Below the pieces are notes generated by a model. It was not told the DNA's origin. It worked only from the letters and a program-made list of their open reading frames with translations, and did no database searches. Source: Caldifarciminota bacterium (GTDB lineage: Bacteria; Hydrothermota; Tepidihabitantia; SM23-42). From it: DNA of 64,000 nt. The stretch spans positions 75,619 to 139,618 of the forward strand of contig JALVOT010000008.1 of NCBI GenBank assembly GCA_027026255.1. Direction: 5' to 3'. A program made the position numbers and the translations under genes. This document shows, in pieces, positions 1-64,000 of this stretch. Each line of letters begins with the position of its first letter. Position 1 is the stretch's first letter.

Positions 1-27
1 ATGTCTGTTAACATTCGGATGCTATGC

Positions 28-55
28 TTGACAAAGCCCAGGGTTTTATTATAAT
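28..55 (+). promoter_or_regulatory. Sigma-70-type promoter of the CsoR/selenoprotein operon
   Basis: TTGACA at 28-33 and TATAAT at 50-55 are separated by 16 bp. It precedes the repressor gene at 91 and is the only promoter I see for that gene and the two genes after it. Confidence 0.8.
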
Positions 56-62
56 ATAGTAT

Positions 63-77
63 TAGGGAGTAACCCTA
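63..77. promoter_or_regulatory. Operator-like palindrome TAGGG-N5-CCCTA
   Basis: A perfect 5-bp inverted repeat (63-67 and 73-77) with a 5-base spacer lies between the -10 box and the SD of the CsoR-family gene. CsoR-family operators are G/C-tract inverted repeats placed over their own promoters, so autoregulation is a reasonable inference. Confidence 0.45.
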
Positions 78-90
78 TAAGGAGGCTGCT

Positions 91-387
91 ATGAGAAAAA
101 GAAAAGGATGCCTGTCTAAGGTGTGCAAGTGCACATTATCGACGCGTCTTAACAAAATTATTGGTCAGATTCAGGGTATTGAAAGAATGATAAACGAAGA
201 GCGATATTGTGTTGATATTTTGCAACAGATATCATCAGTCCATGAAGCGCTGCGAGGTCTGGGTAAGGAGATAATGCGTAATTATCTTGAACAATGCGCA
301 ACCAGGGCGATTCTGTCAAAGAAGAAAGAACATCAACAAATGATCTACAAAGAAATTATGGATATAATCTATAAATATGCCAGGTAA
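91..387 (+). CDS. CsoR/RcnR/CstR-family (DUF156) transcriptional repressor
   Basis: A 98-residue all-helical repressor of the CsoR family, which senses metals or reactive sulfur species through conserved thiols and releases its operator. The core LNKIIGQIQGIERMI and RYCVDILQQIS is diagnostic. Cys40 and Cys69 match the two CsoR ligand cysteines (29 residues apart), but the residue four before the second Cys is Tyr65 rather than the Cu(I)-binding His. Lack of that His is typical of persulfide-sensing CstR-like proteins. Three extra cysteines (7, 12, 14) sit in the N-terminal tail. An SD (AAGGAGG) precedes the ATG. The gene is followed 10 bases later by two candidate selenoprotein genes, suggesting redox or metal control of them. 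The inducer cannot be assigned from sequence. Confidence 0.88.
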   Translation: MRKRKGCLSKVCKCTLSTRLNKIIGQIQGIERMINEERYCVDILQQISSVHEALRGLGKEIMRNYLEQCATRAILSKKKEHQQMIYKEIMDIIYKYAR

Positions 388-397
388 AGGAGGTGTT

Positions 398-1444
398 ATG
401 CAAAAAATATTCAAGCTTTTATCAAGTCTTCTGCTTGCTGTCTTATTGGTTAATCTGTCTGCCGCGGCTCAAAGGGTGGTGGTAGGCGAGATGGTATATG
501 GTGAAAGTTGAGGTCAGTGTCGCATAGCCAGTGGTACACTGGACCAAATCGCCGCGGATTATCCTGGAAGGATAGCACCGGTGGAGATGCATGTGTATGA
601 AGATTATCCACTCTATCTTGCTGAGGCAATTGATAGATGGCATTCTTATCCTCCGTCCTATTATGGATACTATGTAATCCCCTGGCTCTGGTATGACGGC
701 AATCCACATCTCGGAAAGACCTTTTCCGTATGGGAGGACTCTATTGTCAGTCGTATGAATCAGCCTTCTGTGGTGACAATAACATTGAATGGATATTATT
801 CATCGTCAGGGAATGGAATGATATCTGCTCAATTCCGTAATGATACTACTGTGACAATAAATGGCCGGGCTCTTTTTGTAATAACCGAAGATAGTATTTA
901 CTATGTGGGACCAAATAAGGACAGCATACATAATCATGTGGCTCGTGATTTCTTGCCCAATCCCCTCGGGGTAGGCATATCAATACCTCCGGGAGATTCA
1001 GCAACAATAGATATGCCTTTTTCCATTCAACCGCGCTGGAATGTCAATAATTGCAATATGCTGGTATGGTTGCAGGATACTATATTAACCTCAGATTCTG
1101 TTAAGAATGTCTACCAGGGTAGTTTTATTAAAATATCAAGCCTTGATATTAAAGAAAATAATCCGGATATGGTTCGTAATCAAATGATATCTGTAATGCC
1201 AAATCCCTGTTCTGAAGAGTTGAAGTTCAAATTTCATCTACCTGCGGGAGCTGCTTACTCAATTACCCTCTTTGATGTTCTGGGCAGGATGATACGGAAT
1301 CTGCATGGTAGGTCTCAGGGAATTTCAGAAACCATTGTGTGGCATTGCAAAAACCAGAATGGTTTTATGGTTCACCCTGGAATCTATTTTTATAAAGCTG
1401 ACATCCAGGGACAGGTTATAACCGGGAAAGTTATTATCCGGTAG
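398..1444 (+). CDS. Secreted Omp28-like thioredoxin-fold selenoprotein with C-terminal sorting domain (TGA = Sec at codon 38)
   Basis: One 348-residue frame runs from ATG 398 (SD AAAGGAGG) through a single in-frame TGA at 509-511 to TAG at 1442-1444. Codons 1-25 encode a signal peptide ending near SAAAQ. The TGA lies in GES-U-GQC, giving a UxxC motif where thioredoxin-fold proteins of the Omp28 type carry CxxC. After it come the Omp28-like features SGTLDQIAADYPG and WLWYDGNPH, an all-beta middle region, and from about residue 265 a FlgD-like/Por sorting domain (MPNPCSEELKFKFHLP, LFDVLGRMIRNL, GIYFYKAD). A hairpin that meets the bacterial SECIS consensus starts 16 bases after the TGA. Likely role: extracytoplasmic thiol/selenol oxidoreductase exposed at the surface. 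Substrate unknown. A nonsense mutation is the alternative, but the paralog has the same TGA. Confidence 0.82.
509..511 (+). other. In-frame TGA proposed to encode selenocysteine
   Basis: TGA in frame with both the upstream signal peptide and the 310-codon downstream frame. It replaces the N-terminal Cys of a CxxC motif (U-G-Q-C). The surrounding TTGAGG is shared with the second gene. Confidence 0.8.
528..542 (+). promoter_or_regulatory. SECIS-like hairpin of first selenoprotein gene
   Basis: CCAGTG (528-533) pairs perfectly with CACTGG (537-542) around the 3-base loop GTA. The loop starts 22 bases after the TGA. Bacterial SECIS elements usually have the apical loop 16-37 bases after UGA, a 4-16 bp upper stem and a G in the first two loop positions, all met here. 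A longer alternative fold pairs GGTCAGTGT just after the TGA with ACACTGGACC. Confidence 0.68.
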
Positions 1445-1458
1445 AGAAAGGAGGTTTT

Positions 1459-2505
1459 ATGTATGAAAAGAAGATAATCAACTGGTTGATAATCGGGCTG
1501 AATATTTTTAATATATGCTTTGCTGCGCAAAGAACGGTTATCTGCGAAACAATCTACTCTGAAACTTGAGGATGCTGTAATGCAACCAGTGGTACACTGG
1601 ACCAAATCGCCGCGGATTACCCTGGAATGGTTGCCGTAATTGAAATGCACATTAACAGTACTCAACCCCTCTACTGTGAAGAGGCTGATCAACATAAAAA
1701 TTATTATTATCCGCCAGCCGGCGGTGTTTATCCTAATGGCTGGCTCTGGTATGACGGCAATCCGCATATCGGAAAGGACCCTTCTGTATGGGAGGACTCT
1801 ATTGTCAGTCGTATGAATCAGCCTTCTGTGGTGACCATCACAATGTGGGGTTATTATTCACACCGCTCAGGGAGCGGCACCATCTATGCACAATTCCGAA
1901 ATGATTCTACCGATACAATCGATGGTCGTGTGTTTCTTGTGCTTACTGAAGATAGTATATATTATCCTGCCACAAACTATGACAGCACCCATAATCATGT
2001 AGCGAGGGATTATCTGCCGGATGAAAATGGTGTAAAGGTATCAATCCCGGCGGGTGATTCTATAACTGTTAATCAACATTTTTCAATCCCTGCAGACTGG
2101 AATGACGAACAATGTCGAATAATAGCCTGGATTCAAAATGATATACCACAATCTGATTCAACAAAAGAAATCTGGCAAGGTGGAATGAAATCAATAAATG
2201 AACTGAGTATTTGCGAAAAGAAGATAGTTAAATCTTCCGATATGACTATAACAACAATACCTGAACCCTGTCGAAATTTCACGGTTTTCGTTTTTAACCT
2301 GCCGGCTGGGCTCGAATATCAGATAGATATTTTCGATATAATGGGTCGTCGGATTAGAACATTAAAGGGAGAATCGATTAAAAGTGTTGAATCGGTTGAA
2401 TGGGATTGCCGTGATGATGGTGGGTTCAAGGTTTGTAAGGGTGTTTATCTTTATTGTTTTAAGAGCAGTCTGATAAAGACTTCCGGAAAAATAACAGTGA
2501 GATAA
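1459..2505 (+). CDS. Second secreted Omp28-like selenoprotein with sorting domain (TGA = Sec at codon 37)
   Basis: A 348-residue paralog of the preceding gene, starting at ATG 1459 behind the SD AAAGGAGG, 14 bases after the first gene's stop. A signal peptide (ending near CFAAQ) leads to SET-U-GCC at TGA 1567-1569, again UxxC and with an extra adjacent Cys. SGTLDQIAADYPG, WLWYDGNPH and SIVSRMNQPSVVTIT are near-identical to the first copy, including at DNA level. The C-terminus (IPEPCRNFTVFVFNLP, IFDIMGRRIRTL, GVYLYCF) is a Por/FlgD-like sorting domain. Divergence elsewhere (FRNDTTVTI against FRNDSTDTI; C-terminal half) shows that both copies are under protein-level selection, not young pseudogenes. 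Function inferred as a surface redox protein. Confidence 0.82.
1567..1569 (+). other. In-frame TGA proposed to encode selenocysteine
   Basis: It occupies the same protein position as the TGA of the upstream paralog, in U-G-C-C. TGA terminates many other genes in the window, so general UGA reassignment is not the explanation. Confidence 0.8.
1586..1600 (+). promoter_or_regulatory. SECIS-like hairpin of second selenoprotein gene
   Basis: The stem CCAGTG/CACTGG with loop GTA is identical to the hairpin at 528-542, and its loop again begins 22 bases after the TGA. The 16 bases between TGA and hairpin differ between the genes while the hairpin is invariant. Confidence 0.68.
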
Positions 2506-2814
2506 TTTAATGAAAGGAGATGATATAATGAGCGAATAATTTTTTAAAGATAGTGCGGGGGTTCCAAATGCAAAATGCCGACCGCACTGGTTATTATTGA
2601 CTATACAAAGTGTGAGCCCTGTGTAAGGGCGTATACCCGGGCGGTATATAAAGAGACCTTCAAGGTTTCAAGGAATTACAGCAAGGAATGCAGTTTAAGG
2701 AAGAGCTTGGCGTTTTTTGGCGGGTTAAATCTTTGCATTAAATACTGTGTCGACCAGGTTGTTTTCGCAGATTTAGAGGATAGGTTAGAAATTACCCTCC
2801 GACCCAGATTTTTG
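2506..2814 (+). other. Structured intergenic region with a three-codon minigene
   Basis: GAAAGGAGATGATATA precedes ATG AGC GAA TAA (2528-2539), an SD with only three codons. Four short hairpins follow in a row: 2552-2558 with 2582-2588, 2616-2620 with 2626-2630, 2632-2637 with 2643-2648, and 2656-2660 with 2662-2666. The open frame continuing into the aldolase shows no domain and lies upstream of the aldolase promoter, so I treat it as non-coding. It could hold a structured RNA or the remains of a deleted gene. Confidence 0.35.
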
Positions 2815-2842
2815 TTGACATCGCTTCAGGATTTGATAAAAT
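2815..2842 (+). promoter_or_regulatory. Promoter giving a leaderless aldolase mRNA
   Basis: TTGACA (2815-2820), 16 bp, TAAAAT (2837-2842), then five bases and ATG at 2848. This fixes the start of the aldolase. Confidence 0.75.
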
Positions 2843-2847
2843 ATAAA

Positions 2848-3768
2848 ATGCTTGTCAGTCTGAACGAAATTCTACCCCGGGCACGGAAAAAAGGTTATGG
2901 GGTTGGTGCCTTTAATACATCAAATTTGGAGATCACTCAGGCGATTGTTCGGGCCGGGGTAGAACTTAATTCACCGATAATTGTTGAGACCAGTGAAAAG
3001 GCGATTAAATATGCCGGAATAGAAAATATTGCTGAGATGATTATTACGATAGCAAAAAAAGTAAAGGTTCCGGTTGTCCTGCACCTTGACCATGGCCGTT
3101 CATTTGATATTGTTCGGGCCTGTATAAAAAATCATTACACCTCAGTGATGATTGATGGTTCACACCTTCCATTCAAGGAGAATCTCAAACTTACCCGGAG
3201 GGTGGTAAGGTTTGCTCATAAATATCAGGTATCGGTCGAGGCTGAGCTGGGCAGACTGGCCGGTATTGAAGATGATATTTCAGTAAAGAGAGACGAGGCG
3301 ATTTATACTGAGCCGGACCAGGCAAAGAGATTTTTTGAAGAATCAGAATGTGATGCCCTGGCGATTGCAATTGGCACTTCACATGGCGCCTATAAATTTA
3401 AGGGAAGACCAAAATTAAGGATTGATATCCTTAAAGAGATTGCCAATCTGGTAAAGATACCGCTGGTTCTGCATGGTGCATCAGGTGTAAAGAGAAAGTG
3501 GATAAATCGGGTAAATCGGTTTGGAGGAAGGCTTGCCCATACCAGGGGGGTTCCGGACCGATTAATAAGAGAGGCAGTAAAAAATGGGATATCCAAGATC
3601 AATACCGATACCGATTTAAGGATTGCCTTTACTGCCGGACTCAGGGAATATCTTGTCAAACACCCGGAAAATTTTGACCCGAGAAAGAGTCTGAGTTATG
3701 CCCGGGAATTGATGGTCGGGGTGGTGAAACAGAGGATTGAAGTATTCGGTTCGGTAAATCAGGCATAA
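2848..3768 (+). CDS. fba: Class II fructose-bisphosphate aldolase
   Basis: Zinc-dependent aldolase cleaving fructose-1,6-bisphosphate to glyceraldehyde-3-phosphate and DHAP (glycolysis/gluconeogenesis, cytoplasm). The start at 2848 gives 306 residues beginning MLVSLNEILPRARKKGYGVG, the canonical class II N-terminus. The frame is open 91 codons further upstream, but that part has no homology features and would lie before the promoter. Motifs are VGAFNTSNLE, the zinc-site HLDHG, GTSHGAYKF, LHGASG and ISKINTDTDLR. An insertion of about 25 residues follows LHGASGV (KRKWINRVNRFGG and on), longer than in the compact class II enzymes. The gene is translationally linked to apbE by TAATG. Confidence 0.93.
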   Translation: MLVSLNEILPRARKKGYGVGAFNTSNLEITQAIVRAGVELNSPIIVETSEKAIKYAGIENIAEMIITIAKKVKVPVVLHLDHGRSFDIVRACIKNHYTSVMIDGSHLPFKENLKLTRRVVRFAHKYQVSVEAELGRLAGIEDDISVKRDEAIYTEPDQAKRFFEESECDALAIAIGTSHGAYKFKGRPKLRIDILKEIANLVKIPLVLHGASGVKRKWINRVNRFGGRLAHTRGVPDRLIREAVKNGISKINTDTDLRIAFTAGLREYLVKHPENFDPRKSLSYARELMVGVVKQRIEVFGSVNQA

Positions 3769-4721
3769 TGAAGCGGTTTATAATTATTATTTTATCGTTT
3801 ATGTTGTTGGTATCCTGCGCCCGGAAGAAAGAGTATCATTATACAAACTTTCTTTTCGGTGCACCCTGTGATATCAAATTCTATTTTATCGATGATGTCC
3901 GGGCAAAGGAGATTATTGATGTAATAGACCTGGAGCTGACCAGGCTCGATTCCCTTTTGAATTATTTTTCAGATAAAAGTCTGGTTTCTGAACTTAATAG
4001 AAATTTGAGGGTTAAGGCGCCAGGTGATATTATTTATCTGTTTTCCCTGTGTGATTCTGTATCAAGGCTGACCAATGGGCTGTTTGACATCTCGATCGCA
4101 CCTTTAGTTGAGGGCTGGGGTTTTTATGAGGGTAAGAAAAGGGTTCCGGATTCCTTTGAAATAGAGAGGCTCAAGGGCCTTGTTAATTTTCGAAAGATTC
4201 AGATTAAAGATGATTCTATTATTATCGAAAAGGGGATGAAAATAGACCTTGCTGGTATTGCCCAGGGTTATGCAGCGGACAGGGTGGGGATGATTTTACG
4301 GCAGCGCAGTGTGCGTTCCGCAATCATTAATATCGGTGGCGAAATACTCGGGATTGGTGAATCTCCCCGGGGCAGACCCTGGCGTGTGGGAATAAAGAAT
4401 CCCCGGGGTAAAGGGATAATCGAAACCATTGAATTAAAAGATTCTGCGGTTTCAACCTCCGGTGATTATGAAAAGTTTTTTATTATTGACCATAAAAGAT
4501 ACTGCCATATTATTAATCCGAAGACCGGCTTTCCTGCTCAGGATTTTGCCTCGGTTACAATATGTGCAAAATCTGCAGGTTTTGCCGATGCCCTGGCAAC
4601 TGCGGTTTCAATTATGGGCAGGGAGCGGGCAATAAAGTTTCTTGATTCTTTAAAGATTCATAGTATAATATATTACTATGATGAGAAAGACCAGAAATTA
4701 CATCGTCTTGAGGTTAAGTGA
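3768..4721 (+). CDS. apbE: FAD:protein FMN transferase (ApbE), lipoprotein
   Basis: Transfers FMN from FAD to Thr/Ser of target flavoproteins such as Rnf/Nqr subunits, outside the cytoplasmic membrane. The 317-residue protein begins with a lipoprotein signal (LLVSC lipobox, Cys17) and carries ApbE landmarks: GAPCDIKFY, NGLFDISIAPL, KIDLAGIAQGYAADR, INIGGEI, AVSTSGDYE and HIINPKTGFPA. The ATG overlaps the aldolase stop by one base. No flavinylation target is seen nearby. Confidence 0.93.
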   Translation: MKRFIIIILSFMLLVSCARKKEYHYTNFLFGAPCDIKFYFIDDVRAKEIIDVIDLELTRLDSLLNYFSDKSLVSELNRNLRVKAPGDIIYLFSLCDSVSRLTNGLFDISIAPLVEGWGFYEGKKRVPDSFEIERLKGLVNFRKIQIKDDSIIIEKGMKIDLAGIAQGYAADRVGMILRQRSVRSAIINIGGEILGIGESPRGRPWRVGIKNPRGKGIIETIELKDSAVSTSGDYEKFFIIDHKRYCHIINPKTGFPAQDFASVTICAKSAGFADALATAVSIMGRERAIKFLDSLKIHSIIYYYDEKDQKLHRLEVK

Positions 4722-5701
4722 TGGTTGAGGCGCGATATTACGAAAAAAAGAATGGTTATATTGAATGTCAGCTCTGCCCTCACTATTGTAAGATTCAACC
4801 CGGAAAACTTGGTGCGTGTCGGGCGAGGAAGAATGAATCGGATAAGTTGTGGGCAATTAATTATGGCGAGACAACCTCGGTTGCCCTGGACCCTATGGAG
4901 AAGAAACCACTCTACCATTTTTTTCCCGGGTCACAGATATTATCGATCGCCTGTAATAGCTGTAATATGCACTGTCCATTCTGCCAGAACTGGGAGATTT
5001 CCCAGACCGCGGTGAAGACTGAGCAGCTTTCACCCGAGCTTCTCCTTAAGATTTTTCATGACCATTCATCCATAGGCATTGCCTATACATATACCGAGCC
5101 CTTGATGTGGTTTGAGTATCTGCTCGATGTCGGAGAATTGATTCATAATGAGGGCGGTAAGAATGTGTTAGTAACAAACGGCCTGCTCAATGAGAAACCC
5201 CTTTTGGAACTCATCCCTCTGATTGATGCGATGAACATCGACCTCAAGACAATGGACCCGGAAACTTATAAGAATATCCTGTTTGGTGATCTGGATACAG
5301 TGAAGAGGACAATTGAAACAGCCCATCAGAAATGCCACATTGAAATTACAAATCTTCTGGTTACCGGATTGAATGATAAGAAACGGGATATCGACCGGTT
5401 AATCGATTATGTAGCATCAATAGACAAAGATATACCTTTACATTTTTCCCGTTATTATCCAAACTATAAATATGACAAGCCACCAACATCAATAAAAAGA
5501 CTTGAATATGCCTATGAAAGGGCAAAGGAGAAACTAAATTATGTCTATCTGGGGAATATCCCGGCGGCTGACGGGGCAAATACATATTGTCCTGAGTGCG
5601 GCGTCCTGCTGATTGAAAGGATGTATTTTCGAACTCTGATAAAGGGACTGGATGGCACGCGTTGTGCCAGTTGTGGTAAAGAGATTAATATCGTGCTTTA
5701 G
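4721..5701 (+). CDS. amrS: AmrS-type radical SAM enzyme (AmmeMemoRadiSam family)
   Basis: Radical SAM protein of the AmmeMemoRadiSam/PFL-activating-like group; the family's exact reaction is poorly defined. CxxxCxxC at residues 81-88 (CNMHCPFC) binds the [4Fe-4S] cluster. The N-terminal CQLCPHYC module and the C-terminal zinc-ribbon-like pairs CPEC and CASC are typical. YTYTEPLMWFEY and MNIDLK follow the family pattern. ATG 4721 overlaps the apbE stop (TGATG); a GTG at 4718 is the alternative start. Partners AmmeMemo A and B are not in the window. Confidence 0.9.
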   Translation: MVEARYYEKKNGYIECQLCPHYCKIQPGKLGACRARKNESDKLWAINYGETTSVALDPMEKKPLYHFFPGSQILSIACNSCNMHCPFCQNWEISQTAVKTEQLSPELLLKIFHDHSSIGIAYTYTEPLMWFEYLLDVGELIHNEGGKNVLVTNGLLNEKPLLELIPLIDAMNIDLKTMDPETYKNILFGDLDTVKRTIETAHQKCHIEITNLLVTGLNDKKRDIDRLIDYVASIDKDIPLHFSRYYPNYKYDKPPTSIKRLEYAYERAKEKLNYVYLGNIPAADGANTYCPECGVLLIERMYFRTLIKGLDGTRCASCGKEINIVL

Positions 5702-5712
5702 AAGGAGGTGAT

Positions 5713-5973
5713 ATGGCGAGAAGGCGAGCAAGAACAGTTATTTTTGGTATTATTCTGGGGGGGGTTATTGGTTCGGCATTATCGTTTTTTCTGGCCGGGC
5801 TCTTTCCCAGAGGTCCGGTGAAAAATCTGCTCTTCAGCGCCCTGAAGATCGGTTTTTCTACGGTGCGGGTGAACCTTGGATTTTTTGCATTTTCCCTGGG
5901 CCTCAGTATTAATATTACACTCATCACGATTATCTTTATATTTTTGGTAATGTATCTATTACATAAGATATAA
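5713..5973 (+). CDS. DUF4321 small membrane protein
   Basis: 86 residues with two hydrophobic segments (about 9-30 and 52-82) and the PVKNLLF...LGFFAFSLGLSINI pattern of DUF4321, a family of unknown function common next to housekeeping genes in Firmicutes-like and related phyla. A strong SD (GAAGGAGGTG) precedes the start. Confidence 0.75.
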   Translation: MARRRARTVIFGIILGGVIGSALSFFLAGLFPRGPVKNLLFSALKIGFSTVRVNLGFFAFSLGLSINITLITIIFIFLVMYLLHKI

Positions 5974-5994
5974 GATATATAAAGGGGTCTGATT

Positions 5995-7404
5995 ATGTTT
6001 TTACTCGGTGAGATTGTAAAAAAGAAGAAAACGGTTGAGGTTAAGAATCCCTATAATAACCAGGTCATTGAAAATGTCGGTCTGAGTGATGAGGATGATA
6101 TTGAAAGGGCGGTGGCGATTGCCCGGGAAGGTTTTCAGATTCTGAGGGATATGCCGGCTGGAGAACGGGCGAAAATTCTGGAAAGAACCGGAGAGATTAT
6201 AAGTGATAAAAGGGAAGATTTCGCCCGCACTATTGCCTTAGAATCCGGTAAGACCATTAATGAAGCAAGGGGCGAGGTTGCCCGGGCGATAAATACGATA
6301 AAACTCTCAGCCATTGCGGCACTTGAATTGCATGGTGAGACAGTTCGGTTTGATCTTGATGGGCAGTCAAAAAAGATGGGATTTTATATCCGGGTTCCCT
6401 TGGGTGTGGTTCTGGCCATCACGCCCTTTAATTTTCCCTTGAATCTTTCCTGCCATAAGATTGGGCCGGGTTTAGCCGGAGGCAATGCGATAATCCATAA
6501 ACCAGCGACCAAGACCCCGCTTTCGGCTTTGAAACTTGCTCAGGCGTTGGTTGAAGCAGGTCTGCCCAGGCAGGGGATTTCCGTGCTGGTCGGCTCCGGG
6601 TCAAAGATTGGCCTTGGCTTAGTGCGTCATCCTGCAATTAAAAAAATAAGTTTTACCGGTTCCTTAGAAGTGGGAAGAATTATTACAGAAAATTGCGGAA
6701 TGAAGAGGGTGACGATGGAGCTCGGTTCTAATTCGGCGCTTGTAGTATTTAAGGACGCCCCATTGGAATCTGTTGCCAGAAAGGTGAGAAAGGGTGGTTA
6801 TACACTTGCCGGGCAGGTCTGTATTTCAATCCAGCGGGTATATGTAGAGGAGGATGTGGCAGATGAATTTTTGAGGCTGCTTTCAATGGAGGTGAATCAG
6901 ATAAGATATGGAAATCAGTTAGATGAAAAGACCGAGATGGGCCCGATGATTGATGAATCTGCAATAAAGAAGGCTGAAGAGTTCTGCAGCGATGCGGTAA
7001 AAAGGGGCGGCATATTGATACTCGGAGGAAGGCGTAAAGGCAGCATCTTTGTTCCGACCATCATTTTGAATGTTCCTGAACAGGCATTGGTGATTCAAGA
7101 AGAGGCATTTGCTCCGATTGTCGTTGTAAATAAATTTAAGACAATGAAAGAAGTGATTGATAAGGTCAACAATACAAAGTACGGACTTCAGGCCGGAGTC
7201 TTTACCCGGGATATTACAAAGGGGTTGGAGTGTGCACGCCGGATTGAGGCGGGAGGTGTTCTGATAAATGAGTTTCCTACTTTTCGGGTTGATAATATGC
7301 CCTATGGTGGGACCAAAGGAAGCGGGATTGGACGGGAAGGCCCGAAGTTTGCAATAAAAGAGATGACTGAAGAGAAATTGATTGTTTTTGACCAGCTCGA
7401 ATGA
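5995..7404 (+). CDS. NAD(P)-dependent aldehyde dehydrogenase
   Basis: 469-residue ALDH-superfamily enzyme oxidising an aldehyde to the acid. The nucleotide-binding and catalytic elements are complete: PFNFPLNL, HKPATKTPLSAL, SFTGSLEVG, general-base Glu242 in MELGSNSA, nucleophile Cys276 in AGQVCIS, EEAFAPIV and the C-terminal GVLINEFPTFRVDNMPYGG. The sequence resembles the GapN/lactaldehyde/succinate-semialdehyde group. The substrate cannot be fixed; with the aldolase nearby, non-phosphorylating glyceraldehyde-3-phosphate oxidation is possible but only inferred. Confidence 0.9.
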   Translation: MFLLGEIVKKKKTVEVKNPYNNQVIENVGLSDEDDIERAVAIAREGFQILRDMPAGERAKILERTGEIISDKREDFARTIALESGKTINEARGEVARAINTIKLSAIAALELHGETVRFDLDGQSKKMGFYIRVPLGVVLAITPFNFPLNLSCHKIGPGLAGGNAIIHKPATKTPLSALKLAQALVEAGLPRQGISVLVGSGSKIGLGLVRHPAIKKISFTGSLEVGRIITENCGMKRVTMELGSNSALVVFKDAPLESVARKVRKGGYTLAGQVCISIQRVYVEEDVADEFLRLLSMEVNQIRYGNQLDEKTEMGPMIDESAIKKAEEFCSDAVKRGGILILGGRRKGSIFVPTIILNVPEQALVIQEEAFAPIVVVNKFKTMKEVIDKVNNTKYGLQAGVFTRDITKGLECARRIEAGGVLINEFPTFRVDNMPYGGTKGSGIGREGPKFAIKEMTEEKLIVFDQLE

Positions 7405-7448
7405 GGATATTGAAAATTATCTGATAGAGGTAAAAATAGAGGTAAAAA

Positions 7449-8195
7449 ATGCGCATTAAAATAAAGCTTACAGCCCAATCTGCTGATGGACTCAGACTTC
7501 CCCTCCATTACAACTATCTTGTTCAGGGTTTTATCTATAAGAATCTTAATCCACATCTTGCGCAATTTCTTCATAATCAGGGCTATCAATTTGGAAAAAG
7601 GCGATTTCGGTTTTTCACCTTTTCCCGGATTCTCGGAAGGTTTAAGATAGACCGGGAAAAGATAATCTATCCGGGCGACTGCACCCTCTGGATTGCCTCA
7701 CCGATTAATAAAATTCTGGAATCCTTTGCCAGTTCCCTGGCACATAAAGGGTATGTAGAACTTGGTAATAATATGTGCCAGGTTAAGAGTATTGAAGTGC
7801 CATTTAGAAAAAAATATAAGACCGGGTTAATGATTCATACCTTATCACCGATAACCGTTTATTCCACCCTGTTTACCAAAAATAATAAGAAGAAAACTTA
7901 TTATTATTCCCCATTGGAACCTGATTTTTCTAAATTGATTTTAAAAAATTTGATAAAAAAATATCTTATCCTGCATCCGGAAAAGAAGGATGCATCTTTA
8001 TCGTTTTCAATTACACCAAACCGGGTATCCCGACAAAATGAGCATATAATCTATTACAAAAATACCGTAATCAAGGCCTGGTCCGGGGTTTATACCATAA
8101 AGGGGTCTGCACCACTGTTGGGACTTGCCTTTGATACCGGGCTTGGTTCGAAAAATAGTCAGGGTTTTGGAATGATTGAGGAATATAGCCGATGA
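7449..8195 (+). CDS. cas6: CRISPR-associated endoribonuclease Cas6 (orphan)
   Basis: 248-residue Cas6 of the RAMP superfamily, which cuts pre-crRNA within repeats. Evidence: the N-terminal ferredoxin-like strand MRIKIKLTAQSADGLRLPLHYN, LVQGFIYKNL, RFRFFTFSRI and the C-terminal glycine-rich loop LLGLAFDTGLGSKNSQGFG followed by MIE. The region between the two RAMP folds (about 155-190) is Lys-rich. No repeat array and no other cas gene is found anywhere in the window, so it must act in trans or be a relic. The frame is intact. Confidence 0.88.
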   Translation: MRIKIKLTAQSADGLRLPLHYNYLVQGFIYKNLNPHLAQFLHNQGYQFGKRRFRFFTFSRILGRFKIDREKIIYPGDCTLWIASPINKILESFASSLAHKGYVELGNNMCQVKSIEVPFRKKYKTGLMIHTLSPITVYSTLFTKNNKKKTYYYSPLEPDFSKLILKNLIKKYLILHPEKKDASLSFSITPNRVSRQNEHIIYYKNTVIKAWSGVYTIKGSAPLLGLAFDTGLGSKNSQGFGMIEEYSR

Positions 8196-8459
8196 ACTTT
8201 TATAATTAAGATGATAAAGAGATTGTCATTTCCATTTGAAATATATGGTTTAAAAAAGAAAAGGTTTACAGAGAAATTCAGAAGTTCATTTTGAAGAGTA
8301 TGACAGAGTTTACCTGCATAATGAGTATGATTGAGATGAAGACTTTTATTTTATAGTCAGGATTGAATCCTGTCAGTATGTAATTACCGTTTATAAATAA
8401 ATAATATATAAAACAGGAAAGCTGAAAATGGTGTTTAGAATTTAATATAAAAAGTAGAT

Positions 8460-10325
8460 TTACTCCGGTTCAAATTTGAATCCCTTTTTTCTAAACAGTT
8501 TTACACATACATCAACAATTTCAGCATCGTAGAGAAGCGCCTTATTCTTTTTTATTTCATCCATTGTCGCTTTAATCCCTTTTGCCGGACGATAGGGTCG
8601 ATGTGATGACATCGCCTCTACCACATCAGCAACTGCAAGGATTTTTGCCTCAAGCAGAATCTCTTTATCTTTTAGCCCCCGGGGATAACCACTGCCATCA
8701 AGCCGTTCATGGTGTTGAAGAACAATTTCTGCAATCGGTCCGGAAAATTTGATGTTCTTGAGGATTTCATAACCTACCTGACAGTGATTTTTTATGAGCT
8801 CAAATTCGGTTTCGCTCAAGACACTGGGTCGGCTCAGGATTTCAGCCGGGATATATATCTTTCCAATATCATGAATTAGTGCTGCACTATAAATGCAGTT
8901 AATCTGTTGCCGGGATAACTTCATCTCCTCAGCAATCGCCCGGGCAAGCCGGGCAACACGGGTTTGATGGCCAGCAGTATATGGGTCCCGGGTTTCTAAG
9001 ATTTTTGCCATTGCCTGAAGGGTATTTTCAATTGTGCGTTGAAGTTCATCCTGGGTATGTATCCAGTCTGTTATGTCACGCACTGCACCCATTGCTGCAT
9101 AATGACCCTGGTAGGTTATTCTGGTGACGGAAAATTCACAGAACCGCACATCGCCGTTTTTGGTAACAACCCGACTTATATATCGATTGGGCACAGCCTG
9201 GCCCTGCGCCCTTTTCATTCCGATCTCCTTTATCCTTTTTCTTTCATCCGGATGGATTAAATCCCAGATCTTCATCCGTAGTAGCTCTTCTTTTGTATAA
9301 CCGGTGATTTCACTTACTCGATTATTGATAAACAGGAATTTATCGCCGCGATAGATATAGATTGCATCGTGGCTCTGTTCAACCAGTATCCGGTATTTCT
9401 CTTCACTCTCCTTTAATGTTGCAGCAACCTTTGTTCGTTCTTTTTCAATCTTGAATTCATAAAGGGCGAAGGCAATATCACCGCAGATTTCATCAAGCAG
9501 ACTTATCTCTTCCTCAGTGAACGTCCGGGTGTGAACAATATAGAGATAGCCTGAAACCTCTCCGTGCGCAATAGGTCCGATTGCCAGGAAATGGTCATCA
9601 AATTTATATGAAACGACCTTTTGGAAATCAGACTTTTTTTCTTTCATAAATTTATCTATCTCATCACAATATTTTTTTTCACCGGCCTGATATTTTTTAC
9701 CATTATACAAGATGCAGATTGCTTTATAGTCTTTTATATTTAACAGAATATCACAAATCTGGTTTAGCAGATTAGATTCGTTGTATTCCTGAATAACCCG
9801 TTGATTTATTCTCCTGATTGCCTGGAATATTTCATTTAGATGTATAATATCGATTTCGTATCTTTTTAGTTGCGAGACATCACGAATAATGGTAAGAACC
9901 CCAACGATTGAATTATCCAGGGATTTAATTGGTGAGGCGGTCATTAAGACATTAATTTTTTTCTGGTCTTTTCTGATGTGCTCGGTTGCATATGAATCAA
10001 TTTCTTTACCGGTTTTTATCCGGGCGAAGAGGTGAGAAAATTGATTTTTATTTTCAGGAGGGATGAGCTTGGAAAATGGTTTGCCCAATATCTCTTGAGC
10101 GGTATACTGATAAATTTTTTCCGCCCCGGGATTCCATCGGATAATAATTCCATCCAGATTCTGTTCAATAATTGCATTTGGGGTAAAGCCCAGAATTTTA
10201 TTCAGTTTTGTTCTTATCTGTTCAATCTCTCTATTTTTTGTAATCATCCTTTCGAGTTCATTTATACGCCGCTGCAGCTTAGAAATCTGTTTTTTTAGCG
10301 CCTCTTCTTTTGATTTATTTTTCAT
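8460..10325 (-). CDS. PAS-GAF-PAS-HD-GYP sensory cyclic-di-GMP phosphodiesterase
   Basis: 621 residues: coiled coil (1-45), PAS (about 45-155, NAIIEQNLDGIIIRWNPGAEKIY), GAF-like domain (about 165-300), second PAS with PAC (about 305-425, HDAIYIY, FINNRVSEITGYTKEELL), and HD-GYP (about 430-615). The HD-GYP motifs TAGHQTRVA, HDIGKIYIP, HCQVGYEIL and HHERLDGSGYPRGL are intact, predicting hydrolysis of c-di-GMP. No transmembrane helix, so a cytoplasmic sensor. Its own promoter lies upstream. Confidence 0.93.
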   Translation of the reverse strand: MKNKSKEEALKKQISKLQRRINELERMITKNREIEQIRTKLNKILGFTPNAIIEQNLDGIIIRWNPGAEKIYQYTAQEILGKPFSKLIPPENKNQFSHLFARIKTGKEIDSYATEHIRKDQKKINVLMTASPIKSLDNSIVGVLTIIRDVSQLKRYEIDIIHLNEIFQAIRRINQRVIQEYNESNLLNQICDILLNIKDYKAICILYNGKKYQAGEKKYCDEIDKFMKEKKSDFQKVVSYKFDDHFLAIGPIAHGEVSGYLYIVHTRTFTEEEISLLDEICGDIAFALYEFKIEKERTKVAATLKESEEKYRILVEQSHDAIYIYRGDKFLFINNRVSEITGYTKEELLRMKIWDLIHPDERKRIKEIGMKRAQGQAVPNRYISRVVTKNGDVRFCEFSVTRITYQGHYAAMGAVRDITDWIHTQDELQRTIENTLQAMAKILETRDPYTAGHQTRVARLARAIAEEMKLSRQQINCIYSAALIHDIGKIYIPAEILSRPSVLSETEFELIKNHCQVGYEILKNIKFSGPIAEIVLQHHERLDGSGYPRGLKDKEILLEAKILAVADVVEAMSSHRPYRPAKGIKATMDEIKKNKALLYDAEIVDVCVKLFRKKGFKFEPE

Positions 10326-10344
10326 AATTACACCTATTATATCA

Positions 10345-10372
10345 ATTATAATAAGATTTCTGGGGCTGTCAA
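10345..10372 (-). promoter_or_regulatory. Promoter of the HD-GYP gene
   Basis: On the minus strand TTGACA (10372-10367), 16 bp, TATAAT (10350-10345), with a 19-base leader carrying AGGTG before the ATG. Confidence 0.75.
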
Positions 10373-10470
10373 GAAAAACCTGGAGCGGTTTAAGACATTG
10401 TAGTTACCTCAAGAAGAACTCCCGGGGTGAAAAAAACAAGAATAAAGACAGGAAATTAGTTTTCTGGTAG

Positions 10471-10498
10471 TTGACAGTAAATGAATTGTAGATATAAT
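10471..10498 (+). promoter_or_regulatory. Promoter of tRNA-Lys
   Basis: TTGACA (10471-10476), 16 bp, TATAAT (10493-10498), ending 7 bases before the mature tRNA. Confidence 0.8.
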
Positions 10499-10505
10499 AA
10501 GCTTG

Positions 10506-10578
10506 GGGTCGTTAGCTCAGTTGGCAGAGCATCGGATTTTTAATCCGGTGGCCGCAGGTTCGAATCCTGCACGACCCA
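10506..10578 (+). tRNA. tRNA-Lys (anticodon TTT)
   Basis: Cloverleaf: acceptor GGGTCGT/ACGACCC, D arm GCTCAGTTGGCAGAGC, anticodon stem TCGGA/TCCGG around loop TTTTTAA (anticodon TTT), T arm GCAGGTTCGAATCCTGC, discriminator A. CCA is not encoded. Confidence 0.97.
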
Positions 10579-10634
10579 GTTATTTATAATTTGCAATTCG
10601 GCTTAATTTTGTGCAGGTTATGTCAGGAGTGCTG

Positions 10635-10662
10635 TTGACACATAAGAATTTGTAAATATAAT
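10635..10662 (+). promoter_or_regulatory. Promoter of the thioredoxin-CcdA fusion gene
   Basis: TTGACA (10635-10640), 16 bp, TATAAT (10657-10662). The transcript would carry an untranslated leader of about 75 bases before ATG 10746. The leader holds GGAACCA...TGGGGCGCAAAG, which resembles one half of a c-di-GMP-I (GEMM) aptamer. Confidence 0.7.
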
Positions 10663-10745
10663 AAGTTTGAGGATGGAACCACTCCTTGGGGCGCAAAGTT
10701 TACCGATGCATTTCATAATAATGATTGTGTTGATAAATATCTGAT

Positions 10746-12176
10746 ATGATTTTAAATATTCTGTTCTTTATATTATTCCAACAACCGGATATAACCCTCT
10801 ACTTTTTCTATTCCCCGGATTGCGGCCATTGTAAGGATGTGATGCTTGAGGACCTTCCCGGTATAGAATCGAAATTTAATGTTAACATAAAAAAATTCAA
10901 TCTTGATGATATTAAAAATTTGCAGCTTCTGGAGAATATCGAAAAGAGATTAAAAAAGAGTGGCGAAGACCTGCCGGTCATAGTTATCGGTGATTCAGTA
11001 TTCTATGGGCCCGAAGAGATTCACAAGAAACTTGAACCGACCCTGAGGACGATTAAAAAAGCCCGGTGCACCATTTCCCGGGATACCACGGTTATTGATA
11101 CTATAAAAAAGCACTTTAATCCCATCAATCTCTACTACTTTTTTAAACCCGGATGCAGGCAGTGCCGGCGCACTGAGATATTACTGAAGGATTTAGAAAA
11201 AGAGTATAAATATTTATCAATCCATCGTTACGACATCCTGGAGTCCAAAAATAAGGTTTTTTATGAGGGTCTTGCCCGGCATCTAAGGATGCCTGAAGAT
11301 TTACGCCTGCTTGTCCCGGCAATCTTTATCGGCGATGACTATTTAATAAAGAAAGATATCAATACGGGAAATCTTATCAATCTATTTAAGAAATATCAAA
11401 ATGGAAGTCCGGCACTGGATAGTCTGGACTTATCAAATGCCGGGCAGGGTATAATAAAAAGATTTTCTCGGTTCTCATTTTTGGGCATTATGCTGGCCGG
11501 GCTTATTGATGGCGTCAATCCCTGTGCCTTTGCAACAATCATATTTTTCATAAGTTATCTTTTATTTGTCGGCCGGCGGCAAAAGGATATCCTTTTGATG
11601 GCGATTTCATTTATCAGCGCTGTATTTTGCAGTTATCTGCTTATTGGATTTGGGGTATATAATCTGTTAATATTCCTCACTGAATTTGAATTTATCGGTA
11701 AAATTATCTATCTTATTTTTGGTGTCGGTGCCATTGTTCTGGGAATTTTAAGTCTTTATGATTATATACTTGCCCGGAGAAAATCCTATAATAATATGTT
11801 ATTGCAGCTTCCCCGGATTCTAAAACAGGCGATTCATAAGAAGATTAAAGAAAAGAGTGCGGTGGGTGGTATAATTGTCGGTTCTTTGATTGCCGGTTTT
11901 TTTATTTCCGTACTTGAATTTGCCTGTACCGGCCAGATATATCTTCCCACAATAACATTTATGATTTCCCGGCCGGGATTGAAATTTCGGCCTATCCTTG
12001 CCTTGATTGTATATAACATTATGTTCATCGTGCCGTTAATTTTGATTGCAATTCTGGCATTGATATTTTCCACAGAAAATATCGCCCGTTCCTTATCAGA
12101 TAGGATTGCCCTGATAAAGTTGCTTACCGCCGTATTATTCTTTGGCCTCGGGATATTACTTCTGCTCTCAATATGA
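10746..12176 (+). CDS. Fusion of two thioredoxin-like domains with a CcdA/DsbD-type membrane electron carrier
   Basis: 476 residues. Domain 1 (about 15-105) has CGHC (Cys26/Cys29); domain 2 (about 120-225) has CRQC (Cys137/Cys140). A six-helix membrane part (about 250-476) carries the CcdA/DsbD redox cysteines in VNPCAFAT (Cys260) and EFACTGQIYLP (Cys394). CcdA/DsbD proteins pass cytosolic thioredoxin electrons across the membrane to extracytoplasmic dithiol proteins. Here two thioredoxin domains are N-terminal in the same chain. The secreted Sec proteins at 398-2505 are plausible clients (inference). The downstream gene overlaps by 4 bases. Confidence 0.9.
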   Translation: MILNILFFILFQQPDITLYFFYSPDCGHCKDVMLEDLPGIESKFNVNIKKFNLDDIKNLQLLENIEKRLKKSGEDLPVIVIGDSVFYGPEEIHKKLEPTLRTIKKARCTISRDTTVIDTIKKHFNPINLYYFFKPGCRQCRRTEILLKDLEKEYKYLSIHRYDILESKNKVFYEGLARHLRMPEDLRLLVPAIFIGDDYLIKKDINTGNLINLFKKYQNGSPALDSLDLSNAGQGIIKRFSRFSFLGIMLAGLIDGVNPCAFATIIFFISYLLFVGRRQKDILLMAISFISAVFCSYLLIGFGVYNLLIFLTEFEFIGKIIYLIFGVGAIVLGILSLYDYILARRKSYNNMLLQLPRILKQAIHKKIKEKSAVGGIIVGSLIAGFFISVLEFACTGQIYLPTITFMISRPGLKFRPILALIVYNIMFIVPLILIAILALIFSTENIARSLSDRIALIKLLTAVLFFGLGILLLLSI

Positions 12177-12628
12177 AGTTTAAGCTTCTGGCCGGGCTCA
12201 TATCCGGTGTGATAATTATATTTCTCTTAAAACTGTTTCTACCTGATGAACCAGCCCGGGTGCGCCGTGATATTTACAGATTAAAAAAGGCTGTAGAAAA
12301 AGAAGATATCACTGAAGTCCTGAAATATGTTGATGATGATTACAATGACCGATACGGCAACAATTATGAAAAATTGGTCCAGAATATCGGCCGATTTTTT
12401 AATCAGGCGGATTCAATCAAGGTTATGTTCAGTGGTCTACGGGTCACAATCGATTCAATCAATAAGGAAAATTTTGTCTTTGCAAGTTGCAGTCTGGGGC
12501 TTCGGGTTCTGGCAAGTTATCAGGGGAATAGGACTTTAATATTCGGCGGCGTTATAAAGCCCGGCCCGGTTAAGGCGTTCTTTAAAAAGACTGGAGACCG
12601 CTATCAATTGTATGGTGCGGTCTATTGA
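12173..12628 (+). CDS. Membrane-anchored hypothetical protein, NTF2-like
   Basis: 151 residues with one N-terminal hydrophobic segment (about 4-22) and a soluble domain whose start (RRDIYRLKKAVEKEDITEVLKYVDDDY) is like SnoaL/NTF2-type cone folds. No catalytic motif. It overlaps the thioredoxin-CcdA gene by 4 bases (ATGA), so it is co-translated and may act with it outside the membrane. Function not assigned. Confidence 0.7.
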   Translation: MKFKLLAGLISGVIIIFLLKLFLPDEPARVRRDIYRLKKAVEKEDITEVLKYVDDDYNDRYGNNYEKLVQNIGRFFNQADSIKVMFSGLRVTIDSINKENFVFASCSLGLRVLASYQGNRTLIFGGVIKPGPVKAFFKKTGDRYQLYGAVY

Positions 12629-12883
12629 ATCCTTTAATTTCCAGATATTCACTTATCCAATCCGCCAATCAGGGCGATAGTTTGTAAAAATGGTTTATGT
12701 AACATAATTTTTCAAACCGGTGGTTTTATAAATTCTTCGATCTGCGCCGACCTCTGAATTGGGGGTATTCCAGACAATTTCTCTTAATTTTTCAATGGAT
12801 ATATGGATAATTTATCTTTGAACTCTTTCTAATAAATATACAAAATTTTACAAATTGACTCGTCAGGGCTGTTAAAGTAAGGG

Positions 12884-12911
12884 TTGACTTTTACATAATT
12901 TTATATACAAT
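12884..12911 (+). promoter_or_regulatory. Promoter of the TPR lipoprotein operon
   Basis: TTGACT (12884-12889), 16 bp, TACAAT (12906-12911), then SD AAGGAGG at 12918-12924. The rest of the 300-base gap 12629-12928 shows nothing recognisable, apart from a second TTGACT at 12855 without a good -10. Confidence 0.7.
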
Positions 12912-12928
12912 AGGCTCAAGGAGGTATG

Positions 12929-14155
12929 ATGAAAAAATGGGTTTCATTATTGGCTGTTCTCTTTTTATTTTTGGCCTGTCCTACGCCTCTTCTTAATACT
13001 GCAAGAATCGCTTATTTTAATCAGAAGGATTTTCCGAGGGCAAAAAAGGCCTGTCTTGAGGGTATAAAGACCGAACCGAATCAATACGAGTATTATACTA
13101 TTCTGGCCGGTTGCGAGATTGCTCTGGCTAACTGGATTTCCGCAGCAAAGGCTCTTGGTCAGGGTTTTGAGATTGATTCGGCAAAGGCAATGGATTGGAT
13201 TAACAGGCAGCGGGATGGAATTAAATATTATTATCAGGGTTTTTATTATGGTGGAGAAAAGTTGTATGAAGCAGGAAAGTATGATGAAGCCTTGAAATAT
13301 CTGCGTTATGCAAAGATGCTTAACCCTGATGATCCCCGTGCATATATTCTGGTGGCAACGATTGAAAATAAGAGGGGTAATAAAGATGCGGCAAAAAAAG
13401 AATGGCAGAGTGCCCTGAAGATTGATCCAGAAAATCCTGATGTTCTTTTCCTGGTCGGGGATGTGTTCTTTAACGACCAGAAATATGATTCCAGTTTAAA
13501 ATATTTTAACAAGGCAGAAAAATTCTACACACGCAAATATAATCGGGTTGCAAAGATTCTATTTCAAAATGCCCCGGACCTTCAGGAAAAAATGACTCCC
13601 AGGATAGTTGAATTATATCGCGATAAAAAATTTGACGAACTCGATAATTTGATTAAGGTCAATCTGGGTATTGCCCAGGGTTATCAGGGAGTGAAGAGGA
13701 ATATTGAGCAACTTTACAAGATTGCAGACGGTCTCGGTAAATGCTACTATTTTGCTGGACTTGCCTGTTATAATCTTAAAAAGGACAGTCTGGCTTTGAA
13801 ATATCTGAAAAAAGTGCTTGACTATAGGCCGGACGACCTTGATGCACTATTTTTCTCCGGGGAGATTGAATTAATCCGGTTTAAGAATTATCCTGAGGCG
13901 ATGAAATATTTCAAAAGGGTTACTGAATTAAAGGATGATGACATGGACGCCTGGTACTATTATGGGGTCTGTTATTATCATCAGAAAGAATATAAAAAGG
14001 CGATAGAGATTTTAGAAAATGAGTTGCTCAGGCGTAATCCCCGTCATATTAATGCGATGACCTATCTTGCTGATGCCTATCGGCAGATTGGTAATACCAA
14101 GAAGGCATTTGAATATCTGATGAAGAAAGAAAAATTACAAGGGGAGAAGAAATGA
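12929..14155 (+). CDS. TPR-repeat lipoprotein
   Basis: About 408 residues: lipoprotein signal ending LFLFLAC, then tetratricopeptide repeats through most of the protein (for example YDEALKYLRYAKMLNPDDPRA, YDSSLKYFNKAEKFY, DSLALKYLKKVLDYRPDD, YPEAMKYFKRVTELKDDD). TPR lipoproteins act as scaffolds for envelope complexes; no specific partner is evident. ATG 12929 has better spacing from AAGGAGG than ATG 12926. Its 3' end overlaps the next gene by 4 bases. Confidence 0.85.
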   Translation: MKKWVSLLAVLFLFLACPTPLLNTARIAYFNQKDFPRAKKACLEGIKTEPNQYEYYTILAGCEIALANWISAAKALGQGFEIDSAKAMDWINRQRDGIKYYYQGFYYGGEKLYEAGKYDEALKYLRYAKMLNPDDPRAYILVATIENKRGNKDAAKKEWQSALKIDPENPDVLFLVGDVFFNDQKYDSSLKYFNKAEKFYTRKYNRVAKILFQNAPDLQEKMTPRIVELYRDKKFDELDNLIKVNLGIAQGYQGVKRNIEQLYKIADGLGKCYYFAGLACYNLKKDSLALKYLKKVLDYRPDDLDALFFSGEIELIRFKNYPEAMKYFKRVTELKDDDMDAWYYYGVCYYHQKEYKKAIEILENELLRRNPRHINAMTYLADAYRQIGNTKKAFEYLMKKEKLQGEKK

Positions 14156-15153
14156 GTATTAAGGCAAGGGAACGGATACTTGATGTTCTTATTTTCTTCG
14201 GAATAATTGGATTACTGGTGGTGGTTGGTTATCCGATGTATAAGGAGTCATTGCCTTCTGAAGTGAGATTCGGGGTTGATAAATCATTTTTTTCCCTTCC
14301 CTTCTATGTTGCGAAGATGGAGACGACAAGAGACTATTTTGGTATTGAAAAAGTTAAACCAGAATTTATTGAGATTAATGAAAATCCGCTTGAAGGTATT
14401 AAAGAGGGAAAATACGATGTTGCAGTTGTCCCCTGGTACTACCTTTTAATTGATCCCAGTATAGATGGGGATACCGTAAAGGCGCTTGCCGGGGTTGAGA
14501 TAAGATCCGGTCAACCCTTAGACGGCATCATCATACCTCCAAAATCAAAGATAAAGGGCTTGAAGTATTTAAATAAAAAGCGATTGGGCTACCTGGCCCG
14601 GGATGAATATCTTGTTAATCTTGTAATTGAGGAGATGAAGAAAGAGTTCAAGCTGAACAAATTAAAATATGTGCCGCTTGAACCTGAAGAGGTAACCACT
14701 GCATTTGAGGATAATAAAGTGGATGCGCTATATCTACTTGAGCCCTACCGCGGATATATGCTGTATGCGGGAAATAAGATATTGTTCGAAGGCTTGATTT
14801 CTCAATATCTGATGCATGGTAATTTTCCTTACGGCGCAGTTGTGATGCGAAAGAATTTTGTTGAAAAAGAGAATCGTCTTGCTGCAATTCGGGCGAAGAA
14901 TGCGATTGAGGCGACGATTTCCTTTCTTATTAAAAATCCCAATGTCGCCAGAACATATATTGTCCGGGTCAATAATTGGGAAGTAAGCAATTCCCTGCTG
15001 ATGAAGATTAGATTACCTGAATATCAGCGGATGGCTGAGATTGGTGTTAAGAGTCTGGAAAGGTTGCAGACGATATTAGTTAAGAGGGGAATCGGGGTAT
15101 GCGGTGGTAAGCCGAATGAATTTGTTTTTGAAAGGACTGATTTTGTGCGTTGA
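14152..15153 (+). CDS. Membrane-anchored SsuA/NMT1-type periplasmic binding protein
   Basis: 333 residues: one N-terminal membrane segment (about 11-28), then a type 2 periplasmic-binding fold like SsuA/NMT1 proteins (VRFGVDKSFFSLPFYVAKMETTRDYFG, GKYDVAVVPWYYLL, LDGIIIPPKSKIKGLKYLNKKRLGYL, DALYLLEPY). Such proteins capture small ligands for ABC importers, but no permease or ATPase gene lies near. It is co-translated with the TPR lipoprotein. Ligand unknown. Confidence 0.8.
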   Translation: MSIKARERILDVLIFFGIIGLLVVVGYPMYKESLPSEVRFGVDKSFFSLPFYVAKMETTRDYFGIEKVKPEFIEINENPLEGIKEGKYDVAVVPWYYLLIDPSIDGDTVKALAGVEIRSGQPLDGIIIPPKSKIKGLKYLNKKRLGYLARDEYLVNLVIEEMKKEFKLNKLKYVPLEPEEVTTAFEDNKVDALYLLEPYRGYMLYAGNKILFEGLISQYLMHGNFPYGAVVMRKNFVEKENRLAAIRAKNAIEATISFLIKNPNVARTYIVRVNNWEVSNSLLMKIRLPEYQRMAEIGVKSLERLQTILVKRGIGVCGGKPNEFVFERTDFVR

Positions 15154-15452
15154 TTCCGGTCGTGCTAGACGGGGAGTTAGCGGTGCCCTGAACTCCGATT
15201 TATATCGGATGGACCCGAAATCCGCTATAGCGGGGTTGAAGACTTCACTTGAGTCAAGGCCTTCAGGGGCAACAGTAAGGAGTCGAAGGGTGGTGAGGAC
15301 CGGGTCTTATGATGGTTCTGCCTGCAAACCCCGTCAGGGCCGAGAGGAAGCAGCGGTAAGTAGGTCGGGGCTGGTCATAGGGAAACCTGGTCTGAGTCTT
15401 TCGCCTTACTGTTCCTGGATGTCTTTGACGAAGGAAGTTGCACGACCGGCTT
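15154..15452 (+). ncRNA. ffs: Signal recognition particle RNA, long form with Alu domain
   Basis: The ends pair (CCGGTCGTGC near 15156 with GCACGACCGG ending 15449). The 5' part GGAGTTAGCGGTGCCCTG and CCGCTATAGCGGGGTTGAAG matches the Alu domain of large bacterial SRP RNAs. GTCAGGGCCGAGAGGAAGCAGC near 15333-15354 is the conserved helix 8 region that binds Ffh. It sits directly before dnaX-ybaB, a classic linkage, and begins at the stop codon of the upstream gene. Exact ends are approximate. Confidence 0.92.
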
Positions 15453-15488
15453 TATAATGAGCTGAAGTATATGCACAATTAAGGATTT

Positions 15489-16895
15489 ATGTATCAGGTT
15501 ATTTCGCTAAAATATCGTCCCCAGAATTTTGATGAGATTACGGGTCAGAATCATGTAGTGATTTCATTGAAGGGGGCAATCAAGAGGGGTCGTGTTGGCC
15601 ACGCCTATCTTTTTGCCGGACCCCGTGGTGTTGGCAAGACAACTACAGCCCGAATTCTGGCAAAGAGCCTGAATTGTGTCGAGGGTCCAACAACCCAGCC
15701 CTGTCAGCATTGCCAGTCCTGTATGGAGATCACCCGAAGCAGAAGTATTGATGTTATAGAAATTGATGGGGCATCAAATCGCGGAATCGATGAAATCAGA
15801 AATCTGCGTGAATCGGTAAGGTATTCACCAATTCACAGTCGATATAAGATTTATATTATTGATGAAGTCCATATGCTGACTCAGGAGGCGTTTAATGCCT
15901 TATTAAAAACCCTTGAAGAACCGCCTCCCAATGTTGTTTTTATCTTTGCAACGACAAATCCGATTAAGGTGCCGCAGACCATACTCTCGCGATGTGAACG
16001 TTTTACATTCAAACGACTCAGTGCGGCTGAGATCAAGGATCGATTGACTGATATCGCCCGGAAAGAGGGTATAAAAATTACTGAGAAGGCACTCCATTAT
16101 ATTGCGGTGCGGGCTGATGGTAGTATCCGTGATGGAGAAAGCATTCTGGAACAGCTGACATCATTTACCGAGAATGAAATTAGTGCTGAGGATGTCTTCA
16201 GGTTAATCGGCTTTTTAGGAAGTGATTTCTATTTTGAACTTTTGAACAAAATTTCTAATAATAAACTTAATGAGGTTCTCAGTGCCTTAAATCAGGGTAT
16301 TGAGGATGGGGCAGACCCGGTTGAAATTTATCGCGGTCTTACAAATTACCTGCGCACCCTGCTGCTGGTAAAGACCGGACTGGTTGATAAGTTTCTTGAC
16401 CTGAGCGATGAAGAGATTAAAAGATTGAAGGATTTTCCGATTGATGTAGAAAGGCTGATTGTGATGATAGAGATGGCATTAAAAAAGGAAGATTTTATTA
16501 GAAAATCACTGAATACCAGAATCGGCCTGGAATTGTTGCTCAGTCAACTTACAATTCTCAATCCAGGTTCTGCTGGTACATCTGATAGCCGGTCTGAAAA
16601 GGAACAGGGACTGAAGGAGCGGCTTTTCCGGACGGTTAAAAAGGCAAGTCCAAAATTGGCCGGAATTATAAGTCAGGCAAAGATTGATAGAGATAATGAG
16701 CTGATAGATATCAAAGTCGATAATGATTTTTCACTGGAACAACTTAAGAAGAGTCAGACCGTGCTCAAAACATATTTAAATGAGATTACCGGTTGTGATT
16801 GCCGACTGAAGATTCATCTTGCTGAAGAGCAAAAGTCAGAGACGGGATTGATGGATAAGATTAAGGTTATGTTTGATGGTGAGGAGATAAGATGA
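15489..16895 (+). CDS. dnaX: DNA polymerase III subunit gamma/tau
   Basis: 468-residue clamp-loader ATPase. Walker A is GPRGVGKTTTA (about 45-55), followed by a four-Cys zinc module (NCVEGPTTQPCQHCQSC), Walker B IIDEVH, sensor 1 TTNP and the SRC arginine-finger motif LSRCERFTF. The C-terminus is short for a tau. A_AAA_AAG at 16481-16487 lies in the -1 slippery frame: slippage there would end after four more codons (TAG 16499), giving about a 337-residue gamma-like form that cuts into domain III. The start ATG has a weak AAGGA. ybaB overlaps by 4 bases. Confidence 0.95.
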   Translation: MYQVISLKYRPQNFDEITGQNHVVISLKGAIKRGRVGHAYLFAGPRGVGKTTTARILAKSLNCVEGPTTQPCQHCQSCMEITRSRSIDVIEIDGASNRGIDEIRNLRESVRYSPIHSRYKIYIIDEVHMLTQEAFNALLKTLEEPPPNVVFIFATTNPIKVPQTILSRCERFTFKRLSAAEIKDRLTDIARKEGIKITEKALHYIAVRADGSIRDGESILEQLTSFTENEISAEDVFRLIGFLGSDFYFELLNKISNNKLNEVLSALNQGIEDGADPVEIYRGLTNYLRTLLLVKTGLVDKFLDLSDEEIKRLKDFPIDVERLIVMIEMALKKEDFIRKSLNTRIGLELLLSQLTILNPGSAGTSDSRSEKEQGLKERLFRTVKKASPKLAGIISQAKIDRDNELIDIKVDNDFSLEQLKKSQTVLKTYLNEITGCDCRLKIHLAEEQKSETGLMDKIKVMFDGEEIR

Positions 16896-17176
16896 AAAAT
16901 TTTATGAAACAGGCCCAGCAGTTACAACAGAAATTGTTGGAGCAGTTAAGGGCGATAAAAGTTGAAGGTAGTGCTGGTGGTGGTATGGTCAGAATTGAGA
17001 TGGATGGTGAGCAGAATGTCCTGAGTATAAAGATTGAACCGGAAATCCTTAAAGAACAGGATGCGGGGATGCTTGAAGACCTTATTGTTGCTGCATTCAA
17101 CGATGCCCGTAAAAAGATTTTAGAGAAAACTCAGGAGAGTCTGAAATCAATAACCGGACTTCCCTTTCCAATGTAG
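16892..17176 (+). CDS. ybaB: YbaB/EbfC family nucleoid-associated protein
   Basis: 94-residue DNA-binding dimer (MKNFMKQAQQLQQKLLEQL, GSAGGGMVRIEMDG, DLIVAAFNDARKK), of usual length. Co-translated with dnaX through ATGA. recR, the usual third gene, does not follow. Confidence 0.93.
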   Translation: MKNFMKQAQQLQQKLLEQLRAIKVEGSAGGGMVRIEMDGEQNVLSIKIEPEILKEQDAGMLEDLIVAAFNDARKKILEKTQESLKSITGLPFPM

Positions 17177-17177
17177 T

Positions 17178-17400
17178 CCATTTAATCAATAGAACCTTTC
17201 CAATTTTTACTGTATTATCCATCTCGATTCGATAGAAATATGCACCGGGAGCCGGTTTTCGTTACAGGAATGTCCCTTTATCTGATATCCGCCTGGATTC
17301 AAAAGTCCTGACTTAACCGCTCCAGCCATTTAACCTGATAGAAGTCAATCTTGATTCGGTTTTTTAGTGCTGTACTATTATGTGCGGAATTTGGTGATAC
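17178..17400 (-). pseudogene. Relic of a sorting-domain surface protein
   Basis: On the minus strand about 17178-17249 reads PAPGAYFYRIEMDNTVKIGKV and on, a good Por-type C-terminal sorting-domain ending. A stop (TAA) lies two codons before it, and further upstream only frame-broken traces remain. No parent gene is left in the 303-base gap, so this is the decayed 3' end of a lost surface-protein gene. Confidence 0.65.
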
Positions 17401-17479
17401 TGAATAAATACTGTAACATACCGAAGAAGATAGGACTCTGTTTTTATTGATTGGTCCCTACAGAAATCATAATGTAAGG

Positions 17480-18820
17480 CTAACTTTCTTTATATTCTTC
17501 TAATTTATTGAGGAATAATCTTTGAATTTCATCAAGCCGTTTTTTGGTTTGGGCCTCAAACCTCATCACCAGGACTGGCTGTGTATTAGATGGCCTGAGC
17601 AATCCCCAGCCATCACCGAAATCGACCCTTATCCCATCGATATCAATTACCTTATAATGTTTTTTAAAGAATGCCTTTAGATTTTCAACAATTTTGAATT
17701 TTTCTTCTTCCGGGGTTGCAACCCGGATCTCCGGAGTTGCGTAGTATCGCGGAATCTTACCGGCAAGTTCGGAAAGTTTTTTACCCCTGCTTAGTATCTC
17801 AAGTAATCTCAAACTGGCATAGAGTGCATCATCAAATCCAAAATAGCGATCAGCAAAGAAGATATGGCCGGACATCTCTCCGGCCAGTGGGGCGTTTTCC
17901 TCTTTCATCTTTGCCTTAATCAGCGAATGGCCGGTCTTATACATTAATGGAATACCCCCAAGCGCCTCGATCCTTTCAATCAGACCCTTAGAACACTTCA
18001 CCTCAAAGATAATCTTGGCGCCGGGTAACTTTTTCAAAATATCTTCAGCATAGATTGCCAGAAGTACATCACCCCAGATTATCCCTCCATTTTCGTCAAT
18101 GACACCAATTCGATCTCCATCGCCGTCAAATCCTAAACCGACTGAAAATTTTTTATTTTTTACTGTTTCAATCAATTCATGAATGTATTCAGCAACTACC
18201 GGGTCTGGCAGATGGGCGGGAAAGTTACCATCGGGTTCTTTATTGAGGATCAGATAATCTAAATCCAGGCGTGCAAAGAGTTTATCAACAATCGGGCCAC
18301 AGGTTCCGTTCCCTGTATCTACGGCAACCTTGAGTCTCTTTTCAATCTTAATATCCTTGAGGAGATAGTTTATATAATCTTCTTTTATCTCTTTTTTTGA
18401 AACTTCACCCTTGCCCGTGCTGAAATTTCCTTCTTCAGCAATCTTTCTTAATTTCTGGATTTCTTTGCCAAAGATGGTGCTCTTTTTGTGGCAGACCTTG
18501 AAGCCGTTAAACTCCTTAGGGTTGTGGCTTGCAGTAATCATTACGCCGTTACTGATGTTATAATAGAAAAGGGAAAAGTATAAGGCCGGTGTCGGGACCA
18601 TACCGATATCAATAACATTACGACCCGAGTCGGTTAACCCCTTTGTCAGATTTTTGAATATCCGGGGCGAGGAAAGTCTGACATCCTGACCGATAACCAC
18701 ACTATCTGAATTCTGATAATATGTGCCCAAGGCGCGGCCCAATAGATAAACATCTTTATCATTTAAATCTTTGTCAGCGAGGCCGCGAATATCGTATTCC
18801 CTGAAGATTTCAGGATTCAC
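17480..18820 (-). CDS. Phosphomannomutase/phosphoglucomutase
   Basis: 446-residue alpha-D-phosphohexomutase interconverting hexose-6- and hexose-1-phosphates for sugar-nucleotide synthesis. Four-domain hallmarks: FREYDIRG, catalytic phosphoserine loop ITASHNPKEFNGFK, metal loop GFDGDGDRIG, sugar loop GEMSGH and phosphate-binding RPSNTQPVLVMRFE. It follows and overlaps the PPC-domain gene by 4 bases. PMM versus PGM specificity cannot be told. Confidence 0.93.
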   Translation of the reverse strand: MNPEIFREYDIRGLADKDLNDKDVYLLGRALGTYYQNSDSVVIGQDVRLSSPRIFKNLTKGLTDSGRNVIDIGMVPTPALYFSLFYYNISNGVMITASHNPKEFNGFKVCHKKSTIFGKEIQKLRKIAEEGNFSTGKGEVSKKEIKEDYINYLLKDIKIEKRLKVAVDTGNGTCGPIVDKLFARLDLDYLILNKEPDGNFPAHLPDPVVAEYIHELIETVKNKKFSVGLGFDGDGDRIGVIDENGGIIWGDVLLAIYAEDILKKLPGAKIIFEVKCSKGLIERIEALGGIPLMYKTGHSLIKAKMKEENAPLAGEMSGHIFFADRYFGFDDALYASLRLLEILSRGKKLSELAGKIPRYYATPEIRVATPEEEKFKIVENLKAFFKKHYKVIDIDGIRVDFGDGWGLLRPSNTQPVLVMRFEAQTKKRLDEIQRLFLNKLEEYKES

Positions 18821-19236
18821 AGGTCGAGCAGGTTGAGCCCGGTCTCTTTATCGAGTCTTCGGGTCAGGGCTGCACTCAGGGGCAAAATGATAATCTCCAG
18901 TGTCGCCGGAACATAGCCCTTAAATAGATGTCCGCCAAAGGCATTGAAGTTCTCATCGGTGATGGTTACATGGCAGTGGATTATTGTTTCATCACCGGAT
19001 TTTGTGATGTTTCCTGAGAAACTTGTGAATTCATATTCATCATTGAATTCTTTTTCTTTATAGTTCCGGGTATGGGCATCAAAATAACCCAGATTCAGCT
19101 TCTTCCCTACTCCCAGACCGAAAAAGAAACCGCCGGTAATGCGATTTTCCCGGGCGAAATTCTTCAGGGATTGAATGATTTCTTCATCCTTTTCCAGACG
19201 CACCACATAAAATTGGGAAAATTTTTTGAATTTCAT
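18817..19236 (-). CDS. PPC/DUF296 domain protein
   Basis: 139-residue PPC (PD1-like, DUF296) protein, a trimeric fold seen alone in bacteria and in plant AT-hook factors. Motifs: FFFGLGVGKKLNLGYFD, EFTSFSGNI, IHCHVTITDENFNAFGGHLFKGYV. The three His of HCH...GGH form a likely metal site. Function in bacteria is unclear. Translationally coupled to the phosphohexomutase. Confidence 0.85.
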   Translation of the reverse strand: MKFKKFSQFYVVRLEKDEEIIQSLKNFARENRITGGFFFGLGVGKKLNLGYFDAHTRNYKEKEFNDEYEFTSFSGNITKSGDETIIHCHVTITDENFNAFGGHLFKGYVPATLEIIILPLSAALTRRLDKETGLNLLDL

Positions 19237-19305
19237 AAATCATTATATTCACAATTTTTTTTTAGTCAACAGCATTATATGGGGTCAAATCTTCACAATT
19301 CACAA

Positions 19306-19333
19306 TTGACAAAACTGGTTGTGTATATATAAT
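19306..19333 (+). promoter_or_regulatory. Leaderless promoter of the transposase gene
   Basis: TTGACA (19306-19311), 16 bp, TATAAT (19328-19333), five bases, ATG 19339. Its first base directly follows the left inverted repeat. Confidence 0.75.
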
Positions 19334-19338
19334 ACATC

Positions 19339-20325
19339 ATGGCACGTCAACTGCGTATTCAATACCCCGGGGCATTTTATCATATTACCTGTCGGGGTAA
19401 TGAACGAAAAAAAATATTCCTTGATAGCGATGACCGAGACCGTTTTATCGAGTTACTAAAAGAGTCACTAAGGATCTATCATGTGATTCTTTATGTCTAT
19501 ATACAGATGGACAACCATTTTCATTTAGTGTTACAGACGAAGCGGGCTAATTTAAGTGAGTTTATGCGTCGATTTAATATCTGTTATACCGGTTGGTTTA
19601 ATTATCACCATAAAACTTGTGGCCATTTATACCAGGGCCGCTACAAGGCATTATTAGTTGATGCAGATAATTATCTACTTGAGCTATCGCGTTATGTGCA
19701 TCTCAATCCGGTGCGGGTTGGGAGGTTGTGTGGGTGCGGTTATCGTGAAAAATGGCAGTATCTTATAAAATATAAGTGGAGTAGTTTAGCGGGTTATTTA
19801 AATGCGAAGCGTGCGGTTGATTTTGTTGATTATGATATGGTGTTGAAAACGATTGGTGGCCGACGTTCCTATCAACAATTTCTATCTGATGGTGTACGGA
19901 AAGATTTAGATGATATTTTAGAAAATGTAAAGTATCAAACAATATTGGGTGATAATGATTTTGTTACTTTAGTAAAGAATAAATATTTCAAGAGTGGGTC
20001 ATTACGGGAGCAACCTGCGTATCGTGGTATGGTAGTAAAATTAATTAAACCCGAAGTGGTAATTGCCTGTTGTGCAGAAGTTTTAGGTGCTGATTTAGCA
20101 CAGCTTAAAGCGCGTTCCGGTGATGGGATTCTGCGTGGCATTGTTGCCGAGATGCTCTATAGATATAGTGGCATTACGCAGCGTGAGATTGGTGAGTTGC
20201 TCGGTGGAATAGAGTATACTGCGGTAAATATGTTACGGCGTCGTTTGCAAAAAAAGCTAACTATTCCAGAAGTAAATGCACGATATATCCGTGTGGAAGA
20301 TCATTTAAAAACTTGTGAATTGTGA
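19339..20325 (+). CDS. REP-associated-type Y1 (HUH) transposase with C-terminal DnaA-like helix-turn-helix
   Basis: 328 residues. The Y1_Tnp domain (about 1-150) has HUH in MDNHFHLVLQT and the catalytic Tyr in LSRYVHLNPVR; ARQLRIQYPGAFYHITCRGNE is the usual start. The C-terminal part (RGIVAEMLYRYSGITQREIGELLG...LRRRLQKKL) resembles the DnaA C-terminal domain added in many such transposases. Single-strand transposition is expected for the family. Frame intact. Confidence 0.92.
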   Translation: MARQLRIQYPGAFYHITCRGNERKKIFLDSDDRDRFIELLKESLRIYHVILYVYIQMDNHFHLVLQTKRANLSEFMRRFNICYTGWFNYHHKTCGHLYQGRYKALLVDADNYLLELSRYVHLNPVRVGRLCGCGYREKWQYLIKYKWSSLAGYLNAKRAVDFVDYDMVLKTIGGRRSYQQFLSDGVRKDLDDILENVKYQTILGDNDFVTLVKNKYFKSGSLREQPAYRGMVVKLIKPEVVIACCAEVLGADLAQLKARSGDGILRGIVAEMLYRYSGITQREIGELLGGIEYTAVNMLRRRLQKKLTIPEVNARYIRVEDHLKTCEL

Positions 20326-20346
20326 AGATTTGACCCCATGAGACTA

Positions 20347-20374
20347 TTGACAATTTAATTTATTTATATAAAAT
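20347..20374 (+). promoter_or_regulatory. Leaderless promoter of the GH13-like gene
   Basis: TTGACA (20347-20352), 16 bp, TAAAAT (20369-20374), five bases, ATG 20380. It starts 7 bp outside the right end of the mobile element. Confidence 0.7.
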
Positions 20375-20379
20375 CTTCT

Positions 20380-22068
20380 ATGGTGAGAATTTCCCATATA
20401 ATTGTATTTTTCATCCTTCTGGGAATTGATGCAGATGCCCTTGATTTAGGCAGGGTCTATCACTCACCCTGGGACCTTTTTTATGTGAATCCGGGTTATG
20501 GTGAAATTAAACTACGAACCATACAAAATAATCTTACCGAGGCCTATGTTATTATCAATAAAAAGCGGGTTCAGATGGCATTAATGTATCGAAATAAAGG
20601 CTATGATTATTTTATTGCGAATGTGGAGCCTTTTGATACTACGGCTGGTTATTATTTTATCCTTAAGGATGCATCTGATTCGCTGCGTTTTCCCTCGGCC
20701 GGTTCGTTAAAGGCGTTGGTGCCGATATTTAGACCTCCGGCCTGGGCAGTGGGTAAGATATATTACATAATCGCTCCGGATGGTTTCTACAATGGCCATA
20801 TTGCAAATGACCCGAAGAGAATTCTGAAATGGGGAGAACCACCAAAGGGATGGTTATCCTACGGCGGTGATTTTAGGGGTATCATTGATAAATTCGCCTA
20901 TATCGATTCACTTGACCCTGATGTCATAATGCTTTTACCGATTTTTAAATCTTCATCCAACCATAAATTTGATATTGAAGATTATGCGGCAATTGACCCG
21001 TCACTTGGCGATACTGCGGATTTGAAACTGCTGATTAATGAAATCCACCGTCGGAATAAAAAGATTATTCTCAGAATTATTTTTACACATACCAGTAATA
21101 AATTTCCTGCATTTCTGGATATCAATAAAAATGGTGCTAAATCAAAATATATCAACTGGTATCTATTAAGCGCCCCGATAATAAAGAGAACACCACTGAA
21201 TTATAGTGTCTGGCAAAATGATTATCGTTTTCCTAAATTGAATTTAAAGAATGGACAATTAAAGAGTCGTTTGATTCGCTATCTTGAATACTGGAAACGC
21301 TTTGGTTTTGATGGTTTTTATATCGGGGAAGAGTCCGTGATGGATTCCAGTTTTGTTAAATCAGTGCATCGATATATGAAATTAATGTATCCTGATATAC
21401 TTTTGCTGGGAAGTGATGGTCGTCCCTTAGGCGGCGATGGGTTTGATGGTCATCAAAATATAAAACTGAGAAAATTAATTCTTGATTATTTTGTGAATGA
21501 ACGACTTTCCACCAGTGAGTTTGATGCAGCAATAAGAAAATTATTGTTTTTCAATCTTCCCCAGATTAATAGTGTGAATATCAATACATTTTTCAGTTAT
21601 GATAAAAGGATTGGCTCACTTATTACGGATAAGGCGGTATTGAAAAATCTTTATGTGTTCCTCTTTACATTCTGCGGTTCTCCAGCCATCTTATATGGTG
21701 ATGAAATCGGGATGACACAATGTAGTATGTTGAACTGGGGCAGTTTTATCTGGCAACCCGAGAAGCAGGATAGAGACCTTCTTAGATTTATCAAACGGTT
21801 GATTAAGATTAGAAAAGAGAATCCCCGGCTTGCCGGCAAGAATTTTTATTCCCTTTACATCAATGATATCAATCGTATTTACGCCTATGACCGGGGTGGT
21901 ATCATAGTGGTGATCAATTCAGGGAATGCTCATTCGTTTGTTGACCTTCCCGCCTGGGATGGAGATTATATTGATTTGATGAGTGGTGAAAAGATTACCG
22001 CATTTTCACGAAAATTGAGATTTTCTATCGGACCGAAGACATTTCGTATTCTGAAACGTGGCGTTTAA
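20380..22068 (+). CDS. Secreted GH13 (alpha-amylase family)-like protein lacking catalytic residues
   Basis: 562 residues: signal peptide (about 1-21), a beta-sandwich domain, then an alpha-amylase (beta/alpha)8 barrel (about 120-480; [41 protein letters not shown]) and a C-terminal beta domain. The family's key positions are changed: DxxxNH is RIIFTH, the GFRxD nucleophile motif is GFYIG (Arg to Tyr314, Asp to Gly316), the acid/base Glu position is Ser345 (LGSDG), and only the third carboxylate remains (SYD, Asp408). It should therefore be a non-catalytic sugar-binding or structural paralog. uvrB overlaps its 3' end by 11 bases. Confidence 0.8.
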
Positions 22069-24055
22069 GCTGAAATCAAAATTTTCTCCTCGGGGTGATC
22101 AACCGGAGGCGATTAAAAAACTTGTTGAGGGCATAAAAAGGGGTGAGGAATTCCAGACCCTGCTCGGGGTAACCGGTTCAGGCAAGACATTTACGATTGC
22201 CAATGTGATTGAAAGGGTGCAAAAACCAACCCTGGTGATTTCACATAATAAGACACTTGCTGCCCAATTGTATGGAGAATTTAAGGCCTTTTTTCCTGAT
22301 AATGCCGTAGAATATTTTATCTCATATTATGATTATTATCAACCCGAGGCATATGTGCCGGAAACCGACCTTTATATTGAAAAGGATGCCTCGATAAATG
22401 AAGAGATTGAACGATTGAGATTGCGGGCAACCTCGGTCCTGCTCTCGCAGCGTGATGTTATTATCGTGGCATCGGTTTCCTGTATTTATAATATCGGTTC
22501 ACCGGATGAAGTGAAGGAACTTGTGGTCTTCTTAGAAAAAGGAAAAAAAATCTCCCGGGATGACCTGCTGCAGACGTTGGTCTCTGTTCAGTATCAAAGA
22601 AATGATATTGAGTTTGCTCGGGGCACATTTCGGGTGCGCGGTGATACTATAGATATCCATCCGGCCGATGAAAAGTATGGGGTGCGGGTGGGTCTCTTTG
22701 ATGATACGATTGAAAAAATCCAGATTTTTGATCCGGTTTCCGGGCATATCACTGATGAACCTGATAATATCATAATCTTTCCTGCAAAACATTTTATCAC
22801 GACCCGACCGAGAATTGAAGAGGCGGTTGAGGCAATAAAAAAAGAACTTGACCAGCGGGTTGAGGAGTTAAGGTCACAGGGTAAACTCCTTGAGGCCCAG
22901 CGCCTTTTACAGCGCACCAACTTTGATATTGAGATGCTTCTGGAATTGGGCTACTGCCCGGGTATAGAAAATTATTCAATGCACCTTTCCGGACGCAAAT
23001 CAGGTGAACGGCCATTCTGTTTGATCGACTATTTCCCAAAGGATTTTCTTTTGATTATTGATGAATCCCATGTTACAATTCCCCAGATTCGGGGGATGTA
23101 CGAGGGTGACCACTCAAGAAAATTGACCCTGGTTGAATATGGATTTCGGCTTCCTTCGGCATTGGAAAATCGGCCTTTAAAATTTGATGAATTTCTCAGT
23201 CTCATAAACCAGGCGATATGTATCTCAGCAACCCCGGGTGAGTGGGAGATTGCACGGTCAAAGCACCGTGTGGTTGAGCAGATTGTTCGACCTACGGGAA
23301 TTGTTGACCCCGAGGTTATCGTGAAACCTGCTCAGAACCAGGTGGATGATTTAATCGGCGAGATTCAAAAGCGGGTTAAGAAGAATGAAAGGGTGCTGGT
23401 TACGACCCTTACCAAGAGGATGGCTGAAGACCTTGCCCAGTACTTGAATGAACTTGGTATTCGGGTGCGATATATGCATTCAGAAATTGATGCCTTGCAA
23501 AGGGTTGAAATCTTAAGGGGGCTGCGCTTAGGTGAATTTGATGTGCTTGTCGGAATAAATCTTTTGCGGGAGGGGCTTGACCTTCCAGAAGTGGCTTTGG
23601 TTGCAATCCTTGATGCAGACCGTGAGGGGTTCTTGAGGAGTGAGTGTTCTCTGATTCAGACTGCGGGTCGTGCCGCAAGGAATGTGTGCAGTGAGGTTAT
23701 TATGTATGCCGATGGGCTGACCGGTTCTATGCGTCGGGCACTTAAGGAGATGGAAAGGCGTCGTCGGAAACAACTCGACTATAATAAAAAATATAATATC
23801 ACGCCACAGAGTATTGTTAAAAGTTACGATGAGATTATAAAGGCAACCTCGGTTGCCGACCGGATCAACAGATATAAAGATCATACAACGGAAACAGATA
23901 AAATTGGTGAACTTTATCATCAGATGGAGGAGGCGGTGTCATTGATGGAATTTGAACGGGCCGCGGAATTAAGGGATCGAATAAAATTGTTGAAAAATAA
24001 GTTTATCTTATCTGAAAAAAGGAGATATCGGGGCAGGAATGCGCACAAAAGATAA
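22058..24055 (+). CDS. uvrB: Excinuclease ABC subunit B
   Basis: 665-residue UvrB, the damage-verification helicase of nucleotide excision repair. Walker [11 protein letters not shown], beta-hairpin [53 protein letters not shown] and a C-terminal UVR motif ([22 protein letters not shown]) are all present at normal length. Start is GTG 22058, inside the preceding gene; no better start exists before FSPRGDQP. Confidence 0.97.
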
Positions 24056-24908
24056 AAAGAAAAGGGAATTTTTACGCATTGTTAAAACTGCACTAAAAGA
24101 GGATATCGGAAAGGGGGATATTACTTCCGAACCCATTTTTAAAGATGGAGAAAGGGTGCTGGGTATTATATTTGCCAAGGAGGATGGTATCCTCTGTGGG
24201 GTGGAACTTGCCCGACTTGTATTTAAGGAAATTGATGAAACAATTGATTTCCAGACCAAATTGAGTGACGGTGCAAAACTTGTTCCCGGGATAACCATTG
24301 CAACGATGATAGGCCCGGCTGTCTCCTGTTTGAAAGGGGAGCGCACCGCATTGAATTTTCTTCAGCACCTCAGTGGTATTGCGACACTAACAAAAAAATT
24401 TGTTGAACTGACCGAAGGAAAGATTAAGATACTGGATACCAGAAAGACCCTGCCGGGACTCCGTTTTATTGAAAAGTATGCAGTGCGGACCGCAGGTGGG
24501 TACAATCATCGAGCCGGACTGTATGATGCGGTTTTAATTAAAGATAATCACATCGAGATTGCCGGGGGTATTGCGAATGCCGTTGAAAAAATACGAAAGA
24601 AGAATAAAAAAGTTTTTATTGAGGTTGAGGTGAAAACCTTTGACGAACTTAAAGAGGCGGTCGATCTGGGTGTGAATCGTATAATGATTGATAATATGAA
24701 TCAGACCAAGATTGCTGATGCGGTAAAGATGATTAAATCGAGTAACCCGGCGATTGAGATTGAGGTGAGCGGAGGTATAACATTGAGCGACATCCCGGAC
24801 CTTGCCGGACTGGGCATCGATTATGTATCGGTTGGTGCCCTTACCCACTCTGCTCCGGCTTTGGATATTGCCCTCAAGATGAAATCACTCGGTTGTGGTT
24901 CAAACTGA
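24039..24908 (+). CDS. nadC: Nicotinate-nucleotide pyrophosphorylase (carboxylating)
   Basis: 289-residue quinolinate phosphoribosyltransferase making nicotinate mononucleotide for NAD. Motifs: [59 protein letters not shown] (kept here as landmarks around 133-158), IKDNHI, IEVEV and EVSGGI. It overlaps uvrB by 17 bases. nadA and nadB are not in the window. Confidence 0.95.
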
Positions 24909-26169
24909 GGCGGAAAGATTTTTAAATTCTTTAATCAATTATGAAAAGATACCGTCGTATAATTACAATTTAAAGGATTTTGAAAGGTTCCTTGAAAATT
25001 TTGATTCTCCTCATCGTAAATTAAAAAATGTAATTCTCATTGCCGGCACAAAGGGTAAGGGTTCGATTGCCGCAATTCTTAATTCCTGCTTGATGGAAAG
25101 TGGGTTTTGTGTCGGTCTCTTCACATCGCCCCATCTTGAAAGAATAAATGAGAGGATAAAGTTTAATAATCAGGATATTACGAATCAAGATTTAAAGAGG
25201 TATATAAAAATTATAAGACCATATATCAAAAGAGCCGATGCAGCCCGCACCTTTTTTGAAGTCTTAACCACCATCGCCTTTTTATATTTTCTTGAGAAGA
25301 ATGTTGACTATACAATACTTGAAGTTGGACTGGGAGGCAGGCTTGATGCAACCAATGTTAGCCGACCGATAATTTCTGTGATTTCAAAAATCGGATATGA
25401 TCATACCCATCTTCTGGGGAAAAAACTTGGTCGGATTGCCCGGGAAAAGGCAGGTATTATTAAGAAAAACGGCACCGTTGTTACGATTCATCAACGGCCG
25501 AGTGTTGAGAAGGTTATTCGCTCTGTGGTAAAGAAAAGACGGGGTATTTTAATATATGCAGAAAAACTTCATAAAATAAAGATAAGAAAGGCTGCAATTG
25601 GTGGAACTTATTTGAGAATCAACGGAATATTGGGTAAGTTTGATACGCATCTGCCCCTTGCTGGAACCCATCAAACAGAAAACCTTTTAATCGCCTTGGC
25701 GGTTATTGCCGAACTGAAAAGGATGGGGTCTGGTTTTGATAATCATAAGATTATTAAAGGAATAAAAAAAACAAGATTGTCCGGTCGATTCCAGGTTATA
25801 TCAAAGAAGCCAGAGATAATCTTTGATGGTGCGCACAACCCTGATTCATTTGAGGCATTGTATCATAATATTCGTCTATTTCGATTGAAGAACTTTTATT
25901 TGATATTTGGATGTAGCAGAGATAAAGACATAAGATTTTGTGTAGAGCATATCTTTCCACTGGCAAACAGAGTCTATCTGGTGAAGATTCCCCTTCCGAG
26001 GGCGATGCCGCCGGAAAGGATTTATCGCTTAGCCCGCCCATATCAGAAAAATATTGTTATTGAAAAATCGGTCTTTACCGTCCTGAAAAAATTGGTGGCG
26101 GAAACCCTGGATAAAACAATCCTTATCACCGGTTCTTTCTATCTCTGGCCGGATAAATTCTTAAAATAA
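24895..26169 (+). CDS. folC: Folylpolyglutamate synthase/dihydrofolate synthase
   Basis: 424-residue Mur-ligase-type enzyme adding Glu to folates (or dihydropteroate). ATP loop AGTKGKGSIAAIL, TSPHLERINERI, ILEVGLGGRLDATN, YDHTHLLG, REKAGIIK and the C-terminal DGAHNPDSF are intact. GTG 24895 is the likely start, overlapping nadC by 14 bases. Confidence 0.94.
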   Translation: MVQTEAERFLNSLINYEKIPSYNYNLKDFERFLENFDSPHRKLKNVILIAGTKGKGSIAAILNSCLMESGFCVGLFTSPHLERINERIKFNNQDITNQDLKRYIKIIRPYIKRADAARTFFEVLTTIAFLYFLEKNVDYTILEVGLGGRLDATNVSRPIISVISKIGYDHTHLLGKKLGRIAREKAGIIKKNGTVVTIHQRPSVEKVIRSVVKKRRGILIYAEKLHKIKIRKAAIGGTYLRINGILGKFDTHLPLAGTHQTENLLIALAVIAELKRMGSGFDNHKIIKGIKKTRLSGRFQVISKKPEIIFDGAHNPDSFEALYHNIRLFRLKNFYLIFGCSRDKDIRFCVEHIFPLANRVYLVKIPLPRAMPPERIYRLARPYQKNIVIEKSVFTVLKKLVAETLDKTILITGSFYLWPDKFLK

Positions 26170-26293
26170 TGGATAAACCTTTACACATCAATCTTAATTC
26201 TTTTTCTATTTACAGCCGAAAGAAATACGAAAAAATTTTGTCTCCCGGTTCAAAAATTATCCGGACCCCGAAAGAATAATTTCCTTATGGGAG

Positions 26294-26321
26294 TTGACCT
26301 GAATGGATTTATTGATATAAT
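26294..26321 (+). promoter_or_regulatory. Promoter of the tricorn gene
   Basis: TTGACC (26294-26299), 16 bp, TATAAT (26316-26321), followed by SD AAGGAGG and ATG 26339. Confidence 0.75.
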
Positions 26322-26338
26322 TAATACAAGGAGGTCTG

Positions 26339-29300
26339 ATGAGATACATAATGATTGGATGCCTGTTTTTCGGGCTGTTTTTTCTCTATGGTGAGAATAC
26401 ACTTCTGGTTTCTAAACCAGATATTGATGATGATACCTTGGTATTTGAATATGGCGGGGATCTCTGGCTGGCAGCGGTCGATAATGGCATTGCCTGGCGT
26501 CTTACTTCATATGAGGGCAGAGAGACCGACCCTGAATTTTCTCCGGATGGAAGATATATCGCCTATTCCGGTGAATATAACGCCGATAATTTTGATGTCT
26601 ATGTGATACCGCGGTCTGGTGGTCTGCCCAGGAGATTGACCTATCATCCGGCATATGATTATGTGGTGGGCTGGTCTCCAGATGGGAAATATATTCTTTT
26701 TGTCTCCAGCCGGAATGACTGGAAACTCAGGCGACTCTATCGGATTTCTCCTGAAGGTGGTCTGCCCGAAAGGGTTATGCCTTACAGTATCTATGAAGCG
26801 GATTTTTCAGAGGATGGGAAAACGATGGTTTTTAATATGGGACCGGCAAGATTGGGATGGAAAGGATATAGGGGTGGTCGGGTCCCGAATATCTGGTTAT
26901 ATAATTCAAATTCAGATACTACATATCGTATTACAACCTGGCCGGGAACCGAAATTATTCCCCAGATAATCGATGACGAAGTCTATTTTCTGGCGGATAA
27001 GGATGGCAGGTTGAATCTCTATGCCTGTGATTTTGCAGGTAAAAATATTAAGCAGATAACCCGGCATCGTGATTTTGATATCCGTTTTATGAACAAAGGA
27101 GATGACCGGATTGTTTATGAATGTGGCGGCAGGGTTTATATTTATAATCCTGAGGATGAAAGGGTTGATACAGTTTCATTATATGTCCCTGATGACAGGA
27201 GATTTCTTCAACCCCATTATGAAAATACGAATAAACTTATAGAATTCTTCTCCATTTCACCCCGGGGTAAACTTGCATTATTTAATGCCCGTGGTGAGCT
27301 GTTCACCGTTCCCCGGGAGAAGGGACCGGTGCGGAATATTAGTGAAACACCCGGTATAAGGGAAAGGTATGGAGACTGGTCCCCGGATGGTAAATGGATC
27401 GCCTACATCTCGGATAAGACCGGTGAGAATGAATTATATATTAAAAAATCGGATGGTTCAGGAGAGCCGATTCAACTTACCCATAATGGAGATTGTTATC
27501 GGTATCAACCTTACTGGTCACCCGACAGCAAAAAAATTCTCTATACGGACAGTAAATTTCGATTATACTACATTGACATTAAAGAACGAAATCCAGTCCT
27601 TATTGATACATCGAATATGCAGCCCATATCACCGGTTTCCTGGTCTCCGGACAGCCGCTGGGTTGCCTATATCAAGGTCGGTGAAAACTGGTTTGGTTCT
27701 ATCTATCTATATTCACTGGATAATGGAGAACACCATCGCATTACAGATGATCTGTTTGATGATTATGATATCTGTTTTGACCCGGATGGTAAGTATCTCT
27801 ATTTTATTTCTTCAAGGTCATTTAACCCGGTGTACGATAACTTTAGTGAACTGAAGATTTATCCGCGGGCGGCAAATATATGTTTGATTACCCTGCAGTC
27901 GGAACTTGCCTCTCCATTTCTGCCTGAAGAGGATACCGAGATAAAGAAGGACGAAGAGAATGAGAACAACAAAGAAAAATCCGACCAGAAGTTGACGCGT
28001 ATCGATTTAAAAGGTATCAATCAAAGGATAATTACTATACCGGTACCGGCAGGTAATTATCGTGATATCACCGCCGCCAAGGGTAAGGTGCTATACCGTG
28101 AAAGGATTGATGTTGAGATTAAAAAGAGGAAGTATGCACTCCATCTTTATGATTTAAAAGAAAAAGAGGATAATGTTCTTATAAAAAATATTGACGACTA
28201 TGAGTTATCTTCAAATGGTGAATATGTAATTTATAAGAGTGATAATACCTATGGAATTATTGAGGTGACAAATAAAACCTATCATCCGGGAGATGGCAGG
28301 TTAAATGTTGATGAGCTGGAGGTAAAGGTTGAGCCTGAATCAGAGATTAAGGAGATGTTTGTTGATGCCTGGAGACTGCAGCGTGATTTCTATTATGACC
28401 CCAGGATGCACGGGCTCGATTGGAATGCCCAGAGAAAGAAGTTCGGTCAGTTTATTCCCTTTATTGCGGACCGTGACGACCTTACCTATATTATTGCCTG
28501 GCTTTATAGTGAACTTGGCGGTTCCCATGCCTATGTCTGGAGCGGTGAGGATAACAGGAAAAAGGTTGGAGTGGGATTACTCGGTGCGGAGTTTGAACTG
28601 GATAAGGGTTCTGGATTTTATAGATTCCGGCGTATTTTGAAAGGAGAATCCTGGAAACAGGACAGAAAATCACCGCTTACCCGACCCGGAACGGTTGTCA
28701 AAGAAAAGGAGTATCTGATATCAATTGACAATATGCTGGTTCGCTATCCTGATAATCCGTACAAATTCCTGGAGAATAAAATTGGTAAGGCAGTAAAGAT
28801 TAAGGTCTCACCCAGTCCGAATCCTGATGAGGCGCGGGAGATATTGATTAAACCGATATCACTCCGTAATGAAAGGAATCTATATTATTACAACTGGGTA
28901 GAGTCCAATCGAAAGATGGTGGAAAAGGCAACTGGTGGTCGGGTTGGTTATATTCATGTACCCAATACTGCAACCCGGGGGCTTGAGGAGTTCGGCAAAT
29001 ATTTCTTCAGTCAATCCGGTAAGGATGGTTTAATTATTGATGTGCGATATAATGGCGGCGGCTGGTCCCCGGATATGTTTATGAACTATCTTAAGCGTCG
29101 TCCCCTTGGTATGTTTGTAAACCGAAAGGGCAGGGAAAATATCGAGCCCTTTGTAAAGTTTGACAATCGCCTTGTCTGCATTATTAATGAATATGCCGGT
29201 TCTGGTGGTGATATGTTCCCTTATTATTTTAGAGAGCTTGGTCTCGGTCCACTCATCGGTAAGACAACCTGGGGTGGTTTGATTGCGACTACCGGAAGAA

Positions 29301-29494
29301 GGTTGATGGATGGTGGAGGAGTTGCTACCCCGGTTATAAGATTTAAGGACCTATCTGGAGAATGGCGTATTGAGAATGAAGGTGTAAAACCGGATATCTG
29401 GGTTGAGAATCATCCTGATGCGCTTAGGAAGAATAAGGATTTACAGTTAGAAAAGGCGATAGATATAATAAAGGACAAGATTTCTAACAGATAG
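26339..29494 (+). CDS. Secreted tricorn-type protease (beta-propellers, PDZ, S41)
   Basis: 1051 residues with a signal peptide (about 1-18). Two WD40/TolB-like propellers (about 20-580; repeated WSPDGK, FSPDGR, WSPDSR blades) are split by an acidic stretch near 535-555. Then come the C1 helical domain (MFVDAWRLQRDFYYDPRMHGLDW), a PDZ domain and a C-terminal S41 domain. His730 in GGSHAYVW and Ser955 in AGSGGDMFPYYF match tricorn's His/Ser. Tricorn degrades oligopeptides; the signal peptide places this one outside the cytoplasm, as in bacterial tricorn homologs. Confidence 0.93.
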   Translation: MRYIMIGCLFFGLFFLYGENTLLVSKPDIDDDTLVFEYGGDLWLAAVDNGIAWRLTSYEGRETDPEFSPDGRYIAYSGEYNADNFDVYVIPRSGGLPRRLTYHPAYDYVVGWSPDGKYILFVSSRNDWKLRRLYRISPEGGLPERVMPYSIYEADFSEDGKTMVFNMGPARLGWKGYRGGRVPNIWLYNSNSDTTYRITTWPGTEIIPQIIDDEVYFLADKDGRLNLYACDFAGKNIKQITRHRDFDIRFMNKGDDRIVYECGGRVYIYNPEDERVDTVSLYVPDDRRFLQPHYENTNKLIEFFSISPRGKLALFNARGELFTVPREKGPVRNISETPGIRERYGDWSPDGKWIAYISDKTGENELYIKKSDGSGEPIQLTHNGDCYRYQPYWSPDSKKILYTDSKFRLYYIDIKERNPVLIDTSNMQPISPVSWSPDSRWVAYIKVGENWFGSIYLYSLDNGEHHRITDDLFDDYDICFDPDGKYLYFISSRSFNPVYDNFSELKIYPRAANICLITLQSELASPFLPEEDTEIKKDEENENNKEKSDQKLTRIDLKGINQRIITIPVPAGNYRDITAAKGKVLYRERIDVEIKKRKYALHLYDLKEKEDNVLIKNIDDYELSSNGEYVIYKSDNTYGIIEVTNKTYHPGDGRLNVDELEVKVEPESEIKEMFVDAWRLQRDFYYDPRMHGLDWNAQRKKFGQFIPFIADRDDLTYIIAWLYSELGGSHAYVWSGEDNRKKVGVGLLGAEFELDKGSGFYRFRRILKGESWKQDRKSPLTRPGTVVKEKEYLISIDNMLVRYPDNPYKFLENKIGKAVKIKVSPSPNPDEAREILIKPISLRNERNLYYYNWVESNRKMVEKATGGRVGYIHVPNTATRGLEEFGKYFFSQSGKDGLIIDVRYNGGGWSPDMFMNYLKRRPLGMFVNRKGRENIEPFVKFDNRLVCIINEYAGSGGDMFPYYFRELGLGPLIGKTTWGGLIATTGRRLMDGGGVATPVIRFKDLSGEWRIENEGVKPDIWVENHPDALRKNKDLQLEKAIDIIKDKISNR

Positions 29495-29506
29495 AGCCTG
29501 AAAATT

Positions 29507-31315
29507 TTAATCTATCAGAGTTATTGTCTGAACCATTTGTATGCCGGAATGTGAAACGACCAGGAGATAAAGACCGGAACTGAGCCGATTGCCTCTGTTA
29601 TCATTGCCATTCCAGGTAAGGGTAAGTCTTTCTGGAGAAAAATTTCCCTGAAGCAGATTTTTTACCAGTGAACCGGTTATATCAAAAATTTTTGCAGTTA
29701 CATATCCATGCTGTTGGATAGAAAAGGAAATTTTCACAACCCGGGAAAATGGATTGGGACTGGTGTGAACAGATATAGAACCATTCTGGGATTTGTGTAA
29801 AATATCCTCTTCAATGCCGAGCACAATTATATTATTATGACAGAACTCTGAAGTATTATTGTTCATATCGGTTGTTGTTGCGGTTACAGTATCTCCAACA
29901 TTCAACCCACTGAGTGTGATACTCCAGTTGCCTGCTGCATCAGGAGTTACACTTCCAAGAAAGGCTTGTCCTTCACCATAGCCGGTGGGGTCAGGCTTTG
30001 CCTTGAAGACCTCAACTGTTGCCTGGGCAGGGTTGGTATTGATGTTGATTGTGCCGGTTATGGTTGTCTGTCCGGAAACATAACTGGCACCCTGGATAAC
30101 CGGGAAATTGACTTCCTGATTGGGACCATTATCCGGGTCATTCGGGTCATTCGCGGTGACACCATTATCGCCCAGGTCAATTCCTAAAAGCCGGTTGTCA
30201 TATATTGAATTTCGGGTGATAATATTCCCATCGGTGTTGGTGGTATCATTTGAATGTTCCCATACCACTATTCCGTTGCGTAAGTTATAGGCAATCGTAT
30301 TATTAACAATTGCATTGTTCGGAGCATAACCGCCTTTATAATTACCATAAATCCCCAGACTCACGCCATCACGGGTGTTGGGCAGAGGCTGGTTGTTTAT
30401 CGTTAGCCCGATGGTATTGTGGATGACTGAATTTGCATAGCTTTTTATTGCATTGTCAGGATAGCCGATGATGCAGACACCTTCATAATCATTACCAGAG
30501 ATAAGGTTGCTGTCAACGACATTATCGTGGGCACCCTCGCCGATATACACACCATCGTGGATATTCCCCCGGTCTAAGGTTCCGGTGATGTCGGTTCCAA
30601 TATAATTCTTTAATACCCGGTTGGCAAAGACATCACCATCCGGACAATTTGCAATACCAACCCCTTCAGCATAATTGCCGGATATAAGGTTGGATTGAAT
30701 GGTATTGTCATGGGCAACACCGGTGGTACCCGGGACCACTTCGATATAGACACCGCCCCAGAACCGGTTCTGATTCCGGCCGTTCGCTCTGATTATATTA
30801 CCTGATGAATCGATACCCACAAAATTGTCGATGATAAGGTTGTTGAATGTGCCATTCGGTATCCCCTGGATTCGGATGCCATGTTGCTCAAAACTATCGA
30901 CAATCAATCCCTGGATTGTATTATTGGGGGATAATATCCAGAAGCCGTGGGATGCACCGGCATTTGCCCCATTGATTTCGACCAGCAGGATGCAGGTTGC
31001 CGGAGGGTTGGGACCGGCTGAGGCACCAGGTTGACTCAGACCATTAATAAATAGACCGGCAGTATCTATTAATTGCGGAAGTTGAGAAACCGGATGGATT
31101 GTATGAAGTCCTGGTCCGGGAATATTAAATAGTATTGTATCCTGACCGGCATTTAGATTTGCCTGAATAATTGCCCAGCGTAAGGTGCCTGGAGTATTTG
31201 TATCGTTTGTATTATTCACCGTATAGGTATTCCCATATAGATATCCAAGAGTGTATATTATACAGATGGATATCAATAAGAAAAATACTACCCGGAAAAA
31301 TCTATTCTTTAACAT
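29507..31315 (-). CDS. Surface right-handed beta-helix protein with sorting domain
   Basis: 602 residues: signal-anchor-like N-terminus (about 6-27), CSLREA-like start (YTVNNTNDTNTPGTLRWAI), a parallel beta-helix with Asn/Gly-rich rungs (about 90-400; NTIQSNLISGN, DNVVDSNLISGN, NNAIVNNTIAYN), an Ig-like domain (about 410-500), and a Por/FlgD-like sorting domain (HTSPNPFSRVVKISF, IFDITGSLVKNL, SGLYLLVV). Likely a polysaccharide-binding or lyase-like surface protein; no catalytic residues can be named. Confidence 0.85.
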   Translation of the reverse strand: MLKNRFFRVVFFLLISICIIYTLGYLYGNTYTVNNTNDTNTPGTLRWAIIQANLNAGQDTILFNIPGPGLHTIHPVSQLPQLIDTAGLFINGLSQPGASAGPNPPATCILLVEINGANAGASHGFWILSPNNTIQGLIVDSFEQHGIRIQGIPNGTFNNLIIDNFVGIDSSGNIIRANGRNQNRFWGGVYIEVVPGTTGVAHDNTIQSNLISGNYAEGVGIANCPDGDVFANRVLKNYIGTDITGTLDRGNIHDGVYIGEGAHDNVVDSNLISGNDYEGVCIIGYPDNAIKSYANSVIHNTIGLTINNQPLPNTRDGVSLGIYGNYKGGYAPNNAIVNNTIAYNLRNGIVVWEHSNDTTNTDGNIITRNSIYDNRLLGIDLGDNGVTANDPNDPDNGPNQEVNFPVIQGASYVSGQTTITGTININTNPAQATVEVFKAKPDPTGYGEGQAFLGSVTPDAAGNWSITLSGLNVGDTVTATTTDMNNNTSEFCHNNIIVLGIEEDILHKSQNGSISVHTSPNPFSRVVKISFSIQQHGYVTAKIFDITGSLVKNLLQGNFSPERLTLTWNGNDNRGNRLSSGLYLLVVSHSGIQMVQTITLID

Positions 31316-31331
31316 ATCGCCTCCTTATGAT

Positions 31332-31359
31332 ATTATACAATTAATTGGATTGATGTCAA
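31332..31359 (-). promoter_or_regulatory. Promoter of the beta-helix gene
   Basis: On the minus strand TTGACA (31359-31354), 16 bp, TATAAT (31337-31332), then AAGGAGG and the ATG. Confidence 0.75.
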
Positions 31360-31471
31360 TAGTCTATTTTACTTATTTTTATCCTTCGACGACATTGAAA
31401 AATAGTCGATTTATTGAATTTATGAGCAAATGCCTTTTGAGTATTTTATATTACTTTTTATCAGTTCGAAA

Positions 31472-33409
31472 TTAATTGAGCACAACCAATTTTATCTTTT
31501 TATCGCTCACCCGCGTTTTCAACCGGATGAAATATGCACCACTATTCAACTGACTCAGGTCAAGGCTATATATCCCTGATTTTATTCTTTTATATTTGAG
31601 CCTTTTGACTGCCCTGCCGCTTATATCATAAACAACAATTTCCACTGGTCCGGACTGGTTTATTGAATATCTTACCTGACCATTTCGACAGGGGTTTGAG
31701 GATGGAAGGATTTCATTATAGATTGGATGATCGGCGACAACCTCTTCGATACCGACAAATATCTGATACTTCATCAGCAGCCAGTGATTGGGGTCAAAAT
31801 CGATGTTTTTGACCGAGTCCGCAGTTGTGAATTGTATGTGTTCAGGAGAGGTGTTGATGGGAATCTTCACCAGGGTATCAACCTTTGCTGTATGGAGCAT
31901 AATTTCAACCGGCATATGAAAGACCGAAGGTGCATTGGTCTGGGTTTGATAGATATTTATTCTGGTTATATACCTGCCGCCGGATGGCTGGCAGAGCCAG
32001 TAGATTTCATATTCAGGATAACCCTGGTCATATACCCATTCATCAAAGAACCAGGTGAGGTCGGTGCCGTAGACTGCAGAGCAGATATTTTTTAAATCCT
32101 CGGTGCTGGCTGTTTTATACTCAAAGGAGTCACGATAGACATGCAGGGATTGGAAATAACTGTCTTCATCAAGATAGCGGAGCATATGTAAGATCCATGA
32201 CCCCTTATAATAGGTATGTCCGGAATCAAATAACTGACCGGCGGGTGGGTCGTATACAGGATGGCGCCACCGGGCATCGGACTGGAAATACTCCCGGGCC
32301 CGATCCTGCATTATGTTTATGAAGTTTTGATGACCGAACCTCAGCCAGCTATAATTTGCATCTGAATATGAGGCAAACCCTTCATTAAGCCAGATGTCCC
32401 TGAAATCAACGCAGGTCACCATATCTCCCCACCATTGATGGGCAAGTTCATGTGCCATACCAATTTCTGATTGATTTATAACCCAGCGTCGATGGATAGT
32501 GGTCATCTCCTGATGTTCCATTCCACCCCAGGCAAATGGGTAGACTGCATCCTGACCATATCGGGTAAATGGATAACTTCCATACATTGAGTCGAATAAT
32601 GCCATTGCCCGGGGAAGATACTGGAATGATATAACTGATTGGGCTGAATCCTCGGGCCAGACAAAATGTCTTATCTCCACTGAATCACCGGTCCGGGGAT
32701 GATACCAGTCAGACCAGATTGCATATCTTGAGACACCAAAATGCATAAGATAGGTCGAAATGGGATAGTTCTCCTGCCAGGTGTAGGTTTTGGCGTGATC
32801 GGGATTATTGTGGACATCGATGAGTTGACCATTGGCACATACCGCGAAGGTGTCTGGAGTAGTAATTGAAATGATGCAGCCCAGGTCTGCCTTGTCATAA
32901 GGCTCGTCATAACAGGGCATCCATGCCCTTGCATCCCAGGGTTCACCAAGGGTGTAGGCGATTGAATGAAGGGTATGGGTATCGTAACCCCGGGGAAAGT
33001 ATACAAATCCAAGCTGCCTATCTGTAACATCCCAGGAACCATGATAACCTATCTCTAAATAGAATGTATCATTACTGTTGTAGGAATGGGGAAGGTCAAT
33101 TAACAGGGATTCTCCCGGGGTTGAAAATGTAACGGCGGTATTGTCCACCATTACAGAATCGATATTTAAGGTCTTCTGATGCAGTATTATATTCTTCAGA
33201 TTATCCTCTCTGCTTACACAGGTAATTTTATTTATACCCTGGACAGCCCTTGAGGTCATCGGCACATTTAGTGATAATTCATATTTCAGGACATTAAATG
33301 AATGGACTGATTCAGCCCGGGCTGTATGATATCCAGGATGGCAGGGAAATTGTTTGTTTTCAAGATTGTCGGAAAACCATTGATTGAATAAAAATAACAG
33401 CATAATCAT
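31472..33409 (-). CDS. Secreted M1-family aminopeptidase with sorting domain
   Basis: 645 residues: short hydrophobic N-terminus, M1 N-domain (about 35-235), gluzincin catalytic domain with GGMEHQE in place of GAMEN and the zinc site HELAH (320-324) plus Glu343 in NEGFASY, 18 residues later as expected. After about residue 560 comes a sorting domain (PSSNPCRNGQVRYSINQ, VYDISGRAVKRL, SGAYFIRL). Predicted surface-exposed zinc aminopeptidase feeding on extracellular peptides, like the tricorn gene nearby. Confidence 0.92.
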   Translation of the reverse strand: MIMLLFLFNQWFSDNLENKQFPCHPGYHTARAESVHSFNVLKYELSLNVPMTSRAVQGINKITCVSREDNLKNIILHQKTLNIDSVMVDNTAVTFSTPGESLLIDLPHSYNSNDTFYLEIGYHGSWDVTDRQLGFVYFPRGYDTHTLHSIAYTLGEPWDARAWMPCYDEPYDKADLGCIISITTPDTFAVCANGQLIDVHNNPDHAKTYTWQENYPISTYLMHFGVSRYAIWSDWYHPRTGDSVEIRHFVWPEDSAQSVISFQYLPRAMALFDSMYGSYPFTRYGQDAVYPFAWGGMEHQEMTTIHRRWVINQSEIGMAHELAHQWWGDMVTCVDFRDIWLNEGFASYSDANYSWLRFGHQNFINIMQDRAREYFQSDARWRHPVYDPPAGQLFDSGHTYYKGSWILHMLRYLDEDSYFQSLHVYRDSFEYKTASTEDLKNICSAVYGTDLTWFFDEWVYDQGYPEYEIYWLCQPSGGRYITRINIYQTQTNAPSVFHMPVEIMLHTAKVDTLVKIPINTSPEHIQFTTADSVKNIDFDPNHWLLMKYQIFVGIEEVVADHPIYNEILPSSNPCRNGQVRYSINQSGPVEIVVYDISGRAVKRLKYKRIKSGIYSLDLSQLNSGAYFIRLKTRVSDKKIKLVVLN

Positions 33410-33426
33410 AAATCCTCCTTGTTGAA

Positions 33427-33454
33427 ATTATATAAAATTTCCTGTGTAAGTCAA
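33427..33454 (-). promoter_or_regulatory. Promoter of the M1 peptidase gene
   Basis: On the minus strand TTGACT (33454-33449), 16 bp, TATAAT (33432-33427), then AAGGAGG and the ATG. Confidence 0.72.
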
Positions 33455-33570
33455 TTACATTGGTGTGATATTTTATATCAAAATGATTATTAATCGATCT
33501 CGAATCCGGAAATCGGAATTCAGCCCAAACTCAATCTTTTGTTGAAGCATTTTTTAAGTTTTTAAATCCC

Positions 33571-33598
33571 TTGAATTATCCTATTTTTTTTATAAACT
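33571..33598 (+). promoter_or_regulatory. Leaderless promoter of the ABC exporter operon
   Basis: TTGAAT (33571-33576), 16 bp, TAAACT (33593-33598), six bases, ATG 33605. Weaker match than the others, but the geometry is the same. Confidence 0.5.
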
Positions 33599-33604
33599 TG
33601 ATTT

Positions 33605-34555
33605 ATGGCGATTATATCCTGTAAAGATTTGACAAAGGTTTATAAGAATCAGGGTCAGGTGGTTCAGGCGGTGGATGGTATCTCATTTGATATTGAGCCG
33701 GGTGAGATTGTTGGTCTGCTTGGTCCCAATGGGGCGGGAAAGACAACAACAATAAAATGTCTCTGCCGATTGATCAATCCCACCCGGGGTAAGATATTGA
33801 TTGACAGCAGGGATGTGGTCAGACATTCTAATTTTGCATTTGAAAAGGTCTCGGCAGTGCTTGAAGGAAACCGAAATATCTACTGGCGGATGAGCACAAA
33901 GGAGAATCTGAGACTTTTTGCCGGACTGCAGGGGTTTTCCGGAAAGGTTATTAAAGAAAAAATCTATGAGTTGATTGACACCTTTGGACTGAAGGAAAAA
34001 ATTAATACCGAGGCACGCTTCCTTTCCCGGGGCATGCAGCAGAAACTTGCTATTGCCTGTGCCCTGATAAAGGATACAGATATCCTTTTTCTGGATGAGC
34101 CAACCCTGGGGTTGGATGTTGAGACGACAATTGAGGTGAGAAGGTTGATTCGTGAGAAGATTTCAAAACAGGGTAAGACAATCCTTTTGAGCTCCCATAA
34201 TATGAATGTAGTTGAGGATGTTTGCAGCCGTGTCATTATTATCAATAAGGGAAAGATTGTCGCTGATGAAAAGATTGATCGGGTTAAAGAATTTTTTAAG
34301 GTTAATGCCTATCGTTTTGAGGTGGAGGGTGATATTAATAACAAAATTAAAAGGGATATTAAGAATAAATTTTTAGGGGTAAAGTTTTTTGATAAAGAGA
34401 CAAAGACCGACATTGTTATTGAGATGAGAGATTCAATGAAGATATATGAGGTGCTTGAGATTTTGAAGTGTCGTAATATTAAATTACTCGGTATCCAGAA
34501 TGTTGAGCCGGATTTTGAAGAGATTTATCTCAAATTGGTGAAAGATGAGAAGTAG
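33605..34555 (+). CDS. ABC transporter ATP-binding protein (ABC-2 exporter type)
   Basis: 316-residue DRA/CcmA-like ATPase: Walker A GPNGAGKTTT, Q-loop region, signature FLSRGMQQK, Walker B ILFLDEPTLGLD, H-loop SSHNM, and a C-terminal extension (about 230-316) usual for ABC-2 exporters. It overlaps the permease gene by 11 bases. Substrate unknown. Confidence 0.93.
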   Translation: MAIISCKDLTKVYKNQGQVVQAVDGISFDIEPGEIVGLLGPNGAGKTTTIKCLCRLINPTRGKILIDSRDVVRHSNFAFEKVSAVLEGNRNIYWRMSTKENLRLFAGLQGFSGKVIKEKIYELIDTFGLKEKINTEARFLSRGMQQKLAIACALIKDTDILFLDEPTLGLDVETTIEVRRLIREKISKQGKTILLSSHNMNVVEDVCSRVIIINKGKIVADEKIDRVKEFFKVNAYRFEVEGDINNKIKRDIKNKFLGVKFFDKETKTDIVIEMRDSMKIYEVLEILKCRNIKLLGIQNVEPDFEEIYLKLVKDEK

Positions 34556-35327
34556 AAACTGGAATCTTTTTAAGACAATCTTCATTAAGGAATGGATATC
34601 ATTAAAGCGGTATCCTTTCAATACCGTATCAGGGATAATTACGGTCTATATGGTTTTTCTTCTTTTCTTCCTGGGATATAAGTTTGTTGGCGGCAGTCAG
34701 CCGTCATTTGGCCGCACCACCGAGGGGTTTGTGGTCGGATTTTTTATCTGGACATACTCAATTTCTGCCTACAGTATCCTTGCCTGGGGTATTATACAGG
34801 AGGCAAGGAGTGGAACCTTAGAACAGTTATATATGACACCCCTTGGTTACGAAAGGGTCGCAATATACACGGTGATAGCCAATTTTATCTGGAGTCTGGT
34901 CTGGGTCATTCCGGTCCTTGTTCTGATGATGATAACGACCGGTAAATTCCTTCACTTTGATCTTATCACCCTTGTTCCGTTACTGGTTTTCACTATTTCC
35001 AGTGGCTATGGTATCGGTTTTATTACCGCTGGTCTGGGTTTAATCTTTAAAAAGATTCAATCATTTTTTCAGATATTACAGTTTATCTTTGTCGGTTTTA
35101 TTGTCGCCCCGATTGATAAACTGCCCGTTTTAAAGATTCTGCCTTTCTCCCTGGGCACAAAACTTATCGCCCGGAATATGATGGATAAGATTCCTATCTA
35201 TAAAATGCCCCCGGGTGAGCTGCTGATTTTGATTGTCAATGCTGTATTTTATACCGTAGTTGGCTTCTCGGTATTTAAACTGTGTGAAAAGGTGGCGAAG
35301 GATAAAGGTCTTTTAGGACATTATTAA
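34545..35327 (+). CDS. ABC-2 type permease
   Basis: 260 residues with six predicted membrane helices and the ABC-2 pattern EARSGTLEQLYMTPL on the cytosolic side. It forms one exporter with the preceding ATPase. Confidence 0.9.
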   Translation: MRSRNWNLFKTIFIKEWISLKRYPFNTVSGIITVYMVFLLFFLGYKFVGGSQPSFGRTTEGFVVGFFIWTYSISAYSILAWGIIQEARSGTLEQLYMTPLGYERVAIYTVIANFIWSLVWVIPVLVLMMITTGKFLHFDLITLVPLLVFTISSGYGIGFITAGLGLIFKKIQSFFQILQFIFVGFIVAPIDKLPVLKILPFSLGTKLIARNMMDKIPIYKMPPGELLILIVNAVFYTVVGFSVFKLCEKVAKDKGLLGHY

Positions 35328-35343
35328 ATCTTTTAACTGACTA

Positions 35344-35371
35344 TTGACGCCTTCAATTTTGTGATTATTAT
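35344..35371 (+). promoter_or_regulatory. Leaderless promoter of ddl
   Basis: TTGACG (35344-35349), 16 bp, TATTAT (35366-35371), five bases, ATG 35377. Confidence 0.65.
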
Positions 35372-35376
35372 TGGCT

Positions 35377-36300
35377 ATGGAAAGGATAAAAAGAATTTTA
35401 CGCAATAAAACAATTGGTGTACTCTATGGAGGCTGGTCATCAGAGAGGGAGGTTTCAATCAATTCGGGCCGATGTGTAATTGAATCACTGAAGCGGCAGG
35501 GTTTTAAAGTTCAGGGTATTGATGTCGATAAGCGGTTTATTGAGAAACTTAAGGGGATTGATATCGCATTTATCGCATTGCATGGTAAGCCGGGTGAAGA
35601 CGGCACGATTCAGGGTATATTGGAATTCCTCGGTATCCCTTATACCGGTTCTGGGGTGCTCGGTTCAGCCGTAGGGATGGATAAGGTTGTTACAAAGACC
35701 CTGCTTATCGCCTCCAAGATCCCTACCCCGCCTTTTTATTATAAGACAGATTTTGAACTGAATGAGATTGTTGAAAAACTTGGTTTTCCGCTGGTTGTAA
35801 AACCGCGGGCTGAAGGTTCGAGTGTCGGTGTATATATTGTGCAAACAAAAAAGGATTTAAAGAAAGTTATAAAAGATCTTCAAAATAAATATCCTGATAT
35901 ATTTTTTGAAAAATATATTCCGGGAATGATGGCGACCTGTGGAATCCTGAATCGGTCCGCCCTTCCGGTGCTTGAGATCCGCCCTAAGAAAAAAGAGTTT
36001 TATGATTATCGTTCAAAATATACCGAAGGGATGACTGAATATATTGTTCCGGCCCGCATCCCTGAGAAATATTATCGGTTGGTGCAGAAATATGCCCTGC
36101 AGGTTCATAATGTTACCGGTGCCTATGGGTTTTCCCGGGTGGATTTTGTTCTTGATAAGGATTATAATCCTTATGTTTTAGAGATTAATACCGTCCCGGG
36201 ATTGCTTTCTGGTTCTAACCTGCCCCTGGAGGCGAAGGCGGCGGGCATAAGTTATGACCAGTTGATCCTGGAGATTCTCAGAACCGCATTACAGCGCTGA
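35377..36300 (+). CDS. ddl: D-alanine--D-alanine ligase family protein
   Basis: 307-residue ATP-grasp enzyme joining two D-Ala for peptidoglycan precursors. Motifs: VLYGGWSSEREVSINSG, ALHGKPGEDGTIQGILE, PYTGSGVLGSA, VVKPRAEGSSVGV, FEKYIPG, YSKY-type loop (YDYRSKYTEG) and LEINTVPGL. ATG 35377 is set by the promoter; the upstream TTG would lie on the -10 box. Confidence 0.93.
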   Translation: MERIKRILRNKTIGVLYGGWSSEREVSINSGRCVIESLKRQGFKVQGIDVDKRFIEKLKGIDIAFIALHGKPGEDGTIQGILEFLGIPYTGSGVLGSAVGMDKVVTKTLLIASKIPTPPFYYKTDFELNEIVEKLGFPLVVKPRAEGSSVGVYIVQTKKDLKKVIKDLQNKYPDIFFEKYIPGMMATCGILNRSALPVLEIRPKKKEFYDYRSKYTEGMTEYIVPARIPEKYYRLVQKYALQVHNVTGAYGFSRVDFVLDKDYNPYVLEINTVPGLLSGSNLPLEAKAAGISYDQLILEILRTALQR

Positions 36301-36359
36301 ACTTTCCAGGGGTTGAAAATAGAAAAAAGCTGGGTATACTCAAACAATAAGGAGGTTAT

Positions 36360-37553
36360 ATGAAATCTAATCTCGATTATATTAAATTGAGTGAGCGCTT
36401 CAGCGCCCGAAATTATCTTCCTCTTCCGGTGGTTTTGACCCGGGCAAAGGGATGCTGGGTATGGGATGTTGAAGGCAATCGATATCTTGATATGCTCAGT
36501 AGTTACTCGGCGCTTAATCAGGGGCATTGTCATCCCGTGATATTAAAGGCATTGAAAAAACAGGCGGCGCGTCTTACCCTTACATCAAGGGCATTTCATA
36601 ATGACCAGATGGCACTATTTTTACAGAAACTATGTAGACTGGCAAAATATGAAAAGGTACTGCCGATGAATTCCGGAGCCGAGGCGGTAGAGACTGCAAT
36701 CAAGGTGGCACGAAAATGGGGATATTATAGAAAAAAGGTGAAAAAGAATCAGGCCAAGATTATCGTCTGTAAAAATAATTTTCACGGCCGGACAACAACC
36801 ATTATCAGTTTTTCTTCAGAATCCCAATATCGTGATGGGTTCGGCCCTTTTACCCCGGGATTTAAATTGATTTCATATAATGACCCTGATGCATTAAAAA
36901 GGGCGATTGATGAAAAAACGGTCGCCTTCCTTGTTGAACCGATTCAGGGTGAAGGTGGTGTAGTAATTCCGGATAAGGGTTATCTTAAGGAATGCTACAA
37001 GATTTGTAAAAAAAATAATATATTATTTATCGCCGATGAAATCCAGACCGGATTGGGCAGGACCGGTCGGTTATTTGCCTGTGATTATGAAGCTGTAAAA
37101 CCGGATATTCTAATTCTCGGTAAGGCCCTGGGTGGTGGATTCTATCCGGTATCGGCAGTCCTTTGTGATGATGAGATAATGGATGTTTTAAATCCCGGTG
37201 ACCACGGTTCAACATTTGGCGGTAATCCATTGGCATCAGCGGTTGCAATCGCATCATTGGATGTAATCATAAAGGAGCGACTTGTGCAGCACGCAGAGAA
37301 GATGGGTAATTGGTTTATGAAAGAGTTGAAGAAGATAAAGGGTAAATATATAAAAGAGGTGCGGGGTCGTGGGTTATTGATCGGGGTGGAAATGAAAAGG
37401 CCGGCCCGGACCTATTGTGAAAAACTGATGGATTCAGGTATCCTTGCCAAGGAGACCCATAAATTTGTTGTCAGGTTCGCACCACCCTTGATTATCAAGA
37501 AAAGTGAACTTAATTGGGCGCTCCCGAGAATTGAGGATATCCTTGCCCGATAG
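36360..37553 (+). CDS. rocD: Ornithine--oxo-acid aminotransferase-type class III transaminase
   Basis: 397-residue PLP enzyme of the ornithine aminotransferase group: LDMLSSYSALNQGHCHP, MNSGAEAVETAIK, FHGRT, VEPIQGEGGV, ADEIQTGLGRTG, catalytic Lys in LGKALGGGFYPVSA, GSTFGGNPLA. SD AAGGAGG. A related role on another omega-amino acid cannot be excluded. Confidence 0.9.
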   Translation: MKSNLDYIKLSERFSARNYLPLPVVLTRAKGCWVWDVEGNRYLDMLSSYSALNQGHCHPVILKALKKQAARLTLTSRAFHNDQMALFLQKLCRLAKYEKVLPMNSGAEAVETAIKVARKWGYYRKKVKKNQAKIIVCKNNFHGRTTTIISFSSESQYRDGFGPFTPGFKLISYNDPDALKRAIDEKTVAFLVEPIQGEGGVVIPDKGYLKECYKICKKNNILFIADEIQTGLGRTGRLFACDYEAVKPDILILGKALGGGFYPVSAVLCDDEIMDVLNPGDHGSTFGGNPLASAVAIASLDVIIKERLVQHAEKMGNWFMKELKKIKGKYIKEVRGRGLLIGVEMKRPARTYCEKLMDSGILAKETHKFVVRFAPPLIIKKSELNWALPRIEDILAR

Positions 37554-38271
37554 GTTTTGCCCATCACTCCTTTTACTGTTTATTTTATTAATACGGTGTG
37601 CACCTGCGGTATTTTCTCCCCATGCCCACAATGAACTGCTTCCCGGCTGTAATAATAAATCGAAGACCGATGAGATGGGTATTGGTATGGCATATAATCG
37701 ATGGCTGGTTCAGAGGGATTCAGGCTATGAATATATTCGAATCTATCCGGAGATTAGTGCCAATTATTTCTACCAGCATTTTTATCCATTAAAAAGAGTT
37801 CACGGGTTTTTTTGTTTGGATACCTATCTTTCATCGGGTACCGCCTGGGAACAGGGAAAGTCCGGGGTGAAACTTGAACTGCATCCGTATTTAGGATTTC
37901 AGTTCAATCAACAATTTCTGGGCATCAGAACCGATATCTCACCTTTTAACCTCAGCTGTGGTTATTACGGTAATGACTGGATATGTGAGCCGAGTCTTCT
38001 CACCCTCTTCACGCTTTTCCAGATATCACTTTTCTTTCACACCCGTCCTTCCAGTAATCCACAATTCTTGCTTGGAACAAGGGTTTCTTCTTCAGCCCGG
38101 GCCGGAATTGCCGGTTTTGGATACCAGTTTCTATCTCGATATAATCTGCGCCTTGAATATTCCTATTCTTTACCCAATAAGTTCTTATCAAGAATCTGGG
38201 TCCTGGACAACATAGGCACCGTTGAAGGTTCAGTCCACTATTTTACCTTAGGGGTTTTTAAGAAGCTTTAA
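37543..38271 (+). CDS. Hypothetical secreted or outer-membrane protein
   Basis: About 242 residues from TTG 37543 (GAGGATAT just upstream), overlapping rocD by 11 bases. An N-terminal hydrophobic segment (LLLLFILLIRC) looks like a lipoprotein or secretion signal. The rest alternates aromatic and polar residues in beta-strand fashion (YEYIRIYPEISANYFYQ, LRLEYSYSLPN), like a small outer-membrane barrel. No family recognised. Its end overlaps the convergent dapF by 14 bases. Confidence 0.65.
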   Translation: MPDRFCPSLLLLFILLIRCAPAVFSPHAHNELLPGCNNKSKTDEMGIGMAYNRWLVQRDSGYEYIRIYPEISANYFYQHFYPLKRVHGFFCLDTYLSSGTAWEQGKSGVKLELHPYLGFQFNQQFLGIRTDISPFNLSCGYYGNDWICEPSLLTLFTLFQISLFFHTRPSSNPQFLLGTRVSSSARAGIAGFGYQFLSRYNLRLEYSYSLPNKFLSRIWVLDNIGTVEGSVHYFTLGVFKKL

Positions 38272-39082
38272 ATAAAGCGGGTTCATAATAATAGACCCCG
38301 TCATAGATAATATTTGCTGGACCCTCAAGGTATAGTTTCTCCTTGATATCCACGGTCAAATCACCACCCCGGGTGCGACAGGATACCGGCGGTTCAGTCA
38401 TAAAGAGTTTTGTGGCGATGTATGCGGATGCAACAACCCCGCTTCCACAGGATAGTGTTTCATCTTCAACCCCGCGTTCATAGGTTCGGACAAAGAGGTG
38501 GTCCTTTTCGGCTTTTACAAAATTGACATTCACACCATCCGGTTTAAACTGGCGATGGTTTCTAACCGACTGTCCCATTTCTTTGATGTCGATTTTATCA
38601 AAAGAATCGACAAATATTACACAGTGGGGAACACCAAGTTTCAGATAATTGGCGCGCAATTTTTTTCGTTTGATGGTGAAGGTGAAGTTCAACTTGATAT
38701 CCAATGGTGGTGCAACCTCAACGCTGATTGTATCTTTTTTGTAGAAGAATCCAATCGGTCCGCTCGGGGAGATGAATTTTCCCTTTTCCCGGATTAAACC
38801 GAGCCTGTATGCATAACTTACAAGACAGCGTGCCCCATTAAGGCAGATGTCGGCTTCCGAGCCGTCCTGGTTATAGTAGTGCATGGCAAATGGATATTCT
38901 CCGGAACGTTCCACAAGGATTACACCATCAGCACCCGCACCCAGGGAACAGTTTGCCAATCGCCTTACAAATTCAGGCATTTCCGCAGGTTTAACCTCTT
39001 CACCAAGATAATTATGACGATTATCAATGATGATAAAGCTGTTACCTGTGCCTTCCATTTTGCAGAAAAATATTGGTTTCAT
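38258..39082 (-). CDS. dapF: Diaminopimelate epimerase
   Basis: 274 residues converting LL- to meso-diaminopimelate for peptidoglycan and lysine. The two catalytic cysteines are in ICLNGARC and LSCGSGVV; KMEGTGNSFIIID and ADGVILVE are family landmarks. The usual CGNG is CLNG, a mild deviation. Last gene of the prfA operon. Confidence 0.93.
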   Translation of the reverse strand: MKPIFFCKMEGTGNSFIIIDNRHNYLGEEVKPAEMPEFVRRLANCSLGAGADGVILVERSGEYPFAMHYYNQDGSEADICLNGARCLVSYAYRLGLIREKGKFISPSGPIGFFYKKDTISVEVAPPLDIKLNFTFTIKRKKLRANYLKLGVPHCVIFVDSFDKIDIKEMGQSVRNHRQFKPDGVNVNFVKAEKDHLFVRTYERGVEDETLSCGSGVVASAYIATKLFMTEPPVSCRTRGGDLTVDIKEKLYLEGPANIIYDGVYYYEPALFKAS

Positions 39083-39624
39083 TTTGCTCCTTTCATTAAT
39101 TTTATATAATTCTGCACATAACTGATAAATGTTCCGATCATTACCGGGATGCTTAAATACAGAAAGATAATAGCAACCCGCTTTATATTAATTGTGTAGG
39201 CAAGGATCATTACACCAAAGATGAATCCGGTAATCTTGCCCAGAATATTGGAGGTGAGCACAATTGACCTTTGCTTTAAGATTACATAACTTCCCAGGAG
39301 TATCAAGAGATCGCGTCCAACGATTACTGCTACCGCCCAGAGTGGTATCGAATTGATTATCAAGAGGGCGATAAGAATTACGGCAAGAGAGATTTTATCA
39401 CATAGTGGGTCAAGAAACTTACCGAACTTTGATTCCTGATGCAGTTTTCGCGCAAGATAACCATCGATACCATCAGAGATAAGGGAGATGAGTATAAGGA
39501 TGAATGCGATGGTCCGCTTCTGGTGCAGTAGATAGAAGACAATAAATGGCAGCATAATCAGGCGTGATATCGTAATGACATTGGAGATGGTCAATTGTAA
39601 TCCCGGTTTTATTTCACTTCTCAT
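39079..39624 (-). CDS. pgsA: CDP-diacylglycerol--glycerol-3-phosphate 3-phosphatidyltransferase family
   Basis: 181-residue membrane CDP-alcohol phosphatidyltransferase with the signature DG-x2-AR-x8-G-x3-D-x3-D (DGIDGYLARKL...GKFLDPLCD). Makes phosphatidylglycerol phosphate or a related lipid head group. Overlaps dapF and recN by 4 bases each. Confidence 0.88.
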   Translation of the reverse strand: MRSEIKPGLQLTISNVITISRLIMLPFIVFYLLHQKRTIAFILILISLISDGIDGYLARKLHQESKFGKFLDPLCDKISLAVILIALLIINSIPLWAVAVIVGRDLLILLGSYVILKQRSIVLTSNILGKITGFIFGVMILAYTINIKRVAIIFLYLSIPVMIGTFISYVQNYIKLMKGAK

Positions 39625-41279
39625 CTCTGCTGTCCTTTTTTCAGAAGTTCCCGTGCATGTTCAATTGTCTTTTTCGTAATCCTTTTGCCGGCGAGCATCC
39701 TTGCAATCTCCTGATGGCGCATCTTCTTATCGAGTTTTTTCACCCGGGTAAAGGTCGCATTACCCTTTATCTCTTTGGTTACCAGAATATGATTATCAGC
39801 AAATGCAGTAATCTGGGGGAGATGGGTGATACAGATGACCTGGTGATTTTTACTGACCCGGGACATCAATTCACCCACTGCGTCCGCAACCTTTCCGCCA
39901 ACACCGGTGTCAACTTCGTCAAAGACCACCGTGGGAATTTTATCAATTTCAGAAAAGATTGTCTTGAGTCCTAAGGTAATGCGGGATATCTCCCCGCCCG
40001 ATGCAACCCGACGCAAAGGTTTTAATTCTTCACCAGGATTGGTTGAGATATAAAATTCAACATCATCCCGGCCGGTTTCATCAAGTGCCCTACGCTGAAA
40101 TTTAACTTCAAATACCGCTTTTTCCATACCCAGTTGTTTCAAAATTTTTAATAATCTCTTTTCCAATTGGCCTGTTGCCTTTTTACGGAGGTCAGACAGT
40201 GCCCGGGCTTTTTTATTACATTTTTTTTCCGTCTCCTCAATTTTTAATTTTAATTCCTCAAGCTGCGCGTCGCGGTTTTCGATTAAAGCTAAACGGCGTT
40301 TTGTAACTTCAAGGAATTGATTGATTTCTTGAAAGGTTGGTCCGTACTTCTTTTTTAATCTTTCAATTGTATCAAGCCGGGCCATTACATAATCAAGTCT
40401 TTCTGCAGAAAATTCTATACCGCTCAAATAACTACTCATCTCTCGATAGATATCATCAATATTTGATAACAGCGATGCTGTGGTTTCAACAAATTTACTC
40501 AAGGAAGGGTCGAGTTCGGCGAATTCATCAAACGCCTTTTTTACTGAAGTGAGTTTTTCATAAACCGAACCCTCGGCTTCATAAAGGAGGTCTATAATCT
40601 GGCTGGTAAGTGAAGACCGCCGCTCACTGGTCAAAAGCAGGTTCTTCTCACTGTTCAGGTGTTCGTCCTCATCAATTTTCAGGTCCGCCTTCTCAATTTC
40701 ATCAATCTGAAATCTCAAAAGTTCAATTTCCTCATCCTTTTTGGCAACCGCCTTTTGTAGTTCTTCAATCTCTTTTTTTAGATTGATGAAAATATGATAT
40801 TCCTTCAAATATTCTCTGCGCATCTTTTCCAGTCCGGCAAATGAATCAAGAAGTAAAAGATGATGTTGTCGGTTAAATAGGGATTGATTTTCATGCTGTC
40901 CGATGAGGTCAATCATCCCCCGGGCTAAATCTTTGAGAAAGTGGAGGCTTACGACCTGTTCATTTATATAAGCGGTCTGCCGTTTACCCCGGGTCAATTT
41001 TCTACGAATAACCATTTCTCCGTCTATCGTAATTCCTGATTTCTGTAAAAGGTCAAGCTGATTTTTGCCGGGTTCAAATATGCCGGTCACCTCAAGAAAT
41101 TCTTTACCGGTGCGGATATTCAAATCATCGATTTTCCCCCCGCATAAGACAGAAATGGCATTGACAATCATCGACTTTCCTGCCCCGGTCTCGCCCGTGA
41201 TTACGGTAAGCCCGGGTTCAAATTCTATAGCAAGGTCTTCAATCAGGACAAAATTTTTGATGTGGAGCGACCTAAGCAT
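39621..41279 (-). CDS. recN: DNA repair protein RecN
   Basis: 552-residue SMC-like ATPase for double-strand break repair: MLRSLHIKNFVLIEDLAIEF, Walker A GETGAGKSMI, two coiled-coil arms (about 155-240 and 275-370), signature VASGGEISRI and Walker B VVFDEVDTGVGG. Overlaps nadK by 8 bases. Confidence 0.95.
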   Translation of the reverse strand: MLRSLHIKNFVLIEDLAIEFEPGLTVITGETGAGKSMIVNAISVLCGGKIDDLNIRTGKEFLEVTGIFEPGKNQLDLLQKSGITIDGEMVIRRKLTRGKRQTAYINEQVVSLHFLKDLARGMIDLIGQHENQSLFNRQHHLLLLDSFAGLEKMRREYLKEYHIFINLKKEIEELQKAVAKKDEEIELLRFQIDEIEKADLKIDEDEHLNSEKNLLLTSERRSSLTSQIIDLLYEAEGSVYEKLTSVKKAFDEFAELDPSLSKFVETTASLLSNIDDIYREMSSYLSGIEFSAERLDYVMARLDTIERLKKKYGPTFQEINQFLEVTKRRLALIENRDAQLEELKLKIEETEKKCNKKARALSDLRKKATGQLEKRLLKILKQLGMEKAVFEVKFQRRALDETGRDDVEFYISTNPGEELKPLRRVASGGEISRITLGLKTIFSEIDKIPTVVFDEVDTGVGGKVADAVGELMSRVSKNHQVICITHLPQITAFADNHILVTKEIKGNATFTRVKKLDKKMRHQEIARMLAGKRITKKTIEHARELLKKGQQR

Positions 41280-42054
41280 GCTCCCGGCCTCCCCACTTCA
41301 TTTTTTCTCTTAATGTATGAAAAAATGTGATATGCAGGGGTTTGATTAGATGAATATAGTATTTTGCGCGCTGGAACCTTACACTCATTCCGGCTTTAAT
41401 TTCCTTGCTGCGCTGACCATCAGCCACCAATACGGCTCGACCTTTTTTCCTTACCTGAATTCTGACTTCAGAATCTGCCGGCAGGACCAGGGGACGGACT
41501 GAAAGGGTATGGGGTGCAATGGGGGTAAAGAGTATTGCCTCGGTATCAGGGAGTAATATCGGCCCGCCGGTGGCAAGGGAATATGCAGTAGAACCGGTGG
41601 GTGTAGCAATAATTATTCCATCGGCAATAAACCGGCAGATATATTCATTATTGATTTCTGCGGAAAATTCAACAACCCTTCCGGCGATTCTTGTTGTGAT
41701 GGTGATGTCATTGAGTCCATAAATGGCACGCCGGTCAAAGATTGCCTTTAAAACCATCCGTTTTTCAATACGAAATTTGCCTTTTTTGATTTCGGTGAGG
41801 CTTTCGTTGAATTTATCAAATGTGACATCGGTCAGAAACCCTAAACCACCGATATTTACCCCCAGAATCGGTATATCCATTTTGCCGTAGCGGTGAGCGG
41901 CATTCAGCAGGGTGCCGTCACCACCCAGTGCAATAACGAATTCCGGTTTTGATGTTATGGTAAATCCTGCCTGTTCTAATATTGTTCTGACCGACCGGTA
42001 AATCTTTTTTGCCCGTGGTTTCTTTTTATTAATGACGATTCCGACCTTTTTCAT
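41272..42054 (-). CDS. nadK: NAD kinase
   Basis: 260 residues phosphorylating NAD to NADP: ALGGDGTLLNAAHR, GVNIGGLGFLTDV, NEYICRFIADGIIIATPTGS, TAYSLATGGPI. Overlaps prmC by 4 bases. nadK-recN adjacency is common in bacteria. Confidence 0.95.
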   Translation of the reverse strand: MKKVGIVINKKKPRAKKIYRSVRTILEQAGFTITSKPEFVIALGGDGTLLNAAHRYGKMDIPILGVNIGGLGFLTDVTFDKFNESLTEIKKGKFRIEKRMVLKAIFDRRAIYGLNDITITTRIAGRVVEFSAEINNEYICRFIADGIIIATPTGSTAYSLATGGPILLPDTEAILFTPIAPHTLSVRPLVLPADSEVRIQVRKKGRAVLVADGQRSKEIKAGMSVRFQRAKYYIHLIKPLHITFFHTLREKMKWGGREHA

Positions 42055-42866
42055 CTTTTCTCATCCCCGATGAAAAGATAACGGTATTTTCCAAATTGGT
42101 CCTTAAGGAATAATACCCGGGTTAATTTATCCTTGAGCAATAGATTTAATGGTTTTACTGCGGTTTCATCAATCTCAAGGGCGATTACTCCGTTTTCATT
42201 GAGATATAATAGGCCCTGATTAATCAGTGCCCGGATGAAGCGATTGCCATCCGGCCCGCCGTTTATTGCCCTCAGGGGTTCAAAATCTCTTACTGATTTT
42301 GGTAGATTGATGAGTCTGCTGCTGGGTACATAGGGTGGATTTGAGACAATGAGGTCGAAGTGTGTATTGATATTTTCAAAGAGATTGGAATAGACAAGTT
42401 CGATCCTCTTTTCAAGATTAAACCGTTTTATATTTATTTGTGCATTGTCAAGCGCCTCATTGCTGATATCTGTGGCGATGATTTCAGCATCAGGATAGAG
42501 ATGGGCAAGGGCAATTGCAATTGCGCCGCATCCGGTGCCAATCTCTAAAATTTTTTTCGGTTTATTGCTGATCTTTTTTGCGATGAGTTCAATAAAATAT
42601 TCGGTTTCCAATCGTGGGATGAATACCCCGGGATTGATGGTCAGATTGTAATCCCTGAACTGTATTTTCTTTGTGATGTATTCAATCGGCACGCCGCTTT
42701 TCAGTTGAAGCAATTTTAACCAGATAAGTTTCCTTTGCCCGGGACTGAGTTGGTGATTAAGATAGAGTTCAAATCGTGGTTTATCCAGAAGTGCGGCAAT
42801 GATTAACTCGGCTTCATCCTTTTTTATTTTAATCTCCTGACTGATTTTAGCGACGAGTCTTCTCAT
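42051..42866 (-). CDS. prmC: Release factor glutamine methyltransferase
   Basis: 271 residues methylating the Gln of the GGQ motif in release factors: [13 protein letters not shown] motif [14 protein letters not shown], and catalytic NPPYVP. Its start overlaps the end of prfA by 20 bases, the classic pairing with its substrate gene. Confidence 0.95.
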
Positions 42867-43893
42867 ATTCTTCCAGATTTTCGATAATGGGTTCTAATTC
42901 ACCATCAAGGATTTTGTCCAGATTGTAAAGGGTCAATCCGCTGCGGTGGTCTGTAACGCGGTTTTGAGGAAAGTTATAGGTCCTTATCTTTTCACTCCGG
43001 TCACCGCTGCCCAGTTGCTGTCGACGTTCTTTGTGCAGTGCCTTTTCTTTTTTTTCTTTTTCTATCTGGGCAAGTCTTGCCCGGAGAATTTTCATTGCCT
43101 TTTCCCGGTTTTTAAATTGGGAGCGTTCATCCTGGCAGGCGACGGTAATGTTTGTGGGCAGATGGGTAAGCCTTACTGCGGATGAGACCTTATTGACATT
43201 CTGACCCCCATGACCACTTGCCCTGAATGTTTCAAGTTTCAGGTCATTGGGGTCAATCTGAAATTGGGTGTCTTCTACTTCTAAAAGGACTGCAACTGTA
43301 GCAGTAGATGTATGGATTCTGCCGCCGGTTTCGGTAACCGGAATGCGTTGAACCCTGTGCACACCCTTTTCAAAGCGAAAGTATCGATAGGCGTTCTCTC
43401 CCTGCACAAGAAAGATTATCTCTTTAAACCCTCCGATATCACTGGAATGGGAAGAGAGGACTTCATATTTGAGTCCTTTCTGTTCAATAAACTTCGTATA
43501 CATTCGAAAGAGGTCACCGGCAAAGAGTGTTGCCTCTTCGCCTCCGGTTCCGGCGCGAATCTCTACGATGCAGTTTTTCTGAAACTCCTCATATTCAGGG
43601 TTGGAAAGCATCTCAATATCAGTGTCGATTTTTGATAACTTCTTCTCCAGTTCGGGGATTTCTGTCTCGGCTATCTCCTTTAATTCCTGGTCATCGCCTT
43701 TCAGCAATTCTTTCAATTCTTCAATCTCTTTTAATAATTTATCTTTTTCCTCATAGCATTTTATCAACTGCTGGGTCTTTTTGTATTCCCTTGTCAGTGC
43801 GGCATACAGCCGCATATCATTCAAGATTTTGGGTGAGGTTAATTTTTGCGCCAGTTCCTCAAGTCTTTTTTCTTTTATCTGCCGCTGGTTCAA
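42847..43893 (-). CDS. prfA: Peptide chain release factor 1
   Basis: 348 residues. GGQ in [16 protein letters not shown] and the codon-recognition tripeptide PVT ([15 protein letters not shown]) identify RF1, which reads UAA/UAG. Start is TTG behind GGAG. RF1 does not read UGA, so this gene neither helps nor hinders Sec insertion; RF2 is not in the window. Confidence 0.95.
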
Positions 43894-43920
43894 ATGAAGA
43901 CTCCGGATTATTCAGCAGGA

Positions 43921-44553
43921 TTAAAGTTTTTCAAACCTCTCCTTCAAGGCAATATAACGAAGGTAGTCATCCAGGTCAGTAATACCTTTAATAACAAGGC
44001 TATCCTGTTTCAGGGTGACAAGGTTTGCCTGCACTAACTTATTCACATATCCTTTTACTTTATCTTCATCTATACCGGTTATATGGGCGAGATTTTCCAT
44101 TGAAAATGGTGCAATCTCAATGCCCTGGTCAGTCTGCTTTCCGGATTCTTTTGCCTTGGTTATAATATAGGCGACAACCCGACGTTCTTCACTCTTTATC
44201 GTCAGCAGTTTAATCTGTTCATCCGTGGTGCGCAACCGCCTTGATAGGGTCTCAAGGACATATTCGATTAAGGGGTTTTCCTTCAACTTTGCCTTGAAGG
44301 TCTCTTTATCAATAACCAGGAGCGAAACCGGAGTAACCGCAACTGCACCAGCAGACCTTGGAGAGCCGTCAATGATTGCCATTTCACCGAAGAAATCGCC
44401 TTCTTTTAAGACCGCAAGCACCTTTTCATCTTCACCTTTGCCTTTGGTAATCTTAATCTTCCCTTCCCGGATAAGATACATTACATCGCCCTTATCTCCT
44501 TCATTAAACAGCACCTCACCCGCATTAAGTGTCTTTTCCATTCCTTCAACCAT
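43921..44553 (-). CDS. Crp/Fnr-family regulator (cyclic-nucleotide-binding domain)
   Basis: 210 residues: cNMP-binding beta-roll (about 8-120; GDVMYLIREGKIKI, GDFFGEMAIIDGSPRSAGAVA), dimer helix and a winged-helix domain (about 150-205). The phosphate-cassette GEMAIIDGSPRSA fits a cyclic-nucleotide binder. First gene of the prfA operon, 27 bases before prfA. SD AAGGAGG. Confidence 0.88.
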   Translation of the reverse strand: MVEGMEKTLNAGEVLFNEGDKGDVMYLIREGKIKITKGKGEDEKVLAVLKEGDFFGEMAIIDGSPRSAGAVAVTPVSLLVIDKETFKAKLKENPLIEYVLETLSRRLRTTDEQIKLLTIKSEERRVVAYIITKAKESGKQTDQGIEIAPFSMENLAHITGIDEDKVKGYVNKLVQANLVTLKQDSLVIKGITDLDDYLRYIALKERFEKL

Positions 44554-44570
44554 TGTGCCTCCTTTTATAT

Positions 44571-44598
44571 ATTTTATTTAAAAAAGGAATAAAGTCAA
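44571..44598 (-). promoter_or_regulatory. Promoter of the crp-like/prfA operon
   Basis: On the minus strand TTGACT (44598-44593), 16 bp, TAAAAT (44576-44571), 17-base leader with AAGGAGG. Confidence 0.72.
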
Positions 44599-44603
44599 CA
44601 ATA

Positions 44604-44635
44604 TTTCAGCTTTGACGAGCCGGGCTGAAAGTCAA
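44604..44635 (+). promoter_or_regulatory. Predicted H-type pseudoknot
   Basis: TTTCAGC (44604-44610) pairs with GCTGAAA (44624-44630); TTGAC in its loop (44612-44616) can pair with GTCAA directly after the stem (44631-44635). It ends 7 bases before the small ORF at 44643. No known riboswitch class recognised. Confidence 0.35.
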
Positions 44636-44642
44636 TCGGCAG

Positions 44643-44834
44643 ATGAGAAAAAAATCACTCCTCAGGGCTGTCTGCGGAACCGTTGTCGGTTTTTTCTGTA
44701 TTGGTTTATTGGCGGGCTGCTGTCCGCTATTCGGTTATTTTGTTCATCCAAAAAATAAATTTGGGGTCATATTTATAAAATACAACCCCAAATATTTATC
44801 CCTTTTATTTAAAGACTTAATGAAGCACAATTAA
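44643..44834 (+). CDS. Possible small lipoprotein ORF
   Basis: 63 codons. The first 30 look like a lipoprotein signal (RKKSLLRAVCGTVVGFF then LLAGC), but the rest reads through the terminator hairpin at 44759-44793 and is unconvincing. No SD. It may be a truncated gene. Confidence 0.3.
   Translation: MRKKSLLRAVCGTVVGFFCIGLLAGCCPLFGYFVHPKNKFGVIFIKYNPKYLSLLFKDLMKHN
44759..44793 (-). terminator. Intrinsic terminator of the minus-strand surface-protein gene
   Basis: A 9-bp perfect stem (ATTTGGGGT at 44759-44767 with ACCCCAAAT at 44785-44793). On the minus strand the stem is followed by the T-rich TTATTTTTT. It lies 24 bases past the stop at 44817. Confidence 0.65.
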
Positions 44835-45722
44835 CTTTGTCTGGTGATATTCTCCCGCTGTTGCAAGTTTGACAAAGTAAACCCCTGGAGCAAGCTCCGC
44901 AGGAATACTTACTGTATGATTCCCACTGTTCTGGATACCTTGCTTTAAGGTTTGAACAAGGCGTCCGCAGATGTCAAAGAGGCTGATATTTACAGCACCT
45001 TTTTGAGTCAGGGTATAAGAAAGTTTGGCGCCGCTGCGGGTTGGATTGGGGAAGATCGCAAGCGGCGACTTTACCCGGGCGCTATGCTCTTTGGCGCCAA
45101 CCATATTGGTGGAAACAATCGCCCGAATCATATTTACCCCGATACTTGTCGGACTTTGCCAGAAATCATAATGTTCGTACCATCGGTTATTATTTGGATA
45201 GTAATACCAGTTTATATTATGGGGAATAGAATCCTGGTTGTCAAAAAGAACGGAAATTAAACTATCATTAGTATCAGCCCAGGCAACAACCACATCAAAG
45301 TAGTATTGGGAAGTATCAATAACTATATTGAAAGTATCAAAAGGGATAAGATACCAGCGTCCGGCCGGGAATGTATCAATCTGGACGGTTATTGTGTCAG
45401 TACTTGCAAGCATTGATGTCGGTTTTCCTGAAGTATCACAGGACCAGACCTGAAATAAAAATCGTGTCGTCCGGGAAAAATGCGCATTATGACGATAAAG
45501 TGCGACTAAAAGAGTATCAATCCTTATCGGATAATCAGCACTATCAGCCCATAACTTTTCAGCTGCTGCCCAGCCCTGTTTCCAGAAACTGGCAAAACTT
45601 CCTGCGCTATCATTATCATTAGCCAACTGCTTCACAGCCAGTACGCCAAATTCATTGGAATTCATTGCTACAGGTTGGGCATTAAAACCCTGAAGCAATA
45701 ACGTAATTAATAATAACTGCAT
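44817..45722 (-). CDS. Secreted protein with C-terminal sorting domain
   Basis: 301 residues from the ATG at 45722 behind AAGGAGGTG (an earlier ATG exists at 45755 but lies beside the -10 box). Signal peptide QLLLITLLLQGFNAQ; an all-beta ectodomain with many Trp/Tyr/Asp; sorting domain from about 225 (IFPNPTRSGAKLSYTL, LFDICGRLVQTL, PGVYFVKL). No enzymatic motif, function unknown. Confidence 0.78.
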   Translation of the reverse strand: MQLLLITLLLQGFNAQPVAMNSNEFGVLAVKQLANDNDSAGSFASFWKQGWAAAEKLWADSADYPIRIDTLLVALYRHNAHFSRTTRFLFQVWSCDTSGKPTSMLASTDTITVQIDTFPAGRWYLIPFDTFNIVIDTSQYYFDVVVAWADTNDSLISVLFDNQDSIPHNINWYYYPNNNRWYEHYDFWQSPTSIGVNMIRAIVSTNMVGAKEHSARVKSPLAIFPNPTRSGAKLSYTLTQKGAVNISLFDICGRLVQTLKQGIQNSGNHTVSIPAELAPGVYFVKLATAGEYHQTKLIVLH

Positions 45723-45744
45723 ACTCACCTCCTTTTCAATATAT

Positions 45745-45772
45745 ATATTATACATTTTTTTTCTATTGTCAA
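45745..45772 (-). promoter_or_regulatory. Promoter of the sorting-domain gene, back-to-back with gcvT
   Basis: On the minus strand TTGACA (45772-45767), 16 bp, TAATAT (45750-45745). Its -35 box is 8 bp from the -35 box of the divergent gcvT promoter. Confidence 0.65.
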
Positions 45773-45780
45773 GGGTCGGC

Positions 45781-45808
45781 TTGACTTTTTAAAATTTCTG
45801 CGTATAAT
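45781..45808 (+). promoter_or_regulatory. Leaderless promoter of the gcv operon
   Basis: TTGACT (45781-45786), 16 bp, TATAAT (45803-45808), five bases, ATG 45814. There is no room for a glycine riboswitch leader. Confidence 0.75.
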
Positions 45809-45813
45809 CGAAT

Positions 45814-46905
45814 ATGCCCAAAAAAACACCATTTTATAACAAGCATCTTGCGAATAATGCGCGGATCGTTGAATTCGCCCACTTTTATATGCCGATTCAG
45901 TATGAAGGGATTATCCCTGAACATCTTACCGTCCGGCAGGGAGTAGGTGTTTTTGATGTTTCACATATGGGGGAGATAGAGATTAGAGGCAAAGACCGAT
46001 TAAAATTTGCCGATTATATAACGACCAATAATGTTGCAGAGCTTGTCCTTAATCAAGTTCAGTATTCAACGATGCTCTATCCGGACGCCGGGATTGTTGA
46101 TGACCTTCTTGTCTACAACCTGAAGGATAGAATCCTCCTTGTGGTCAATGCCGCAAATACAGATAAGGACTATCAATGGATTCTGAAAAATAAAAGATTT
46201 GAAGTTGAAATAGAAAATATCAGTGATGAAATTGGACAGCTCGCAGTCCAGGGGCCAAAATCTGAAATGGTGATGCAAAAATTATGTTCTTTTAACCTCA
46301 GTGAACTGAAATACTACCGGGCAATCGAGACAGAGATAAAAAAAATTCCTGTCCTTTTATCCCGAACCGGATATACGGGCGAAGATGGTTTTGAAATATA
46401 CGCCGATAAAAGATATGCGGATGATATCTGGGATATGGTATTTGAGGCAGGCGGGGAATTCGGTATCAAACCGGTGGGGCTTGGTGCAAGGGATACTTTA
46501 AGATTGGAGATGCGTTATTGCCTTTATGGTAATGACATAGACAAAACAACCAATCCGCTTGAGGCGGGTCTGGGCTGGATTGTGAAGTTGAAAAAGGAAC
46601 AGGATTTTATCGGTAAAGAAGAACTCCTTAAAATAAAACAGACAGGCATAAGGAGAAAATTGATCGGTTTTGAGGCAACCGGTAAGGGAATTCCCAGACC
46701 TCATCAAAAACTATATCTTCAAAATAAGGAGGTTGGCTCAGTTACCTCGGGCACATTCGCGCCGTCTCTAAAAAAAGGTATCGGTATGGGCTATATTGAC
46801 CTCCCATACAATGAAGTCGGCAGGAGATTACAGGTTCTCAATCGTCAATCTATTGAGGTTGAGGTTATAAAAGGACCATTTTATAAATATGGCAGTCACA
46901 AGTAA
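45814..46905 (+). CDS. gcvT: Glycine cleavage system T protein (aminomethyltransferase)
   Basis: 363 residues releasing ammonia from aminomethyl-lipoyl-H protein and making methylene-THF: PIQYEGI, GVFDVSHMGEIEI, TRTGYTGEDGFEIY-type segment (SRTGYTGEDGFEIY), GLGARDTLRLE and GTFAPSLKKGIGMGY. First gene of gcvT-gcvH-gcvPA. Confidence 0.96.
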   Translation: MPKKTPFYNKHLANNARIVEFAHFYMPIQYEGIIPEHLTVRQGVGVFDVSHMGEIEIRGKDRLKFADYITTNNVAELVLNQVQYSTMLYPDAGIVDDLLVYNLKDRILLVVNAANTDKDYQWILKNKRFEVEIENISDEIGQLAVQGPKSEMVMQKLCSFNLSELKYYRAIETEIKKIPVLLSRTGYTGEDGFEIYADKRYADDIWDMVFEAGGEFGIKPVGLGARDTLRLEMRYCLYGNDIDKTTNPLEAGLGWIVKLKKEQDFIGKEELLKIKQTGIRRKLIGFEATGKGIPRPHQKLYLQNKEVGSVTSGTFAPSLKKGIGMGYIDLPYNEVGRRLQVLNRQSIEVEVIKGPFYKYGSHK

Positions 46906-46941
46906 TATCGGTTTAATATAAAAATATAAAAAGGAGGTAAT

Positions 46942-47328
46942 ATGACAGAGATAAGGGATGACTTGAAATATACCAAGGAACACGAATGGATTAAGATAGA
47001 AGGAAATGTAGCGACTGAAGGAATCACCGATTATGCCCAATCAGAACTCTCGGATATTGTTATGATTGAACTGCCCGAGGTGGGAAAAGAGGTGAAGGCA
47101 GGAGATGCAATCGGCACGATTGAAGCGGTAAAGGCGGTGAGTGACCTCTATGCCGGGCTCAGCGGTAAGGTGATTGAAGTAAATCAAGATGCAGTTGCGG
47201 ACCCGTCTATTCTGAACAAAGACCCTTATGAAAAGGGTTGGTTATACAGGATAGAAATAAAAGATACCGATGAGGTTGCTAATCTGCTCTCTGCGGAAGA
47301 ATACAAAAAATTGATTACTGAACACTGA
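46942..47328 (+). CDS. gcvH: Glycine cleavage system H protein
   Basis: 128-residue lipoyl carrier. The lipoylated Lys lies in TIEAVKAVSDLYAG; HEWIKIEGN and GITDYAQSELSDIV are typical. Strong SD AAGGAGG. Its stop overlaps the gcvPA start (TGATG). Confidence 0.96.
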   Translation: MTEIRDDLKYTKEHEWIKIEGNVATEGITDYAQSELSDIVMIELPEVGKEVKAGDAIGTIEAVKAVSDLYAGLSGKVIEVNQDAVADPSILNKDPYEKGWLYRIEIKDTDEVANLLSAEEYKKLITEH

Positions 47329-48671
47329 TGCATTATCTTCCCCTCACGCCCCGGGATGAATCAACAATTCTTAAACGCTTGGGGGTTGGTTCATTTGAAG
47401 AACTTCTTAATCAGATAATACCACCAGAAATTCAATACAAAGAAAAGATTGGTTTACCTGAACAGGGAAGTGAGATTGAGTTGAGAAGAATCCTTCATAA
47501 TCTGGCCGGCCAGAATCTTAATACTGATAGCTGTATATCATTCCTGGGTGCCGGAGTCTATGACCACTACATACCCGCAGTAATTGACCAGATAATCCTG
47601 CGTAGTGAATACTACACTGCTTACACACCATATCAGGCTGAAGTTTCCCAGGGCACACTTCAGACAATCTTTGAATATCAAACTGCAATCTGTGAACTCA
47701 CCAAAATGGAGATATCCAATGCCTCAATGTATGATGCCGGTTCTGCCCTTGCCGAAGCCTGCCATATGGCGCATAATATAAAAAGGCGAAAAAAGGTGCT
47801 CCTCAGTACCCTGATTCATCCCTGGTATCAGCAAATTGTCCGGACATACTTAAAAGAATATGGGGTTGAGATTGTAGTATGTCCAGCTGATAATGGTATT
47901 ACAGACCTTAACTTTCTTAATAAGCTAATCAATGATGATGTTGATTGTGTCTGTATCCAGCATCCAAATTTTTATGGAAATCTGGAACCGGTTGATGAAT
48001 TAGAAAAGATTGTCCATCGAACCGGCGCCCTGCTTATTTCCGCAGTTGACCCTGTATCCTTGGGTATAATTGCTCCACCGGGTGAATACAACGCAGATAT
48101 TGTGGTGGGTGAAGGACAGGGGATGGGTATTGCCCAGGGCTTTGGCGGACCACTCTTGGGATTCTTCGCCTCAAAAAAGGAATTCATCCGGCATCTACCG
48201 GGCAGGATTGTTGGTGAAACCGTTGATGTCGAAGGCAAAAGGGGTTTTGTCCTTACCCTGCAGACCCGGGAGCAGCATATTCGGCGGGAAAAGGCGGTCT
48301 CAAATATCTGCACCAATGAGGCACTTTGTGCCTTAAGTTCGTTAATCTATCTCTGCACGCTTGGTAAACAGGGGATTTCAGATGTTGCCCGGCAGTCCCT
48401 TGCCAAAAGCCATTATTTATATAATCGTATCAAGGAATTGAAAGGCATCAAACCGGCGTATTCAAGGGAATTTTTTAAAGAGTTCGTAGTTGAAACGGAA
48501 AAACCTGCTGATGAGCTGGTGCGTGCATTGATTGATAAGAAGATATTTGCCGGGGTTCCCCTTACACGATTTGACCAGAGCAAAAAAAATTATATGCTTA
48601 TTGCGGTCACGGAAAAGAGAACAAAAGAGGAACTGGACCGCTATATTGAAGTTTTATCACAGATTATTTAG
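47328..48671 (+). CDS. gcvPA: Glycine dehydrogenase (decarboxylating) subunit 1
   Basis: 447-residue N-terminal half of the P protein (split type): YLPLTPRDESTILKRLGV, CISFLGAGVYDHYIPAV, YTPYQAEVSQGTLQTIFEYQ (landmarks near 90-130), SNASMYDAGSALAEA and TREQHIRREKAVSNICTN (about 305-322). The partner gcvPB, which carries the PLP lysine, does not follow and must lie elsewhere. Confidence 0.94.
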   Translation: MHYLPLTPRDESTILKRLGVGSFEELLNQIIPPEIQYKEKIGLPEQGSEIELRRILHNLAGQNLNTDSCISFLGAGVYDHYIPAVIDQIILRSEYYTAYTPYQAEVSQGTLQTIFEYQTAICELTKMEISNASMYDAGSALAEACHMAHNIKRRKKVLLSTLIHPWYQQIVRTYLKEYGVEIVVCPADNGITDLNFLNKLINDDVDCVCIQHPNFYGNLEPVDELEKIVHRTGALLISAVDPVSLGIIAPPGEYNADIVVGEGQGMGIAQGFGGPLLGFFASKKEFIRHLPGRIVGETVDVEGKRGFVLTLQTREQHIRREKAVSNICTNEALCALSSLIYLCTLGKQGISDVARQSLAKSHYLYNRIKELKGIKPAYSREFFKEFVVETEKPADELVRALIDKKIFAGVPLTRFDQSKKNYMLIAVTEKRTKEELDRYIEVLSQII

Positions 48672-48686
48672 AACAAAAATTTTATA

Positions 48687-49460
48687 GTGAAGAGGATATT
48701 ATTTATCGGTGATGTGATTGGCAATCCCGGCCGCAAAAAGCTCTGTCGGGAATTACCCGAAATAATAAAAAAAGAGAAAATCTTCTTCACCATTGCCCAG
48801 GGTGAAAATCTTGCTGGTGGTATCGGTATAACCGAAAAGACCGCGCGCCAGCTCTTCAACTGTGGAGTTGACTGTATCACCACGGGAAATCATGTCTGGA
48901 AATATAAAAAGGTCTATCCCTATTTAAATAAAGAAACCAGAATATTAAGACCGGCAAACTATCCTGAGGGTGTGCCCGGCAATGGATACAATATATATGA
49001 AAAAGAGAAGGTTAAGATTGGAGTTCTGAACCTTGAAGGCAGGGTATTTATGAAGCCCTTAGAAGACCCCTTTAAAAAAGGTAAGGAGATTATTCAGGCG
49101 ATAAAAAAGGAGACCGAAAATATAATTATAGATTTTCACGCTGAGGCGACGGCTGAAAAGCGCGGTCTGGCACTATACCTGGCAGAATATGCTACAGCAA
49201 TCCTGGGAACCCACACCCATATCCAGACCGCAGACGAAGAGATTGTCGCTGCTCGATGTGCCTGTATCACTGATGTTGGAATGGTCGGTTCAAAAAACTC
49301 TGTAATTGGAGATAAAAAAGAAGAGGTGATAAAACATTTTATCTATGCAATCCCGTTCCGATTCAAGGTGGCCAAAGAAGATATTGTCGCCAATTCGGTA
49401 ATAGTGGAATTTGATGAAAAGACCGGCCGGGCAGCCTCGATAATCCGCTATAACTTTTAA
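48687..49460 (+). CDS. YmdB-type metallophosphoesterase (TIGR00282)
   Basis: 257-residue dinuclear-metal phosphodiesterase of the YmdB family, reported to cut 2',3'- and 3',5'-cyclic nucleotides: FIGDVIGNPGRK, AQGENLAGGIGIT, TTGNHVWKYK, DFHAEATAEK, GTHTHIQTADE. Start is GTG 48687. Ends against a convergent two-component gene. Confidence 0.9.
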   Translation: MKRILFIGDVIGNPGRKKLCRELPEIIKKEKIFFTIAQGENLAGGIGITEKTARQLFNCGVDCITTGNHVWKYKKVYPYLNKETRILRPANYPEGVPGNGYNIYEKEKVKIGVLNLEGRVFMKPLEDPFKKGKEIIQAIKKETENIIIDFHAEATAEKRGLALYLAEYATAILGTHTHIQTADEEIVAARCACITDVGMVGSKNSVIGDKKEEVIKHFIYAIPFRFKVAKEDIVANSVIVEFDEKTGRAASIIRYNF

Positions 49461-49497
49461 ACTTTACATTTCAGGTGCGGCGTAAGATGTAAAGTTT
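49459..49497. terminator. Bidirectional terminator-like hairpin between convergent genes
   Basis: AAACTTTACAT (49459-49469) pairs perfectly with ATGTAAAGTTT (49487-49497) over 11 bp with a 17-base loop, between the phosphoesterase and the response-regulator gene. AT-rich and without a long T tract, so only a moderate candidate. Confidence 0.45.
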
Positions 49498-49509
49498 GCG
49501 GATTTATCT

Positions 49510-50847
49510 TTATCGCTTGATTCCAAATCTTTTCATCTTGCGGAAAAGTGTAGAACGATCAATCCCCAGAATCTTTGCTGCCTTACCAATATGCCACTCG
49601 CTCTTCTCTAAGGCGGAAATGATATGCCGACGTTCAAAATCCTGTTTTGCCTCTTTGAACTGACTCATATCAGATGCCCGTTCCTTTTTAATCAACTTCT
49701 TAATATGGGTAATATCAATTCGATTTTCATCAATAAGTATGACAATTTTATTCATTAAATGCTTTAATTCCCGGACATTACCGGGCCAGGAATAATTTTC
49801 TAAAAATTTATATGCCTTTTTTGTAATATGTTTTAAGGGACAGTTGTTATCCATGCAGGCAACCCTTAAAAAATATTCAGCCAGAATCCGGATATCTTCT
49901 TTTCGCTGTCTCAAGGGGGGCAGTTCAATCTTCAAAACATTGATGCGGTGGAAAAGGTCTTCGCGAAATTTCTTTTCTTTAATGAGATGATTTAAATCCT
50001 GATTTGTTGCGGTAATAACCCGGACATCAATCTTTAACGACCTGGTTCCACCCAGTCTGCCGATTTCCTTATCCTCAATCGCCCTTAAAACCTTTGCCTG
50101 GGCAGATAGGGGCATATCACCGATCTCATCAAGAAATATCGTGCCGCGATGGGCGAGTTCAAATTGCCCCAATTTTCTTCGAAACGCCCCGGTGAATGCG
50201 CCCTTTTCATAACCGAATAGTTCACTTTCAATCAACTCTCCGGGCAATGCAGCACAATTGACCTTTATGAATGGGGCACCGGCGCGCTCACTCATAATAT
50301 GCAGATTCCTTGCAACCAGTTCCTTACCGGTCCCGGTCTCACCGAGAATCAAGACCTCACTGTTTGTCGGGCCAATCTTTTTAATCAAATCCAGAACCTT
50401 CTTAATCCCTTCTGACCTGCCGATTATCTCATAGCCCTTTAACAACTCTTTTTTATAAAGATTCCTTTCTTTTCTTAGTATATACTTTTCTAAAACATTT
50501 TTAATGGTTATCAGGACGCGGGTTGTTTCTAATGGTTTTTCAAGGAAATCTTCCGCACCACTTTTTAATGATTCAACCGCCAGCTGCACCGTGCCGAATG
50601 CAGAAATCATAATTACTGAGACATCAGAAAAATTCTTCTTAATCTTCTTGAGTAAGGTAATACCATCGATATCCGGTAATTTGATATCGAGTAATATCAG
50701 GTCTATATTGTCTTTTTTAATTTTTTCAAATCCATCAGCACCATTCAAGGCGGTATCGGTCTCATATCCTTCAGCATCAAGGATTTCCTTTAAAAGCTCA
50801 CAAATCTTCGCTTCATCATCAATAATAAGAATCTTAAATTTATTCAT
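49510..50847 (-). CDS. NtrC-family sigma-54-dependent response regulator
   Basis: 445 residues: receiver (about 1-120, phospho-Asp in ILLDIKLPD), AAA+ domain with GETGTGKELVA, the sigma-54-contacting loop GAFTGA, and FLDEIGDMP, and a C-terminal Fis-type HTH (AAKILGIDRSTLFRKMKR). It activates sigma-54 promoters after phosphorylation, surely by the histidine kinase 46 bases upstream. The nearest target is the sigma-54 promoter at 53312-53328. Confidence 0.95.
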   Translation of the reverse strand: MNKFKILIIDDEAKICELLKEILDAEGYETDTALNGADGFEKIKKDNIDLILLDIKLPDIDGITLLKKIKKNFSDVSVIMISAFGTVQLAVESLKSGAEDFLEKPLETTRVLITIKNVLEKYILRKERNLYKKELLKGYEIIGRSEGIKKVLDLIKKIGPTNSEVLILGETGTGKELVARNLHIMSERAGAPFIKVNCAALPGELIESELFGYEKGAFTGAFRRKLGQFELAHRGTIFLDEIGDMPLSAQAKVLRAIEDKEIGRLGGTRSLKIDVRVITATNQDLNHLIKEKKFREDLFHRINVLKIELPPLRQRKEDIRILAEYFLRVACMDNNCPLKHITKKAYKFLENYSWPGNVRELKHLMNKIVILIDENRIDITHIKKLIKKERASDMSQFKEAKQDFERRHIISALEKSEWHIGKAAKILGIDRSTLFRKMKRFGIKR

Positions 50848-50893
50848 AATTTAATAGCCTTTATTCAGGTTAACCATCATAATGGTTATCATC

Positions 50894-52969
50894 TCAGATG
50901 GGCAAAAGAACCGTTACCACAGTTCCAATACCCTTTTCACTTTCAACCTTAATCTGACCCTGATGCTGTTCAATAATCGCACGGGCAATAACCAGACCAA
51001 GACCGGTGCCTCCAGGCTTGTTTGATTCAAAGGGCTTAAAAAGATTCTGCAATTCTCTATCTGACATACCCCTGCCGGTATCCTCAAACTTTATCTCCAC
51101 ATACCTCTTTATACTCTTATCAATAATCTTCTCAACAACCGTAAGTCTCACGGTTAATACCCCTTTACTGCCCATCGCCTCAAGCGCATTCTCAATGATA
51201 TTGGAAAATGCCGTGCTGACCTGGGCCGCATCACACCGCACAAGCGGCAGGTCCTTTGCAAAACACCTCTTAAAACTCACACCCCCGGGTAGATTCTTTT
51301 CGTATCTTTGCAGGAGTTCATCAATAATATCCTGAAGAGGACATTTCGCAAACTGGGGTTTACCTATTGATAAAATCCTCATAAACTTATCCGTGGTATC
51401 CCTCAACCTTTCCACCTCTTCCAGGACCGATTTGGCGTAGCGGTCCAGCTGGCCCGCCTTTTTGCCGAATTTTTCTTTATAAACCTGCTGCATTCTCTGT
51501 AAAGTAAGATTTATTGTCGATAAAGGATTCTTAATCTCATGCGCCAAACGCTGGGCAAATCCCGACCATTCCAGTATTTGATTCGTATAATCTTCTTTCT
51601 TGTTCAATTTTTTAACTGTTTTTTTATAATAGAAGAGCATAGCGACAATAATCAACAGAAGAATTATTGTGGAAATGATGAAGAATGGGGGTTGATTTTC
51701 GGTAATCTTCTTTATAACAGAAATATCAGAGAACGAAAGCAGGGAATATAAAAATGGTGCCTGGTTTCCTTCAACCAGAAGAAGTTTTGTCTTTCTTCCA
51801 TTATTGATACAATTGAGTTCAATCTTACCACCTTTTTTTGAAATACACTCTCCGATATTTTCCAGATTTTCATCAAGAAAGAGTATCCGTTCTTCAGGTA
51901 TTCGTGCAACGATTTCATCGGTTCCATCGTTGTTCAAATCGCGTGCCGCAAGCACCTTAATCCTTGTTCCAAAATCTTTCTGGAAAAGGCAGGTTAAGTC
52001 AGAACTATAGATTCGTATGATGCCATCGGTATTACCCGTAATAATTTCATATTTTTCATCACGATTAATATCGCATATAACCATACCCATATATTTATCA
52101 CCGCTTTGAATATATTTCTCTGTCGTCCCGTCCTGAGCATTAAGGATTAATATCCGATTGGGTATATCTTTGTCTGCTGTTCCTTCACATTCTGTTATGA
52201 TAATTTCAATTTTATCATCACCATCAATATCCCCGACCCAGCATAATGCATCACTGAATACGCCGCCGACTTCCCGATACCAAAGGAGCACCCCATTTTT
52301 ATTAAAGACATAAACATATGATTTACAGTCATCAAAGCCGTTCGCCTCTGAACCATTGGCGACCGCAGTTGTTGTAGTTATAATTTCTTTTTCTCCATCG
52401 CCGTCAACATCAACTAAGTTCAGCCTATGCGGAGACCCGCCGATCCAGTAATGCCATAATTCGCAGGTGTCTTTCATATCATATACGAATATACCACGCG
52501 GCTGTAAATCAAACCCGGAATTGACTGTTAATATTAAATCGTTATTACCGTCATTATTTATATCCATCATCTGTAAATCACTGAACCATCCATCCCAGCC
52601 ATCTGCTTTCTGTATATCATCAGCCTTTAATGTTTTAAACTTTTTGATAAATTTGGTGCCGGAATAGACATAAAGCCAGAGTCCGTCATCTTTTTTGCAC
52701 TGGAATACGAATTCCCCGGGTGGTTGGTTATCTATATCTATACACTTCAAGAATATACTGTTTTCGCCGGGCATATTTATCTGAAAATAAGTAATCTGTT
52801 TCTGATTGGTTATATAATACCTAAAATCTTTGCGGATTAAAAATTCATCACAATTGTCTTTATCGTATTTAATCGGGCACACCATATCTGCCTGAAATGC
52901 AATTTCACAATTAATGGTTAATTTGTCCCTTGAAGTATTAAAAATCAATAAAAATAAAGCAAGTATCAT
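50894..52969 (-). CDS. Sensor histidine kinase with extracytoplasmic FG-GAP repeat domain
   Basis: About 691 residues. Signal peptide, then a large ectodomain with five or more FG-GAP/VCBS-like calcium-loop repeats (DINNDGNNDLIL, DVDGDGEKEIIT, DIDGDDKIEIII, DINRDEKYEIIT, DLNNDGTDEIVA) predicting a beta-propeller, one membrane helix (near 455-475), HisKA (FAQRLAHEIKNPLSTINL, phospho-His) and HATPase_c (NALEAMG, DTGRGMS, GTGLGLVIARAI). The ATG at 52981 directly abuts the -10 box, so the next ATG at 52969 is the likelier start. Pairs with the downstream NtrC-type regulator. Confidence 0.9.
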   Translation of the reverse strand: MILALFLLIFNTSRDKLTINCEIAFQADMVCPIKYDKDNCDEFLIRKDFRYYITNQKQITYFQINMPGENSIFLKCIDIDNQPPGEFVFQCKKDDGLWLYVYSGTKFIKKFKTLKADDIQKADGWDGWFSDLQMMDINNDGNNDLILTVNSGFDLQPRGIFVYDMKDTCELWHYWIGGSPHRLNLVDVDGDGEKEIITTTTAVANGSEANGFDDCKSYVYVFNKNGVLLWYREVGGVFSDALCWVGDIDGDDKIEIIITECEGTADKDIPNRILILNAQDGTTEKYIQSGDKYMGMVICDINRDEKYEIITGNTDGIIRIYSSDLTCLFQKDFGTRIKVLAARDLNNDGTDEIVARIPEERILFLDENLENIGECISKKGGKIELNCINNGRKTKLLLVEGNQAPFLYSLLSFSDISVIKKITENQPPFFIISTIILLLIIVAMLFYYKKTVKKLNKKEDYTNQILEWSGFAQRLAHEIKNPLSTINLTLQRMQQVYKEKFGKKAGQLDRYAKSVLEEVERLRDTTDKFMRILSIGKPQFAKCPLQDIIDELLQRYEKNLPGGVSFKRCFAKDLPLVRCDAAQVSTAFSNIIENALEAMGSKGVLTVRLTVVEKIIDKSIKRYVEIKFEDTGRGMSDRELQNLFKPFESNKPGGTGLGLVIARAIIEQHQGQIKVESEKGIGTVVTVLLPI

Positions 52970-52981
52970 AATACTATTCAT

Positions 52982-53009
52982 AGTATAACCTATTTTCTGA
53001 TACTGTCAA
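52982..53009 (-). promoter_or_regulatory. Promoter of the kinase/regulator operon
   Basis: On the minus strand TTGACA (53009-53004), 16 bp, TATACT (52987-52982), directly before the kinase coding region. Confidence 0.7.
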
Positions 53010-53086
53010 CGTAATAATATGTAAAGCCAATTATTATTTCAGATTTGCCTATTTCTAAAAATCTTTTTATTACCTTTTTCCTTTGT

Positions 53087-53299
53087 TTATAGGTTCAGTT
53101 TATTATCCGACTGTCTTTCTTTTTTTATCTTGTATCTGCGCATTTTGCGGAACAGGGTGGAGCGGTTGATTTTGAGAATTTCTGCCGCCTTGCTGATATT
53201 CCAGTTGACAAGATTAAGCACCGCAATAATATAGTTCGCCTCAGCCTGCCGGGCAACCTCACGAATCCCCATGTCAGTATCAAAACGCATCGAAATCAT
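53087..53299 (-). CDS. Small Fis-like helix-turn-helix protein
   Basis: About 70 residues, essentially the DNA-binding tail of an NtrC-type protein on its own (ANYIIAVLNLVNWNISKAAEILKINRSTLFRKMRRYK), close to the tail of the regulator at 49510. The frame opens at 53317, but that overlaps the -12 element of a sigma-54 promoter, so the ATG at 53299 is preferred. It may be a stand-alone Fis-like regulator or a captured domain; the dedicated promoter argues for the former. Confidence 0.65.
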   Translation of the reverse strand: MISMRFDTDMGIREVARQAEANYIIAVLNLVNWNISKAAEILKINRSTLFRKMRRYKIKKERQSDNKLNL

Positions 53300-53311
53300 C
53301 AACAATCTGTA

Positions 53312-53328
53312 ATGCAAAATTCGTGCCA
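53312..53328 (-). promoter_or_regulatory. Sigma-54 (-24/-12) promoter
   Basis: On the minus strand TGGCAC (53328-53323), five bases, TTGCAT (53317-53312). The GG and GC doublets are 10 bp apart as required. It points at the Fis-like gene. Confidence 0.75.
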
Positions 53329-53431
53329 GGGCACCGGTTTTTTAGATTCTAAAAAATCTTATGCAATTTCAGGAGTTTTTTTGTTTAAAAGGATTTTAGT
53401 CCGGTGATTTTATTTTTTTAGAGATAAAAAA

Positions 53432-53559
53432 TGTTGCAATCCGGCAACAGCATATTTTGGTAATATCATAAAAATTTCTGGAAGTTGTTTATAATTCAGC
53501 GTTTGTGGTTTATAACAAATGTTGCATTTTAACAACATCGTTGTTGTATAATTACAACA
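53432..53559. promoter_or_regulatory. Three TGTTG-N8-CAACA dyads, candidate enhancer sites
   Basis: Perfect dyads lie at 53432-53449, 53520-53537 and 53542-53559, with a looser TTTGT-N8-ACAAA at 53502-53519. They are about 140-250 bp upstream of the expected sigma-54 start site, the usual distance for an enhancer-binding protein. Confidence 0.6.
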
Positions 53560-53569
53560 TAGGAGTTTA

Positions 53570-53692
53570 TTTGGCTGGTTCTGCAGGGCGGGACGCCCTG
53601 CAGGCTGGCGGCGGGGACGCCGCCCGCGCTGTAAAATGTAGGATGACCTGCGGGCTGGAATGAGTGAGCTGAGGGGCGTCCCGCCCCGGGGC
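53570..53692. repeat. REP-like GC-rich palindrome cluster
   Basis: Hairpins CTGCAGGGCG-GGA-CGCCCTGCAG (53581-53603), GGCGGCG-GGGA-CGCCGCC (53607-53624) and GGGGCG-TCC-CGCCCC (53673-53687) stand out in AT-rich surroundings. They lie immediately 3' of the RAYT gene and resemble the clusters at 54205, 56340 and 60480. Confidence 0.8.
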
Positions 53693-54181
53693 TTACTCTC
53701 CAAACCTACGATATTTCCCATATAAACCTTTCAAAAATTCAACACCATATTTCTCCAGTATTTCTGATAAATTCGAATGCTCATAAATATCAAAGGGATT
53801 TTTCACCAATCCCCTACGCCAGGGGTTCAGAAGAATATACGCCATCTTCTGGTAAAACATCTCCTCGGTACGAATCACTTCATCCCAGGTTCTATCATCC
53901 CAAATCTTAGATTTACACGCAATTTTGGTAATTTTGTGGGCGGTATAGGAATTGAGGCTGTGGAGCAATTTTGAAATCTCGAATGAATCCGTCAGCGTAA
54001 CAAGAAGATGATAATGATCCGGCATTACTACATAAGTATGAATTTCGATCTTTTCCCGCGCCTTAAGGAATTTAAGGGCATCGACAAATATTTTTGCACA
54101 TCTTTGATCATTAAATATTGGAATTTTATCTACAGTAGATTTTGTTATAAAATATGTGGCGCCAGGAATATTTACACGCAT
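53693..54181 (-). CDS. REP-associated tyrosine transposase (RAYT)
   Basis: 162-residue Y1_Tnp protein with the HUH motif in VMPDHYHLLV and catalytic Tyr in YQKMAYILLNPWRRGL; RVNIPGATYFITKSTVDK is a standard start. RAYTs are domesticated IS200-like enzymes that move REP palindromes. This one is bracketed by such palindromes on both sides, as a REP locus should be. Distant from the longer transposase at 19339. Confidence 0.92.
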   Translation of the reverse strand: MRVNIPGATYFITKSTVDKIPIFNDQRCAKIFVDALKFLKAREKIEIHTYVVMPDHYHLLVTLTDSFEISKLLHSLNSYTAHKITKIACKSKIWDDRTWDEVIRTEEMFYQKMAYILLNPWRRGLVKNPFDIYEHSNLSEILEKYGVEFLKGLYGKYRRFGE

Positions 54182-54204
54182 GGGCCAGGCATTAGACTTT
54201 CCCA

Positions 54205-54425
54205 GCTGAGGGGCGTTTCGTCCCGGGGCACCGCAGGTCGGGACGACCTGCTAGCTGATATAAAATAATGAAGACGACCTGCGGGCTGAAATAGGTGGCT
54301 GGCGGCGGGGACGCCACCAGCGCTGGAAAATGTAGGATGACCTGCCGGGCAGGGACGCCCGGCGAGCTTGTTCTGTAGGCCTGCTCGCCTTTTTGTAGCT
54401 GCGGGGCGTCCCGGACAATTGGTTT
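54205..54425. repeat. REP-like GC-rich palindrome cluster
   Basis: Contains GCAGGTCG-GGA-CGACCTGC (54233-54251), an imperfect copy of the GGCGGCG-GGGA-CGCCNCC hairpin near 54302-54320, and a CCGGGC...GCCCGG hairpin near 54342-54360. Short frames read through this segment are not genes. Confidence 0.8.
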
Positions 54426-54486
54426 CATATCTATAAATTCAATTTTGAAATTATAACTTTTTTTAATCCAATTTTGTCTGATCATA

Positions 54487-54918
54487 TTAATCAAATCTCA
54501 GTTTTATTCTTTGAACCCTATCGACATACCATTTGCCTTTTTTCTCGTCTTTGATAACAAGCCGGAAAGGAGGGTTATGAAGGACTTTACTTAACCGTTT
54601 AAAATAAGTCAAAACGAGTCTATTCGCCGTCTTTTCGGTTGAAGCATCTTCTCCATTTTTAAAATAACTGATACAATGACCCAGTTCGTGCACCAAATGG
54701 GCACAGGTAAATATTCGGGCAAGGAGATAGTTTCCACAGGTTTCATGAGGAGAATGTCTCTTTACCACGATCTTGCGAGCGCGACCGGCGTCCGGAATAA
54801 AATAACCGCCGAAGGGACAATTTTTATCAAAAATTAAAATGGTATCTTCACAAATAAACTGCTCAAAAATCTCCCACATCCCGGAAATAACCAGTAGTCG
54901 TTTTATTCCCTTAGGCAA
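54487..54918 (-). CDS. Zinc metallopeptidase-like protein (HELGH)
   Basis: 143 residues with HELGH in LVHELGHCISYF followed by EKTANRL, the arrangement of ImmA/IrrE-type (M78-like) gluzincins. Its N-terminal part is not recognised. No HTH partner of the ImmR kind is adjacent. Possibly a cytoplasmic regulatory protease; inference only. Confidence 0.65.
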   Translation of the reverse strand: MPKGIKRLLVISGMWEIFEQFICEDTILIFDKNCPFGGYFIPDAGRARKIVVKRHSPHETCGNYLLARIFTCAHLVHELGHCISYFKNGEDASTEKTANRLVLTYFKRLSKVLHNPPFRLVIKDEKKGKWYVDRVQRIKLRFD

Positions 54919-54998
54919 TCTTTTTTTTCATAGAAAAACATCCTCACAATTTGTTTAATTGCACAAATTCCTTTGCTATTCAAAAGTCGCATAAGAAT

Positions 54999-55451
54999 TT
55001 AATGTTGTTCCTGTTTTTTCTTTTTCTTCTTCATTTTCTCCTTCTTTTCTCCTGGGTAAGATTTCTGTAGCGTTATAATTAGATCTGCCATGGCATGTTT
55101 TCCCTTAAAATCTTCAATTGTAGTTTCAATTAGTTCAGATACATCAAGGCCGTTCTCATCAAACCAAATCTTTACAAAATTCAAAAACTCCTCTTTATTA
55201 AAGTCCTTAACCCTGACAATCATTCGGCCAACACCAACCCAGTAATCTTTGGAGCCTAACTTTTCTAACGCATCTTTGCGAAATTCTTCTTCCTCTTCAT
55301 CTATGGAAGGTTTTGAGAGATCACCAAGGGCATCTATGGTCAACATTAGAGCATCACCTTTATATTCAGGATCATCAGGCAATAACAGCACATCAGCCCA
55401 AGTCTCCCTTGGGAATTTCCATGTGTGAGGAATAAGGTATTTCCACCGCAT
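54999..55451 (-). CDS. Hypothetical protein with basic tail
   Basis: 150 residues (from the ATG at 55451; a GTG start at 55460 is possible). Begins RWKYLIPHTWKFPRETWADVLLLPD, middle region mixed alpha/beta, and ends in a Lys-rich tract (KKEKMKKKKKKQEQH). No family recognised. Same strand and 80 bases before the HELGH gene, so perhaps co-transcribed with it. Confidence 0.6.
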   Translation of the reverse strand: MRWKYLIPHTWKFPRETWADVLLLPDDPEYKGDALMLTIDALGDLSKPSIDEEEEEFRKDALEKLGSKDYWVGVGRMIVRVKDFNKEEFLNFVKIWFDENGLDVSELIETTIEDFKGKHAMADLIITLQKSYPGEKKEKMKKKKKKQEQH

Positions 55452-55582
55452 TTTCACCACTTCCCTTTTTTCTTCTTTGTTTTTTCCTTATTTCATCTAA
55501 TTATACCGCGGCATTTACACTATGTCCATTCTGCGATAGTATCACTATATGCAGAAGCATTATGTTCGTACAGACTTTAAAA

Positions 55583-56302
55583 TCAGCTGAAGAAGATATT
55601 CTCCAATAGTCTTTCTTTCCTGATTTTCTCCGGAGATGATTCCTTCACAATCTCTCCCGCCTTCATAAGATATACCCGATCAGCAATTCTCAAACCTTCT
55701 TTTACATTCTGCTCGACCATCAAGATTGAGGCATTCAGGTCCTTCCGCATATCCTTTACCTTCTCTAAAAGTTCATTTACTAAAAGCGGCGAGAGTCCTG
55801 CCGATGGTTCATCAAGTAGCATCAAGACCGGGTTTCTTACAAAAATCATACCCAATGCCAGTTGATGCCTTTCTCCTCCGGAGAGGAAACCGGCTCGTCT
55901 TTGTTTGAGGTCTGAAAGATGCGGGAACAATTTGAATAGCCGCTCCATCCTGCTGAAGAATATCTTTCTATTAATCCCGAATCCTGCCGTCTCTAAATTT
56001 TCCTGCACGGTCAGATTGGGAAATACCTCACCACCCTGAAGAAAATAACTTATGCCGATTTTTGCTCTTTTAGCTGTAGAAACACCGTTGACTTGTCTTC
56101 CTTTTAAAAAGACCTCTCCGCCCCAGGGATTCAGTATACCGGCAATAACCTTGAGCAGAGTCGATTTACCAGCGCCATTAGGACCGATGAGCAAAACAAT
56201 TTCGTTCTCCTTGATATCAAGATTAATACCTTGCAGAACCCGCCGCTCATAATAACCCGCCGTGATATCTTTTACTGAAAGAACAGGTGAATTATTCATC
56301 AT
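55583..56302 (-). CDS. livF: Branched-chain amino acid-type ABC transporter ATPase LivF
   Basis: 239-residue ATPase of the HAAT/LivF family: Walker A GPNGAGKSTLL, signature FLSGGERHQLALG, Walker B VLMLLDEPSAGLSP, EQNV H-loop equivalent. Pairs with LivG. Separated from livG by a REP cluster. Confidence 0.92.
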   Translation of the reverse strand: MMNNSPVLSVKDITAGYYERRVLQGINLDIKENEIVLLIGPNGAGKSTLLKVIAGILNPWGGEVFLKGRQVNGVSTAKRAKIGISYFLQGGEVFPNLTVQENLETAGFGINRKIFFSRMERLFKLFPHLSDLKQRRAGFLSGGERHQLALGMIFVRNPVLMLLDEPSAGLSPLLVNELLEKVKDMRKDLNASILMVEQNVKEGLRIADRVYLMKAGEIVKESSPEKIRKERLLENIFFS

Positions 56303-56327
56303 AATTTAAGTCTCTCCTCTGATAGCC

Positions 56328-56535
56328 TTGGGTCCCTGGCTTTTTGCGCAGCGCCGGGCGGCTTTGTTCTGTAGACCAGATTGCTTCTCACAGTTGAGGG
56401 ATATCCTACCCCGAGGCACTGCAGGTCGAGACGACCTGCGGGCTTTCTCTGTAGTCTGGAGGGCTTTTCTCACAGCTGAGGGACGTCTCGTCCTGTTGCC
56501 ACCAGCTGAGGAGTATCCTTCCTCGATTCCATATA
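56328..56535. repeat. REP-like palindromes between livG and livF
   Basis: Contains GCAGGTCG-AGA-CGACCTGC (56421-56439) and degenerate GCTGAGG(G/A)...GTC units. Same family as the clusters around the RAYT gene. Confidence 0.75.
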
Positions 56536-56545
56536 CCATCTTCGC

Positions 56546-57313
56546 CTATACCCCCAGGTAAGCCTTTCTTACTTCGGTATCTCCGAGGACTTCCTCAGGA
56601 CGGCCAAATGATGTCACCCTGCCTTCATCAAGAAAATAGACCCAGTCGGCTATCTTAAGAACCACATTCATATTATGCTCGATAAAGAGAACTGTCTTCC
56701 CTCCCTTTACGATCCGTTGGATCAGATTGAGAAGGGATTTGATCATTGCCGGATTAACACCAGCGGTCGGTTCGTCAAGTAGTAAAAATTTGTGACCTCC
56801 AGCCAGTAGTCTTGCAATTGCCAGAAGTTTCTGCTGACCAAAAGAGAGTGAACCGGCCGGCGAGTCTTTTTTTCCTTCAAGGCCAACAAATTCTATCCAG
56901 TATTCAGCCGATTCTAAGTGTTTCTGCTCAATCCGGGCGATATTTCGATAATTGAAAAAGAGATTTAATGGGAGCTCTCCGGGATGGTTAGGGTCAGCAA
57001 GAAGGATATTCTCCAGAACCGAAAGTTTTCTAAAAATCCTGATATCCTGAAAGAGCCTGCCGATTCCGGCGCGGGCGATCTGCCAGGAGGGTAAGGTGTC
57101 GATTCTTTTATCTTCAAACCAGATCTCACCTTTATCCGGTCTCAAGAGGCCGCTGATAAGATTGAAAAGGGTCGTTTTCCCTGCTCCGTTTGGTCCGATC
57201 AAACCGGTGATTCGTCCCCGGGCGATATCGATTGAAACCGAATCCACCACCTTCAATCCCTCTAATGATTTGGTTAGATTTAATATTTTTAATATGGCTT
57301 TCCGATTGTCCAT
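56546..57313 (-). CDS. livG: Branched-chain amino acid-type ABC transporter ATPase LivG
   Basis: 255 residues: Walker A GPNGAGKTTLF, signature SLSFGQQKLLAIARLL, Walker B FLLLDEPTAGVNP, H-loop IEHNM, and the LivG insert LFQDIRIFRKLSVLENIL. Stop/start overlap with livM. Confidence 0.93.
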   Translation of the reverse strand: MDNRKAILKILNLTKSLEGLKVVDSVSIDIARGRITGLIGPNGAGKTTLFNLISGLLRPDKGEIWFEDKRIDTLPSWQIARAGIGRLFQDIRIFRKLSVLENILLADPNHPGELPLNLFFNYRNIARIEQKHLESAEYWIEFVGLEGKKDSPAGSLSFGQQKLLAIARLLAGGHKFLLLDEPTAGVNPAMIKSLLNLIQRIVKGGKTVLFIEHNMNVVLKIADWVYFLDEGRVTSFGRPEEVLGDTEVRKAYLGV

Positions 57314-58182
57314 TATTCTAACCGATATTCTCCAGCCAGTCCCTGAGGTCGATATCTCATAAGGAGAATGAGCAATAACCCATAAATCATCTGTCTTACA
57401 TTCGGGGCGATAGTATCGGGAAGACCTATGAATCTCAAAGCTTCGGGAAGGATGATCATAAACAGGACACCGGCAAGTGGACCTTTCAGATTTCCTGATC
57501 CTCCGACCAGGACGATGGTGATGATAAAGATTGACTCATCAAGGGTAAAACTGGTCGGATCAATATAGGTAACATAACCGGCATAAAGGGCGCCGGATAT
57601 TGCAGCCAGTCCCCCGGCGATGATAAATGTCCAGACCTTGAGAAGTGGGACATTTTTCCCCATCACCCTGGCAGCGATTTCATCCTCCCGCAGGGATTTG
57701 AGCGCTCGGCCGAAGGGCGACTGGCAGAGATGTCTAATAAATACGAAAACCAAACTAAATATACCTGCACTGAGAATGAAATAACTGGTGATGGAATTAA
57801 ACTCGAACCCGAATATAGTCGGTCTTGGGATACCAGGGATACCATAGGGACCTCTTGTGAGTCCGATCCAGTTATAAAGAATGCTGAAGACAATAAGTTG
57901 AAACCCGAGTGATGCCAGGACAAAGTAATCGCCTTTCAACCTGAGTGAGGGATATGCGATCAGAAGCGCCAAAGACCCTGAGATGAAGATACCCAGTATA
58001 AGTGCTGGGAAGAAGTTGAGACCCAATTTCACCATTAAAAGGGTTGAGGCATAGGCACCGATTCCGTAAAATGCGGCATGAGCAAGTGAAAGGAGACCCG
58101 AGTATCCAATCAGAAGGTTGAGCGAGAGGGCAAGAATTCCGTAGATACAGAGCATGATAAGGATGTGGAATAAGTAATTCAT
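57313..58182 (-). CDS. livM: Branched-chain amino acid-type ABC permease LivM
   Basis: 289 residues, about eight membrane helices, HAAT permease motifs NLLIGYSGLLSLAHAAFYGIGAY and the EAA-like loop SLREDEIAARVMGKNVPLLK. Confidence 0.92.
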   Translation of the reverse strand: MNYLFHILIMLCIYGILALSLNLLIGYSGLLSLAHAAFYGIGAYASTLLMVKLGLNFFPALILGIFISGSLALLIAYPSLRLKGDYFVLASLGFQLIVFSILYNWIGLTRGPYGIPGIPRPTIFGFEFNSITSYFILSAGIFSLVFVFIRHLCQSPFGRALKSLREDEIAARVMGKNVPLLKVWTFIIAGGLAAISGALYAGYVTYIDPTSFTLDESIFIITIVLVGGSGNLKGPLAGVLFMIILPEALRFIGLPDTIAPNVRQMIYGLLLILLMRYRPQGLAGEYRLE

Positions 58183-58221
58183 AACGATTGACGATTGATA
58201 TTTGAAGATTGAACCCTTAAA

Positions 58222-58632
58222 TCAAACATAAGTCTTCCATCTCTCCACCAGTCGAAAGATCTTCGCACCAACTTCTTTGTATCGTTCTATCAGGTCTTTA
58301 TGTTTTTCTTCTAAAAGATATCTACAATCTTTAGAAAAGTCCAACCAAACCTTGGTCTCGTCACAAGAACCAAGAGCATCATTAAGATGACGCTTGAAGA
58401 CATTTTCGTAGCGTCTCTTTGAATAACCCTCAACTATATTTACAGGAACTGACCTGGATGACTCTAAAATTTGACTCGTCAATGAATATCTTTCTTCTTT
58501 CGGAAAATCTCTTGTCATCCAGAAAATTTCCATAGCCAGTCTGTATGACAGCCGATAAACCTCTAAATCCTTATAAGTTGTAATTGGCCTTTTTTTACTT
58601 TTCTTTTCTTTATTCAATTTTCTATCTTCCAT
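58222..58632 (-). CDS. Four-helix-bundle protein (S23/IVP family)
   Basis: 136 residues with the S23-family core YKDLEVYRLSYRLAMEI, SSRSVPVNIVEGYSKR and HLNDALGSCDETKVWL. The family occurs in 23S rRNA intervening sequences and as isolated cassettes; molecular role unknown. It sits between livM and livH and splits the operon, flanked by GATTGA-like short repeats (58183-58221). Confidence 0.85.
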   Translation of the reverse strand: MEDRKLNKEKKSKKRPITTYKDLEVYRLSYRLAMEIFWMTRDFPKEERYSLTSQILESSRSVPVNIVEGYSKRRYENVFKRHLNDALGSCDETKVWLDFSKDCRYLLEEKHKDLIERYKEVGAKIFRLVERWKTYV

Positions 58633-58655
58633 CTTCTATCTCCGATCCTCCACCA

Positions 58656-59531
58656 TCACTTTTCCTCCACTCGCGTCCGTTTTCCCAGTAAGCCCTGTGG
58701 CCGCAGGAGTAGAAACAGGATTAGAATGATAAATGTGATTCCTTCCTGCCATCGGGCTGATATCTGCCAGACGGCAAGATTTTGAACGATGCCGATAGTG
58801 AATCCACCGATAACCGCCGACTCGAATACACCGACCCCTCCTACGATCATAGCTACTGCTGAGACCAGAAGTGCCGGCATCCCGACATTAGGGTCCATCC
58901 CAACATCCAGTGCGACAAGACAGGAAGAGATCCCGGCGAATACTGAACCGAGGGCGAAAATCCAGATTTTGAGGTCAGAAATCTCCACACCCAGGGTTGA
59001 AAGAAGGGTGGGATTATCAGCAAGGGCACGAACCGCCTTTCCGAAATTGGTTAGCTTTAATAGTATTATATAAAGGGCAAAAACAATTATAAATGCAAGG
59101 GCTTCAAAAATCTGAATCCTGGTCAGAATTACACCCGCAAATTCATAGGTCTTTTCAATACCGGGTGAAAGAATCTTTGTCTCATTACCGAAAAGAAGTG
59201 CAATAAGATTAACTATGAAGATATAGATTCCGATCGAACTGACAATCGCAACTCCGGAAGATGCATTTTTCTCAAAAAGCGGTCGGTAGACCAGAATTTC
59301 CATAATTATACCGAGCAGGGCTCCAGAAATAATGCCGAGTGGTAAGGAGAAGATAAGAGGGAGATGAAGGATGCGATATAATGTAAAAAAAATGTAGCAG
59401 GAGAAGACATAAACCGCACCATGAGCGATATGGAGAATCTTGGTTGTGTTATAAATAAGTGCGAATCCGAGGGCGACGATCGAGTAGACCGTTCCGGTGA
59501 CTAACCCGTTAGCGAGGAATTGAAGAAGCAT
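58656..59531 (-). CDS. livH: Branched-chain amino acid-type ABC permease LivH
   Basis: 291 residues with about eight membrane helices; NGLVTGTVYSIVALGFALIYNTT and the loop GKAVRALADNPTLLSTLGVEI are LivH-type. No periplasmic binding protein gene (livK) accompanies the four liv genes, so the substrate is not defined. Confidence 0.92.
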   Translation of the reverse strand: MLLQFLANGLVTGTVYSIVALGFALIYNTTKILHIAHGAVYVFSCYIFFTLYRILHLPLIFSLPLGIISGALLGIIMEILVYRPLFEKNASSGVAIVSSIGIYIFIVNLIALLFGNETKILSPGIEKTYEFAGVILTRIQIFEALAFIIVFALYIILLKLTNFGKAVRALADNPTLLSTLGVEISDLKIWIFALGSVFAGISSCLVALDVGMDPNVGMPALLVSAVAMIVGGVGVFESAVIGGFTIGIVQNLAVWQISARWQEGITFIILILFLLLRPQGLLGKRTRVEEK

Positions 59532-60078
59532 GACGAAGATAAAGGAAAATTGGAATACTGGAATATTGGATTGACGGGATAGGAAAGCTAAAGGGAATGA
59601 TAGTTATCATTGTCTCTCCAGAAAGGTTGATTTCCAATCTCCTTTCCCGGTTTTCTTTTCAAGAGATTTAATCAGACCGATTAGCAGGTTTTCTACTTCG
59701 TAGTGCAATTCGTCAATTTCTTCATAAGTATCTTCGTTTATGCAAGAGGTCTTGATGCATTCTACCAAATAAGAACCTAATTCTCCAAGTGAGCCCAAAG
59801 CAATATTCAAAAAGTTAAGATACTCCTTTAGTGACCGCCGACAATATCCTTCAGCAATATTTCCATGAACAGATGAAGCTGCACCGGTCATCTGGTTTGC
59901 CAACCGATAAGAAGATTTAGAAAATCTGCATGTTTTCTCATAAACCAGTACCGCAAGGTCCATAGCCCTTTGCCAGACCTTTAATTTACGATACCCACGA
60001 TTAATATTCTTACGCTCTCTCATCATACCACCCCTCCATCATTCCAATACTCCAACTTTCCACCATTCCACTTTTCCA
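59532..60078. repeat. Degenerate GGAATNNTGG-type short repeats flanking a four-helix-bundle gene
   Basis: On the minus strand 60027-60078 reads as irregular tandem units of TGGAATGATGGA type, and 59545-59575 (plus strand) has TTGGAATACTGGAATATTGG. These low-complexity tracts bracket the gene at 59607. Similar CTCCATC/CTATCTTCCATC tracts recur at 58620-58650 and 60640-60670. Confidence 0.55.
59607..60026 (-). CDS. Four-helix-bundle protein (S23/IVP family), second copy
   Basis: 139 residues: YRKLKVWQRAMDLAVLVYE, SSVHGNIAEGYCRRS and FLNIALGSLGELGSYL are family hallmarks. Only distantly like the copy at 58222, so not a recent duplication. Inserted between livH and the response-regulator gene. 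Confidence 0.87.
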   Translation of the reverse strand: MMRERKNINRGYRKLKVWQRAMDLAVLVYEKTCRFSKSSYRLANQMTGAASSVHGNIAEGYCRRSLKEYLNFLNIALGSLGELGSYLVECIKTSCINEDTYEEIDELHYEVENLLIGLIKSLEKKTGKGDWKSTFLERQ

Positions 60079-60447
60079 TCATTCCCCTTCTCTACTTGTT
60101 TTCAGCACTCCACTCAGTTCCTTCAGGTTTATCGGTTTTTTCAGAAAATATTTGGCCCCAAGATTGAGGGCATCAACCGCAAGATCAAATTCCTGGTATG
60201 CGCTCATCACGATTGCCGGCACTTCCGGCATATTCATCTTCAGCCATTCTAAAAATACCAGACCGTCCCGGTTGGTCTTATCCTCTTCAGATAACCTGAT
60301 ATCGACCAGTGCGATATCAATCCCGGTCTTTGCCTTTTTCTTTGCCTCCTCGAGAGAACTTGCCGTGACAATCTCATACTCATTCTTCAGAGCATTCTCT
60401 AAGGATCGTAGATAATCCTCAATATCATCAACAATCAACAATCTCAT
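60079..60447 (-). CDS. Single-domain response regulator (receiver)
   Basis: 122-residue CheY-like receiver: acidic pair in LIVDDIED, phospho-Asp in ALVDIRLSEED, Ser in VMSAYQ, Lys in FLKKP. No output domain. Part of the receiver-rich cluster, separated from its upstream genes by a REP cluster. Confidence 0.9.
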   Translation of the reverse strand: MRLLIVDDIEDYLRSLENALKNEYEIVTASSLEEAKKKAKTGIDIALVDIRLSEEDKTNRDGLVFLEWLKMNMPEVPAIVMSAYQEFDLAVDALNLGAKYFLKKPINLKELSGVLKTSREGE

Positions 60448-60477
60448 CTTTCACTCTCCATCATCCCATCCTCGCCT

Positions 60478-60645
60478 CGTGCCGTCTCGCTTGCTTTTTG
60501 CAGCCGAGGGGCGTCCTGCCACGAGGCGCAGGTCGAGACGACCTGCGGGCTGTAACAAAATGGGGATGCCCAGCTGGTCGGAATAGCCCAGGGGCGTCCC
60601 GCCTTGTTCCCCAGCCAAGGGGCGTCCCGCCCCGACTCCATCTAT
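60478..60645. repeat. REP-like palindrome cluster
   Basis: Contains GCAGGTCG-AGA-CGACCTGC (60528-60546), two copies of GGGGCGTCCCGCC (near 60591 and 60617) and one GGGGCGTCCTGCC (near 60508). Overlapping frames here are artefacts of the repeats. Confidence 0.8.
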
Positions 60646-60658
60646 TATTCTCCATCCT

Positions 60659-61132
60659 CTATCTTCCATCTTTCATAATTTCTCTTCTATGGTGATGATG
60701 ATCCTTGACCATCTTGTAGGGGAACATCAAGTCAAGCACCTTTTTATCCTTCTCATTGAGCACAACCGGCTGGCAATTTATTAATCTCTGTATCCTTTTT
60801 TTTAATATCGGCAGGTCATGTGGGAATTTTAGCATTATCTGCTCGAGATTATCTGTTAATGGAACCGACCGAGCATCGATATAGAAAAGAAGGACCCGCT
60901 TACCGATTCGATTGAAGGAAAGTAAAAATTCAACCCCTCGATTTTCGAGAGAGTCCTTCTCGATATTTACCGCCTCCACAATTACCAAGTCACAATTCAA
61001 TATATCCTGAGAGACCATCCTAAGATCAGTGAAAGTTAATAACGAACCATCATAGATTGTTTCGGTGAATTTTAAGAATCTCATAAGCGCAGCCCCGAGA
61101 TCAATTCTATTAGCCAATATCAGGTATCTCAC
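60659..61132 (-). CDS. Receiver-like protein without phosphoacceptor site
   Basis: 157 residues. The start (MRYLILANRIDLGAALMRFL) and CDLVIVEAVN have the beta-alpha rhythm of a receiver fold, but the acidic pair and phospho-Asp are missing. The C-terminal region (about 95-157) ends in a His-rich stretch (KDHHHHRR). No family recognised. Overlaps the cyclase-domain gene by 4 bases. Confidence 0.6.
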   Translation of the reverse strand: MRYLILANRIDLGAALMRFLKFTETIYDGSLLTFTDLRMVSQDILNCDLVIVEAVNIEKDSLENRGVEFLLSFNRIGKRVLLFYIDARSVPLTDNLEQIMLKFPHDLPILKKRIQRLINCQPVVLNEKDKKVLDLMFPYKMVKDHHHHRREIMKDGR

Positions 61133-62235
61133 CTTCTCTCCTCATAGAAAAGTATCTTAATATCATTGGGTTTAACTGACCGAAACACAGGGATTTTCTT
61201 AAACAACGTCATTAAATCTTGAACCGCTTTGACTTTAAGCTCAGGCCAAGAGTGGTTAATAGTTCCCCTCAGGAAAGCAGCTACTTCATCGTCTCCAGCT
61301 ACGACTACATTTTTATAACTTAGAAATTCGAGCAAACTCTTTGCTTCGGCCTGGAGCTTATAAGCATTATTAATCACTGCACCAATGGCAGTTTTTACAT
61401 TTCCAAATTTCATAATGCAGTAAGGTCCAAAACAAAGGCCTATCCTGCATTTAACAAAAATATTATGATTAAAAAGAAAATGTTGAAACATCTTTTCAAC
61501 TTGAACTAACCCCGAACTAATCGATTTCAATGCTTTACAGAAATATTCAACCCATTCAGAAATTTTTTCTTTATTTACTTTCCAGCAAATTATAACTCCG
61601 TCACCAGCAGGAATAATAAGTTCTGGTCGCCACTCATTTGTTGAATTCAAGGGTTCAGTAAAGGTTTTATAATAAGTTATAACAGGATATATGAGTTCGT
61701 CAGGTTTTTCAGCACACTTTCTAAATAGAACAGTAGAATCCTGCAAATCAACATACATTACAATTCCTGTTACCCACTCTACAGCAAACTTTCGGCTGGT
61801 ATTTTCTTTCTTTTTCCTTCTCTTTGCATTTTCTATTTTATCTAATAGATATTTTACATTACTCTTATTCAATTTCCTTTTATTCACATACTCCGTTGCA
61901 CCGCAGCGGAATAGTTGCGCAACCTGTTCAGAATCATCTGATTTAGTCAAAACAATTATAGGAACATCAGGACGCCAAGACGATACATTCCTCAACAGAT
62001 TAAATCCCGGGTGCTCTATTCCAGTAGAGGGTTCATAGGTGATCATCAGATCATAGATTATACAGTCCAGGTCGTCTCCCGCATCCAGACATTTCCGGCG
62101 AACATCAGGTAACCTTATCGGCGGCTTACAACAAACAGGATCAATATTTTCTAAATGTAAACTTAGAAACTTTTTTAACGCCCCCAATACATCCAGATTA
62201 TCCTCAATTATTAGTATTTTTCTATTCATCGACAC
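61129..62235 (-). CDS. Response regulator with class III nucleotide-cyclase homology domain
   Basis: 368 residues. Receiver (about 1-140): IIEDN, phospho-Asp in IIYDLM, Thr in VLTKS, Lys in VNKRK. Cyclase homology domain (about 155-345): metal Asp residues in VMYVDLQDST and IPAGDGV, RIGLCFGP, and the NxxxR-like site as INNAYKL, where the transition-state Arg is Lys and the usual adenine-selecting residues are not evident. It may be a weak, altered or inactive cyclase used for signalling. Translationally coupled to genes on both sides. Confidence 0.8.
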   Translation of the reverse strand: MSMNRKILIIEDNLDVLGALKKFLSLHLENIDPVCCKPPIRLPDVRRKCLDAGDDLDCIIYDLMITYEPSTGIEHPGFNLLRNVSSWRPDVPIIVLTKSDDSEQVAQLFRCGATEYVNKRKLNKSNVKYLLDKIENAKRRKKKENTSRKFAVEWVTGIVMYVDLQDSTVLFRKCAEKPDELIYPVITYYKTFTEPLNSTNEWRPELIIPAGDGVIICWKVNKEKISEWVEYFCKALKSISSGLVQVEKMFQHFLFNHNIFVKCRIGLCFGPYCIMKFGNVKTAIGAVINNAYKLQAEAKSLLEFLSYKNVVVAGDDEVAAFLRGTINHSWPELKVKAVQDLMTLFKKIPVFRSVKPNDIKILFYEERR

Positions 62236-62815
62236 CTTCAGAATTTAAAACTTTGGCGAATTCTTCATCTGACTTATAATCATCCGAAACGGTTATTTCT
62301 TTATTCGAGACATCACCGTGCGCTCCAGGAAAGTTAATTTTCTCTATCTTATCCTTCAGGTAACTTATTTCTGCCCAGAAGCTGTTTATCTGTATTTCTC
62401 CAATATTTAATTCTTTGAGTAGGTTATTTATAAAATCAACCCCTCCAGTAATTACGAAAAGCGGTCCCTGGTATCCAATGAGATAGCGAAGTCTGATTAA
62501 AATATTGCCAGGGTCGTCGGTACTCAATAATTCAAGAGGCTTCTCAATCGGATCATCAAAATAGTCGAGAAAAACCATAAAATTATTTTTTACCTCATCT
62601 TCAACATAATCAGCGAAAATACCATCGACATTAATGAAGCGGCCACCGTTGGTAAATACCCATAAGGGATCTTTATTTTTATTTTGGGAATTTTTATTAT
62701 CCTTATTTATATATATCCATCTAATACTATCTTTCTTATAATTTAAACAAAAATTCAAAAAACGTTTAATAGAAAGAAAAACATCCTTTTCGCTTGTTAT
62801 AATCACCGCGTTCAT
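62222..62815 (-). CDS. Hypothetical protein of the receiver/cyclase cluster
   Basis: 197 residues. N-terminus AVIITSEKDVFLSIKRFL and FMVFLDYFDDP hint at a degenerate receiver-like fold; FVITGGVDFINNLL follows. The C-terminal 40 residues are acidic and probably disordered. No family recognised. Overlaps both neighbours (4 and 14 bases). Confidence 0.6.
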   Translation of the reverse strand: MNAVIITSEKDVFLSIKRFLNFCLNYKKDSIRWIYINKDNKNSQNKNKDPLWVFTNGGRFINVDGIFADYVEDEVKNNFMVFLDYFDDPIEKPLELLSTDDPGNILIRLRYLIGYQGPLFVITGGVDFINNLLKELNIGEIQINSFWAEISYLKDKIEKINFPGAHGDVSNKEITVSDDYKSDEEFAKVLNSEGVDE

Positions 62816-64000
62816 TTTAGAAACCTCCTTAGATTGTTATCATTGTACAAAATTTCTTCTAATTTCTGAAGAGGCAGGCCCAACACTGTATCCTCATCTC
62901 CCTCTGATATCTCTGCTCCAAACTCAGCCTTTATTTCTTCAATGTTATATCCACCAGCTTTACCTCTCCACTTGCCACTCGCAATATATTTATTTATTAC
63001 ATCCTCACTAAGAGCTTTAAATTTAACAACTGCAGAATCACAACATTTGTAAATGTACTCTATTTTTTTATTAATTACTGCCAATCCGGTGATGATCCTA
63101 TGTTTCGTGTTACTTAATTTACGAAGTATACTGCAGGCATCATTAGCATCTTTAGGCTTGCCTATGATTTCATCATCTTTCACAATTAAAGTATCGGCTC
63201 CTATTATAGTATCAACCTCTTCACTTTTTGCAATCCGATTAGCTATCTGTTCTGCCTTCTTAATAGCAATTTCTATTGCGATTTCATAAGCAGTCTTACT
63301 TCGAGATTTAAGTTCCCTTATTATTTCATTTTCTCGGATCTCGCTCGGGATCGCGATAAATTCTGGGCCGATCAATTTCATTAATAATATTTTCCTTCGA
63401 GGAGATGAGGAGGCGAGAATTATCTTATAACTTTGATAATCTAAAGCTTTGGGGGAACTACATACATCGATGCAAAGGCCACAGCCTGTGCAGTAATCTG
63501 GATTAACCTGCGGATAGAACTTTGAGGGTATAAAAAACGTTTTTCCGTTTATTTTAACAATATGATTTTTGTAATAAATTAAATATTTATTCACAAATGC
63601 ATCACAATAAAATGTATTTAAGCATTTCGTGCATCTACAGCATTTACTCTTATCCCATTTGATTCTTCTACATACAAGCAATGTATTGCTTTGACCTATT
63701 TTATCAAGTATCCTTTTTTGTCTTTTTTGAAAATTTAACTTTCTTAATTCCTTAATGTATTCATAAACAATGCTTTTTGAGTTGTTTTTTTGTATTTTTT
63801 CTAAACCATTTATTAATATTGTACTGCATAACTGAAATGTCTTAGCTCCAAAAATCTTCGCCTCAATAATATCATCCGCTGAAAATAAGCCTCCGCTCGC
63901 AGATATTTCTATATCTTTGTATTTTTTATTTATTACTCTTATCGCCCAGTTTCTTATCCCAGAGAGGCTCCTGCCAGAGAGTTGAGGAAGTTTTATCTTT
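62812..64000 (-). CDS. Dihydroorotate/dihydropyrimidine-dehydrogenase-like domain fused to 2[4Fe-4S] ferredoxin and Maf domain (5' end beyond window)
   Basis: The minus-strand frame is open from the window edge, giving 395 visible residues. Visible residues 1-60 are the C-terminal end of a DHOD/PreA-type flavoprotein barrel (LSGRSLSGIRNWAI, EISASGGLFSADDIIEA, GAKTFQLCSTILI). Residues about 115-185 carry CxxCxxC-N5-C and CTGCGLCIDVC for two [4Fe-4S] clusters. Residues about 190-390 are a Maf nucleotide pyrophosphatase (ILASSSPRRKILL, IIGADTLIVKDDEIIGKP, HRIITGLAV, GKAGGYNIEE). DHOD-ferredoxin is the PreA layout; adding Maf is unusual. It heads the tightly overlapping signalling cluster. Confidence 0.85.
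   Translation of the reverse strand, partial: KIKLPQLSGRSLSGIRNWAIRVINKKYKDIEISASGGLFSADDIIEAKIFGAKTFQLCSTILINGLEKIQKNNSKSIVYEYIKELRKLNFQKRQKRILDKIGQSNTLLVCRRIKWDKSKCCRCTKCLNTFYCDAFVNKYLIYYKNHIVKINGKTFFIPSKFYPQVNPDYCTGCGLCIDVCSSPKALDYQSYKIILASSSPRRKILLMKLIGPEFIAIPSEIRENEIIRELKSRSKTAYEIAIEIAIKKAEQIANRIAKSEEVDTIIGADTLIVKDDEIIGKPKDANDACSILRKLSNTKHRIITGLAVINKKIEYIYKCCDSAVVKFKALSEDVINKYIASGKWRGKAGGYNIEEIKAEFGAEISEGDEDTVLGLPLQKLEEILYNDNNLRRFLK

Follow-up and report, generated by a model that had tools for sequence, protein, structure and literature searches.

Two adjacent genes in the stretch of DNA analyzed here (64 kb, hereafter the window; G000:C8:75619-139618) very probably encode selenoproteins, likely displayed at the cell surface: the UGA in each gene is best read as selenocysteine (Sec, U), its decoding would be directed by a hairpin, and the products are likely exported through the type IX secretion system (T9SS) and probably act as thiol/disulfide oxidoreductases. 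As we picture it, the genome's own SelA, SelB, SelD and tRNA-Sec would insert Sec at UGA under the direction of a hairpin that lies within the coding sequence, 17-31 nt past the UGA. A signal peptide would then export the product, and T9SS would read the C-terminal domain and bring the protein to the cell surface. The UxxC motif would open the first helix of a thioredoxin-like fold, with an Omp28 beta domain beside it, and would most likely give thiol/disulfide oxidoreductase activity, that of a reductase or an isomerase, comparable to the CxxC of the Porphyromonas surface protein HBP35.

Two tandem genes with in-frame TGA codons

An earlier note, made from the letters of this DNA, had described two adjacent paralogous frames with one TGA each at the same protein position; this description was confirmed, and the inference of selenoproteins drawn from it is supported. 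Genes 1 and 2 (Table 1) are 50% identical across 344 aa, each frame has a single TGA, and both TGAs fall in the same alignment column. Both genes are preceded by a clear Shine-Dalgarno sequence and begin with a hydrophobic signal peptide, past which approximately 311 stop-free codons lead to a Por_Secre_tail/FlgD-like tail. Standard annotation would reduce them to truncated ORFs (581-1444 and 1627-2505). Near-identical DNA blocks common to the two genes were also observed, namely the hairpin region CCAGTGGTACACTGGACCAAATCGCCGCGGATTA and a stretch encoding VWEDSIVSRMNQPSVVT, which suggests local gene conversion between them.

Table 1. Features in and around the two predicted selenoprotein genes (positions are those of the window).
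Feature	Position	Strand	Description
CsoR/FrmR-type metal- or sulfur-sensing repressor gene	91-387		Ends 10 nt before gene 1; PF02583, 83 bits
Predicted selenoprotein gene 1	398..1444	+	348 aa with TGA read as Sec; predicted signal peptide, UGQC thioredoxin-like region, Omp28 domain, T9SS-type C-terminal sorting domain
Predicted signal peptide, gene 1	398..469	+	MQKIFKLLSSLLLAVLLVNLSAAA; read from sequence, cleavage point approximate
In-frame TGA, gene 1	509..511	+	Codon 38, read as Sec38, the first residue of UGQC
Putative SECIS apical hairpin, gene 1	528..542	+	CCAGUG-GUA-CACUGG, +17..+31 from UGA, loop begins with G
Predicted T9SS type A sorting domain, gene 1	1193..1441	+	TIGR04183, 35.1 bits (cut-off 23), residues 266-348
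Predicted selenoprotein gene 2	1459..2505	+	348 aa with TGA read as Sec; predicted signal peptide, UGCC thioredoxin-like region, Omp28 domain, FlgD/T9SS-like sorting tail
Predicted signal peptide, gene 2	1459..1524	+	MYEKKIINWLIIGLNIFNICFA; read from sequence, cleavage point approximate
In-frame TGA, gene 2	1567..1569	+	Codon 37, read as Sec37, the first residue of UGCC
Putative SECIS apical hairpin, gene 2	1586..1600	+	CCAGUG-GUA-CACUGG
Predicted T9SS-like sorting domain, gene 2 (weaker)	2275..2496	+	TIGR04183, 18.7 bits (under cut-off 23), residues 273-346
Class II fructose-bisphosphate aldolase	2575-3768		N-terminal extension of ~90 residues with CxxC and several other cysteines; Pfam match from residue 94

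The whole window was scanned for frames in which a TGA is followed by 110 or more open codons. A TGA within a conserved motif was found only in genes 1 and 2; the other six TGA-interrupted frames looked like antisense overlaps or junctions of neighboring genes. In addition, 42 ORFs in the window are 240 aa or longer, and TGA serves as the normal stop of 16 of them. These two observations refute the possibility that TGA has been reassigned to an amino acid throughout the genome (as in genetic codes of type 4 or 25). No support was found for such a reassignment, which is further opposed by the UCA-anticodon tRNA of the genome, called tRNA-Sec by ARAGORN and scoring strongly against RF01852, and we see practically no chance that it is correct.

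Sec and Cys at the TGA column

The source genome has a second tandem UxxC pair on contig C13, in which the corresponding site reads UGGC in one gene and UNPC in the other. The last two thirds of these two paralogs (L044:246-2661) are nearly identical and their active-site surroundings differ, suggesting either gene conversion or a recent duplication in which the active-site region has diversified; the pair adjoins transposase-like ORFs.

When a profile of four paralog domains was searched against 147 genomes of the same phylum, homologs were found in 90 of them, and the named relatives belonged to candidate division WOR-3 / Candidatus Stahlbacteria. The earlier note had proposed to check homologs for Cys at the TGA column. 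Among the 126 distinct homologous sequences that cover this site, 105 have Sec, 21 have Cys and none has any other residue. We then placed the sequences in a tree (119 rows, TGA column masked), where the window genes fell within a clade of 76 sequences (SH-aLRT 99), all with Sec and no Cys member in this set. Sec and Cys alternate outside this clade, and the whole tree has 8 Sec/Cys switches. The spacer of UxxC also varies (GS, PT, SS, GQ, GC and NP), and the N-terminus is hydrophobic in 70 of the 76 clade members. The frame is conserved both before and after the TGA, and dN/dS of close pairs downstream of it was 0.04-0.34, indicating purifying selection. Comparative evidence of this kind shows Sec/Cys exchange in the family and, together with the features described below, very strongly supports the predicted Sec decoding of both genes.

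The truncated ORFs that standard annotation would give could be taken to mean that the TGAs are nonsense mutations or sequencing errors and that the genes are decaying. However, many independent assemblies have the same TGA column, in a total of 105 distinct sequences, with Cys as the sole alternative; selection after the TGA is strong and purifying, the hairpin is conserved and the Sec machinery is complete. We consider a pseudogene or sequencing error refuted by the U/C-only column and a downstream dN/dS well below 1, and its probability is extremely small.

Hairpin downstream of the TGA

The five outer pairs of the putative SECIS hairpin are formed in 76, 73, 76, 71 and 75 of the 76 clade sequences, respectively. 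Co-variation was seen as an exchange of C-G to U-A at +21/+27 and, in some cases, as C-G/A-U at +18/+30. We compared the folding energy of region +12..+36 with that of synonymous-codon shuffles keeping both protein and codon usage, in groups set by profile score. The Sec clade of the window genes had a mean of -9.81 kcal/mol versus -3.93±0.25 kcal/mol for the shuffles. A second Sec group had -9.76 versus -4.70±0.49 kcal/mol and a different loop, mostly AGGU. Cys homologs gave -4.12 versus -4.08 kcal/mol in the same region, showing no hairpin signal. The comparative evidence shows a hairpin that accompanies Sec, and this hairpin probably directs decoding.

According to the published model of bacterial SECIS elements, the loop has 3-9 nt with a G among its first two positions, the stem has 4-16 bp and the spacing is 16-37 nt (Fig. 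2A of PMC13188914), with an energy limit of -7.5 kcal/mol (PMC13188914). All 76 clade members have this geometry. The window hairpins are similar to the model in that they have a 3-nt loop starting with G, a 6-bp stem and 22 nt from UGA to loop, but they differ from it in energy: the isolated 15-nt hairpins have -6.4 kcal/mol, which is weaker than the limit. Within the clade, 46 of 76 members have an isolated hairpin of -7.5 kcal/mol or lower, versus 0-6 of 76 at shifted positions. When the whole region +1..+47 was folded, the energies were -14.6 kcal/mol for gene 1 and -10.5 kcal/mol for gene 2, the structure of globally lowest energy for gene 2 being one other than the hairpin.

Selenocysteine machinery

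A look-up of selA, selB, selD and tRNA-Sec(UCA), also suggested in the earlier note, found all four in the source genome (2.1 Mb, 99% complete). The selA gene (548.7 bits) lies side by side with selB and tRNA-Sec (anticodon TCA) on contig C15. Two selB genes scored above the cut-off, the second copy being on contig C17, and each of two selD genes has an internal TGA (GUAGK and GUASK). Hairpins after both selD TGAs match the bacterial SECIS model and provide internal positive controls.

The selenium cluster on contig C17 (L021; G000:C17:70000-89900) contains the second selB, a cysteine-desulfurase-like gene, a YedE-like transporter and the two Sec-type selD genes. Between the latter lie two Omp28 forms, a long one with a T9SS tail and a lipoprotein-like one; each has Cys in place of Sec (CTYC). 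In one relative, Sec-Omp28 genes flank selB (G075:C1:1644128-1651599), yet no selA match was found in this single-contig assembly (90% complete).

Across the phylum, selA was present in 50 of 54 genomes with Sec forms and in 0 of 20 Cys-only genomes (Fisher p 1.8e-14, a value that overstates the strength of the association because related genomes are not independent samples). The same pattern was observed inside genus g23, in which Sec goes with selA in G098 and G099, and Cys with a lack of selA in G100. Both selB and tRNA-Sec were absent from all four Cys-only genomes tested.

UCA allo-tRNAs occur in some bacteria, and it is conceivable that an odd tRNA with this anticodon reads UGA through as an ordinary residue, such as Cys or Ser, instead of Sec; the four Sec-type genomes without a selA match might be viewed in this way. 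However, selB or tRNA-Sec is present in each of the four. Their missing selA is likely due to incomplete assemblies, completeness being only 53-82% in three of them. Besides, the SECIS-like hairpin, the Sec in SelD and the selA association all favor the Sec pathway, and we consider readthrough with an ordinary residue very improbable.

Fold and possible redox function

Omp28 (PF11551, gathering cut-off 34.9 bits) was detected at residues 87-240 of the gene 1 product (E 6.8e-12, 46 bits) and at residues 107-228 of the gene 2 product (E 2.4e-14, 54 bits). The earlier note had also claimed a thioredoxin-like N-terminal region. Matches to the Pfam Thioredoxin family were weak (E 0.099 and 0.055), and the AlphaFold model was modest (mean pLDDT 65.8, pTM 0.51), with pLDDT of 33-63 in much of the N-terminal region, where the active site lies. 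In favor of the claim, the model has a strand at 28-34, the motif at 38-41, a helix at 41-54 and a strand at 59-65, which is a thioredoxin-like order, but pLDDT in this region is mostly 47-63. Also, the best PDB match of the model over its full length was HBP35 (5y1a; Foldseek, 349 columns, E 5.3e-12, TM 0.49/0.53), a protein to which a sequence search gave no match. The model is suggestive, short of proof, of a thioredoxin fold with UxxC at the start of the first helix; a thioredoxin-like function has moderate support.

Sec in UxxC motifs with a varying spacer is typical of redox sites, and a TlpA-like thioredoxin adjoins some homologs (see below). We infer a thiol-disulfide redox role and, with it, the existence of an electron donor and substrates for these proteins. 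These features also bear on a different possibility, that the main role of the selenoproteins is binding of a surface ligand (hemin or metal) and not thiol-disulfide exchange. HBP35 of Porphyromonas gingivalis binds hemin through its C-terminal part (PMC2907840), and a CsoR-type repressor gene lies immediately upstream of gene 1. However, the repressor was a neighbor only in the source genome among the flanks examined, and the motif and the adjoining thioredoxin both point to redox chemistry. A primary role in ligand binding is unlikely, and we retain the oxidoreductase as the preferred reading.

Sorting tail and export

T9SS genes were evident in the source genome, which encodes SprA (329 bits, cut-off 200) and full-length PorU (483 bits, cut-off 420). 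Many further tails of the type seen in genes 1 and 2 occur elsewhere in this genome. Among 46 complete members, on the other side, a crude motif picked out a clear tail pattern at the C-terminus in 33, not in all. The presence of SprA and PorU supports the export to the cell surface that the earlier note had proposed. Surface sorting of the two products has moderate support, and we infer that they are displayed at the surface.

The tail of gene 2 is under the TIGR04183 cut-off, NCBIfam calls Omp28 proteins elsewhere lipoproteins, and in relatives the family includes a lipoprotein form, which has UGFC. All this would be compatible with redox selenoproteins that are kept in the periplasm, or anchored as Omp28 outer-membrane proteins, with no T9SS export. 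On the other hand, the gene 1 tail is over the cut-off, and SprA, full-length PorU and many tails of the same type are encoded in the genome. We give retention inside the cell envelope a low, if appreciable, probability and favor T9SS export.

In the open-access literature searched, there was no direct precedent for a selenoprotein as T9SS cargo or for WOR-3 selenoproteins, and the combination of selenoprotein and type IX secretion led to one unrelated paper only. A selenoprotein as T9SS cargo seems to be unreported in this literature.

Neighboring genes and other Omp28-like forms

The CsoR/FrmR-type gene is possibly in the same operon as gene 1. It was rejected as a conserved partner because the flanks examined, many of them short, had it in the source genome only, and it is regarded as a local neighbor. 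An Rfam scan of window positions 1-12000 found only a tRNA, and a search for plasmid DNA gave no match.

A third type of Omp28-like selenoprotein, with a lipoprotein-type signal and UGFC or UAFC, was observed in three relatives (L075:3280-4053, L076:6021-6794 and L080:9176-9949). In these loci, Sec genes are followed by the lipoprotein form and then by a TlpA/AhpC-TSA-like thioredoxin; a DUF6029 gene is present further along in two of the three (L075 and L076). The arrangement of lipoprotein form and TlpA-like thioredoxin, with or without DUF6029, fits an envelope redox module.

Implications

Sec is costly and oxygen-sensitive, yet it is used in several apparently surface paralogs, which suggests that the uncultured hosts depend on fast extracellular thiol chemistry. 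We lean slightly toward a broader view, in which WOR-3/Stahlbacteria have widespread and often multi-copy all-Sec T9SS surface thioredoxins that, with their lipoprotein and long-form relatives, would make up an extracellular selenium-based thiol redox layer. If true, such a layer would represent an undescribed use of Sec beyond the outer membrane. The predicted T9SS-sorted subfamily is an addition to the selenoprotein catalog, and standard reading truncates genes of this kind across much of a phylum. In addition, the Sec/Cys pairs and SECIS elements offer a large test set for the question of why one clade has retained Sec when its sister groups exchange it with Cys.

Comparison with known systems

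HBP35 has thioredoxin activity, which is lost when both Cys are changed, and its C-terminal domain serves transport to the cell surface (PMC2907840). The window proteins resemble it in a thioredoxin-type motif near the N-terminus and a C-terminal domain that would serve surface transport, and possibly in the overall fold, as the full-length match suggests. They differ in that identity is 12% and that HBP35 has Cys, not Sec, and binds hemin. With regard to T9SS type A cargo (TIGR04183), the likeness is in the gene 1 tail, which is above the cut-off, and in the PorU and SprA encoded in the genome. The Pfam Omp28 family (PF11551) describes less of these proteins, as its match spans only the region after UxxC and is silent on both Sec and the sorting tail.

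The earlier note had not recognized the family as described, and this needs to be revised. An Omp28-related UxxC selenoprotein is already known: NF045500 (Omp28_seleno) corresponds to GOS_C, a Trx-like, Omp28-related protein with UxxC whose function is unknown (Zhang and Gladyshev 2008, PMC2398784; Table 1 of PMC13188914). Genes 1 and 2 share with it the relation to Omp28, a single UxxC Sec site with Cys homologs and perhaps a Trx-like fold. Moreover, the match of NF045500 to the post-TGA part of a C13 paralog begins at the Cys of UxxC, aligned to profile position 54. The part of the claim that stands is that the window proteins are far under the NF045500 cut-off, scoring 36.9 and 43.5 bits versus 200 bits. 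None of the 147 genomes of the phylum reached this cut-off (best score 97.8), and strict membership was rejected because it was missed by a wide margin in all of them. The match also ends at approximately profile position 275 of 377, leaving the C-terminal T9SS tail uncovered. A search of the literature for Omp28 selenoproteins gave no direct precedent for these proteins. Because of the NF045500 scores of genes 1 and 2 and the lack of any genome of the phylum at 200 bits, we call the window proteins a new, putatively T9SS-sorted, all-Sec subfamily of the known Omp28-related kind, set apart from NF045500 by profile scores; its marks, as judged from sequence, are the predicted T9SS tail and the exclusive use of Sec in a 76-member clade.
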